Assembly: GCA_024762925.1 (NCBI GenBank) | Contig: JANTGM010000043.1 | Location: 1-46,154, forward strand | Source of the DNA: Kofleriaceae bacterium | Lineage (GTDB): Bacteria > Myxococcota_A > Polyangia > Haliangiales > Haliangiaceae | Direction: 5' to 3' | DNA length: 46,154 nt | Part shown: piece by piece, positions 1 through 46,154 of the stretch | Layout of the letters: every line of letters begins with the position of its first letter | How positions within the stretch are numbered: the first letter of the stretch is position 1 | Notes under the pieces: model-generated | What the model was told of the DNA's origin: nothing | The model's database searches: none | Seen by the model: only the letters and a program-made list of their open reading frames with translations | Program-made: the position numbers and the translations under genes

Positions 1-365
1 TTTCTATTCCTCTGAGCCGCACACTAGTGTGGGATCCAGAGGCATAGAACGCCCTGGCTCGGTTCTTCGCCCTTTGAACGCCTTCGGCTCATCGTTGTTC
101 CTCGGTCGCTTGCCCCAGCAAGCTCCCTCTTCCCGCCTCGCCAGCAAACGAGCTGACTTCGCGATCGCGAATCAATATCCATGGATCGCGCACTGGTGCG
201 CGATTCATGAACATAGAACGCGCTCTTCTCGCCTGCTGAACAGACGGGCTCAGCCAGTCTTCTTCGTTGTTCCTCGGTCGCTTGCCCCAGCAAACTCCCT
301 CTGCCCGCCTCGCCAGCAAACGAGCTGACTTCGCGATCGTCGAACAACCATTCTGGACCCAACAC
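1..365. repeat. Two tandem copies of a dispersed palindromic repeat, about 172-bp period
   Basis: No gene is supported here. The block starting CGTTGTTCCTCGG at 93 recurs at 265, a 172-bp offset, and each copy continues through a segment containing GCAAACGAGCTGACTTCGCG. A palindrome precedes CATAGAACGC in each unit: CACACTAGTGTG at about 21-32, and ATCGCGCAC-TG-GTGCGCGAT at about 185-204. Positions 101-214 match 46041-46154 at about 107 of 114 bases by eye, so the same element closes the window in the same orientation. Short open frames on both strands inside it repeat the same peptide fragments in several frames and look spurious. A non-autonomous mobile element or an extragenic palindromic repeat would both fit; no transposase is present. 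Confidence 0.8.
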
Positions 366-392
366 TAGATGTCGTGGATTCGGGTGTCCTTG

Positions 393-2510
393 TTACATGG
401 AGTAGCGAAGCGCGATCACGATGTGTGCGATGGTGGTAACCATCATGAGCACCGAGAAGGGCACGTGGATGTATTTCCACGACTTGAGAAACAGGCGTGC
501 ACGGGGAGCGAGAATACTTCGGCGCTCAATCATCACAATCCGGTCGCAAAGCGATGCAATGCGCTTTGCCGTCTTGCGATTCGAGAGCTTTTGAAGCGTT
601 CTACGCCTCTTTCTCAGTACAAACGTTCTCCTGAGCTCGTCCTTGATGAGCCAAAACAGCAGCGACGTTAGTCGCACATGTTCGCGTGTGCTGTGGACTC
701 GCGTGCGATCTTCTTCGATGAATGACTCGGCCAGTTGGACGAGTTGTGGTTGCTCCGCTGTCATCGTAGTGAGTTGTCCTCGAAGCGAGAGCTCCTCTAT
801 TTCATGTCCATAGGTCATCGAGGGAACGAGCGTGTAGAGGTACCGGCCGAGAAATCCTGAGGCCACAACCATGATCATGCTGCCAAAAGGAATCGAAACC
901 CAATTGTCCAGGCGAAGCGCGCTGTGCAGCACAATGAAGAGTGGCCCCACCGTGCCCGTCATGAGGTGCAAATCGAGCCAGTATTTGTTGCTCGCTGTCC
1001 GCATAAAGAGCCGGAGTCGACGACGAAGTGGATAGGCCATGGATATGACCATTAGCGCCGTGCCTACATAGCCGCAGAGGAGGGCTAGCTCGGACCCTGC
1101 AAGGTAGCCAACTCCGAGTTTTGCCAAGTCGGGACTTAGGCCCTCGGCAAGTAGAACTTGAAAGCGCAGTGAGAGGGTCGGCGCAAAGTGTCGGAGAGCG
1201 ACCTCGGTAGCAGCGAGCCCCCAGACGAGCAGGCCGAGCCCCCAGATCCAAAGGCCGAAGCGGCCGTCGCGAATTCTCGCAAGACCTGCATCCTTGACCC
1301 CAACGCTGCTTGTGAACGGCTTTATGGGCAGGACTTCCTTTGGGGGCTTTTTACCCAGTTCTTCTGGGCCCGAATCTCCAAAGAGCCGCGCCATATCGAG
1401 TTCGACAAGAGCACCAGTGGGGCACGCCGAAATACACGCCTGCTCGGCAAAACCATGGCAGTGGTCGCACTTGTTCGCCACGCGCCTTGGTGGAGCCGAG
1501 CGCCCCTTGCCCGGCCCATGTTCGAGGAGGCCTTTCTCGCTCAAACGCGCCTTGAGATTGAAGTTGAAAGTCTCTTCTTTCTCCTCGGCAATGTTGACCA
1601 TGTCGATAGCCCCATAGGGACAACTCTGAGCACAAAGGCTACAGCCAATGCACTTTGCATGATCAATCTCGACTTCACCTCGCTCGGCACAATAGGAAAT
1701 GGAGTCATGCTCGCAAGGCGTTAGGCATCGCTGGTCTTGGCAGGTTCTGCACGAATACACGAAATCCAACATGCCGAGGCGAAACCCGCCGAGAGTGAGT
1801 CGCTTCGCGGCATGGCGCTCTTCGCAGGCGTCTTCACACTGTTTGCACTCAATACACAGATCGAGTTGCCGCACGCGAACACTGGGGCCAGCAATCGAAA
1901 GCCCGTGTCGAAGGTAGAAGTCGAAGATCTCCTGCTTGACGCCAGTGATGCCGCGCAAAAGCCGCTCGGACGAGGCGATCGAAGTTGCAAGGGCCTTGGA
2001 AAGTGAAGGGTGGTGTTGTGTGAGTCGTCCCAACGCATCGCGGTCGAAACGAAGCATCGTGATTGGAGTTGTGGAGTAGAGAGCCAGCGTATTTGCGTCG
2101 CACAATGCCTGCACGTTGAACACATCCGTTTTGCGAAACCGCGCCAAGTTCTTGTTTGCAGTGCGAGCGAGTGGAGGCAGGGGAAGGAGACTTCGCTCGG
2201 CTTCGGTCTTGCTATTCCGCTCGTCTTGAAGGGCGCGTCTTTGAGCCACGTCTTCTTGGCGAAAGACACCGAGGACAACTTGGCCCTCACAGACGTAAAA
2301 GAGGCTCGTGTCGGTCTTTGCGGTGAGGAGTTGATCTCGTTCGAGCTCAATGACCTCCAATTCACCTCTTGATAGGGCATCCACCAGGGCTTGCTGTGGA
2401 ATCTCAGCAAATGCTGCGTGGCCTGCGATCGCGCCTTCCAGCAGGCCCATGCTTGTGCCCGCATGCCGAGGCATCGCATGCAGGCCTGAGAAATCTACGG
2501 AAGCAGACAC
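393..2510 (-). CDS. CRP-like domain / four-cluster [4Fe-4S] / diheme cytochrome b membrane fusion protein
   Basis: 705 residues, probably an inner-membrane electron-transfer hub. Residues about 25-185 resemble a cyclic-nucleotide-binding (CRP-type) beta-roll, but I see no convincing phosphate-binding cassette. Residues 219-363 carry sixteen cysteines in four groups, as in DmsB/NrfC-type subunits: C219-C222-C225-C229, C254-C257-C262-C266, C287-C290-C293-C297 and C348-C351-C359-C363. The C-terminal third has hydrophobic helices near 418-436, 470-492, 515-530, 540-562 and 680-700. H515/H529 and H682/H696 form two H-x13-H pairs, the ligand spacing of ferric reductase-like diheme b proteins. The gene starts 3 bases after the stop of the FAD oxidoreductase, so the two are almost certainly co-transcribed. 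The fusion order is unusual. A sensory rather than catalytic role for the N-terminal domain is possible. Confidence 0.88.
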   Translation of the reverse strand: MSASVDFSGLHAMPRHAGTSMGLLEGAIAGHAAFAEIPQQALVDALSRGELEVIELERDQLLTAKTDTSLFYVCEGQVVLGVFRQEDVAQRRALQDERNSKTEAERSLLPLPPLARTANKNLARFRKTDVFNVQALCDANTLALYSTTPITMLRFDRDALGRLTQHHPSLSKALATSIASSERLLRGITGVKQEIFDFYLRHGLSIAGPSVRVRQLDLCIECKQCEDACEERHAAKRLTLGGFRLGMLDFVYSCRTCQDQRCLTPCEHDSISYCAERGEVEIDHAKCIGCSLCAQSCPYGAIDMVNIAEEKEETFNFNLKARLSEKGLLEHGPGKGRSAPPRRVANKCDHCHGFAEQACISACPTGALVELDMARLFGDSGPEELGKKPPKEVLPIKPFTSSVGVKDAGLARIRDGRFGLWIWGLGLLVWGLAATEVALRHFAPTLSLRFQVLLAEGLSPDLAKLGVGYLAGSELALLCGYVGTALMVISMAYPLRRRLRLFMRTASNKYWLDLHLMTGTVGPLFIVLHSALRLDNWVSIPFGSMIMVVASGFLGRYLYTLVPSMTYGHEIEELSLRGQLTTMTAEQPQLVQLAESFIEEDRTRVHSTREHVRLTSLLFWLIKDELRRTFVLRKRRRTLQKLSNRKTAKRIASLCDRIVMIERRSILAPRARLFLKSWKYIHVPFSVLMMVTTIAHIVIALRYSM

Positions 2511-2513
2511 AAG

Positions 2514-4313
2514 CTAGCCTTGTGCACGTCGTGGTACGTCCACAACAGTGCTCTCGTCAAATTCCTCTACAACGATTGGTGCTTCAAACTCGGCGAGCGG
2601 CGAGAACACCGATTCGAGTTCATCATCTGTGATTTCTGGGCCCCCGAGAGTTTCGGAAAGCGGTACAGGTTCTCGATGTGTGGTGAGGCGCTTCCAAAGA
2701 CCTGGGCGCGGTGCCGAGGACTCGACACTTGTGACATCATCGTTCGCAAATTGGTCATCGTGAGTTTCAAGCCTTGGTGCCGGTGTGTGCTCGACGATCT
2801 CCCGCACTGCGGTGCGAACCTTCGTCCATTCGTCGGAGATAAATTCGATCACTGAACGCTGCCGCGGTTGGCGAGGAGCAGGAGCTGGCGCGACTGGCTG
2901 CGCTACTTCGAAGTGCTCGCCACGGATTCTTGCTGCAGCCTGCAGTGGCTCGGCTGGGCAGTCATCAGCGTTGGGGACCAAGCCCAGCACGAGCGAGTCA
3001 ACCGCGCCAAGCTCGTAGAGATGAGGGCGCTCTACAAATCGTACCCCGAGTTTTTCTAACCAAGCCACGGGTGCTTCTGCACCAATGAGTAGAAACGCCT
3101 GCTCGTTGGGAATGGTTTCTTCCTCGCCACTGGACTGCTTGATCGTCACACTTGCCTTGTCAAACGAGGTCGCATTACTGCTCATAAGAATTCGGACTTT
3201 GCCAGCATCGCCATACTCTTGAATTCGCTTCTGATTTTCAATCTTGGCTCGTTTGAACGCTTTGCTTCGATAGCTCAAGGTCACCGTCGCTCCAACATCG
3301 GATAGAGACATCGCAGCCTCGAGCGCTGAGTCTCCACCACCGACTACGAGCACCGCTTGCCCAACAAATTCATCGGGATCTTCCAAGACCGAGTGAACCT
3401 TTGAGAGATTTGCGCCAGGAACCGCGAGAAGTCGAGGCTTGCCACGAAGGCCTGTTGCGAGGATGACCCGCTTGGCTAGGTAGGTTGTGACGGTGGTGCG
3501 AATCTCAAAGATTCCATCATCCCGGCGCTTCACATCCTCGACAGCTTCGCCTTTCCGAATAGGCAGGGCTACTTCAGCAATCAGAGTCTTCCACGCTGCT
3601 AAGAGTTCTTCCTTGCGAGCGTCGAAAACGGGCAGAAACGAGACGTTTCGGGCATCTGCCGGCTCCGACATAAAACTCTTACCCTTTGGGTATCGCGAGA
3701 CGGTTGATGCAATGGTGTGCTCCTTTTCGAGCACGACGCATCGCAATCCGTGATGCATGCTGGCGAGGCCGGCGCTAAGCCCACCGGGGCCAGAACCGAC
3801 GATGACAACGTCCAACACAACCGGATTTGGGTCCGTAGTCTGTAGACCATCGCGCAGCATGTGCTCAACGACCAACCTACCGAGGTTCGCAGCGTTCTTG
3901 ACCAGCGGCTTGCCTGCAACCTCACCAATTAGGTACTGCCCTGGTACCGAGGTTTGGAAGTGGGGGTCAATCTCAGGGACGGTGAGTGTCTGTGGTTTCG
4001 TTCCCTCGCGGTGCATAACAAGTGCAGTTGTGGGACATGCCCACGCGCATTGCTCGCACTGTACGCAATCTCGAAAGTTCACGACCTGTACCTTGTGATG
4101 CACAAGGGCAAGCACCTTTGTTGGACACACATCAATACAACCTTCACAACCAATGCAACGATCGGCGTTGATGGAGTGAATAAGCGCGAGAGAGCTATCT
4201 TGGCGGATCTCAGCTTCGTGCTGAACGACTCTGCGGTCCTCGAAGACTGCATGCACTGATGCAATCACGATCGCAACCGCAATGAAGACGCCAAGTACGA
4301 GAAGAAGAACCAT
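2514..4313 (-). CDS. Membrane-anchored 2x[4Fe-4S] ferredoxin / FAD-dependent NAD(P)H oxidoreductase
   Basis: 599 residues. An N-terminal hydrophobic segment (about 2-23) anchors the protein. Two classical ferredoxin motifs follow: C53-C56-C59-C63 and C83-C86-C89-C93. Then comes a thioredoxin-reductase-like flavoprotein fold with the FAD dinucleotide motif GSGPGG (173-178) and a second motif, VVGGGDSALE (about 317-326), for NAD(P)H. The redox-active CxxC of thioredoxin reductase is not visible where expected, so electrons probably move between pyridine nucleotide, FAD and the iron-sulfur clusters, not to a thiol partner. The last 130 residues or so are acidic and proline-rich, with no domain I recognise. 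It sits between the small haem lipoprotein and the cytochrome b/Fe-S fusion, with gaps of 11 and 3 bases, and probably feeds or drains electrons for that complex. Confidence 0.88.
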   Translation of the reverse strand: MVLLLVLGVFIAVAIVIASVHAVFEDRRVVQHEAEIRQDSSLALIHSINADRCIGCEGCIDVCPTKVLALVHHKVQVVNFRDCVQCEQCAWACPTTALVMHREGTKPQTLTVPEIDPHFQTSVPGQYLIGEVAGKPLVKNAANLGRLVVEHMLRDGLQTTDPNPVVLDVVIVGSGPGGLSAGLASMHHGLRCVVLEKEHTIASTVSRYPKGKSFMSEPADARNVSFLPVFDARKEELLAAWKTLIAEVALPIRKGEAVEDVKRRDDGIFEIRTTVTTYLAKRVILATGLRGKPRLLAVPGANLSKVHSVLEDPDEFVGQAVLVVGGGDSALEAAMSLSDVGATVTLSYRSKAFKRAKIENQKRIQEYGDAGKVRILMSSNATSFDKASVTIKQSSGEEETIPNEQAFLLIGAEAPVAWLEKLGVRFVERPHLYELGAVDSLVLGLVPNADDCPAEPLQAAARIRGEHFEVAQPVAPAPAPRQPRQRSVIEFISDEWTKVRTAVREIVEHTPAPRLETHDDQFANDDVTSVESSAPRPGLWKRLTTHREPVPLSETLGGPEITDDELESVFSPLAEFEAPIVVEEFDESTVVDVPRRAQG

Positions 4314-4324
4314 TGACTATTTGT

Positions 4325-4873
4325 TTATGGCAGGTGAACTCGAAACCCACTGCTATGGCAGGATGCTGCGTTACAGCTGGCACTGGTTTGAGGGACATCC
4401 GACAGCATCGGAATTACGTCGGGACAGACTGCAAGGTACGTTCGAACAGGAAAGGAAATGGGATCGATCGAGTAGAAGTTGCCGTTAGTTTCCGTAACCA
4501 TTGTGAATCGATTGCCATAGGCATCATCCACAACAATGGTTGCCCCAGCAGCACCCGCCGTGCCTTCTTCATCGGTGAAGAGAGTTCCCCCGATGGTAAA
4601 TGGTGGAGCTCCTCCCGCTTGGCGATGGCATGAGACGCAGTCCTCCCCTGGAAAATGGTATCCGTCGCCGGGAGCCGCCGTGAGGGGAGAGCAGTCGGGA
4701 ATATCGGCATCTGGTGCAAAGGGGTCCGCGTCAGAAAAGGGGCTGGCATCGGAAGTCACCTGATTGGGAAACTTCTCTTCCATTGTGCCTACACAGCTCG
4801 CGAGGAGAATCGAGCTGGCAACAGCAACTCGATTGATGAGCTGGTGAGGCATGAGCCCAGACTGCAGTTGCAA
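4325..4873 (-). CDS. Small haem-binding lipoprotein, promoter-proximal gene of the redox operon
   Basis: 182 residues. The N-terminus has a lipoprotein signal with lipobox LLASC, so it is exported and lipid-anchored. One canonical haem site, CVSCH, lies near residue 78. A second, CNAASCH (C-x4-CH), lies close to the C-terminus; it has the variant spacing also used in the giant cytochrome at 11860-15297. Between them is a compact beta-rich segment (TIGGTLF ... GATIVVDD ... NGNFYS) like the carboxypeptidase-regulatory-like modules found in cytochrome-associated exported proteins. An in-frame ATG at residue 8 (near 4852) gives a shorter, more typical signal peptide and may be the true start. It precedes the FAD oxidoreductase by 11 bases. 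It may shuttle electrons from the membrane complex into the periplasm. Confidence 0.75.
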   Translation of the reverse strand: MQLQSGLMPHQLINRVAVASSILLASCVGTMEEKFPNQVTSDASPFSDADPFAPDADIPDCSPLTAAPGDGYHFPGEDCVSCHRQAGGAPPFTIGGTLFTDEEGTAGAAGATIVVDDAYGNRFTMVTETNGNFYSIDPISFPVRTYLAVCPDVIPMLSDVPQTSASCNAASCHSSGFRVHLP

Positions 4874-5083
4874 CCAACATGCCGCGATGTGGTTGTGTAC
4901 GAGCCACCGTGGCCCTTGGCTTGAATGCGCCCGCTAGCAGATTGAACACCGAACTGTCGGAAACGTGCACAGTGCGTCCCAGACTGTGCAGGCAACGTAC
5001 ACTCCTTGGAAGATACCTTTCTAGATGTAGGGAGGTCGGTGATGTACGACTGGCCTGGTCTCTGCTAGGTAAGCGGCATTCTG
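4874..5083. promoter_or_regulatory. Divergent promoter region between the two redox operons
   Basis: This 210-bp non-coding stretch separates the minus-strand cytochrome b/FAD cluster from the plus-strand 30-haem operon and must hold both promoters. I could not assign reliable -35/-10 boxes. The 13-base motif CTAGATGTAGGGA at about 5022-5034 recurs at about 15319-15331, just upstream of the 33-haem cytochrome gene. In both places it lies within about 65 bp of the start of an electron-transfer gene or operon. This could be a shared regulator site; it could also be chance. Confidence 0.45.
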
Positions 5084-6478
5084 ATGGTTCGTCCGCTCAA
5101 CGTTGCATGTAGCACCTTGTGTGTTGCGGTGTTGGCCCTCGCTGTGGATGCCAATGTGGAGGCGCGCCGCCGCCCCAAGAAGGTGAAGGAGAATCGCAAG
5201 AACAAGCCCGTAAAACGGATTCGGGACGACACCATAAACGCTGGTGAAGCTGCCAACTTGAGGAAAGGTCCTGGAGACAACTACAAGTCCACAGGGGTTT
5301 TGCCTCCGGGAACGGCGGTGGTTGTCATCGCGCTGAAGGGTCGATGGGCCCAGGTGCGAAGCGGCAAGAATGTGGCTTGGCTTCTACGAAGAAGTCTCAC
5401 CGGCTACCAACCAGACTCGGTAGACAAAGCGCCTGTTGAGGGGGGGCGAGTTTGGGGAGGCGAGATGGCAAGCGCTGCCTTTCGAGTACAGGTGGTGAGC
5501 AGCGATGCTTCGCTCTTTGTCGAACCCAGTTCGAAGTCGGCGACTGCCGGAAGTGCATCACGAGGAACCAACTACGTAGTGCTATCTAGGAGCGATGATC
5601 GCGAGTGGCTAGAGATTCGCTCGAAGGATGGCAGCGTTGCGTGGATTCAGAGCGATCGCGTCCAGAGCAATACGATGGCGGGTGTTGATGGTGATGGTTG
5701 GCAGAGAGCTCCAGACGCTCCAGAAGCCTCCTCCTGGGACAGAGGCTCGCTACCTTCGTTGGAAGCTATGATGCGGATAGGTATTGGCTATCGAGCAATC
5801 TCGATGGACTTTCAGTCTGCTGGGGAAGGAGCGCTTGCAAACACCATTACAGAGAGCCAGGCGATGGCCGCAGTGGGGGCCGTTGATGTGGTTTGGCGAA
5901 GTTCTAGTCGCCGTCTGCATGTTGGGCTTGACGGCCGAACTCGGGCAAGCTACGCCAAGCCGGGGATTGATGTAATTCGTGAAGACATGTCGCTCGGAGA
6001 TGTGGATTTCTCGATGTACGAGACGCAGGCTGGGCTTCGCCTTGGAATTGTTCTGGGGGACCTTGAAATCTCGCCTCGTGTTGGAGGTCGCTACGATGCT
6101 TTCTTGACCCGCCAAGTCGATAACGTTGGCCTCCTGCCACGAGAGAGCCTCGCGGCGCTTGTTGGTGGGTTGCGCATTGATTGGTACCGACTTGCTCCAG
6201 AAGTTGTCTTGTCGATTCGGGGAGACGTAGTCGTCTCGGGGCGCCACAAGCAAACACAGGGGCTGAAGGATGGCGAGAGTACTGACATTCGTGGTGCCAC
6301 GGGAGATCTCCGAGCCATATATTCCGCGAGTCGGCTCATCGACGTTGTCGCAACGTTCCACTATGGGTGGACAAAGTACGTTTGGTCGGGGCGCAGTGAG
6401 CGAAATCCTGATGTCATGCGATCTGAGAGAAGTGATCATGCGCAAAGCCTTGGGTTGGGCGTCGCGCATCGCTTCTAG
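5084..6478 (+). CDS. Exported protein with two SH3-like domains and a C-terminal beta-barrel-like region
   Basis: 464 residues. A signal peptide ends near residue 27, followed by a very basic stretch (about 28-48). Two bacterial SH3-like (SH3b) domains can be read. The first, about 48-108, has the classical AANLRKGPG and GTAVVV features. The second, about 130-188, ends in VAWIQSDRV. The rest (about 225-464) alternates polar and aromatic/hydrophobic residues in strand-length runs and ends in phenylalanine (VAHRF), as outer-membrane beta-barrels often do. Bacterial SH3b domains commonly bind peptidoglycan, so the protein may tie an outer-membrane barrel to the cell wall. It is the first gene of the operon with the 30-haem cytochrome, which begins 16 bases downstream. 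The barrel assignment rests on sequence texture and is the least certain part. Confidence 0.75.
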   Translation: MVRPLNVACSTLCVAVLALAVDANVEARRRPKKVKENRKNKPVKRIRDDTINAGEAANLRKGPGDNYKSTGVLPPGTAVVVIALKGRWAQVRSGKNVAWLLRRSLTGYQPDSVDKAPVEGGRVWGGEMASAAFRVQVVSSDASLFVEPSSKSATAGSASRGTNYVVLSRSDDREWLEIRSKDGSVAWIQSDRVQSNTMAGVDGDGWQRAPDAPEASSWDRGSLPSLEAMMRIGIGYRAISMDFQSAGEGALANTITESQAMAAVGAVDVVWRSSSRRLHVGLDGRTRASYAKPGIDVIREDMSLGDVDFSMYETQAGLRLGIVLGDLEISPRVGGRYDAFLTRQVDNVGLLPRESLAALVGGLRIDWYRLAPEVVLSIRGDVVVSGRHKQTQGLKDGESTDIRGATGDLRAIYSASRLIDVVATFHYGWTKYVWSGRSERNPDVMRSERSDHAQSLGLGVAHRF

Positions 6479-6494
6479 GGGGGGCTAGCTTGTA

Positions 6495-8822
6495 GTGAAT
6501 TGCAGGGTCGCAATCGTTGTCTCGGGAATTGCTTTGGTGCTTTTCTCATTCTCGAGACTGGCAGTGGCACAGGCTGACTTTTTCTCGTCTTCGCCTGGGA
6601 AACTCTCGTCAAGTCACTCATCGCTCGAGGGCCAAGACAAGTGCTCCAAGTGTCACACCGATGGCAAGTCTCTTTCTCGCAACCTATGTCTTGGCTGTCA
6701 CGATCATCAAAACCTTGGGAAGCGCATTGCAGCCCAAAAAGGCTTTCACGCTTCTAGGCGCGTCAAAGGGAAACCCTGTCAGAACTGCCACAAAGAGCAT
6801 CGAGGTCGTGGGTTCGATTTGATGGGCTGGGAGTCTATCGGAGGTCAGAAAAAGTTCAATCACTCGGAGACTGGTTGGACATTGGAAGCAAAGCACAAAG
6901 TGCTTGCTTGCAAAGAATGTCACAGTTCGAAGAATCGACAGGGGTTAAGGGTTTTTCTTAGTAGCAGTAAGTCTTGCGGCGATTGTCATGAGAAGAAACA
7001 ACCACATGGGCCTCTGCGTGAGTCCCTCAAGCGGTGCGAGCGCTGTCACTCGCAAGCGTCCTGGAATCCGCCACTGCGCAAAATGAAGTTTGACCACAAC
7101 AAGCGGAGTGATGCCGCGATGTCGCTGGAAGGGACGCATTTGGACGTCGCATGTTCTAAGTGCCATCCAAACTCAAAATTCAAGCTCGGCAAAGGCAGCG
7201 ATTCTTGCGATAGCTGCCACAAGAGCCCTCACGATGGTCAGTTGTTCGGCACAAAGAAATGTCAGCTCTGTCACTCTCCAAAAGAGCGATCCCTCAAGGC
7301 GGTTCGCTTTGCTCACAAGCGACAGACGAAATTCGCTCTGCTTGGGCGTCATGGATCGATTGATTGCGTGCGTTGCCACAAGGCATCGCTAAAGAAACGA
7401 AAGCCGAAGACGGATTGTGCGAGTTGCCACGCATCACAGAACCGCCACAAAGATCGCTTCGACCAGTTTGTGCCTGCAGGCAGCAAGACGCCATCGTGTG
7501 AGACCTGCCACCAGCCTGGAGGCTGGCGTGGGCAGATCTTCAACCATGCGGAGAACACAGCATTCACGCTCACGGGGAAGCACCAGACAGTTAAATGTCG
7601 CCAATGTCATCGGGGTAGGAAAAGTTCTGAGTTTGAGAGGTTCGAGGCAAAGACCGTTGGCTGCTTGGGGTGCCACCAACACAAGGAGGCTCACGGCGGC
7701 AAGTACAAGGACGAAGAATGCCTGAACTGCCATACCCAGCCCGGCCAGAAGAGCATGACGAAACAGTCTCTGGAGATTTTTCACGGTGAGAATGCGCGCT
7801 TTCCTCTCACTCTTCAACACGCCAAGATTGCGTGTGAGCGTTGCCATGTGGGGGATGTTTATGAGAGCACTCCAACGGAGTGTGGGGCCCGCTGTCATGA
7901 GGATTCGCTCCATCGAGGAAATCTCGGGGACAAGTGCTCTGGGTGCCACAGTCCCGGCAAGTGGGAGCCTGATCGGTTCACGCACAAGAAAAACACTGAC
8001 TTTCCGCTAAGAGGGCGGCACAAGACGGTGCCTGCTTGCGTTGACTGTCACCCCGACTCTCGGTTCTCAGATACCCCCCGGACATGTGGTGCCCGAGGGT
8101 GTCACCAGGCCGATGATATTCACGAGACCGCACTGGGAAACAAATGCGAGCGATGCCACACTGAAACAGGTAAGACGCTTTTCAATCACAATCGACAGGC
8201 TGCATTTCAAATCGATGGTGCGCACACCTTGGCGCTGTGCGCGAACTGCCATGCTGACCGCCGATTCAAGCCAACGCCGAAGGCGTGTAGTGGATGCCAC
8301 GAGGAGCCTGCGATTCACAAAGGTCGCTACGGCAAGAAGTGCGAGAGTTGCCACACAACAGCAAGCTTTGGCGATATCGAGGAGACCCATGACGCAGGCG
8401 ACTTCTCGCTAGCAGGAGCTCATGATCGAGTGCAGTGCGATCGCTGCCACAAGAATGGGGAGAAGCGACGGGGCTCTGGTGAATTGTGCATCACCTGCCA
8501 CAAAAACGACGATGTGCACCAAAACGGACTCTCTCCACGTTGCGGTGAGTGTCATAAGCAAACGGCCTTTCTTCCGGTGCGCTTTAACCACCTAAGTGTG
8601 GGGTGCAATCTTCCAGGCTTGCACCGAACTCTGCCCTGCGCCGACTGTCACAGAAACGGCAACTTTGGGGCGGTTTCACCTCTGTGCGTCAACTGCCATC
8701 GCGGAGACTCTCTACGGGTCTCTGTGCCGCCACACAACAACTTAGTTCAGTGCGGTGACTGTCACAATACCAACGCCTGGCTTCCCATGGCTCGTCTCGG
8801 GAGGCAGAGCTTGTGCCGTTAA
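6495..8822 (+). CDS. Periplasmic or outer-membrane multihaem cytochrome c with 30 predicted haem sites
   Basis: 775 residues with a GTG start just after the upstream stop and a signal peptide ending near AVAQA (about residue 26). I count 30 haem-attachment motifs: 28 CxxCH, one C-x3-CH (CGARCH) and one C-x4-CH (CGARGCH). They come in triplets in a repeating module of about 70-80 residues, with the pattern FxH, F.L.G.H, C..CH, C..CH, H.G, C..CH, so most haems have a conserved second histidine as a likely axial ligand. The protein is lysine-rich. It is encoded between two probable outer-membrane barrels and overlaps the second by 10 bases. That is the genetic layout expected of a barrel-cytochrome conduit carrying electrons across the outer membrane. 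The electron donor and terminal acceptor are not known from the sequence. Confidence 0.93.
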   Translation: MNCRVAIVVSGIALVLFSFSRLAVAQADFFSSSPGKLSSSHSSLEGQDKCSKCHTDGKSLSRNLCLGCHDHQNLGKRIAAQKGFHASRRVKGKPCQNCHKEHRGRGFDLMGWESIGGQKKFNHSETGWTLEAKHKVLACKECHSSKNRQGLRVFLSSSKSCGDCHEKKQPHGPLRESLKRCERCHSQASWNPPLRKMKFDHNKRSDAAMSLEGTHLDVACSKCHPNSKFKLGKGSDSCDSCHKSPHDGQLFGTKKCQLCHSPKERSLKAVRFAHKRQTKFALLGRHGSIDCVRCHKASLKKRKPKTDCASCHASQNRHKDRFDQFVPAGSKTPSCETCHQPGGWRGQIFNHAENTAFTLTGKHQTVKCRQCHRGRKSSEFERFEAKTVGCLGCHQHKEAHGGKYKDEECLNCHTQPGQKSMTKQSLEIFHGENARFPLTLQHAKIACERCHVGDVYESTPTECGARCHEDSLHRGNLGDKCSGCHSPGKWEPDRFTHKKNTDFPLRGRHKTVPACVDCHPDSRFSDTPRTCGARGCHQADDIHETALGNKCERCHTETGKTLFNHNRQAAFQIDGAHTLALCANCHADRRFKPTPKACSGCHEEPAIHKGRYGKKCESCHTTASFGDIEETHDAGDFSLAGAHDRVQCDRCHKNGEKRRGSGELCITCHKNDDVHQNGLSPRCGECHKQTAFLPVRFNHLSVGCNLPGLHRTLPCADCHRNGNFGAVSPLCVNCHRGDSLRVSVPPHNNLVQCGDCHNTNAWLPMARLGRQSLCR

Positions 8823-10459
8823 GTAAAACTCGTAGATTGCGAGGATTGCTGCCTAGCGCAATGGTGGTGGTCATTCTTTCTGGTGAGCAAGAGTCCCTTG
8901 CGCAGTTTGTTTCCTCCCAGAACGAGTCCAGTCAAGGAGCTACTCCAGCGGCACCTGCCGACGAATCTACGCAGCTCGATTTGCGGCTCACGCTAAGCAG
9001 CTTTGCCTATGCCGAGTCGGGAAGTGACGGTGCGCCGCTGTTGGAAGGCGGAGAAGAGTTGCAGACAGCGAGCCCGAGGCGCCGAGTCTTTGGTGACTTG
9101 CGGCTTGAAGTTGGCGCTAAGAGAATCTCTGGAAGTCACTTTGAACTCAAGTTCGATGGGCGGCTTCGGGAAGCCAATCGGAGCGACGTGCAGTCGGGCT
9201 TTCGCGGTGGTGAAGAGTGGGACTTGCAGGATGCGTACATACGCTATGAAGGTGAGAAGCGGGCTCTCACACTTGGCCGACAGCGCATTGGTCCAGCGGG
9301 AGCAAACACCATCGACGGACTTAGCTACCGTCACCAGAGAACCAAACATTGGTCTGCTGTGGCGTTTGCTGGACTGTTTCCAACGCGTGGCTCGCGCAGT
9401 GTGACACAGGACTATCCTCGTGGAGGTCTACGCTATGAGGAGGACGGCACCATAGCCGAAGTGGGCCGAAGAATCATTCCCGCGACTGTTGGGGCGGGTG
9501 CTAGCTATGCCAAGCCCTCGGTGCACGGCGATGTCGGGGTTGGGGGCATTGTTCCATTTCGTCGTGATGGTGTTGGCGATGCCCGCGCTCGTCCGCAAGT
9601 GTTTCTTCATAGTAACGGATATTGGAATACTTCTGAGTCGACGACCTTCTATCATTATGCCACTGCAGATCTTGCAAGTGAACAGGGGGCTGCTCTTCGC
9701 AACTTGAGCGCGGCTCTTCGCAGCCAGGCATCTACCCACTTGGTACTGCGCGCCTCGGTGCACCATCAATCTACCGATTTGCTTCGCCAGTCGGTCGTCA
9801 ATCAACTAGAAGATCCCGATACGACCTCTATGGGATTGGTGCAAAATGGACTCACGCTTTCGCGGGTTGCGTCGCAGACTGTTCGTGCCGCTGCGAGTGT
9901 TGATGCAGCGCGACGTCGTCTGCAGTTCACTCTTGGAGCGTCTGCGAGACAGCGCTCCGATCTTGAGTTGGTGCTCGCGGATGGCTCGACGTTCACCTTC
10001 CCAACGTCTCGTCGCGCTGTGCTCAGCATGCAGGTCCTCGACCGACACTCGATTTTTGGAATGCGGCTCGCTGGGGAGTTTCGACTGCTGCAGGGGCTCG
10101 GCAAGCGCGATCTAGCCACCTCGAAAGGTGGCGTGGCATCCATTGCAGCGAGTCGCGATGTGCTTGATGGCCTAGCGACGATTCAGTTTGATGCGGCGGC
10201 CCAGTCGCTTGAGGACGCAGACCGACGTGGCACATGCGAAGCCGCCGATCCTCTGACCTGTTTTGGACAGTCACGCGTTCGCGCTGTACAGGCAGGTCTC
10301 CAGGTGACGGTGCAATCGTCGAAGAATTGGATGTTTTTGGTCGACGGCCACTGGGGGCTTGAGAGCGTCGAAACCCATGATGCCGATCAGCAACCCCTTG
10401 CTCTGCCGCTGGTTCACTCGGTGACAGCTTTTGCCCGGCTCCGCTATCGCTATCGGTAA
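8813..10459 (+). CDS. Predicted outer-membrane beta-barrel protein paired with the 30-haem cytochrome
   Basis: 548 residues. The GTG start at 8813 lies inside the end of the cytochrome gene and is preceded by a good ribosome-binding site (GGAGG, about 8801-8805), which implies translational coupling. A signal-like N-terminus ends near ESLAQ. From about residue 50 onward the protein alternates short amphipathic strands with polar loops (for example DLRLTLSSFAY, ALTLGRQRIG and FARLRYRYR at the C-terminus), which is typical of porins. No enzymatic motif is visible. The tight pairing with a very large multihaem cytochrome suggests it is the porin part of a transmembrane electron conduit, comparable in role (not in recognisable sequence) to MtrB or to porin-cytochrome barrels of other bacteria. 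An alginate-export or generic porin relative is the main alternative. Confidence 0.78.
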   Translation: MPLSKTRRLRGLLPSAMVVVILSGEQESLAQFVSSQNESSQGATPAAPADESTQLDLRLTLSSFAYAESGSDGAPLLEGGEELQTASPRRRVFGDLRLEVGAKRISGSHFELKFDGRLREANRSDVQSGFRGGEEWDLQDAYIRYEGEKRALTLGRQRIGPAGANTIDGLSYRHQRTKHWSAVAFAGLFPTRGSRSVTQDYPRGGLRYEEDGTIAEVGRRIIPATVGAGASYAKPSVHGDVGVGGIVPFRRDGVGDARARPQVFLHSNGYWNTSESTTFYHYATADLASEQGAALRNLSAALRSQASTHLVLRASVHHQSTDLLRQSVVNQLEDPDTTSMGLVQNGLTLSRVASQTVRAAASVDAARRRLQFTLGASARQRSDLELVLADGSTFTFPTSRRAVLSMQVLDRHSIFGMRLAGEFRLLQGLGKRDLATSKGGVASIAASRDVLDGLATIQFDAAAQSLEDADRRGTCEAADPLTCFGQSRVRAVQAGLQVTVQSSKNWMFLVDGHWGLESVETHDADQQPLALPLVHSVTAFARLRYRYR

Positions 10460-10629
10460 GAATATCTCTGAGCGTGAGAGCTGCTAGACCAATTCACTGT
10501 CGGCTGCAACTCCACCGATTGCGCCAACGATCGCAACTTCGCTATGGAACTCTACAGGCAGTCTGGTGCTAAAGCGCAACGCAGCATCAAGCTTGTAAGC
10601 GAGTGGCTAGAGGGCCACCCGCTCTAGCG
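10460..10629 (+). other. Intergenic region with a short coding-like remnant and a hairpin
   Basis: Between the barrel gene and the convergent lipoprotein gene is a plus-strand frame of about 150 bases (about 10475-10627) without a convincing start. It ends ELYRQSGAKAQRSIKLVSEW plus six residues before TAG and looks like the C-terminal end of a lost gene; I do not recognise the family. The hairpin GCGAGTGG...CCACCCGC (10599-10622) lies just beyond the minus-strand stop at 10630. It could help terminate transcription from both sides, although no T-run follows on either strand. Confidence 0.35.
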
Positions 10630-11640
10630 CTACTGCTTTGTGCATGCAGCAGCGGTCTTCTTGAGCAATGCGGCGAGTTCTGCGTCGTCTTCGGCAAGCG
10701 AGTACTTCGCCGCGTACTTGTGCACGTCCTCGCCATCGTAGGGGCATCCAGCGCCCGTAGCTTCGGCCAAGATACCTTTGCCGACTTCTCCGAAGCACAG
10801 TCTTGCAAGCTCCTTGACCTTCGCTGCGTGCCACTCGGAGCCTTCTATAGGTTTCTTGTATTGGAAGTACTGATCGCAGGCATATGGAATGGTTTTTGTT
10901 TTCTCAGAAATAGCCTTAGTGACCTCGGCGATGTTTTCCTCAAGATCCTCGACAGAACGAACCTCACTGCACAACATCTCAGCAGCGGCGAGTTTCTCTG
11001 GAGTGAGGTGCTTAACCATTTTCTTGTACGACGAGCAGGTGGAGTCGGCTTCCAAACCTTCATCTCGCTGTTTCATTGCTCGCACCTTAAAGTCAGCGGC
11101 AAGCGCCGTGCAGCCGGCCTTGAGTGGTGCACTCACGGCCAGCCACTGCGCGACGTCATCGTCTGTGGAGCAGTAATACTCCGCGGAATCTTGCACGTCT
11201 TTGTCGCTGCGCTCGGCGAAGACGGCTGCGATAACCTTGTCGCATATAGCTTTGATCGCTGGGGCTGCTTTGTACGCCTCGATGCGCACAGAGCACGTCA
11301 TAATGGCGTCACTGAGTTTGCCATCGGCCATCAGGCCTTCAATCTCCTTCACATCATCGCCATAGCGCCGTTCTAGCTCACACGCGCGATATTCGTCGCA
11401 GCCGCTTTTCTTGGCACATGCTAGTGAGGCTTTCACGTCCGTGGTGGACTTTTCTTCGTTGCAGGTAGCAATGGCCTCCTTGCGAATCGCCTTGGCCTGC
11501 TCGCGGGCCTCTTCGGGGTTTTCGCTGCACTCGATTGCTTTGTCGAATGCCTTTTCACACTCAGCGGCACCGCCACCGCCACACGCAATAGATAGAGATG
11601 CGAGGCTGGAAAGGAGAACTAAGGTTAGGGAACGATGCAT
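10630..11640 (-). CDS. Cysteine-rich lipoprotein of unknown function
   Basis: 336 residues from the ATG at 11640. The frame stays open to 11829, but the chosen start gives a textbook lipoprotein signal (MHRSLTLVLLSSLASLSIAC, then GGGG). The mature protein is acidic and helical, with regularly spaced single cysteines (for example CEKAFDKAIEC, CAKKSGC, CTALAADF). There is no CxxCH, so it is not a cytochrome. The cysteines probably form disulfides in a repeated helical fold, similar in texture to other cysteine-rich lipoproteins of myxobacteria-like organisms. I do not recognise a named family. It lies between the barrel gene and the 33-haem cytochrome, and upstream of it the strand is free for about 220 bp, so it likely has its own promoter. 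A link to the electron-transfer genes rests only on position. Confidence 0.8.
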   Translation of the reverse strand: MHRSLTLVLLSSLASLSIACGGGGAAECEKAFDKAIECSENPEEAREQAKAIRKEAIATCNEEKSTTDVKASLACAKKSGCDEYRACELERRYGDDVKEIEGLMADGKLSDAIMTCSVRIEAYKAAPAIKAICDKVIAAVFAERSDKDVQDSAEYYCSTDDDVAQWLAVSAPLKAGCTALAADFKVRAMKQRDEGLEADSTCSSYKKMVKHLTPEKLAAAEMLCSEVRSVEDLEENIAEVTKAISEKTKTIPYACDQYFQYKKPIEGSEWHAAKVKELARLCFGEVGKGILAEATGAGCPYDGEDVHKYAAKYSLAEDDAELAALLKKTAAACTKQ

Positions 11641-11859
11641 GGGTACGGCTTTATTTTCTGATGGGTATGAGTTGTTAGTAGTTGGAAAGAACAAAGTGGT
11701 GAAAGGACTGGCTTGCGATCGAGACGATGTGAACCCCATGATGTCGCAATATTTCTGCGGAGACCACGCGCGCTGCCGGTAGATCAGACAAATTCTCCAG
11801 AGTCTACGGCTCCAGCCAAAACGCAGCAAATGCTCTCACCTGACGCCAGGATGACCGGG

Positions 11860-14800
11860 CTACCAGATTTCGACGTTGTCTTCGTGGCAGCCGCCACCCA
11901 CGTTTGAGCAGCTCTTGTTCGCCGGATTCCACGTGCCACCAACGGTGATTTCAATGTCCTTCACACCGTTAACATGCAGCGCAGGGGCGATGATGTCGAA
12001 GTTTGTATTCACGACCGATTGGTGACACTCAGAACACCTCATGTTCTCGTCGTCAATGTGCTTTTTGTGCTCACCCGACATCGCATCTCCTGTCGTGTTC
12101 TCACCAGGGTGACAGGAAGCGCAACCAAGGGCCGTTGTGGAGGTCCAGGTTTCGCTGCCATTGTTTTGTCGACCGTTGCCATGACAATAGAGGTTGCTAC
12201 ATGTTGTTCCGTTGTAGCTTGCCGCGCTGTTGAGCGAGGAGAAGAGCGTTTCGGCACCGGGGCTCCCGCCCTCGATATGTGCGGGCGAAAGTGCACTCGA
12301 CGGTTTTAGATGGCAAGCGCTACAGTCAAATGCTGCGTGGGTACCACTCGGCTCCACATGGACAGAGTGAGCACCGATAGCGGGAATGGAACGGTTGACT
12401 TGATCGAGAAGAGACAATGGTGGTGCACCCGTAAGGTTGTCCGTTCCGCCATGGCAGAAGGTGCAGTCGGTCTGCCAGCTCGAGTGACAGTCCGTGCATG
12501 CGATGCCCGAACCGCCGCCGGTGAGTGCGGTGCCGTGACAGCCGGCAGCGTTGCAAGAACCCACGCCGCCTGTGTTGAACGCAGAGCCATGTTGTCCTGG
12601 CTCTGCCCAACCCGGTGGGTGGACCGCAATGACTTGTAAGACGCCATCGATATGGAGATTGGGATTGATGATGACCATGCCGGGCCCCACAACTTCGCCA
12701 TGACAGCTTTCACAATCGGGATTTGTTGGGTGTGGTGCAGGAGGTGGAGTGCCATGACACGCACCACAGTCAGAAGCACCGCTGCCCGAACTGGTCCACA
12801 CGGGAGTTGTTAGTGCTCCGCCCTGCAGTGCGGCTGTGCCTCCATGACAGTAGTTGTTGCTACAGCTCGAGCCATTCCACGTAGTCCCTGCTGCGAGCGG
12901 GCCAAAGGTTAGTTCGGCTGGGAGCGGTGTGTCTGTGTGTCCAACAGCGTTTGTGCTGCCGGGCTCTTGATGGCATTGGGCGCACAGAATTGGTTTGTAC
13001 CAATCCCCAGGAGTGAGGTGTGCTTGATGTGCGCCAACTCCGCGGGAGGATGTTAGGGCAGAGCCGCCGACATCTGTGGGAGGAGCCGCGTTGCCTCCGC
13101 CCCCATGACAGCTATCACAAGCGAGGTCTCCGCTCACATCCACACTTCCGTTGATGTGAAGTGTGGCATCGGTGATCGTGAGACCACCACCTTGGGTCAT
13201 GCTTGGATGGCACTTGCCGCAATCGGTATCGGCAGGATGCGGAGCGGGGGGTGGCGCGCCATGGCAACTATCGCATTGTGACTGCGAGCCATCGACCAGT
13301 GTCCACTGGGGCGCTACGACCTGGCCGCCTGCCAGCGTAGAACCGTGACAGTAGCTATTGGTACAGGTGGTCCCGTTGAACTGCGCACCCGAGCCCGCCA
13401 GTGGACTGAAGGTCAACTCTGCCGGAAGTGGTGAGTCAATGTGACCAACGGCGCCGGTGGTTGAGGGCACCAAGTGACAGGCACTGCAGGCAATTTCTTG
13501 ATGCCAATCGGAAGCACCGAGGTGTTCACGGTGTGAGCCGACCCCGCGCGTGGTGTTGCTTGTGTTGCCATTGGTGTCGCTTGGCGGAGCGGCGATTCCA
13601 CCCGAGCCATGACAGCCATCGCATGCCAAGTCCCCCGCTACATCAAGGTTGCCATCGATGTGTCGGGTTGGATCCGTGATGACCAAGCCTGCTCCGGCGG
13701 TCATGGTGTCGTGGCATTGGCCGCAATCGCTTCCACTAGGATGGGGCGCTGGTGGAGGCGCGCCATGGCAACTATCGCACTGCCCCTGGGTTCCATCGAC
13801 TTGTGTCCAAAGAGGATTTGTTGAAGTGCCCCCACTAAGAGTTGTTCCGTGGCAGTAGGTGTTGGAACAAGAGCCGCCGTTCCAACTCGCGTTGCCAGCC
13901 AAGGCGCCAAAGTTGATTTCGGCTGGCAGGGGCGTGTCCATATGACCCACGGCGAGAGTTGCACCGGGTACAAGGTGGCACTCTGCGCAGGAGAACTCCT
14001 TGCGCCAAGACGAGGCCTCTACGTGTGCCCTATGAGCACCTACACCACGTTCTGTCGTGGCGTCGTTTCCGCTGACGTCTAGAGGAGGCGCTGCGATTCC
14101 GCCGCTGCCATGACAAGAGTCACAAGGCTGGTCATCGGTCAGATCTACCTTTCCATCAATGTGCAGGTCTGGGTACGCGATCACCAATCCCGCACCGGCG
14201 ATCATGGTTGGGTGACAATCAGCGCATTCGCTACTTGCAGGGTGTGGAGCTGGAGGTGGGGCCCCGTGGCAGGAGCTGCACTGTGACTGGGATCCATCTA
14301 CCACTGTCCATTCAGGGGATCGATCTGCACCGCCTGAGAGTGTTGCACCATGGCAGTAGCTGTTGCTGCATGTGGTGCCGTCCCATGTTGCCTCGCCAGC
14401 CAACACACCAAACGTGAGTTCTGCAGGAAGAGGGGAATCAACGTGACCGATGTCTACGGTGCTGGTTGGAATCAAGTGGCACTCGGCGCATTGCACTTCT
14501 TTGTGCCAATCAGAAACACCAAGGTGTGATCGGTGGGCGCCAACCGAACGCTCTGTCGTTTCGGTTTGTCCATCAACCGAGGTAGGCGGGGCAGAAACTC
14601 CATCGCTTCCATGGCAGGTATCGCAAGGGGCACTCTCATTCACATCAAGCTTTCCATCAATGTGAAGTGCAGGGTACGCAATCACCAAGCCCTCGCCAGG
14701 ATTCATGGTTGGATGACACTGGCCGCAATCGGTGTTGTCAGGGTGTGGAGCAGGCGGGGCAAGACCATGGCAACTTCCACACCCAGATGCCGAACCATCG

Positions 14801-15297
14801 ACTACCGTCCACTCGGGCTCGGTCTGAACGCCGCCGGTTAGTGTCGAACCGTGGCAGTAGTTGTTGCTGCAAGTGGTGCCGTTCCAGTCGGTGTTTTGCA
14901 GAAACCCTGTGAGATCAAGTTCAGCGGGGAGGCTATCGTCTATGTGACCTTCAGACCCAATCTCAAGAGGGACCACATGGCACTCTGAACACTCGATATT
15001 GCGCCGCCAATCCGAGGTTCCCAAGTGGCTGCGGTGAGCACCGACGCCCCGACTTGTGGTCTCTGTGTTGCCGGTTGTGTCGAGGGGAGGAGCCGCGGTG
15101 CCTTGGCTGCCGTGACACGGGGATGAGCAGGCTGCTTCGATTGGAGCGGAAGGCGCTGCATCATCTTCTGGCCCAGCATCCTTGGCCTCATAGGTGCCAA
15201 GGTTGCAGCCGGCGAGCACGCCAAATGCCAATGCGAGCACGAGTCGAATGACGTAGTGATGACGTTGTCGCAGCAAGGCAATTGAGATTTGCAACAC
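11860..15297 (-). CDS. Giant multihaem c-type cytochrome lipoprotein with 33 predicted haem sites
   Basis: 1145 residues, GTG start, lipobox GVLAGC at residues 26-31, so lipid-anchored. I count 33 haem-type motifs: 24 CxxCH, seven C-x4-CH (such as CSNNYCH), one C-x3-CH (CSSPCH) and one C-x6-CH (CSNVGGGCH) at the extreme C-terminus. The C-x4-CH motif followed by CxxCH is the pattern of the CxxxxCH/CxxCH domain described in Geobacter surface cytochromes. Residues about 57-885 are five tandem units of 167-168 residues, each with five haem motifs in the same order; the last 260 residues hold eight more. Unlike the lysine-rich 30-haem protein, this one is acidic and rich in Gly, Pro and Thr, suggesting an outer-surface location. 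It likely passes electrons outside the cell, but substrate and polarity cannot be read from the sequence. Confidence 0.93.
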   Translation of the reverse strand: MLQISIALLRQRHHYVIRLVLALAFGVLAGCNLGTYEAKDAGPEDDAAPSAPIEAACSSPCHGSQGTAAPPLDTTGNTETTSRGVGAHRSHLGTSDWRRNIECSECHVVPLEIGSEGHIDDSLPAELDLTGFLQNTDWNGTTCSNNYCHGSTLTGGVQTEPEWTVVDGSASGCGSCHGLAPPAPHPDNTDCGQCHPTMNPGEGLVIAYPALHIDGKLDVNESAPCDTCHGSDGVSAPPTSVDGQTETTERSVGAHRSHLGVSDWHKEVQCAECHLIPTSTVDIGHVDSPLPAELTFGVLAGEATWDGTTCSNSYCHGATLSGGADRSPEWTVVDGSQSQCSSCHGAPPPAPHPASSECADCHPTMIAGAGLVIAYPDLHIDGKVDLTDDQPCDSCHGSGGIAAPPLDVSGNDATTERGVGAHRAHVEASSWRKEFSCAECHLVPGATLAVGHMDTPLPAEINFGALAGNASWNGGSCSNTYCHGTTLSGGTSTNPLWTQVDGTQGQCDSCHGAPPPAPHPSGSDCGQCHDTMTAGAGLVITDPTRHIDGNLDVAGDLACDGCHGSGGIAAPPSDTNGNTSNTTRGVGSHREHLGASDWHQEIACSACHLVPSTTGAVGHIDSPLPAELTFSPLAGSGAQFNGTTCTNSYCHGSTLAGGQVVAPQWTLVDGSQSQCDSCHGAPPPAPHPADTDCGKCHPSMTQGGGLTITDATLHINGSVDVSGDLACDSCHGGGGNAAPPTDVGGSALTSSRGVGAHQAHLTPGDWYKPILCAQCHQEPGSTNAVGHTDTPLPAELTFGPLAAGTTWNGSSCSNNYCHGGTAALQGGALTTPVWTSSGSGASDCGACHGTPPPAPHPTNPDCESCHGEVVGPGMVIINPNLHIDGVLQVIAVHPPGWAEPGQHGSAFNTGGVGSCNAAGCHGTALTGGGSGIACTDCHSSWQTDCTFCHGGTDNLTGAPPLSLLDQVNRSIPAIGAHSVHVEPSGTHAAFDCSACHLKPSSALSPAHIEGGSPGAETLFSSLNSAASYNGTTCSNLYCHGNGRQNNGSETWTSTTALGCASCHPGENTTGDAMSGEHKKHIDDENMRCSECHQSVVNTNFDIIAPALHVNGVKDIEITVGGTWNPANKSCSNVGGGCHEDNVEIW
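12640..15129 (-). repeat. Five tandem coding repeats of about 504 bp within the giant cytochrome gene
   Basis: Each unit encodes 167-168 residues, with landmarks in fixed order: CxxCHG, AAPP, GVGAHR, CxxCH, PLPAEL, C-x4-CHG, VDGS, CxxCHGAPPPAPHP, CxxCHP, LHIDG. Units begin near residues 57, 225, 392, 559 and 727. DNA similarity between units is high enough for recombination and copy-number change. Confidence 0.85.
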
Positions 15298-15485
15298 ACG
15301 TGCCGCTCGTGTAGCGCGCTAGATGTAGGGAGTTATCGCAATGAGCCACATGCCAACGTGCCCAGTTGTGCACCCTTGGTACACAGGCGTTGCATCCTTG
15401 CACGAAGCTCATTCGACGCTCTACATGCATGTCAAGCACTCGCCAACGGGACTCATGTCCAACAGCCTAGCGTCCTACTACGTAG

Positions 15486-15536
15486 GTGGCGAATAGCCCT
15501 TCAGGTTCGCGAGCGGGCTCTTCGCCACGCGAACCT
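15486..15536. other. Two overlapping, mutually exclusive inverted repeats
   Basis: GTGGCGAATAGCCC (15486-15499) can pair with GGGCTCTTCGCCAC (15515-15528), 13 of 14 positions. AGGTTCGCG (15503-15511) can pair perfectly with CGCGAACCT (15528-15536). The arms interleave, and the zero-length connecting loop rules out a simple pseudoknot, so the two stems should compete. The site lies beyond the stop of the small gene at 15550 and about 190 bp upstream of the giant cytochrome gene, both on the minus strand. No U-rich tract follows. It could be a terminator, a switch or a mobile repeat. Confidence 0.5.
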
Positions 15537-15549
15537 CGAAGGCGCTTGG

Positions 15550-15837
15550 TTACGCTGCCGCGGCTTGGGCTGCAAGCTGCTGGTCGAGTTTCGCAACCAA
15601 GTTCTTGCTTACGTTTTTCATGATTGGCTTGCTGTGCTTGCGCAGGCTGTTGGGAATGACTTGGTTGGCCTGGGCCTGCAACCGGATTTCAACGGCGCGG
15701 GCGAGCTTCTCACGTCGCTTCACAGGATCACGCTCACTTCGCAGGCTCGTTAGTTCGTGGCCCATCTCGCGCTCAACGCTACGGGTGAGTTTCTTCTCGA
15801 TGGTCTTTTTAGGATTGAGAAAGTCGAATAGTCCCAT
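15550..15837 (-). CDS. Small basic helical cytoplasmic protein of unknown function
   Basis: 95 residues or so from the ATG at 15837. The frame extends upstream to 15885, but the chosen start begins MGLFDFLNPKK and has AAGGA about 8 bases before it. There is no signal peptide or membrane segment. The protein is rich in Lys, Arg and Gln and predicted helical throughout, ending in an Ala-rich tail (AAQAAAA). The N-terminal GLFDFL amphipathic stretch is common in proteins that touch membranes or partners, but I recognise no family. It is flanked by a 230-bp stretch toward the CotH-like gene in which I see nothing, and by the inverted-repeat region at 15486-15536. Confidence 0.65.
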   Translation of the reverse strand: MGLFDFLNPKKTIEKKLTRSVEREMGHELTSLRSERDPVKRREKLARAVEIRLQAQANQVIPNSLRKHSKPIMKNVSKNLVAKLDQQLAAQAAAA

Positions 15838-16067
15838 GGGAGATTCCTTTGTTTGGTGTGGGGAGGATGACGGCGACATTGCCATCGATGCATTCCACTA
15901 GAGCAACGGGCGTGCCATTCTTCGAACAGCGCTAGAAGTGCAGAATCGGGCGCAACTGGCCCAGAAACGCCATCTGGGGAGATGCGATCCGGGTTGCACA
16001 GGCAGTTGCACCGGGTTGCCACAGTTGCGCTTTGCCGTCTGGGCCTTCGAGATGGAGCGCTATGGGG

Positions 16068-17789
16068 CTATGGGAGCTCGCAGACAAACGGCAGGTGCTG
16101 GCCGCAATGGGTATCGTGCAGCTTGGCGTTGCCCTTGGTAAGAACGACGCAGTCTTGATTGCAGCCGGTGTTGTCGGGCTCGCCTTTGGCCCACAACTGC
16201 TGGTCAATGGCGGTGGCGTCACTCCACAAGAACGCACCCTCGGTTTCTCTATCGGAACCGCCAAGCCACCAGCGCTCCGTGTCGATCGAATTTGCGCGCT
16301 CTCGGAGTTTTTCTAACGACGTAGCTGATTTGAGATTAGCGAGTTTTCCACCTCTGGCGACGCAGTGCTCGCGAGCATCCACAAAGGGCATGGGCAAGTT
16401 GCAGAGCGCGTACGTCTCGTTGTCAATGCGCTCCTCTGCGCAGGGGCATGATACCGCGTCATCCACAAGCCCTGAGCAGTTGTTGTCGACACCATCGCAT
16501 GCCTCAACAGCGCCTGGATTCACCTTGGCATCGCTATCGTCACAATCCATGCAACCGAAGCCGTCGCCATCTGCATCCACTTCGTTGCCCTCCGCATCAA
16601 GGCAGCGTGTGTGCTCCTCAACGTAGCGCTCGCGATCTTCAATAAACTCAACGAGTCGCTTGCGGCGCTTCATGATGGTCTTCGCACTGTGCGGACGCTT
16701 CTGGTCGGCATTGACATCTTCCGAGATGATCGAAGAAATCACTTTGGCACCTGTTGTCATATTGAGTTTTCGCGCAGCCTTGTGCACTCGTCGCAAGGCC
16801 AGCAGGTAGTCGCGTCTGCACTCGGCGTGCGCAAAGCACTTCTTCGCAAGACGGCCGCGAGAGGCATATGGGGCAATGTCCTTAAACCAAGCTCGATCCA
16901 ATCCCCAGGACATGAACTGCCATTTGTTGTCCAGGGGGTTGCGATAGATTCGGTAATTGTGACTGTGGTGGTAGCCATCAAAATCTCCCACATACGTCGA
17001 GAAGGCCAAGAAGAGCGTTAGGTGCTCGAGATTCAGCGGCGACTCTGGCTTGCGCCAAAGAGAGTCTGCTAGCGCATCGCCGCTCGCTTCGGTGGCCTTG
17101 GCAAAGCGCAAGAGTGCGCTGCGATCTTCTTGGCCGACATCAAGGTCAAAGCCCTCGACATCGTCTGTTGTCAGATCACAGCCATATTCCCCCTCGTAGA
17201 GTTCGCCCGCACCGGAACCAAACTGTCGCTCGAGAAAGTCGGTGTCGGGAGTTTCAACGACCAAATAGAGACCATATGGCGCTCCGTTCACGCGAAGGTT
17301 GGCAAAGCCCGCTTTGGGCACGGGTAGCCCCACTTCTCGTGCAAGCCGATAGGCGAGGTACTCCCGTATCATAGTGGGGTCTTCAACCAGGTTGTTGAGC
17401 GTTAGCCGATGCACGCCAAGGAAACGTCGTCCCTTGTGTTCTTTGCCCTTGTTGAATCGCAGCTTAAGAGCGGGTTTCTTGTCGATGCTGCGCAGGCTAC
17501 GGTGCCCCTTGATGCGCAGTGCGACATCCTCAAACACCTGGCCTTCGTACTCGAATCCTCCCTTTCTCCACTTCTTGGGATTCTTGCGAAGAGCTCCCAT
17601 GTCGTTTTCGCTCAGCACCAGATCGAAAGTGGGAACTTCTCTTAGCCCGTAGAGGTCTGTCATCGTGTTGGCACGCGTGCTCTCAGAAGACTTCTTGGCT
17701 GGCTTTGAGCACGAGTAGAAGCAGAGCATTGCCAATGCGATCGTTGACCGGACTAGCAATCTGGAGCAAAGGAGCTGCATGAACTCCAT
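16068..17789 (-). CDS. CotH-like lipoprotein with MopE-type calcium repeats and a C-type lectin domain
   Basis: About 573 residues from ATG 17789. The frame is open to a GTG at 17843, but that start lies in a strong hairpin and lacks a signal-like sequence. A lipoprotein signal ends CFYSC. Residues about 45-370 match the CotH family: ALRIKGHRS, KPALKLRFNK, LTLNNLVED, GAPYGLYLVVE and WGLDRAW in the usual order. CotH proteins include an atypical spore-coat protein kinase, and related domains occur in many surface proteins. Residues about 395-445 hold an Asp-rich MopE-like motif (DADGDGFGCMDCDDSD, then CDGVDNNCSGLVDD), typical of calcium binding. The last 115 residues look like a C-type lectin fold, with WWLGGSD, EGAFLW, WAKGEPDN and HCGQHLPFVCE. 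It is probably a surface adhesin or modifying enzyme. It follows the DsbA-like gene, whose activity could form its many disulfides. Confidence 0.82.
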   Translation of the reverse strand: MEFMQLLCSRLLVRSTIALAMLCFYSCSKPAKKSSESTRANTMTDLYGLREVPTFDLVLSENDMGALRKNPKKWRKGGFEYEGQVFEDVALRIKGHRSLRSIDKKPALKLRFNKGKEHKGRRFLGVHRLTLNNLVEDPTMIREYLAYRLAREVGLPVPKAGFANLRVNGAPYGLYLVVETPDTDFLERQFGSGAGELYEGEYGCDLTTDDVEGFDLDVGQEDRSALLRFAKATEASGDALADSLWRKPESPLNLEHLTLFLAFSTYVGDFDGYHHSHNYRIYRNPLDNKWQFMSWGLDRAWFKDIAPYASRGRLAKKCFAHAECRRDYLLALRRVHKAARKLNMTTGAKVISSIISEDVNADQKRPHSAKTIMKRRKRLVEFIEDRERYVEEHTRCLDAEGNEVDADGDGFGCMDCDDSDAKVNPGAVEACDGVDNNCSGLVDDAVSCPCAEERIDNETYALCNLPMPFVDAREHCVARGGKLANLKSATSLEKLRERANSIDTERWWLGGSDRETEGAFLWSDATAIDQQLWAKGEPDNTGCNQDCVVLTKGNAKLHDTHCGQHLPFVCELP

Positions 17790-17834
17790 GGTAACAGCCG
17801 AAGCACGGCATTGCGCAAAGCTCAGAGAGACGAA

Positions 17835-17856
17835 CCGCGGCACCTTGGCACCGCGG
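17835..17856 (-). terminator. Strong GC hairpin between the DsbA-like and CotH-like genes
   Basis: On the minus strand, CCGCGGTGCC and GGTGCCGCGG pair over ten positions (eight Watson-Crick, two G-U) around AA. The site is about 15 bases after the DsbA-like stop. No clear U-run follows, so it may attenuate rather than fully terminate. It covers the GTG at 17843, which argues against that start. Confidence 0.45.
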
Positions 17857-17870
17857 CATCGTCGTTTTCG

Positions 17871-18707
17871 TTACAATCGCGTCTTTCCTTTTGCAATAAG
17901 CCCGTCGTAGTAGCCCTCGAGCGAGCCACCTTTGTCCAGCGCGGCATTGGCTGCCTTTAGCTCCTTGTCGACCGCCTGTTTGAGCCCCTCCGCAGTTCGC
18001 GGGCCCCCGTAGTAGCGGCCGTTGATGTAGACAGCAGGAGTTCCACTGACGCCGAGCGTTGTCATCTCGTTGCGGTTGCGAGCCACCACTTGCTTGCAGC
18101 TACCTTTCATGTCGGTGTGAAAGCGATCCATGTCGATGCCAAGCTTGGCTGCAATCGAGTCTAGAGAAGCATCAGCAAGGCCCTCTCGGACAAGCTGCGG
18201 CCTGTCGTCGCCTTTCCAGGCCGTGCTCCATAGTGCGTGTTCATACTCTGAGAACTTTCCCTGCTTGCTCGCGGCGCATGCAGCAAGAGCTGGCTGTGTG
18301 GCGATGCTCGGGTGTACGACGAATTGCTTCGAGACGACTTTTAGATCCTCACCCTTGTATTGAGCAAGCAACGTGTCGGTTGCGCCTGCGAGCAGTTTGC
18401 AGTACGGACAGGCAAACTCCGAGGCCTCGACAATGGTGACCTTGGCATCTTTCGCTCCGCGGTAGGCATCGTCGTCAGAGACATCAACCTTGTAGAGTTG
18501 TCCTGCAATCGGACGCTTTCGGGGCGGTGCTTTGGCTCGCCCTTGCCCCGCGGCAATGCGATCGAGCTTCTTGTCAAGCGCATCGATCTTGGCGCTCAGC
18601 TGCTTTAGTTCTGCGTCAGAAGAATTCTTGTCCTTCATCGGCTGGCAGGCGGCCAAGAAAAGTCCAAAGAGAAGGGTCGTTGCGATGTTCGTTTTTGTTC
18701 GTGTCAT
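17871..18707 (-). CDS. DsbA-like thioredoxin-fold lipoprotein
   Basis: 278 residues from ATG 18707; a TTG five codons upstream is an alternative start. The lipoprotein signal ends LFLAAC. A short coiled-coil-like stretch (about residues 30-55, heptad-rich Leu and Lys) precedes the thioredoxin fold. The active site is CPYC in EFACPYCKLL. The cis-proline loop, GVSGTPAVYING, and the GGPR...EGLK ending are standard for the DsbA/DsbG/bacterial thioredoxin-fold family. Two further cysteines occur (AACAAS and GSCKQ). It should catalyse thiol-disulfide exchange on exported proteins. Many neighbouring products (multihaem cytochromes, cysteine-rich lipoproteins, the CotH-lectin protein) are rich in cysteine, so a role as their oxidase or as an apocytochrome reductant is plausible but not proven by position. 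Confidence 0.88.
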   Translation of the reverse strand: MTRTKTNIATTLLFGLFLAACQPMKDKNSSDAELKQLSAKIDALDKKLDRIAAGQGRAKAPPRKRPIAGQLYKVDVSDDDAYRGAKDAKVTIVEASEFACPYCKLLAGATDTLLAQYKGEDLKVVSKQFVVHPSIATQPALAACAASKQGKFSEYEHALWSTAWKGDDRPQLVREGLADASLDSIAAKLGIDMDRFHTDMKGSCKQVVARNRNEMTTLGVSGTPAVYINGRYYGGPRTAEGLKQAVDKELKAANAALDKGGSLEGYYDGLIAKGKTRL

Positions 18708-18809
18708 TTGTTTCGTGTCCAAGTCTTCCCGTGCTCAAGGCACAGGGGAATGCTCGGCATCGGAAGTCCGAAGCCGAGAGTTACTGTTCAGTGCGGGAGA
18801 AGGGGCGCG

Positions 18810-19244
18810 CTATGAACGACGAGGAGGGCGAAAAATGCTCTTGATGAAATCAGAACTATTCGTATGTGCCGTCTTGCGGCTGCCTAGCGTCACGCATTGA
18901 GGCGGCCGCGGTGCGAGAGGCGCCGAAGCTAGAGCTGCAGTGGGCCGGCGAGTCTTTAGTGGCTTGGGTGTGCTTGGCGCTCCATCGGGAATTCCCAAAT
19001 CACAATCTGTGTCTCCAAAGGACTCGCAACGCTGTGGCACTGGATTGGTTTTGCGAGCAACAGCTGCTTCTACTGGCGAGGGCTGTGGCATCAGCTGCGA
19101 GCTCCACCGTTCTTCTTCTAGTGCCTGCTCTTCCGATTCGCAGATCATCGCTTCAGCATTGCCTGCAGCGGTCATAAGGAGGGCGAGCATCAGCGGAAGC
19201 ATGAACCAGCGTAGCGGTATGCGACTTACGGAAGACACGTCCAA
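18810..19244 (-). CDS. Small exported proline-rich protein of unknown function
   Basis: 144 residues from a TTG start. The N-terminus has a basic segment (SRIPLRW), then a hydrophobic run (MLPLMLALLMTAAG) and a signal-peptidase site near AEA, so it is probably exported. GTG 19238 or ATG 19202 are other possible starts. The mature part is rich in Pro, Ser, Arg and Ala, with a few cysteines (CESEE, RCESFGDTDC, PQCVTL) and no recognisable domain. It lies 100 bases upstream of the DsbA-like gene on the same strand. It could be a minor surface protein; a spurious frame cannot be excluded. Confidence 0.5.
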   Translation of the reverse strand: MDVSSVSRIPLRWFMLPLMLALLMTAAGNAEAMICESEEQALEEERWSSQLMPQPSPVEAAVARKTNPVPQRCESFGDTDCDLGIPDGAPSTPKPLKTRRPTAALASAPLAPRPPQCVTLGSRKTAHTNSSDFIKSIFRPPRRS

Positions 19245-19459
19245 GCCATAAGCCGAGCTGGCATCATCGCATTCCCGAGTCTCACGGATTTCTCCGCAAC
19301 CCCGGAGCCTCGGGCGTGAATCTGCTGGCTTCCCAAGTCCTATGCGATCGATTTCTAGCCGGCTTGCCGACTAGCCGTTGTGGTAAATACAGCACATACG
19401 AATCGGCTAATGGTTAGTAATTAAAAAGCTTTCGATTGGCCACCCAGGTCGCGAAAGGT

Positions 19460-19475
19460 TGGCACACCAGCTGCT
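19460..19475 (+). promoter_or_regulatory. Possible sigma-54 (-24/-12) promoter of the VWA gene
   Basis: TGGCAC-ACCAG-CTGCT fits the consensus TGGCACG-N4-TTGCW, with the invariant GG and GC at the right spacing. It would place the transcript start only about 5 bases before the ATG at 19491, leaving no room for a ribosome-binding site. A sigma-70-like TATATA overlaps the downstream end, so an alternative reading is a nearly leaderless sigma-70 transcript. Confidence 0.35.
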
Positions 19476-19490
19476 ATATAGCGATTCATC

Positions 19491-20810
19491 ATGTCTTTGA
19501 AGATTCCCGCTATTGCTCTTGTCGCAGGCCTCGGCGCAGCTCTTTTGCCATCAAATGCCGAAGCACAAGACTGTACTCAGCCACGGATGATGATGGTGCT
19601 CGACAAGTCGAGTTCCATGGAAACCGGTCTCATTGGCAACGACACAAAGTGGAACATCGCCGTTGATGCCCTTGACCAAGTGACTGGGCAATTCGATGAC
19701 CAACTGGAGTTGGGACTCACAATCTTTCCAGAGCCCAATCAATGCGCTCCTGGCGCAATGAAGGTTGCTCCGCAAGGCGGAACTCACGCAGCGATCATGA
19801 GCGAGCTTGCCGACGCGCCTCCTGCTGCTGGTAACTGGACGCCAATGGCACAGACGCTTGATGCACTCGCCCTCGAGCCTGAAATCGCAACTGGTGATAT
19901 GCCTCGCTACGCTGTTCTCATCACCGATGGTTGGCAGTGGTGCTCTCCTTACGACCCAGCGACACGATTCGATTCGGTTGACTCCGTTGCTAGCTTGAAC
20001 GCACTTGGCATCACAACCTACGTGGTTGGCTTTGGTGACTCAGTAGATTCCCTAACGCTCAATCAAGTTGCGGTCACCGCAGGTACGGCTCTCGCAGGTT
20101 GCGACCCGACAGGTAGTGACCCCGCTGCGGCCAACCCTTGTTACTACCAAGCAGACAACCCAGCAGAACTGATCGCTGCGCTCACCGACATTGCCGACGC
20201 TGTTAGCGGTGTTGAGATTTGCGATGGCGAAGACAATGATTGCGATGGCGAAGTGGATGAAGGCGTGACCCAGACCTGTGGAACGGCTTGTGGAACTGGT
20301 ATTCAGACTTGTACCGATGGTGCATTTGGCGCTTGTGACGCCCCTGAACCGGAGACAGAGATTTGCGATGGCGAAGACAATGACTGTGACGGAACCATCG
20401 ATCCCGGTTGCGACTGCATGCCTGGTGACACGCTTGCCTGCGGTAGTGAAGACGCTTGTCAAGCGGGTGAGCAAACCTGCGGTGCCGATGGAACCTGGGG
20501 CGCCTGCGAAGGAGCACTCGAACCGAGCGAAGAAATGTGTGACGGCATCGACAACAATTGCGATGGGCAAATCGATGAGCGCAACGATGACGTGATGGGA
20601 CTCTGTGGTCTTGGGCAAGTCTGCGAGGCTGGTGACTGCATCGACCTTCCACCAACCGAGCCACCAACTCCTGAAGATGGTGTGCCGGCTGCTGATGGTG
20701 GCTCCGCTGCTGGCTGTGGATGCCAATCCGGCTCGGGCGGACCAAACCCCGCAGGAGCGCTCCTGCTTCTTCTTGGCACCGTGCTGCTGATGCGCCGCAA
20801 GCGCAGCTAG
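19491..20810 (+). CDS. Secreted VWA-domain protein with MopE repeats and a MYXO-CTERM-like anchor
   Basis: 439 residues. A signal peptide ends near AEAQD (about residue 26). Residues about 30-215 are a von Willebrand factor A domain with an intact metal-ion site, LDKSSSM (DxSxS at 38-42). Three copies of the MopE-type Asp/Cys motif follow at about residues 243, 291 and 349 (CDGEDNDCDGEVDEG and relatives), thought to bind calcium. The C-terminus (about 403-439) has GCGCQSG, a hydrophobic stretch (ALLLLLGTVLLM) and a basic end (RRKRS), which is the MYXO-CTERM layout: a cysteine region, a membrane helix and an Arg/Lys cluster, recognised by a sorting protease for lipid anchoring on the surface. 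No ribosome-binding site is evident before the ATG. A perfect terminator follows. Likely an adhesin or a Ca2+-dependent surface protein. Confidence 0.92.
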   Translation: MSLKIPAIALVAGLGAALLPSNAEAQDCTQPRMMMVLDKSSSMETGLIGNDTKWNIAVDALDQVTGQFDDQLELGLTIFPEPNQCAPGAMKVAPQGGTHAAIMSELADAPPAAGNWTPMAQTLDALALEPEIATGDMPRYAVLITDGWQWCSPYDPATRFDSVDSVASLNALGITTYVVGFGDSVDSLTLNQVAVTAGTALAGCDPTGSDPAAANPCYYQADNPAELIAALTDIADAVSGVEICDGEDNDCDGEVDEGVTQTCGTACGTGIQTCTDGAFGACDAPEPETEICDGEDNDCDGTIDPGCDCMPGDTLACGSEDACQAGEQTCGADGTWGACEGALEPSEEMCDGIDNNCDGQIDERNDDVMGLCGLGQVCEAGDCIDLPPTEPPTPEDGVPAADGGSAAGCGCQSGSGGPNPAGALLLLLGTVLLMRRKRS

Positions 20811-20837
20811 CCCGAGAGACATCTGCCGAAAAACGAG

Positions 20838-20868
20838 CGCCAAGGCCCAACTGCCTTGGCGTTTTTTT
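20838..20868 (+). terminator. Intrinsic terminator of the VWA gene
   Basis: A perfect 9-bp stem, CGCCAAGGC / GCCTTGGCG, with a 6-base loop is followed by seven Ts. It lies 28 bases after the stop codon. Confidence 0.95.
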
Positions 20869-21146
20869 GTGCGCTTTTGGGGTGCTCAAATCTGCCGCCA
20901 AGTCGCCCAAGCTCTGCAGCTTGGTCAAGCAGTTCAGAGGGCTTAGCGGGCTCGCGGTAAGTCTTGCGCGAAAGGCGCCTCCTGACACGCAACACCTTGG
21001 TCAGCCGGGGAGGCCCATTTCGCTGGGCTGGCATTTCTGGCTACGGCAAAAGGTATTCGCCATCGCACGTCTATGTTACGTAGCGAGAGTCAGAGTTAGC
21101 GGCTTTGCTCAGCTCTCGCTTTTTTTCCTTGGAAGGCACAATCCTA

Positions 21147-23936
21147 ATGAATCACTTTCGAACGTATTTACTCATATCGCTCTTTGCGGCCTTGGGCGCC
21201 TGCGGTGCCGATGACAAAAACGACGCCGTTGAGTGCGAACAAACCTGTAGTACCGATGCAACCTGCAACACCTCGGGCGATGTTGGTGTTTGCGAATGCA
21301 ACGCTGGCTTCACCGGTGATGGCCTCACATGCACCGCGGACGATGTCTGTGCTGGCGTTAGCAATTGCACCGAAGCTCGCATCACTTGTTCGGGCGACGA
21401 CTTGGTTACCTGCCAAGCCGATGAGAACGGATGTCTTGTCGAATCAGCTGTCGACTGTACAGCAACAAACGAGATCTGCGATGACACCGGCGATGCACCT
21501 ACCTGCGTTGCAGGTTGTACAGATGACCCTGCTTGCGAGTTGTTGAGCGCTGGTGATGCTTTCTGCGATGGCAACACCATCGTTAGCTGCGAGACCAATG
21601 TTGACGGTTGCCTCGCTCCTGTCGATGGCACCGACTGCGCACTTGAAGTTTGTGACGAGTCGGGCGCAGCTCCTGCTTGTATCGCGAATGCCAGTGGCGA
21701 TTCATGCGCAGAGCCATTCCTCGTTCAAGACGATGTCGCTCTAACCGGCGCAGACATCACCGTGGACTTTACAGATGTTGAGAACTTTACTGGTGACAAC
21801 TGCCTTGGGGTGAGCGCTACGGGTACTCCTGTTGAAGCGGTCTTCACAGTTCCTCTTCTCGCAGGCGAGACCGTCGGAATCAGCGAGTTTGGCGGAGTGG
21901 ACGTGGTTCTCGGAATTCTTCCGGCCTGTGATGGCACCACGGCTTGCTACGCAAGCGTCGACGGATTCGGTGGTACGCGCGCTGCAATCGAAGAAGCGGG
22001 AGTTTCCTACACCGCAGAGGCTGACGAGACTGTGACGGTATTCGCCGCAGCGTTCAGCGGAACCCCAAGCCCAGCCGACTACGACATTCGCGTGAGCATC
22101 ACCCAGTGTGGCGATGGCGTCACCGAAGGTCCTGAGACGTGCGACGACGGCAACGCTGATGATGGCGATGGCTGCAGCGCCTGTGCTGTCGACTTTGGTT
22201 TCGAGTGCGACAACACCGCAATCTCCGCTTGCACCGGTCCTGTCGACCTTGGAACCTTTGCTGCTGCAGAGGCAATTCCCGACACGGTTGAGACGGTCGC
22301 TCTCGCACAGAACGATTCGTTCTTCTACTCGATCACGTTCTCCGAAGACGTCGTGATTGAAGGCACGCTCGATGGTGCTGCTGGTGAAGACATCGATATC
22401 GGCTTTTTCAACGACGCTGGCGAATTGATGTTCGATGCAGCAACCAGTGGTGGCGAGGTGTTCTCCGACCAGCTTCTTGTTGCTGGCACCTACACCATCG
22501 AAGTTGTTGCCTTTGAGGAAGTTGCGGCAACAGGCTGGACGCTTGCGATGTCAACGGTTGCAGGACCTGTCTGTGGTGATGGCATCGTCGGAATCGGCGA
22601 AGCTTGTGACGACAACATGGTAGACAACGATGGTTGTACGCAGTGCGAAGTTGACCCGGGCTTCACCTGCGATAACACCAACAACCCATCGGTGTGCGTG
22701 CTCTCTTGTGGCGATGGCATCCTCGACACCGGCGAAGAGTGCGACGACGGCAACCTTATCGATGATGATCGTTGTGCTGATGCATGCACGCTTAACGCCG
22801 ACGTTCTCGACCTTGATGGCAATGATGACTTCGCCAACGCGCAGCTCATCACCGCAGGTCAGGTTGCTCGCGGTAGCCTCGATCCAGCAGGTCTCGACGC
22901 TCTAGACATCTACACCTTCACGCTCGTTGACACCAGCTGGGTGACCCTTGAGCAGTACACGACGGTTGATGGAGACTTGGGCAACTACACAGGTCCTGGC
23001 TTGGACAACACCTTGGATTGCGGAAACGATCTGCAGCTTCGCGTCTTCGACGGCATGGGTGACCCAACCGACAACACAACGGCTCTGCTCTTCGATGACG
23101 ATGGTGGCGACGGCTTCTGTGGCTTCCTTGGACAACCAGCGGATGGTACTGCTGTGCTACTCGCTGCCGGTACCTACTTCGTTAAGGTTAGCGAGTTTGG
23201 CGATAATGACGAGGTGCCACTGTACGCGCTCGACATTCAGATCGATGCAGTGCTCGCTGATGGCGATGCTTGCAATACGGCGTTCGACCTCTGTGATCCT
23301 GCAACCCTCGCTTGCGACCCAGCCTCCGACACCTGTGTTGCTCCGGTCTTAGACCGCGCAAACTTCGAGTTATTCCTCAGCGGACAATTCGACCTAGCGA
23401 ACACGAGCTTTACATTCACGCCTGCTGGTGATGACTTTGGAATCGTTGGAGCAACGGCAGTAGCCTTCCCAGACACCCCGGGTGCAGGAACCGTGGCAAG
23501 CTCTCTGGGAGCCCTCGGCGATGACGACAGCGAGACGGTTACGACCGCCTTCGCCTTCCCATTCTTTGGCGTCGATGAGACGACCTACTTTGTGAACAGT
23601 AATGGCAACATTACCTTTGGCGCAGGTGACACTGACTTCAGTGAGAGCGTGGCAGATCACTTCGATACTCCTCGGATCTCGTTCTTCTTTGATGATCTCT
23701 CACCACAAAACGGCACCGTCACCTACGATGAGTTCCCAGACCACCTAACGGTCACCTTCGAAGTTCCTTCGTTTGGTGGCAACGACATCAACGTTCAGGT
23801 GCAGCTCTTTGACACGGGCGTTATCACCATGACCTACCTCACTGTGGTTGAGACCGATTGTCTTGTCGGTATCAGCGCTGGTGATGGCCTAGGAAACGAG
23901 CCGGTGGAGTCTGACTTCTCCAGCTTGCTTCTTTAG
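21147..23936 (+). CDS. Large secreted lipoprotein with Myxococcus cysteine-rich repeats, a PPC-like domain and a nidogen-like domain
   Basis: 929 residues from ATG 21147, with GGAAGG about 10 bases upstream; the frame opens at 21105 but lacks a signal there. Lipobox AALGAC. Residues about 29-65 resemble an EGF-like module. Three Myxococcus cysteine-rich repeats begin near residues 320, 475 and 520 (CGDGVTEGPETCDDGN and relatives). Residues about 556-700 resemble the bacterial pre-peptidase C-terminal (PPC) beta-sandwich, with GTYFVKV. Residues about 745-929 resemble the nidogen-like/extracellular lectin domain (PFFGVDETTYFVNSNGNITF, then DDLSPQNG). The protein is strongly acidic and uses GAT/GAC and GGC codons heavily. 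It is probably a surface structural or adhesive protein; no protease or nuclease motif is visible. Confidence 0.9.
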   Translation: MNHFRTYLLISLFAALGACGADDKNDAVECEQTCSTDATCNTSGDVGVCECNAGFTGDGLTCTADDVCAGVSNCTEARITCSGDDLVTCQADENGCLVESAVDCTATNEICDDTGDAPTCVAGCTDDPACELLSAGDAFCDGNTIVSCETNVDGCLAPVDGTDCALEVCDESGAAPACIANASGDSCAEPFLVQDDVALTGADITVDFTDVENFTGDNCLGVSATGTPVEAVFTVPLLAGETVGISEFGGVDVVLGILPACDGTTACYASVDGFGGTRAAIEEAGVSYTAEADETVTVFAAAFSGTPSPADYDIRVSITQCGDGVTEGPETCDDGNADDGDGCSACAVDFGFECDNTAISACTGPVDLGTFAAAEAIPDTVETVALAQNDSFFYSITFSEDVVIEGTLDGAAGEDIDIGFFNDAGELMFDAATSGGEVFSDQLLVAGTYTIEVVAFEEVAATGWTLAMSTVAGPVCGDGIVGIGEACDDNMVDNDGCTQCEVDPGFTCDNTNNPSVCVLSCGDGILDTGEECDDGNLIDDDRCADACTLNADVLDLDGNDDFANAQLITAGQVARGSLDPAGLDALDIYTFTLVDTSWVTLEQYTTVDGDLGNYTGPGLDNTLDCGNDLQLRVFDGMGDPTDNTTALLFDDDGGDGFCGFLGQPADGTAVLLAAGTYFVKVSEFGDNDEVPLYALDIQIDAVLADGDACNTAFDLCDPATLACDPASDTCVAPVLDRANFELFLSGQFDLANTSFTFTPAGDDFGIVGATAVAFPDTPGAGTVASSLGALGDDDSETVTTAFAFPFFGVDETTYFVNSNGNITFGAGDTDFSESVADHFDTPRISFFFDDLSPQNGTVTYDEFPDHLTVTFEVPSFGGNDINVQVQLFDTGVITMTYLTVVETDCLVGISAGDGLGNEPVESDFSSLLL

Positions 23937-23977
23937 TTATCTAGGCGATTGGAGCTTCGGTTCCATCGTTGGTAACA

Positions 23978-24015
23978 AGCCCCGCGCAGGCCTCTTTGGA
24001 GGCAGGTGTGGGGCT
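23978..24015 (+). terminator. Probable terminator hairpin after the 929-residue lipoprotein gene
   Basis: An outer stem, AGCCCC / GGGGCT, encloses an inner perfect stem, GCCTC-TTTG-GAGGC. It lies about 40 bases after the stop codon; there is only a weak T-run after it, so efficiency is uncertain. Confidence 0.55.
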
Positions 24016-24172
24016 CCTGCCGTTTCGGGCCAAGCAATCTCTGTGATTCCCGCGATCTAAAACGTGCGCGATCTCTCAGCGGTGGCTCCAAAGCTTGCGT
24101 GCGCCAAGAGCGGGTGCCAATCGGCAGAGTTTCTAGGTTGAAATTGTCTAGCAACGGGGCCACCCTCGCTCC

Positions 24173-26599
24173 ATGAACAGACTAATTGGGTTATTGGCGG
24201 CGTCCACGCTGGCTGTGACGATCGCCGGTTGTGGCGATGATGCGTCCGGTCTTGAGTGTGGCGCGAACACATCGGAAGTCGATGGCGTCTGCGTAGCGGA
24301 CAGCGACACGACGTGCGGCACTGGCACCGTTGCAAGTGGCACTGAGTGCGTACCGGATGGCAGTGTTATCTGCGAAACCGGCACCACCTTCGACATGGAC
24401 TCTGGCACCTGCGTTGCCGACATCACAGGCTGCGGAGCTGGCACGGTCGTCATCGACGGCGAGTGCAAGGATCCTGCTGATGTCACGACGGATATCGACG
24501 AGGCTGCAGAGCCAAACGACCTTGGTGGCACGCCAGGTACCTTCGATCTCCCTGCCGTTGGCGATGCGATCACGATTAGCGGTTGTATCGAACCCACCGA
24601 AGTCGATGGCGAGTCGATCGCTGACTTTGATGCCTACATCTTCTCAAGCACAGGCCCCGCTCTGCTCGACATCACCGTTGATGGAATCGGTGGCGCAGCT
24701 GGTGCATTCCAACTTCAATCCGGCGACCAAGAGCTTCTGGACAATGGCTACCAGCGTTTTGGTATCAACCTTGCGAACGACATGTCGCAGCGAACTGTGT
24801 TCCTCCCAAAGGCAGCCGACTTCGCAGTTAGCTTTGGCGATAGCCGCTCGATTCTCAGCGGATTCCCTGCTGGCGGCACCGATGCTTGCTACGTGGCAAC
24901 CATTCGCAACGTTGCCATCCCAGCCGCCACTGCAGCGACGGCTGGCACTGCTGTCGATGGCACCTTTGGCTCTGATACCCAGTTTCTTGGGTTGACGCCA
25001 GCGGCGGATGGCACCATCGCAATCAGCGCAACGACGGCAGCAAACGAGAATGCTCTTGTTGACAGTGTCCTGATGGTCAACGATGTCTACCAAAGCAGCA
25101 ACGGTGGCCTCAGCATTCGCGACTTCGGTGACGATGCAGGAAACACGGTTGGTGGTCTCAATGCCGCCGACGACGTTGTCTACGTCATTGATCCCGTCAT
25201 CAACCTCTCCCTTCTTCCTGTCGACTTCAGCCATCTCATTACTGATGTCCCTGTCGTTGCAATGGCGACAGACGGTTCAACCGTCTCTGTCCCGAGCCCA
25301 ACCGCTGATGGCGGAAGCTTCATCTCTTTCAACGTTGCCAGCGCTGATGACGTCATCTTCCTCGATCTCGATGCATCGGCCTTTAGCAATGACGTTGATT
25401 GGTTCATTCTCAACTCTTCTCTCGAGCGAGTGGCAACGATTGATACGTTCAGCAATGGTCAGCAGGCCGCTCACTATCGCTTTGAAGACACCGGTGTTCA
25501 CTACATCGAGATTCAAGACTTCAGCGGCAGCACGGTTGATCCATACGACTTCGTATCGACCCAAATCGATCACACTCCAACGGCGCTCACAGTTGGCACC
25601 CCTGTAACGGCTCAGACCTTTGATGTAGATAACGCCACGTTCTACAGCATTGCTCCCGACGCATTTGAGTGGTGGAACATCACAGGTACACCAACCGCAT
25701 TTGACGCCGACATGCTGCTCTCCGTATTCGACGATGCAGAGAACGGGCAACTCCTTGCGGAAGTAGCGACAGTCGCAGAGTTTGTCTTGGTGGATGGAGA
25801 AGACAATCTGCAGCTTCTTGAGAACGCTGACCCTGTGCTTCTCATGATCTCCGATGACAGTGGCACACCAAACGCTGCTGCAACCTTTGACTTCTCAATC
25901 GCCGATCATGTCTTCACCGACCTTGGAACGGTTGCTGCCGCAGCTCCTGTGAACTCTGTTGTTACGGGTGCTGGTGCCGATGAGTACTACCTCGCTTCGG
26001 CTCTCGCTGGTGAGACAGTTGATGTTACCGTGACTGGCAACAACGGCCTCGACCCAATCCTCGTCCTTATCGATAGCGATGGAGAAACCATTATCGATAA
26101 CAACGCTGGTGCCGACACCATCGAGAGGAACTTCACCTTCACACCAAACGGCACTATCGCCTTTGCAATCCGCGACGTAGGCGGCGCTGGTGGCGACTAC
26201 ACCCTCGACCTTGCGATTGCTGAGACTCAAGAACTAACGAGCGCTCCTGCCGTGGCAATTCCTGATAACGATCCGCTGGGTGTCCAGGATACCATCACGG
26301 CAGCTGCTTGCACCATTGGCGCAATCAGCTTCGACCTGGACGTTAGCCACACCTTCATTGGTGACCTTCTTGTGACGGTTACGAGTCCAGCGGGAACCAC
26401 CGTGACTCTTCACAACCGCAGCGGTGGCGGCACCGACAACATCGTTGGCAACTACAACCAAACGCTGACCTCTGCTGATGACATCACTGTCTTCGAAGGC
26501 GAAGAAGCACTCGGCGATTGGGAAATTTCAATCGATGATAACTTCAACCAAGACACAGGCGACCTCAACAGCTGGGGCATCAATATGGTGTGCCCCTAA
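24173..26599 (+). CDS. Large secreted lipoprotein with a C-terminal P-domain
   Basis: 808 residues. The lipoprotein signal ends VTIAGC. Residues about 20-100 hold short cysteine modules (CGTGTVASGTEC, CGAGTVVIDGEC) like those found in surface lipoproteins of this group. Residues about 110-680 are a series of beta-rich segments with PPC-like texture (DFDAYIFSS, GTIAFAIRD, GGDYTLDLAI), probably tandem beta-sandwiches. The last 120 residues match the proprotein-convertase P-domain, with IPDN, ISFDLDVSHTFIGDLLVTV, SPAGT, GDWEISIDD and LNSWGINMVCP in the expected order. P-domains usually follow a peptidase, but no peptidase is present here, so the domain probably acts in folding or substrate binding. 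It shares its acidic composition with the preceding gene, hinting at a common surface role. Confidence 0.9.
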   Translation: MNRLIGLLAASTLAVTIAGCGDDASGLECGANTSEVDGVCVADSDTTCGTGTVASGTECVPDGSVICETGTTFDMDSGTCVADITGCGAGTVVIDGECKDPADVTTDIDEAAEPNDLGGTPGTFDLPAVGDAITISGCIEPTEVDGESIADFDAYIFSSTGPALLDITVDGIGGAAGAFQLQSGDQELLDNGYQRFGINLANDMSQRTVFLPKAADFAVSFGDSRSILSGFPAGGTDACYVATIRNVAIPAATAATAGTAVDGTFGSDTQFLGLTPAADGTIAISATTAANENALVDSVLMVNDVYQSSNGGLSIRDFGDDAGNTVGGLNAADDVVYVIDPVINLSLLPVDFSHLITDVPVVAMATDGSTVSVPSPTADGGSFISFNVASADDVIFLDLDASAFSNDVDWFILNSSLERVATIDTFSNGQQAAHYRFEDTGVHYIEIQDFSGSTVDPYDFVSTQIDHTPTALTVGTPVTAQTFDVDNATFYSIAPDAFEWWNITGTPTAFDADMLLSVFDDAENGQLLAEVATVAEFVLVDGEDNLQLLENADPVLLMISDDSGTPNAAATFDFSIADHVFTDLGTVAAAAPVNSVVTGAGADEYYLASALAGETVDVTVTGNNGLDPILVLIDSDGETIIDNNAGADTIERNFTFTPNGTIAFAIRDVGGAGGDYTLDLAIAETQELTSAPAVAIPDNDPLGVQDTITAAACTIGAISFDLDVSHTFIGDLLVTVTSPAGTTVTLHNRSGGGTDNIVGNYNQTLTSADDITVFEGEEALGDWEISIDDNFNQDTGDLNSWGINMVCP

Positions 26600-26651
26600 G
26601 AGAAACTCTGTGACGAGGGTGCAGCCCTAAGTGCTACATCCGTTGGCCGCG

Positions 26652-26685
26652 AAAGCGCTTCGATATCGGTCGAGGCGCTTTTTGC
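26652..26685 (+). terminator. Intrinsic terminator after the P-domain lipoprotein gene
   Basis: AAAGCGC-T-TCGA pairs with TCGA-G-GCGCTTT around a 6-base loop and is followed by further Ts, 50 bases downstream of the stop codon. Confidence 0.85.
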
Positions 26686-26756
26686 GTTTCGGGTTCTCGC
26701 CAGCGAATCCCTGCAATTGACACTGTCCCAGGAATGTATTCGCGACTCCCTAGAGG

Positions 26757-26936
26757 GTTTCAATCCACGCCTCTCCCCGAAGGAAGAGGCGACGGTGCTA
26801 GGTGCCCTTGTTGCGTTACGGCTGGCAGTTTCAATCCACGCCTCTCCCCGAAGGAAGAGGCGACAGTAGAGAGAGTAGAGAGAGTAGAGAGAGAGAGGAG
26901 TTTCAATCCACGCCTCTCCCAGAAGGCGAGCGCTTT
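26757..26936. CRISPR. Remnant CRISPR array: three 37-bp repeats, two spacers, no cas genes
   Basis: Two identical 37-bp repeats (26757-26793, 26828-26864) begin GTTTCAATCCACGCCTCTCC and end GAAGAGGCGAC; a third (26900-26936) is degenerate in its last half. Spacers are 34 and 35 bp (26794-26827, 26865-26899). Read on the minus strand, the repeat ends GTGGATTGAAAC and folds into a stem GCCTCTTCC/GGGAGAGGC with a TTCG loop, like type I-C-class repeats. The second spacer is almost pure GA/TA low-complexity sequence, which is odd for phage-derived DNA. No cas gene lies in the window. Length, spacing and the degenerate terminal repeat support a decayed array, not a simple tandem repeat. Confidence 0.88.
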
Positions 26937-27199
26937 GCACAAGTCGAATCGCCCATTCTGTGTCCCAAGCCAAGACTTGGTTGGCATTTTTGTGCCGAAT
27001 CAGTATTTTTCTGAAGGCGCATGTCGGAGCATGTGGGTGGCCTGCACGGCCAGCTGTGAGACTTGGCGACCGCCCACATCGGCTGCATGAGCCCAAGCGA
27101 AGTAGACGCTAGGAGATACTCGTCTCCTCTATGCCGGGAACGCGGCAGCCACAGGCGAATCAATAGGAGAACTGGCAGAGCCCGAAGTGCACTCAGCGC
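26937..27199. other. Spacer region between CRISPR remnant and inverted repeat copy; no gene recognised
   Basis: These 263 bases hold no convincing reading frame. A short minus-strand stretch around 27080-27120 would encode a peptide like DEYLLAS, which resembles fragments elsewhere in the window, but no start or family is recognisable. The segment may be a decayed continuation of the CRISPR locus or leader. Confidence 0.4.
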
Positions 27200-27236
27200 G
27201 TTGCCTCTTTCTTCGGGGAGAGGCATGGACTGAAAC
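27200..27236. repeat. Inverted, degenerate orphan copy of the CRISPR repeat
   Basis: This 37-bp stretch matches the reverse complement of the CRISPR repeat at 33 of 37 positions by eye, keeping the TTCG-loop hairpin and the GACTGAAAC end. It sits 263 bp past the third repeat in opposite orientation, so an inversion or an IS-mediated rearrangement probably split the array. Confidence 0.8.
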
Positions 27237-27239
27237 TTA

Positions 27240-27545
27240 AGCCCCGGCTTTGTCCTGCTGCCAAGTACTCGTCTTCTCGCCCGAGAGCTTTGCTCCTCTC
27301 TCGGTTGAAGGCTGCATCGAGGATGCGTTGTCGTTCAGTGATACTGATCGACGAGGCCGTAGTGGATATGGCCGGCGTTAGCAGTGCGAGGCCGGCATGA
27401 TGTTGTTTGTTCGTTGTACCAGTCGAAGAAGTCGCCGCAGAACGCGCGAGCGTCTTCGATGGCGCCAAAGTGCTCAGGAAACTCGGGCCGGTACTTCAGC
27501 GTCTTGAAGTTCGATTCGCTATATGGATTGTCATCGGAAACGTGC
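27240..27545 (-). pseudogene. IS3-family transposase (orfB, integrase core) fragment with frameshifts
   Basis: Reading the minus strand, consecutive frames give SDDNPYSESNFKTLKYRPEF, then DARAFCGDFFDWYNEQ, HHAGLALLTPA, HYGLVDQYH and RQRILDAAF, the C-terminal integrase-core signature of IS3-family transposases (NPYSE..FKTLK, WYN..H...L..TP). The segments lie in at least two different frames with stops, so the gene is dead. The N-terminal half and terminal inverted repeats are missing. The remnant abuts the inverted CRISPR repeat. The plus-strand frame over 27407-27676 is only its shadow. Between 27545 and 27672 I recognise nothing certain. Confidence 0.85.
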
Positions 27546-27672
27546 CGTGGATGTACTCGGCGACTCCCTTCTCTGTGTCGATGAGATTCTCCGTATCCGT
27601 ACGAAGAACGTGCTCGCAGTATGATGCCGAGTCAGCAAGCGATGGCCGCCCTCAAGGTCGACTACGCATAGG

Positions 27673-29328
27673 TTAGATCGTCGTCGTTGCGCGCGCAGCG
27701 GCACTTGTTGGTCGCAGCACGGTGCCCACCACGATGACCAATGTGCACAGCGCTGCAATCGCGAGCTGCCCCAATACACCCTGCTGGGTTGGCCACATGC
27801 ATAGCCACGGACTCTGGGTTGCTCCGGCAGGGGTCGCGCTCAGGAGGCCAACTTGCTGCGCAGCACGAAGCGTTCCACCAATCGCCATCACCGCAACCAT
27901 CGTAATGCTGATGCAGATAAGACCAGTGCGCGGTGCAATGCTCATGCGTCGCTCTAGCGCCACGAGGATGCTCACCATGCCAACGATCGCAATGCCAGCA
28001 CCCACAAAGCCGAGCACGGCGGCCGGGCTATGACTGGCAATGATTGTCATTGCTGGAATCACTTCCAACGCATCGCGAAACAGAATTCCGCTACTAAGAA
28101 TAAATAGGAGTGCAAGCCAAGAGATCGGCGCTCGAAGGCGGTGCTGTGGCGGACTGCGAAAGTGTCGAATCGTAACGATTAGCAGGGGCACCGATAGCAA
28201 AGCGACCAACCCCGAGAGCACCAAGCTGAGCATGGTGCGAGCGCCACCCGGCAAAAGCTCGTTCATTGATGACCAGGCAAGCCAAGAGACAACTGTCAAA
28301 AGGAGCCCGACAATCAGGCCCAATCCCACAGCTCGTCTCTCACTGCGATCGGAACCGCGACGAGCGGCTAAGACCACCAAGAGAAATAGGCACAACGCAC
28401 CATCTACAGCGAAAGAGAAGACAAGACTCGCAGTCTGCGCAGCGCCAATGCCCGCGCTGAGCTTTCGCGAGAGCAGAGGGTCGGCCAAGTCGAGGCTCGC
28501 CGCGAGCGTTTGCGCGCGCTCTTCAATTTCTCGAATCTGCGCCCCTTCTTTGAGTAGTGTGCGAAGCTCGCGAACAGCGCGCTCGGCAGCGAGGGCAAGG
28601 CCGCTATCGCGCATCCGCACAATGTTTAGAGGACTCGTTAGATGGTTGAGCTCGGCCGCCTTTAGCAGCCGCTGTGCCTTGTCGTGATCTCCGCGTCGAT
28701 AGGTTTCGATGGTGGCGGAGAGCCCTTGGCGAAACATCGAGAGCGGGGCATCACCACCGTGGTAAGGCGCCAGCGTTCGCAGATAGGCCAAGAGTTGAAG
28801 CGAGGTGGCTTCATCAGCAACGCGATTGTTGAGGCTTTCAAGAATGCTTGTGTTGCTGAGCGTGGCCAGGCTACGGGCTCGCGGTTGCTCCAATCCAAGA
28901 GCGCCAAACGCGACCTGCCCCTGAGAGGCATCTTGGCTGTCGTAGCCGAGAGAGAGGACGTAGAAGGCGAGGTGCCAGCGGTCTCGGTCGCTTAGAACCG
29001 TGAAGTCGCCCATGGCGGTGCGAGGCACACCAACCGTTATCGAAGTGTAGGCCCGCGATGGTGACATCGATGCCATCATTGATGCCTTGTGAAAGTCCCT
29101 GGGGCGCGGGCCCTCGAGCTTTGGCACCTGCCAACCATCACCGCGGCCCACCTCACCATGACAACTGGCGCACTGCTCCTTGAAGAGCACCTTTGCTCGC
29201 TCAAGCTCAGGCATAGTGAGCGGTTGGCCCAAGAGGCTCTTGGCCTCGGGCAATTCGCTTGGTCTATCGCTGTAGCAGCCACCGATGAAGAGCAGGGCGC
29301 AGAGCAGGTTGAGGAGTGTCGCTTTCAT
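27673..29328 (-). CDS. Cytochrome c / FTR1-like iron permease fusion lipoprotein
   Basis: About 551 residues from ATG 29328, with GAGG upstream; the frame opens at 29514, but the chosen start gives lipobox IGGC (C18). Residues about 40-130 are a class I cytochrome c domain, with haem site CASCH (C53-H57) and a likely axial Met in PRTAMGDF (M106). After a helical linker come seven predicted membrane helices (about 300-540), as in FTR1/EfeU permeases. The family's REXXE motif is only partly kept: the second site reads RDALE (418-422), and the first is replaced by AVDGALC (about 307-313). Cytochrome c/FTR1 fusions are known and thought to couple ferrous iron oxidation to ferric uptake. The weak first motif raises the question of whether this one still transports iron. 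Confidence 0.82.
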   Translation of the reverse strand: MKATLLNLLCALLFIGGCYSDRPSELPEAKSLLGQPLTMPELERAKVLFKEQCASCHGEVGRGDGWQVPKLEGPRPRDFHKASMMASMSPSRAYTSITVGVPRTAMGDFTVLSDRDRWHLAFYVLSLGYDSQDASQGQVAFGALGLEQPRARSLATLSNTSILESLNNRVADEATSLQLLAYLRTLAPYHGGDAPLSMFRQGLSATIETYRRGDHDKAQRLLKAAELNHLTSPLNIVRMRDSGLALAAERAVRELRTLLKEGAQIREIEERAQTLAASLDLADPLLSRKLSAGIGAAQTASLVFSFAVDGALCLFLLVVLAARRGSDRSERRAVGLGLIVGLLLTVVSWLAWSSMNELLPGGARTMLSLVLSGLVALLSVPLLIVTIRHFRSPPQHRLRAPISWLALLFILSSGILFRDALEVIPAMTIIASHSPAAVLGFVGAGIAIVGMVSILVALERRMSIAPRTGLICISITMVAVMAIGGTLRAAQQVGLLSATPAGATQSPWLCMWPTQQGVLGQLAIAALCTLVIVVGTVLRPTSAAARATTTI

Positions 29329-29362
29329 TGCGGCGGTTGGCCTCGATGGTATCCTTGAAAGC

Positions 29363-29980
29363 ATGCCGCGACACGCAATCGGAGCGATTTCGTCGAATTG
29401 CAGCCCCAAGTGGGGCTTGGGACTCCTAGCCGTGACTTGTTTGGGCCTTCTCGGCTGCAGCAGTGGCGAGGGCGAACTGGTTGGCTTTGGAAAGTACAAG
29501 ATTGGAAAAACCACTCCAGCGGATAGCTACGTCATGGGCAAGTGCCGTCCCGAGGGCAGCACAACCTTTTGCTTCCTAAATCGCTCTCCATCAATCGCTG
29601 GCCACAAGACACAAACCGATCTCTACTTTCGCGGTCACGAAGAGGACGCTCCGCTCATCGAGATCTCAGTGGGGGTCTGGGATTGCCAAGTCGGGCCTGT
29701 GAGCGCTGATCTTCAGAAGAAGTTGGGTGAGCCGACCGAGCTTGCGAACAAGCGAGCTCTTTGGTCCCTCAAGAAGATGACGGTGATCGCGTTGCTCCCC
29801 AAAGATGACGAGTTGTGCATGGTGCACTTTCTTGACAACAGTGACACCAAGCGCATTGCCTCACTCTTTCCAGGAACAGAGGACCTGGTCGCTCCACCCA
29901 AAGAGAAGCCACCGGAACCGATTGCCAATGATGCCGCCCCTGCAGCGGATGAGGCGCGAAAGCCTGCTGCTACGCCGTAG
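29363..29980 (+). CDS. Lipoprotein of unknown function
   Basis: 205 residues from ATG 29363; the frame extends upstream to 29285, but the chosen start gives a lipoprotein signal ending LLGC. The start lies 34 bp from the divergent FTR1-like gene, an unusually small gap that must contain both promoters or mean that one start lies further in. The mature part has four cysteines (KCRPEG, FCFLN, WDCQVG, ELCMVH), mixed alpha/beta composition and a Pro/Ala-rich tail. I recognise no family. It ends in an 11-base convergent overlap with the YceI gene. Confidence 0.68.
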   Translation: MPRHAIGAISSNCSPKWGLGLLAVTCLGLLGCSSGEGELVGFGKYKIGKTTPADSYVMGKCRPEGSTTFCFLNRSPSIAGHKTQTDLYFRGHEEDAPLIEISVGVWDCQVGPVSADLQKKLGEPTELANKRALWSLKKMTVIALLPKDDELCMVHFLDNSDTKRIASLFPGTEDLVAPPKEKPPEPIANDAAPAADEARKPAATP

Positions 29981-30470
29981 CGTGTAGCGCAATTTGGCAG
30001 TTCACGACATCTTCCACTTTGATCATGAGCACCTTGGGAGGCGTGATCCCTAGCTTGGTCATGTCGATGTCAAAGCTCCCTTTCGCCACGAGCTTGGTTG
30101 CGCCCAAGGTGCCTTCGCCCTTTGCGCTCACTTCAACGCTCTTGCCGCGCCAGCTTAGGGTGCCGTGAATGGTTGCTGTCATGCGCTCACCCTCTTGGGT
30201 GATCTCATCGACGCCACCTAGGACAAAGGTGGCCGATGGATGTTTGTCGAACTGCATATCCTTTTTCATCTTGCGGTTCTTTAGCCAATCGCCAGCATCA
30301 GCCGTCGTCATATCGACTTTGATATCTGCCGCCATCTGGCTAACGTCATCGCCTGCAGTTGCGTCGACAGTTCCGCTTATGCCCTGCCAAGCAATCTCTG
30401 TGTCGTGAACGCTGGAGCGCGCTGTTACAAGCAGCTTGCTGGTCTTTGAATCAATGGTGTACTTCGGCAT
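29970..30470 (-). CDS. YceI-family protein
   Basis: 166 residues with the YceI lipocalin-like layout: YTIDSKTSKL at the start, SGTVDA, ADIKVDMTTADAGDWLKN, DKHPSATF, and a central GTLSWRGKSVEVS. YceI proteins bind isoprenoid-type lipids such as polyprenyl diphosphates in a beta-barrel. Most are exported, but this one lacks a signal peptide, so it is probably cytoplasmic or exported another way. Its stop overlaps the end of the convergent lipoprotein gene. It starts 30 bases after the PP2C phosphatase gene on the same strand and is likely co-transcribed with it, which offers a hint, not proof, of shared regulation. Confidence 0.88.
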   Translation of the reverse strand: MPKYTIDSKTSKLLVTARSSVHDTEIAWQGISGTVDATAGDDVSQMAADIKVDMTTADAGDWLKNRKMKKDMQFDKHPSATFVLGGVDEITQEGERMTATIHGTLSWRGKSVEVSAKGEGTLGATKLVAKGSFDIDMTKLGITPPKVLMIKVEDVVNCQIALHATA

Positions 30471-30500
30471 GGGACCAGGCCTCTATGTTTGGGGTTAGTA

Positions 30501-31265
30501 CTATTCTGAGCTACAGCCCAGAAGAAGCGTTGTGATGTTGTCGGTGCCGCCATTGCGATTTGCATTGTCGGTGAGTTCTGCGACGGCTCGCTCTAGAGAG
30601 TCGGCGTTTTCGACGATTTCGAGAATCTTCTCATCGGTGAGCATGCCTGAGAGCCCATCAGAGCACATGACGTAGACATCGCCGTCTTCAATTTGATGGG
30701 ACTTGATGTCGACCTGCACGGTCTCGCGCATGCCCAGAGCACGCGTAATGACGTTCTTATGGGGGAAGTTGCGCTCCTCCTCCTCGGTCATATCGGGCTT
30801 GGCTTCTTTGTAGTCCTCGAGAAGCGAGTGGTCTCGTGTGAGCTGGCTAATCTTGCCGTTGCGAATGCGGTAGCTGCGCGAATCACCAACATGGCCAAAG
30901 TAGACTTTGTCGCCGCTCACCATGGATGCAACGATGGTGGTGCCCATTCCCTTGTAGCGAATCTCTCGACATGCTGTCTCAAAGATCCTGAGGTTGGCTA
31001 GGCGCACACCACAAACCAAGCGGTTCTCTAGGTAGGAAAGCGAGCGGTCCATCTTGAACGGCCAGGTCGCTTCTTCGTCCTTGGTGCGTTGGTAAAACTC
31101 GCTGATGGTTTCGGCAGCCATCTTAGAAGCAACTTCTCCTGAGGCATGTCCGCCCATGCCGTCAGCAACAATGAAGAGTTGCTCGTCTTCGATCAGTGAA
31201 AAGTAGTCCTCATTGTGAGTCCTCTTCATGCCAACGTCGGTCTTTGCTGCGTAACGAATCTTCAA
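30501..31265 (-). CDS. PP2C-family serine/threonine protein phosphatase
   Basis: About 254 residues from a TTG at 31265, with GGAA upstream; the frame is open to a GTG at 31367, adding 34 residues with no family match. The PP2C metal-site motifs are intact and in order: [55 protein letters not shown] and DNITTLLL. It should be a cytosolic Mn/Mg-dependent phosphatase that removes phosphates from Ser/Thr, normally opposing Hanks-type kinases, as PrpC/Stp does. No kinase gene lies in this window; in myxobacteria-like genomes such kinases are abundant elsewhere. Confidence 0.93.
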
Positions 31266-31408
31266 AGTTGGTTCCGTGTTGGAGGCACTTCCAAGGCCTC
31301 GGAGTCCTTGAGTGTAGGTGAGTCTAAAAAGCGCCGTCAACGCCAAGGCGCCACAAGCCCCCTCCACTCGTCGGCAGTTGCCATGAGGCCGGTGTACGAT
31401 GGCTGCGC

Positions 31409-32662
31409 ATGAGGGCCGAGATAATCACCATTGGTGACGAGCTGTGTCGTGGCGAAATCGTCAATACCAACGCGAGCTGGCTAGCAGCAGCGCTCTGGGA
31501 CCAGCAGGTCACGGTCACGCATATGCACTCCTGCCTCGATATCGCTGAGGACATGGCCCAACTTGTTCGCGAAGCCGCCGATCGGAGCGATCTGGTGCTG
31601 CTTTCCGGCGGCTTGGGCCCAACATCCGATGATCTCACTGTGGATATGCTGGCGGACTTGGTGGGCGCTGAGCCAGTTGTGCACGAGCCGTCGGCTGAAA
31701 ATATGCGAACGCGTTTTGCCGCAGCGGGAATTGCCCTTGTGCCGAATTCTGAGCGTCAGGTTCGGGCACCGGCAGGCGCACGTGTCTATGAAAACTCCAC
31801 AGGGTTAGCGCCGGGCTTCGAAGTGAGTCATGGTGATGCCTCGGTCATTGCTCTTCCCGGACCGCCACGAGAACTCAAAGCCATCTTTGCCGACCATCTT
31901 GTCGAGCGCATTTCGGAGTTGCGACTTGCGCGAGGTGAGAAGCTGGAACATGTCGCGCGGCGAATCTTTCGCGTTTTTGGCAAAGGGGAATCGCAGGTTG
32001 CCACAGCACTTGAAGGGTTGGCGTTGGGCGACGGCGCTAGTCTGCACTATCAAGTGAAGTTCCCCGAGACCTTGGTGAAGATTGTGGTGCGCCGCGATGC
32101 GCAAGAGGCCGCCAACGCCGAGTTGTCAAAGATTGACGCCGACGTTCGTGAGCGACTTGGATGGCTGGTCTACGGGACTGATGACGACTCGATGGCAAAG
32201 GCCCTTGTTCGCGAACTTGAGCGACTAGGGCACACCATCGCAACGGCCGAGTCCTGCACAGGGGGCATGATTTCCGCTCTTTTGACCGATGTGTCAGGGG
32301 TTTCTAAGAGTTTTCCTGGTGGCGCTGTGACCTACTCCAACGAAGAGAAGATGCGGCAGCTTGGTGTCTCGGAAGAAACCCTCAAGGCGCACGGTGCCGT
32401 TAGCGAAGAGGTTGTTCGCGAAATGGCCGATGGCGTGCGAGAGCGCATGGGAGCCGACTGGGGGGTAGCGGTGAGTGGCATCGCGGGCCCTGGTGGTGGC
32501 ACCAAGGAAAAACCCGTTGGCACCGTTTGGATTGGTGTTGCTGGGCCATCGGGAATCCGCAAGACGAAGATGTACTGCTGGCCGTGGACTCGTGAGCGAG
32601 TTCGAGCATTGGCCGCCCACTGGGCTCTCAACCTTGTGCGCCAGCAATTGGGAAAACTCTGA
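31409..32662 (+). CDS. cinA: CinA: nicotinamide-nucleotide amidase / competence-damage protein
   Basis: 417 residues. The N-terminal half is a molybdopterin-binding (MoCF) domain, with [17 protein letters not shown] and [10 protein letters not shown]. The C-terminal half is the CinA/PncC amidase domain ([37 protein letters not shown]), which deamidates nicotinamide mononucleotide in NAD recycling. Length and order are those of full-size bacterial CinA. It heads the plus-strand run cinA-thpR-recA, an arrangement widespread in bacteria, with 30 bp to thpR. No SOS box was recognised upstream. Confidence 0.95.
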
Positions 32663-32692
32663 GAAGTACGAGAAGCGTAGGAGCTTTGCACG

Positions 32693-33283
32693 ATGCCTGA
32701 TGATGATTCGATGCGCCTCTTTATTGGCGTGCCACTTTCCATGCGGTCACTGAGGGCTGTTGCCAATGCTGCTTCCGACCTCAAAGAACGTAGTGCCTCT
32801 TTGACAGCAGAGCTGCGCTGGGTAGCGCCAGCGCGCTATCACGTCACGCTTGCGTACCTGGGTTGGGCATCACCAGCTGTGGTACCGGCGATCGTGGATG
32901 CGGTTGGGGCTGTGACAGCTGGAGTGAAACCATTTGAGATGCGTTGTGCAGACCTGGGCGGCTTTCCCCGTCTTGAGGAAGCCAAGGTGCTTTGGGCCGG
33001 CGTACGGGATCGAATGGGGGAGTTGGGGGGCTTGGCAAAGAAGGTGAGCGCTGCTTGTGCGGAGTTGGGCTTTCCCTGTGATGAACGAGAGTTTCATCCA
33101 CACGTCACAATCGCGCGTGTGAAGGGCTCAGCGGACCTGATGAAGCTTGCTCAGGAGAGTCCTGCGCACGTGTTCAGTAAAACTTCGGTCGAAACCTTGA
33201 TTCTCTATAAAACCTCAGTAGAATCGGATGCTTCGGAATACGAAAAAGTTGCCCAATGGTCCCTTGGACCCCCGTCTGAATAG
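32693..33283 (+). CDS. thpR: RNA 2',3'-cyclic phosphodiesterase (2H family)
   Basis: 196 residues. Both 2H-family HxTx motifs are present: YHVTLAYLG near residue 49 and HPHVTIARV near residue 138. Length fits ThpR/LigT, which opens 2',3'-cyclic phosphates on RNA. An AGGAG precedes the ATG. It lies between cinA and recA, a known neighbourhood, and is probably co-transcribed with cinA. Confidence 0.93.
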
Positions 33284-33426
33284 TCCTCAAGCACGTCTTG
33301 TCGTCACAGGGGGGAGGTAGAAAGGATTTCATCAGGGCGCAACTCCTAACCACGCAGCCGTTCCTACCTTCCCCAAAGCAGTCCTTCTATAAGCACCCAA
33401 CCGACGATTTCAGACGGAGCAACATC

Positions 33427-34596
33427 ATGGCAACCAAACCAATCACGAAGAAACTAGACACCACCAACGAGCGCAGCAAAGCCATTGACTTGGCACTTGG
33501 CGCCATCGAAAAGCAGTTTGGTCGTGGTTCGATCATGCGACTCGACGACTCAACCATCCAAGAGGTCGAGACCTGCCCAACCGGCTCCCTTGGCCTTGAC
33601 ATCGCACTTGGAGTGGGAGGCCTTCCAAAGGGGCGCATCGTCGAGATTTATGGGCCGGAATCCAGTGGTAAGACGACTCTTACGCTACACGCCATTGCAG
33701 AGGCGCAAAAGAAGGGCGGAGTCGCAGCCTTCATTGATGCGGAACACGCACTCGATGTTGGTTACGCACGCAAGCTCGGTGTCAAAACCGATGAGCTTCT
33801 GGTTTCCCAGCCCGACTGCGGTGAGCAGGCACTTGAGATTTGCGACATGTTGGTTCGCTCCAACGCTCTTGACCTCATTGTCGTGGACTCGGTTGCAGCG
33901 CTCACACCACGCAATGAACTTGAAGGGGACATGGGCGACCACCACGTTGGTGCTCATGCTCGACTCATGAGTCAGGCGCTGCGCAAGCTCACGGGAGCCA
34001 TCGCCAAGTCCAAGACAACGGTTATCTTCATCAACCAAATCCGCATGAAGATCGGCGTCATGTTTGGCAGTCCTGAGACTACGACGGGCGGCAATGCACT
34101 CAAATTCTACTGCTCTGTGCGTCTCGACATTCGTCGCATTGGTGCCATCAAGAAAGCCGATGGCGTTATCGGCAACCGCACGAGAGTGAAGGTGGTCAAA
34201 AATAAAGTCGCACCGCCATTCCGAGAGGCTGAGTTCGACATTTTATATGGACAAGGTATCTCGAGAGAGGGCGAACTCATCGACTTTGGAGTTGATGCAG
34301 GCATCATCGATAAGAGCGGCGCATGGCTTAGCTACGGCGATGAGCGCATTGGGCAGGGACGCGACAATGCTCGCAACTTCCTCAAAGAGCATCCCGAGAT
34401 CTACGCAGAGATTGACCGGAAGGTGCTCGCACATTTTGGTATCGGCGAGAAGAAGATCGAGGTGGAGGATCGGGCTGCTGAGAATGCTTCGACTTCCAAG
34501 AGTGCAAAGAGTGCAAAGGACAGCAAGGGTAAAGCTGGCACTCCTACCAAGGCTGTCCCTGCCAAAGGTAGCGGTCGCAACGCGCGCCCATCGTAA
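33427..34596 (+). CDS. recA: Recombinase RecA
   Basis: 389 residues from ATG 33427, preceded by GGAG; the frame opens at 33298, but the extension has no RecA similarity. Walker A, GPESSGKT, lies at about residues 76-83 and Walker [11 protein letters not shown], near 152. The MRLDD start-region motif, [14 protein letters not shown] and the [10 protein letters not shown] region are as expected. The C-terminal tail is Lys/Ser/Ala-rich and longer than in E. coli. RecA performs homologous strand exchange and activates the SOS response. No LexA-type operator was recognised in the 140 bp upstream. Confidence 0.98.
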
Positions 34597-34636
34597 AGAT
34601 CGCTTAGCATGGGAGCACGGTGAATACCTGCTTGCT

Positions 34637-35182
34637 TCAAACTCGCAGCGTCATGGAGATGTCGGTAATAGACTGTCCATCGACGCGAAAGCGATCTTGA
34701 GTTGTCCCGACTTCGGAGAAGCCAAGGGATTTGTAGAGTCGCACCGCACCAGAATTGTTCGCAAAGACGCCAAGGTCAATCCAAACAATTGATGGCTGTT
34801 CTCTCGCCCAGTCGATGCAAGTTTGCATGAGGGCGCGACCAAACCCCTCACGCCGATAGTCGCGCTCCACTGCAAGGCCCACCGTACAGCGATGAAGTCC
34901 GGTGGGCAGGCGGCCGGCGTGCAGCTCAACGTGGCCAATGATGCGGTCTGCGCCGCGCAGCCCCCAAGAGCGACGCCAGCCCGCCTCGGTCGTAGCTTTG
35001 CCCCAAGCAGAAAGACGCGTCTCTCGAGCTTTCTCCTCCTCGAAAACGTAGTCGCGGCCATAGGGGCTGTTGACAGGATCTCCGTTTCGCCCCGACTGTG
35101 CCGCCGACGCGATGAAGTGCTCAATGAGGGAGTTGAGATCGGCCGGACCGAGGGCCACGATGCTGGCGTTAGCAGCCGTCAT
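34637..35182 (-). CDS. GNAT-family N-acetyltransferase
   Basis: 181 residues from ATG 35182; the frame opens at 35242, but the extra residues do not fit the fold. The acetyl-CoA motif A reads VERDYRREGFGRALMQ (R-x-x-G-x-G), and the C-terminal NNSGAVRLYKSLGFSEVG is the classical GNAT ending. The substrate is unknown. The gene converges on recA (gap 40 bp) and diverges from the HDOD gene. Confidence 0.9.
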   Translation of the reverse strand: MTAANASIVALGPADLNSLIEHFIASAAQSGRNGDPVNSPYGRDYVFEEEKARETRLSAWGKATTEAGWRRSWGLRGADRIIGHVELHAGRLPTGLHRCTVGLAVERDYRREGFGRALMQTCIDWAREQPSIVWIDLGVFANNSGAVRLYKSLGFSEVGTTQDRFRVDGQSITDISMTLRV

Positions 35183-35284
35183 TGCTGGCTTTCTTCGTAC
35201 AGAGCCTATGCATAGAGCCTCGATACCACACCTTGCCATCAACTATTGCTGGAGCTGACCGAAGGATCTACGCAGGAGGTATCG

Positions 35285-36199
35285 ATGCAGTTTACGTTGA
35301 TGGAACGGATGTGGTTTGCGGATTTTGAGGATGACGAGGCCGAGGAAAAGGCCGCTGAGTCGCTTGCTGCGACGGTTGGGCAGCTTCGAGGAGTGCTACC
35401 TGTGCCCGATGTGGCTGCAAAACTCGTCTCCATGGTGAACGACCCCGACTACAAGACCTCCGACATCTCGGATCTCATTACTACAGATGCGGGACTCTCT
35501 TCGCGAATCCTGCGCGTCATCAATTCACCGAGCTACTCACTGCGAAGCGAGTGCAAATCAATTTCTCACGCGGTTGTCTTGCTTGGCGCAAAGACGGTTC
35601 GAGAAACCGCCGTGGCACTGGCGCTGCTCGGCGTCTTTGATGACAAGACTGGCTACGGAGAACTTCTCTTACAACACTCATCGATGGTTGGTGGTCTTGC
35701 AAACAAGCTAGCGACTCGCGTGTCACAACTGCACGATATCGACGTCTATAGCTGCGCACTCCTTCACGACATTGGCAAGCTTCTGCAACTTCAGGCTGAT
35801 GAGTCCTATGTCGAATTGCTCAAGAGTTGCGACGGTGCGGATCAGGTTCATGCCAAGGAACGGGAGCTGTACGGTTATGATCACGCCGTGCTCGCAGGCC
35901 ACGTGCTAGCCGAATGGAACATTCCCGAGCCACTGCCAACGGCGATTGCGTGGCATCACAAACCACAGCGTGCAATTGAAGCCAACGATCAAACGACGGC
36001 GATTATTGCTGCGGTTCGCATTGCTGACCAGCTGGCATACGCATTGACCCGCGATGAGGTTTCGATGGAAGAGACAATTCGCGCTGTGGTTCAAGATCCT
36101 TGCGCGGAATACCTGGGACTCTCCCTTGCGGATCTCCAGGACCTTTGGCCCGAACTCGTCGACATCTGCAGTGATGACGATCTGAGTTTCGCCGCGTAA
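35285..36199 (+). CDS. HDOD-domain regulatory protein
   Basis: 304 residues from ATG 35285, with a perfect AGGAGG at 35274-35279; the frame is open from a TTG at 35246. The central part matches the HDOD domain (LPVPDVAAKLVSMVNDP, ITTDAGLSSRILRVINS, SISHAVVLLGAKTVRETAVALALL, CALLHDIGKLL, AIAWHHKP). HDOD proteins are HD-related but usually lack phosphodiesterase activity and act in signalling. Here an HD pair is visible in LLHDIGK, so residual metal binding is possible. No other domain is fused. A cluster of hairpins lies downstream. Confidence 0.92.
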   Translation: MQFTLMERMWFADFEDDEAEEKAAESLAATVGQLRGVLPVPDVAAKLVSMVNDPDYKTSDISDLITTDAGLSSRILRVINSPSYSLRSECKSISHAVVLLGAKTVRETAVALALLGVFDDKTGYGELLLQHSSMVGGLANKLATRVSQLHDIDVYSCALLHDIGKLLQLQADESYVELLKSCDGADQVHAKERELYGYDHAVLAGHVLAEWNIPEPLPTAIAWHHKPQRAIEANDQTTAIIAAVRIADQLAYALTRDEVSMEETIRAVVQDPCAEYLGLSLADLQDLWPELVDICSDDDLSFAA

Positions 36200-36229
36200 G
36201 CGTTTGGCGCTGTACATATATTTGTCAGG

Positions 36230-36399
36230 TGCCCACGAGATGGGCAGGTCTACGCGGCAGACGAGACGATCTCAGCACGATCTTGGGAACCGAACTCGTT
36301 GAATGAACTATGGAGGTGGAGGCACCAACGCCTCGGTGCCTCTTACAGCCACCGAGTCGCCTCATCGTGCTAGCCCACGGACTGGCTACTGAGTCCGTG
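36230..36399. other. Cluster of three strong hairpins between the HDOD gene and cutA
   Basis: TGCCCA-CGAGA-TGGGCA (36230-36246), GAGGCACC/GGTGCCTC with an 8-base loop (36319-36342) and CACGGACT/AGTCCGTG with an 8-base loop (36376-36399) are all perfect. The genes on either side converge, so one or more may terminate both transcripts, but none is followed by a T-run on either strand. The rest of the 240-bp gap holds no gene. Confidence 0.5.
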
Positions 36400-36439
36400 C
36401 CAATAATCGGTACCGTGCATGCCGAGACTCAATTGCGAC

Positions 36440-39107
<2,668 letters not shown>

Positions 39108-39109
39108 CA

Positions 39110-40000
39110 ATGTCTGAAACGCCTCCTGTTAAGAAAAAGACCAAGCGGATCAAGAAACTCGAAGTGATGGTCGCAGAGACCATCCGCGAGACGCATGACA
39201 CCACAACGCTGCTCCTCTTTTCGGGAAACGACATCCTGGACTACAAGCCTGGTCACTTCTGTACCATCGATCCGCATCAGTTTGATGGCTTGGAGCGATG
39301 GGGCAGGTTTCTTGAGTATCAGAAAGGCAAGAAGGAAAAACCTCGCGCCTACTCCCTGGCTTCCTCACCGCATGAGAAATACCTCGCTGTGACGATCAAA
39401 GAGGAGCGATACATTCCAGGCAAGACCAAGTACCCACCGCTACTCTCGCCAATCCTCGTGCGACGCATACCCCGCGGAACACGCATGGAAATAACCGGCT
39501 TCACAGGGCCGTACTACTTGCCTGACGACATTGAGAGCCGAACCGATCACATCGTTCACATCTGTGCCGGCTCCGGTTTCGTTCCAAACTGGAGCATCAT
39601 CAAGTACGCCCTGCACAAGAATCTCAACGTGCGTCACACCCTCATCTATGGCAACCGCTCGTGGGAGGATGTCATCTACCGCCACGCACTTGAAGATCTT
39701 CGCTCCGAGCACCCCGACAAGCTCAAGGTTGTGCACGCTCTAAGCCGTGAGCCCGACGCTGAGTCTCATGGTCCGCATGTCCATGCAGGACGGGTGAATG
39801 CCGAACTCATCAACAAGTATGTTGAGGACCCGAGCGCCGCAGAAGTGTTCGCCTGCGGTCCCGCGCTCAGCAAGTGGGACAAGCTGCAAGCCAAGGAGAC
39901 AGGCGAGGAGCTAACGCCTCGCTTCATGGAGTCTGTGGTGGCTGCGATTGAGAGCGTGGGCGTGCCAAAGAAGCGTCTGCACCTTGAAAGCTACGGTTAG
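39110..40000 (+). CDS. FNR-type flavin oxidoreductase
   Basis: 296 residues. The FAD-binding motif RAYSLASSP is near residue 80, and the pyridine-nucleotide motif ICAGSGFVPN near residue 150, followed by a Cys-containing ACGPALS and a C-terminal LHLESYG. There is no 2Fe-2S domain, so an external ferredoxin or flavodoxin must be the partner. It lies directly behind isocitrate dehydrogenase (2-bp gap), a coupling that suggests NADPH from that enzyme is used to reduce an electron carrier, or the reverse. A ferredoxin-NADP reductase is the most likely identity; an oxygenase reductase component is an alternative. Confidence 0.88.
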   Translation: MSETPPVKKKTKRIKKLEVMVAETIRETHDTTTLLLFSGNDILDYKPGHFCTIDPHQFDGLERWGRFLEYQKGKKEKPRAYSLASSPHEKYLAVTIKEERYIPGKTKYPPLLSPILVRRIPRGTRMEITGFTGPYYLPDDIESRTDHIVHICAGSGFVPNWSIIKYALHKNLNVRHTLIYGNRSWEDVIYRHALEDLRSEHPDKLKVVHALSREPDAESHGPHVHAGRVNAELINKYVEDPSAAEVFACGPALSKWDKLQAKETGEELTPRFMESVVAAIESVGVPKKRLHLESYG

Positions 40001-40060
40001 CCTGGCCCCAGGCGGTCTCGGCTCTCCTCGCAATCCAGGCAGTGCCAGGTGTTGGGCGAG

Positions 40061-41311
40061 CTACTTGGCTGCCGCTGCGGCGCCCGTGTTTGCTTTGACG
40101 CCGGCGTCGTCTAAGGGTTCTTCTGAGGCTGGCTCGTTGGCAGCCTCGGAGACAACAGCGGTTGCGGGTGCTTTGGCAACGTGAGCTGGGAGGCGGCGCT
40201 CCGGAAGGACGAGCTTGCCCGGCTGCACGACGCCACCTTTCCTTGGAATCTTGTAGGTGCGACCCGCATAGATGCGATTGGAGCGCAGCTTGTTGGCCTT
40301 GCGAAGCGTCTTTACGTCGGTCTTGAACTTTTTGGCAATGCGATTGAGGCTGTCACCGCGCTTTACTTTGTACTTCTTAAAGTAGGTCGGCGGCTTTATC
40401 TTGTTGTGTTTAAGAAGCGCTTTGTACACGCGTCGACCTGTCTCTTGCGCGATCGGGTTGTAGTAGCGAATGTGCAAATGCGTTTGGTGCCCCTCTTCGT
40501 GAAGAACGAGTGGACGGAGGTTTGTCGTCGGACCGCCAAACACTTGGTCGAGCCATTCTTCACTCTCACCAAGTTCAGTCGCGTAGCTGCGTAGCGTCGC
40601 TTGGATCTTTCGGTCCAAGAAAATTGCTTCCACATCGGTTTCGGTGATCGTAACTTTAAGAAGTGCCCAGGTTCGTGGCACATCAAGATTCTTGGCGTTG
40701 GCTTTCGAATACCAGGCGCTACCGTCAAGGTAGTAGAAGCCCAGGTCTACGTCGCGTCCAGATTGGTGGCTAAGGTGCGGCGCGATATGCCCACCATTGG
40801 CACGACTGATATCACCGATGTTGATGTCGGGCGTGTCGGGGTACATCTCTCGAACGCGTCGGATGGTGTGGGAAAGGTAGTCGATCGTTTCTTGGGTGCC
40901 CCACGTCTCACGCGGATTGACGACTCTCCATCCTGGCTCAGACTTCATTTGAACGGCACCAAAGAGTGCACCGCGATTTGTTCTTCCAAGCGATGCTGGC
41001 CCCAGCTCGGTTTCATCCCGGAGAAGCATAGCTTCAAGTTCGCTGTTGCTAAGTTCGGCGAGTGGATGTGGCTTTCGCTCAGGTGCAGCGGGTGGCAAGT
41101 CACCCGAAATCGTGTCGAGGTTTACATCGTCGGTCTGGACGCTCGCGTTCGCGTATTCGCCACTTTCGCCAGCCGACGACCCACTCTCTTCAAATGCGTG
41201 TCCTTCAACGGCAGGCTCGTTGGGACCAATGACATTACGGGCACCGCATGCCTGCAAGGATGTGGCGAGCAGCGTGGTGAAGAGAACGGTGAGCAGAGTC
41301 GAGTAGCGCAC
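40061..41311 (-). CDS. MepA-like penicillin-insensitive murein endopeptidase lipoprotein with LysM domain
   Basis: 416 residues, GTG start, lipobox SLQAC. Residues about 95-300 match peptidase family M74 (MepA): GDISRANGGHIAPHLSHQSG, DVDLGFYY and HEEGHQTHLHIRYYNP, including the metal-ligand His and Asp residues. A LysM domain follows (about 315-360), with KRGDSLNRIAKKF and NRIYAGRTYKIP. It cleaves D-Ala-meso-DAP cross-links of peptidoglycan. LysM should hold it to the wall, and the acidic linker and Ala-rich tail are typical of lipoproteins. It is divergent from the nitronate monooxygenase gene. Confidence 0.93.
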   Translation of the reverse strand: MRYSTLLTVLFTTLLATSLQACGARNVIGPNEPAVEGHAFEESGSSAGESGEYANASVQTDDVNLDTISGDLPPAAPERKPHPLAELSNSELEAMLLRDETELGPASLGRTNRGALFGAVQMKSEPGWRVVNPRETWGTQETIDYLSHTIRRVREMYPDTPDINIGDISRANGGHIAPHLSHQSGRDVDLGFYYLDGSAWYSKANAKNLDVPRTWALLKVTITETDVEAIFLDRKIQATLRSYATELGESEEWLDQVFGGPTTNLRPLVLHEEGHQTHLHIRYYNPIAQETGRRVYKALLKHNKIKPPTYFKKYKVKRGDSLNRIAKKFKTDVKTLRKANKLRSNRIYAGRTYKIPRKGGVVQPGKLVLPERRLPAHVAKAPATAVVSEAANEPASEEPLDDAGVKANTGAAAAAK

Positions 41312-41427
41312 GGGGCTTCACCCTACAAAATCGCGTGCTCTGATGCGAGAAAATGCACTTTTCCAAGATGTCGCATCGCAAGTTTTGTGAGCTTGCAGAG
41401 ACCGCAATTCCTGCGTAGCGTGCGGCC

Positions 41428-42423
41428 ATGACTGTTGCCTCGGAAGCCTTCACTCAGAGCGTTGGCATTGAGCTTCCGTTGATCTGCGGCGCGATGTATC
41501 CATGCTCCAATCCAGAGCTCGTCGCCGCTGCCTCCGAAGCGGGCGGAATCGGCATTATTCAGCCAATTAGCATTACCTACGTGCACGGCCTGGGGCTGCA
41601 GGACGGCATTCGACGAATTCGCCAGCTGACGGACAAGCCAGTGGGATTTAACGCTCTCATCGAGAAAAGCTCCAGACTCTATGAAGATCGAATGCGCAAA
41701 TGGGTGGGCATCGCGTTGGACGAAGGTATTCGCTTCTTTGTGACAGCACTCGGCGATCCCGCTTGGGTCGTCGAGATGGTGCATGAACGTGGCGGCCTTG
41801 TGTATCACGATGTCACCAATATGAGATGGGCCGAACGAGGTCTGCGCAGCGGGGTTGATGGGCTGATTTGCGTAAACAATCGTGCTGGTGGGCATGCCGG
41901 TGATCAGGCCCCAGAGCAGCTCTACGAAGAACTCTCAACCCTTGGCGTACCCTTGGTGTGTGCTGGTGGAGTCGGGGGCCCCGAAGACTTTGTGCAGCGA
42001 CTTGAGATGGGCTACTCCGCTGTGCAGATGGGTACTCGGTTTATCGCAACACGCGAGTGCCAAGCGCACGATGACTACAAACAGGCAATCTGCCGAGCGC
42101 AAGAGCGGGACATCGTCTTAACGGAACGCATCTCCGGCATCCCGGTTTCGGTGATCAAGACGCCTTACATCGAGGCACTTGGGCTGCGTGCCACAGGCAT
42201 CGAGAAGAAGCTTCTTCGCAATCCAAAAACCAAGCACTACATGCGCCTGGCGTATCAGCTCAAGTCAGTTTGGCAACTCAAGCGCGCGTCCCTACGAGGC
42301 GCTAGCTACAAGGACTTCTTCCAAGCGGGCAAGAGCGTGGACAGCGTGCACGAGATTGAACCTGTGCATGTGATCGTGCAGCGCTTTCGAGAAGCCATGT
42401 TGCCTGCACCCAATGCGAGCTAG
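41428..42423 (+). CDS. Nitronate monooxygenase-family flavoprotein
   Basis: 331 residues. The FMN-binding TIM barrel of the nitronate monooxygenase/2-nitropropane dioxygenase family is readable: PLICGAMYPCSNPELVAA, the catalytic-type His in NNRAGGHAGD, CAGGVGGPEDF and QMGTRFIATREC. The family oxidises nitronates, but several members have other enoyl-type substrates, so the substrate stays open. The gene is followed by a repeat region. Confidence 0.9.
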   Translation: MTVASEAFTQSVGIELPLICGAMYPCSNPELVAAASEAGGIGIIQPISITYVHGLGLQDGIRRIRQLTDKPVGFNALIEKSSRLYEDRMRKWVGIALDEGIRFFVTALGDPAWVVEMVHERGGLVYHDVTNMRWAERGLRSGVDGLICVNNRAGGHAGDQAPEQLYEELSTLGVPLVCAGGVGGPEDFVQRLEMGYSAVQMGTRFIATRECQAHDDYKQAICRAQERDIVLTERISGIPVSVIKTPYIEALGLRATGIEKKLLRNPKTKHYMRLAYQLKSVWQLKRASLRGASYKDFFQAGKSVDSVHEIEPVHVIVQRFREAMLPAPNAS

Positions 42424-42645
42424 TGCCTGATGCATTGACATTGACATTGACCAAGCAAACTCGATTCTTCGCTCGCTGGCCGCCTTGCTCATCATTGTTC
42501 ATCGGTCACTTGCCCCACGGGGGAAGGAAGGAGCTGAGCCCCGAAGAGCGCTGGCCCTGCCAGCGCGTCCAGAGGGCAAGAAAGCGAGCGAGAGGCTCGG
42601 GCCCTCATACTTGGTCAGTGGTTATGAGATACGCTCTAGCTAGGT
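42424..42645. repeat. Repeat-rich intergenic region with diverged copy of the terminal repeat
   Basis: Three units of CATTGA-C begin it (42434-42452). TCATTGTTCATCGGTCACTTGCC near 42492 is a diverged relative of the 172-bp repeat at 93 and 265. GCGCTGG-CCCTG-CCAGCGC (42548-42566) is a perfect hairpin and may terminate the upstream gene. Bases 42600-42635 match 45837-45872 in inverted orientation at 32 of 36 positions, and GAGATACGCTCTAG (42626-42639) recurs exactly at 45978-45991. No gene is supported. Confidence 0.75.
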
Positions 42646-43320
42646 ATGCCAATGATGTTTTACAAGTCCTATGATTCCTTGCTGTGTGCTCTTGTCGTTT
42701 GTGGAGGTGCACTCTTGAGCAGTGCCGGCTGCAGTGCTGGCGACTCCGAATCGTCTACAGATGCTGGCTCGGACGCTGGCGCTTCGGTAGATGCGGGTGA
42801 TGTTCTGGGCGCCGATGCGCAGGACGGCTTGCCCAATAGCTGCACCGGTGACTGCGCCACAATGAGTCTTGTTGCGACGTTTGGCGGCACAACGCGAAAC
42901 TTCGACCGGGCGTTCTTTGGGCTCACCTCTCCGCAAAAGTCTGAGAGCGGTGATTGGGAGGTGTACATCGAGAACGGTGCTGGTGACGACGATCAGTGTC
43001 CGACCATGAAGTCACCAACGCCCGACTTCTTGCTGCTGCTTGCGGGGATGCCGCTTGCGACGTTGGATCCAGGCCCCATAACGGCAACTGCCAACCTTCT
43101 CGATTTTGAGGGCGACCTGCTCACAAAGGCGATTCGCGAAGAGGCCACCTCGAATACTGTGACTTGGGCTGGTTACGATCCCTGCATTGCTTGTGCAGAA
43201 GGCACCGAACCGGATCGGCCAAGTCGAATGGTTGCGGTTGATATTGAAGCGACGTTTGCCAGTGGAACGATTTCCGGGCACAGCTATGCGACGCACTGTG
43301 ACAGCCTCGACGATCTATAG
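42646..43320 (+). CDS. Lipoprotein of unknown function with acidic low-complexity linker
   Basis: 224 residues; ATG codons at residues 3 and 4 are alternative starts. The lipoprotein signal ends SSAGC. The mature protein begins with an Asp/Ala/Gly-rich stretch (about 30-65) common in outer-membrane lipoproteins of this group, then a globular part with paired cysteines (CTGDC, DDDQC, PCIAC, THC). No family is recognised. It lies directly after the repeat region and before sohB. Confidence 0.78.
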   Translation: MPMMFYKSYDSLLCALVVCGGALLSSAGCSAGDSESSTDAGSDAGASVDAGDVLGADAQDGLPNSCTGDCATMSLVATFGGTTRNFDRAFFGLTSPQKSESGDWEVYIENGAGDDDQCPTMKSPTPDFLLLLAGMPLATLDPGPITATANLLDFEGDLLTKAIREEATSNTVTWAGYDPCIACAEGTEPDRPSRMVAVDIEATFASGTISGHSYATHCDSLDDL

Positions 43321-43365
43321 CGTCTAGCGCCACTGCTGCTCGTTGGTCGTATATGCTGCGCCGGC

Positions 43366-44427
43366 ATGGAATACCTCTACGACTACGGTCTCTTTCTCGC
43401 AAAGTCCATCACCATTGTCGCGGCGACGTTGGCGATCGTCGGGGGCGTTGTGGCGGTGATAGTGCGACAGCGGAAGCCTGCCAAGGCCAAACTAAAAATC
43501 GTGCATCTCAACAAACGCTATGAGGACATGGAAAAGAGCCTCTCGTCTGCGTTGGCATCGGACGCAGATCTTCGCCTGCTGGACAAAGCCGACCGCAAGA
43601 GTCACAAGCTCGAAGCTAAGGGGGCTAAGAAAAAGGCCAAGAAGAAAGGCGCCCTAGCGGAGTCGGAGACCGGGCGTGCTCGAGTCTTCGTTCTAGACTT
43701 TGATGGCGATGTTCGCGCAACGGCTGTAGCTTCGTTGCGGGAGGAAATCACTGCTGTACTCACCGTTGCGACTGCTAGCGACGAAGTGCTTGTGACGCTT
43801 GAGAGCGGTGGAGGCTTGGTGCACTCGTACGGATTGGCCGCTTCGCAGCTTCAGCGTGTTCGCAATGCTGGAGTGCCACTTACCATCGCCGTCGACAAGG
43901 TCGCAGCAAGTGGCGGCTACATGATGGCTTGTGTTGCAAACAAGCTGCTCGCAGCACCGTTCGCGTATGTCGGATCCATTGGCGTTGTGATGCAAATGCC
44001 CAACGTCAACAAGGTTCTCAAGAAGCACAACGTCGATTACGAAATGCTCTACGCAGGTCAGTACAAGCGCACGCTAACCGTCTTTGGGGAAAACACCGAG
44101 GAGGGGCGTGAGAAGATGCAGGCTGACCTCGAGGACACCCACTTGCTCTTCAAAGAGTTCATCGTGAGCCTGAGACCCGACCTGGATATCGAGAAAGTGG
44201 CCACAGGCGAGACTTGGCCGGGAACTCGCGCACTCGACCTTGGCCTCGTTGATGAGCTGAGCACCAGCGATGACTATCTGATGTCACGCCGCAAAGATGC
44301 CGACCTCCTGAAGATTAGCTACACGGAGCGGAAGGGAATGGTGTCATCTCTCTCTTCCCTAATGTCGATGGGCCTGGGACAACGAGACAAGCTCGAGCGT
44401 GATCGCAGCGCTCAGCAGTTTCGCTAG
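43366..44427 (+). CDS. sohB: SohB-like inner-membrane S49 serine protease
   Basis: 353 residues. One N-terminal membrane helix (about 12-34) is followed by a Lys-rich cytoplasmic or periplasmic linker (about 70-97). The S49 catalytic pair is visible: serine in KVAASGGYMMACVAN (about residue 183) and lysine in GQYKRTLTVFG (about 234). LNSGGG-like VTLESGGGLVHSYG fits the ClpP-like fold. It degrades signal peptides or membrane proteins. It is convergent with bolA, with a gap of 5 bp. Confidence 0.93.
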   Translation: MEYLYDYGLFLAKSITIVAATLAIVGGVVAVIVRQRKPAKAKLKIVHLNKRYEDMEKSLSSALASDADLRLLDKADRKSHKLEAKGAKKKAKKKGALAESETGRARVFVLDFDGDVRATAVASLREEITAVLTVATASDEVLVTLESGGGLVHSYGLAASQLQRVRNAGVPLTIAVDKVAASGGYMMACVANKLLAAPFAYVGSIGVVMQMPNVNKVLKKHNVDYEMLYAGQYKRTLTVFGENTEEGREKMQADLEDTHLLFKEFIVSLRPDLDIEKVATGETWPGTRALDLGLVDELSTSDDYLMSRRKDADLLKISYTERKGMVSSLSSLMSMGLGQRDKLERDRSAQQFR

Positions 44428-44432
44428 CGACT

Positions 44433-44741
44433 CTACTTTCCATTGCCGCCGAGGCAGTCGGGACTCTGTGCCAGCTCGTCGTCTTTGGTCCACTCGCTCG
44501 GCGCATAGGTGTGGAGTGCAAGGGCGTGAATGCCGTGCTTGCTCATATCGACGACTGCGTTCACGGACCGATGACGTGCAATGAGAGGCTTGCCCTCAAA
44601 CGCCTCGCACACCAGGACCACCTTGAAGTGGGACTCGGAACCCGGAGCCACATTGTGCATGTGGCTCTCGTTTACAACTTCGATATGCGTAGGTTGGAAC
44701 TCTTGTTCCAGCGCTACTTCTAGTGTTTCTGCGAGGTTCAT
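44433..44741 (-). CDS. bolA: BolA-family protein
   Basis: 102 residues. ALEQEFQPTHIEVVNES, SHFKVVLVCEAFEGKPLIARHRSVN and HGIHALALHTYAP are the standard BolA KH-like motifs, with the conserved His for cluster or metal binding. BolA proteins work with monothiol glutaredoxins and Fe-S carriers. It follows nfuA by 10 bp on the same strand, supporting a joint role in Fe-S delivery. Confidence 0.93.
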   Translation of the reverse strand: MNLAETLEVALEQEFQPTHIEVVNESHMHNVAPGSESHFKVVLVCEAFEGKPLIARHRSVNAVVDMSKHGIHALALHTYAPSEWTKDDELAQSPDCLGGNGK

Positions 44742-44751
44742 GGTCTAGGAA

Positions 44752-45330
44752 TTAGTAGTAGGGGTTTTCGCCAGAGCCATGGTCGGTCGCATCTACGATC
44801 TGAAGGATCTCTGGGATGACTTCCTTGACGCGAGCCTCTACGCCTTCTTGTAGGGTCGCACCGGCCTGGCCACACCCTTGACAACCACCACCCATGTGAA
44901 CTTTGGCGATGCCATCTGTGTAGTCGACCAAGACAATCACGCCACCGTGTGCCGCAATGCCCGGATTGATTTCGTCTTCGAGAAGCTTTTGAAACCTGGC
45001 GGCGATTGGATCAGCCCAACGCTTGTAACGGAGGTCGTTGGGATTGATAAATTTGAAGCCTTCGCTTGCACCACTCTGCAGGTAGTCGATGGTTGCTCCA
45101 TCAATGAGTGTGACGCTACTTGGAGAAATCCAAAACCGAACTTTGCCTGCTTGCACCTCCACATCGTCTTCGCCTAGATCTTCTGGTGACACAATCTCAA
45201 GCTCGTAGTGCAAGGATACGGGGCCGCTCTTCTGCACGGCAAGGCGAATGCCTGCATCGGCTGGCTCTTCTGCGAGCGCGGCTGAGAACTTATCTTGAGC
45301 GATGTCGGTAACTGTGATTTCTGGCGTCAT
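44752..45330 (-). CDS. nfuA: NfuA-like Fe-S cluster carrier
   Basis: 192 residues from ATG 45330; a TTG at 45342 is an alternative start. The N-terminal half is an A-type carrier-like (HesB) domain whose cysteines are lost (LQSGASEGFKF), as in NfuA. The C-terminal NifU domain keeps the CxxC that binds the cluster (GGGCQGCGQAG, C150 and C153). NfuA passes [4Fe-4S] clusters to target enzymes, and this window encodes several such proteins. It is co-directional with bolA. Confidence 0.95.
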   Translation of the reverse strand: MTPEITVTDIAQDKFSAALAEEPADAGIRLAVQKSGPVSLHYELEIVSPEDLGEDDVEVQAGKVRFWISPSSVTLIDGATIDYLQSGASEGFKFINPNDLRYKRWADPIAARFQKLLEDEINPGIAAHGGVIVLVDYTDGIAKVHMGGGCQGCGQAGATLQEGVEARVKEVIPEILQIVDATDHGSGENPYY

Positions 45331-45403
45331 GGGAAAGCCCAAACCTTAGGTCTGTGCCTTCTGGCTACCACACTGGAGGCCTCGCGAATAGCTTTGCTTC
45401 TGG

Positions 45404-45745
45404 CTAGCTTGCAAGTCGATCAATACGACGTTGGGAATCCAACCCCAATGCACTCACCACGGGGTTTGGAATACTGTCGAGTTTCACGCCAAACCCTTCG
45501 ACTTCGTGAGTGTCGCTTGCACCAACCCAACGCACCTCGCCACCTACGTGAAGTTTTACCCCGCCGGTTTGAATCAGTAGCCGAACACGTTGCCCTGGCT
45601 TGAATCCATGACCACCACCCTTTGGAGAGACAAAGACACCATCCATCGCGACATCTCGCAGGTCACAGGTGTGAAGAGTGCCACCCTCGTCCTCGAGGCA
45701 CACTGTCCAGCCAACCATCGATTCTCTCTTGTGTCGTCGCGCCAT
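45404..45745 (-). CDS. PilZ-domain protein
   Basis: 113 residues from ATG 45745, with GGAGGAG upstream; the frame opens at 45766. It is a stand-alone PilZ domain with the c-di-GMP motif RRHKR (RxxxR) and DVAMDGVFVS in place of the usual D/N-x-S-x-x-G. The serine is replaced by alanine, which weakens but does not abolish expected c-di-GMP binding. Likely a signalling adaptor for motility or surface functions. Confidence 0.88.
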   Translation of the reverse strand: MARRHKRESMVGWTVCLEDEGGTLHTCDLRDVAMDGVFVSPKGGGHGFKPGQRVRLLIQTGGVKLHVGGEVRWVGASDTHEVEGFGVKLDSIPNPVVSALGLDSQRRIDRLAS

Positions 45746-45766
45746 CCAATTTTCTCCTCCCTCCAT

Positions 45767-46154
45767 ATCGGCACTTCACTGCCAAGACTTGAGAGGTAAA
45801 TGATCGAGCGCCGAAACAGCTGAGGCCTTGCCAGCTAGCGTATCCCATAACTACTGACCGAGTGTGAGGGCCTGAGCTGCAAGCAGGTCCAGGAGTGAGG
45901 CCATAGTGGCTCTATGGCAAGGTTTCGCGACGCCGAGATGCGCCGCAGATCGGGACTCCGACGACCGAAGAGGCTGTGAGATACGCTCTAGAACCTCGCT
46001 GCGAACGAGACTCCAAAACGAGTTGTAGTTTGCACTCGTGCTCGGTCAATTGCCCCGGCAAACTCCCTCTTCCCGCCTCGCCAGCAAACGAGCTGACTTC
46101 GCGATCACGAATCAATGTCCATGGATCGCGCACTGGTGCGCGATTCATGAATAT
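45767..46154. repeat. Gene-free stretch with inverted repeat and copy of the terminal palindromic repeat
   Basis: Contains the inverted partner (45837-45872) of 42600-42635, the hairpin GCCATAG/CTATGGC (45900-45918), the short element GAGATACGCTCTAG (45978-45991), and from 46041 to the window end a copy of the 1-365 repeat in the same orientation (about 107 of 114 matches to 101-214). No convincing gene is present, although short frames encode the recurrent REVSSFAGEAGRGS peptide. Confidence 0.8.

Follow-up and report, generated by a model that had tools for sequence, protein, structure and literature searches.

The stretch of DNA analysed (the window, 46,154 nucleotides from a Kofleriaceae bacterium) carries on its reverse strand, at 11860-15297, a gene for a multihaem c-type cytochrome of 1145 amino acids with 33 haem motifs, a putative outer-membrane lipoprotein. 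The open reading frame begins with a GTG codon and the exact start within the signal peptide is uncertain. By script count there are 33 CH sites, every one with a usable upstream cysteine, which fall into 24 CxxCH, seven Cx4CH, one Cx3CH and one Cx6CH; counting by CxxCH alone gives 24 sites in this protein and not 33, a shortfall for which haem counts would need correcting. Of its 67 cysteines 66 lie inside motifs and the 67th is Cys31 of a lipobox, LAGC (15205-15216, reverse strand), a Cys-[DN]-L-G N-terminus being common to the syntenic orthologues.

All on the reverse strand, five pentahaem units follow one another at residues 57-224 (14626-15129), 225-391 (14125-14625), 392-558 (13624-14124), 559-726 (13120-13623) and 727-894 (12616-13119), with lengths of 168, 167, 167, 168 and 168 amino acids, and then comes a C-terminal domain (residues 895-1145, 11863-12615) of eight motifs with spacers 4-2-2-2-4-2-2-6, which is present also in many shorter homologues. 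The recount thus agrees with the preliminary description, made from the letters and translations, in its 33 haem motifs, its five tandem units of 167-168 residues with five motifs each and its one Cx4CH per unit, the spacer order 2(3)-2-4-2-2 being found in all five. The Cx3CH with which unit 1 opens (CSSPCH, residues 57-62) had been overlooked there.

The pentahaem array is an old duplication unseen by a DNA tandem-repeat finder: pairwise identity between units is 51-64% in protein and 65-75% in DNA, TRF finds nothing, and a recent DNA tandem repeat is rejected. A unit is not clearly closer to its counterpart in an orthologue than it is to paralogous units. Exactly 33 motifs are present in each of the three syntenic orthologues whose whole sequence lies in one frame (L157, L158, L159), and also in a paralogue (L164), and chance is excluded for the pattern because a nearly identical spacer order recurs in the orthologues and because the closing C, C, H and W do not vary across an alignment of 47 sequences.

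The family itself is known and the protein is an addition to it, matching the NCBIfam profile TIGR01904 (GSu_C4xC__C2xCH; E 1.9e-60, 200.5 bits against a cut-off of 27, over eight stretches) and Pfam PF09698 (E 1.9e-20, 73.7 bits against a cut-off of 21.7), with further Pfam matches to PF14522 and PF14537. As the Cx4CH motif is a known hallmark of that family, such motifs by themselves are not unusual, and each of the seven here is followed by a CxxCH whereas no CxxCH follows the terminal Cx6CH. With the cytochromes named after Geobacter sulfurreducens it shares repeated domains in which CxxxxCH and CxxCH motifs alternate; it differs from them in having five regular pentahaem units with an eight-haem cap and in a terminal slot of variable spacer, X3 to X8 by the number of residues between the cysteines, which lies outside what the family name describes. 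It is this series of spacers at the terminal slot that marks the protein as a new variant within the family. A weak ferredoxin match (E 0.012) and matches to reaction-centre cytochromes (E 2e-4) were set aside as probably due to Cys/CxxCH composition.

Gene neighbourhood and a putative conduit

On the forward strand, at 5084-6478, lies the conserved first gene of a cluster, for an SH3-domain protein, and this is followed by a cytochrome of 30 motifs (6495-8822; 28 CxxCH, one Cx3CH, one Cx4CH), by profile and synteny the putative periplasmic part of a conduit, and by a predicted outer-membrane beta-barrel (8813-10459), the putative conduit porin. Two reverse-strand genes adjoin the cluster both here and in L158, one for a 4Fe-4S/FAD oxidoreductase of YpdA-like type (2514-4313) and one for a small putative lipoprotein (4325-4873; LLASC) with one CxxCH and one Cx4CH. 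The 30-motif cytochrome gives a partial and weak match to TIGR03508, the DmsE/MtrA-type decahaem profile (E 7e-6, 25.6 bits, below the 192-bit cut-off). The AlphaFold2 model of the barrel has about 22 long strands (pLDDT 80.7, pTM 0.78), and Foldseek matches it to porins; one of these is MtrB of the Mtr complex (6r2q_B, E 5.9e-8), which ranks among general porins, the structural matches being generic to porins and TonB receptors.

The SH3, 30-haem, barrel and 33-haem genes occur together in L039 (Kofleriaceae Ww100), L158 and L159, and the last three of them in L157; in each of these four, over the length of sequence available, the conduit genes and the 33-haem gene share a strand and keep their order. 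A same-genus genome (G002) has a contig identical to JAHEAK010000185.1 of Kofleriaceae bacterium isolate Ww100. The window's own 33-haem gene runs opposite to the 30-haem and barrel genes, with an unrelated Cys-rich gene (10630-11829) in between, and so it is not co-transcribed with them here. All genomes compared are drafts, that of the window amounting to 6.79 Mb in 246 contigs.

Porin-cytochrome conduits are represented by MtrCAB of Shewanella and OmbB-OmaB-OmcB of Geobacter. The likeness is the clustering of a barrel, a long cytochrome partly matching the DmsE/MtrA type and a multihaem lipoprotein; the differences are in the number of haem motifs, 30 and 33 here against about 8-12 each there, in an outer cytochrome of a different repeat type and in the presence of an SH3 protein in the cluster. 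Judged by context, these genes probably encode a porin-cytochrome conduit whose outer lipoprotein is the 33-haem protein. It could instead be a stand-alone electron store, a periplasmic wire or a filament subunit, as the opposite strand of the window gene might suggest and as tandem pentahaem units would suit in a capacitor or polymer; a fold search with the model of the C-terminal domain, which is of middling confidence (pLDDT 74, pTM 0.60), gave no PDB match, a result from which novelty of the fold does not follow. We consider a stand-alone role rather unlikely, given the co-directional genes in the four other genomes, the conserved lipobox and a similar gene trio in genus g51, and prefer an outer conduit cytochrome.

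The terminal C...CH slot and its spacer series

The last motif, CSNVGGGCH at residues 1130-1138 (11884-11910, reverse strand), had been singled out in the preliminary description for its unfamiliar six-residue spacing, and is borne out as a conserved, non-standard candidate haem site: both cysteines and the histidine are invariant in an alignment of 47 homologues. In that alignment the invariant positions (H236, C258, C265, H266 and W273 in A1 numbering) are the terminal cysteine pair, the histidine that follows it, the final tryptophan and the histidine of an upstream LHVNG, His1108 here (11974-11976, reverse strand; H236 of A1), a candidate for the distal ligand of a terminal haem.

A query from which the terminal motif was omitted collected 109 homologues ending near that motif; 104 of them keep C...CH (103 by pattern and one as CxxxCCH), and in the remaining five the sequence finishes at H-x-[DN]-G or immediately beyond it. 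The preliminary description had named loss of the terminal cysteines in homologues as telling against the site. A separate set of shorter cytochromes does finish at H-x-[DN]-G and has no terminal site, but every homologue that extends past this sequence (HVNG here) keeps the terminal C...CH (104/104). Several family members had been matched across an in-frame stop, and stop-codon read-through was considered and rejected, as all 13 loci checked are without an in-frame haem motif after the stop; the shorter proteins thus simply end there. An artefact of frameshift or assembly in the last part of the 33-motif gene (its 3' end) is likewise ruled out because X6, X7 and X4 forms run in frame to the same terminal tryptophan in independent genomes.

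The spacer itself varies. Single-sequence searches with the C-terminal 160 residues, over partly overlapping samples of 290 genomes of the class and 379 of the phylum, gave 106 domains with complete ends, among which the terminal spacer is X3 in 74, X4 in 17, X6 in 12, X7 in one and X8 in two, with no X5 seen. Counted as unique motif contexts, spacers of at least six residues are found in 15 of 131 last motifs against one of 1502 internal motifs, a contrast for which the Fisher test, ignoring kinship, is a guide only; the single internal case (L155) is itself of the terminal type, followed by a long tail. A quick maximum-likelihood tree, from which the spacer columns were left out and in which some nodes are weak, requires at least six changes of the class of six or more; on it two same-genus orthologues from the same gene cluster, L010 (G011) with X7 and L011 (G009) with X4, are sister rows with support of 96. 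Gly, Asn, Ala, Ser, Thr and Pro predominate among the inserted residues, a composition to be expected of a loop. In local alignments the terminal slot scores 28-47 against the Cx4CH slot and 25-39 against the haem-1 slot, which is suggestive of an origin as a cut-short copy of the Cx4CH slot (CSN-x-CH...W).

The terminal C...CH could instead be a disulphide, a site for another metal or one with a single thioether, leaving 32 c-haems. Free drift of the spacing from X3 to X8 would be easily accommodated by a disulphide or loop; X6-X8 are nearly absent from internal sites; and CX6CH, CX7CH and CX8CH were not found named as haem sites in a literature search that reached few subscription journals and is by that weak evidence of novelty. 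A disulphide gives no reason for a conserved histidine, and here the CH dipeptide and the upstream histidine are invariant along with both cysteines; most homologues moreover have X3 or X4 in the slot, spacers that are proven haem sites in another protein (PMC11024163). On balance we hold a site of this other kind to be unlikely, and retain a covalent c-type haem at the terminal slot as the preferred assignment.

Haem maturation and a proposed chain-end site

A single CcmF, with CcmE and a CcmH-like C-terminus, is encoded in the window's genome along with a CcmA/CcmB/CcmC set, the Ccm names other than CcmF having been assigned by reading translations. Apart from CcmF, the Cytochrom_C_asm proteins of the genome are the CcmC, encoded next to CcmB and CcmA, and a HemX-like one adjacent to HemA. 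Searches of the draft with Cytochrom_C_asm, ResB and CcmF_C gave no ResB/CcsB and no second CcmF- or CcsBA-type synthetase, and no second CcmF_C frame was seen in seven Kofleriaceae-type relatives with X6 or X7 (G002, G006, G011, G012, G016, G020, G024). In genus g51, of family f7, the genes for X6 and X8 cytochromes share a contig with ccmF and/or ccmC (G087, G123, G128, G131).

A dedicated haem lyase, for which the preliminary description had proposed to look, was therefore not borne out and, within the limits of draft genomes, is rejected. Such a lyase would belong to a special site of the kind seen in the octahaem sulfite reductases MccA/SirA, where the CX15CH sites of Wolinella and Shewanella need one (PMC6976685) and CcsA1 and SirEFG give the precedent (PMC6976685, PMC7096707). 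The likeness is a non-standard spacer with a conserved C...CH, and the differences are that the CX15CH-type site there is catalytic and served by its own lyase (PMC6976685), whereas here the spacer is X6 (3-8 in homologues), a dedicated lyase was not found in the genomes searched and no catalytic signature was seen. With a single CcmF, no ResB, remaining Cytochrom_C_asm proteins that are CcmC and HemX-like, and single CcmF_C frames in the X6/X7 relatives, a special site with a lyase of its own seems highly improbable.

Attachment by an ordinary cytochrome c maturation (Ccm) system is the alternative that we favour, and other proteins bear on it. The archaeal heptahaem MmcA of Methanosarcina resembles the present protein in mixing canonical and expanded spacers, and carries haem at Cx3CH and Cx4CH by mass spectrometry, although it has no spacer of X6 or longer (PMC11024163). 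OmcZ of Geobacter has at its haem 1 a loop of 14 residues between the cysteines, likewise at an end or interface haem of an extracellular multihaem protein, but it is an eight-haem filament subunit with its special site N-terminal, the comparison being one of site features (PMC9473688). Haem being proven at X3 and X4 in the one and with a 14-residue loop in the other, X6 is chemically plausible; against attachment at X6-X8 by plain Ccm counts the need for a lyase at the better-studied long-spacer CX15CH.

Taken together these points make it reasonably probable, in our estimation, that the protein is an outer-membrane-anchored and probably surface-exposed conduit cytochrome in which CSNVGGGCH is a 33rd covalent haem site, matured by ordinary Ccm at a spacer-tolerant chain end. 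Electrons would pass from the periplasm via the barrel-held 30-haem cytochrome to a chain of 33 c-haems, formed by the five pentahaem units and the eight-haem cap with haem at all 33 sites. Both cysteines of CSNVGGGCH would form thioethers to a haem attached by the cell's single ordinary Ccm system, for which His1138 would be the proximal ligand and the invariant His1108 the likely distal ligand. Such a haem would sit at the end of the chain and may act as its exit haem, and a chain-end position would be the reason why the inter-cysteine loop could drift between 3 and 8 residues without loss of the site.

How cytochrome c maturation reads the distance between the cysteines is usually probed by artificial mutants or through isolated oddities such as CX15CH with its dedicated lyase. 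The terminal slot offers instead a natural series of spacers, X3, X4, X6, X7 and X8, at one conserved site in genomes with one CcmF, and within the series an X7 and an X4 form belong to orthologues from a single genus, set in the same gene cluster; its value is as a natural test of how much variation in spacing System I cytochrome c maturation tolerates. That one homologous haem site has moved through spacers of 3, 4, 6, 7 and 8 residues, all of them matured by one System I (Ccm), we would put at about an even chance. If it has, CcmF/CcmH would not demand one set Cys-Cys distance at chain-end sites, and real haems would escape motif searches confined to CxxCH, Cx3CH and Cx4CH.

A similar arrangement is found in L196 (G128, genus g51), where genes for a predicted barrel-like protein, a six-haem cytochrome and a long multihaem protein come, in that order, after ccmF, ccmA, ccmB and ccmC. 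The six-haem cytochrome, encoded at 12099-12815 of L196, is lipoprotein-like and combines one pentahaem unit with a terminal site of spacer X8; its small size would suit expression and mass measurement.

Spacers at the chain ends and within the cytochromes

The 33-haem protein, a putative outer-membrane lipoprotein ending in a C-x6-CH motif, begins its haem series with a Cx3CH (CSSPCH, window 15112-15129, minus strand), and this X3 spacer is kept at four loci carrying a related putative conduit cluster (L157, L158, L159 and L039), so expanded spacers occur at both ends of the chain. Shorter GSu_C4xC-type cytochromes form a group (L026, L028, L031-L035, L037 and L038) and stop directly after H-x-[DN]-G-x-[VL]-D, the terminal haem motif being absent. 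Three other relatives (L014, L015 and L016) have an internal C-x5-CH (CATVTGCH or CATATGCH) before an FTWQ or LTWQ sequence where the window counterpart is CxxCH, and this may be another spacer expansion.

The 30-motif cytochrome of the putative conduit (6495-8822, plus strand, 775 aa) has 28 CxxCH, one Cx3CH and one Cx4CH; the latter two are conserved, because L158 and L161/L039 show an identical string of 30 spacers.

Gene order around the putative conduit

Only in the window are the barrel and 33-haem genes separated by a gene for a Cys-rich putative lipoprotein (10630-11829, minus strand), for which Pfam and NCBIfam gave no match, and here the 33-haem gene is inverted compared to its relatives. 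Beside the conduit lie an Fe-S membrane protein (393-2510) and a 4Fe-4S/FAD (YpdA-like) protein (2514-4313), both on the minus strand, which together possibly provide inner-membrane electron entry. At L158 the FAD gene and the small cytochrome (window 4325-4873) likewise adjoin the conduit. CotH kinase and C-type lectin domains and a MopE-type metal-binding motif are joined in a single predicted lipoprotein-like fusion at 16068-17843 (minus strand).

A second barrel and a ccm-linked locus

A second barrel copy, 34% identical, elsewhere in the same genome (G000:C51:6014-7570) suggests a second conduit. In genus g51 (L196, 3518-16239), the region immediately downstream of ccmF-ccmA-ccmB-ccmC encodes a protein predicted to be barrel-like, a cytochrome of the X8 type and a long multihaem protein.
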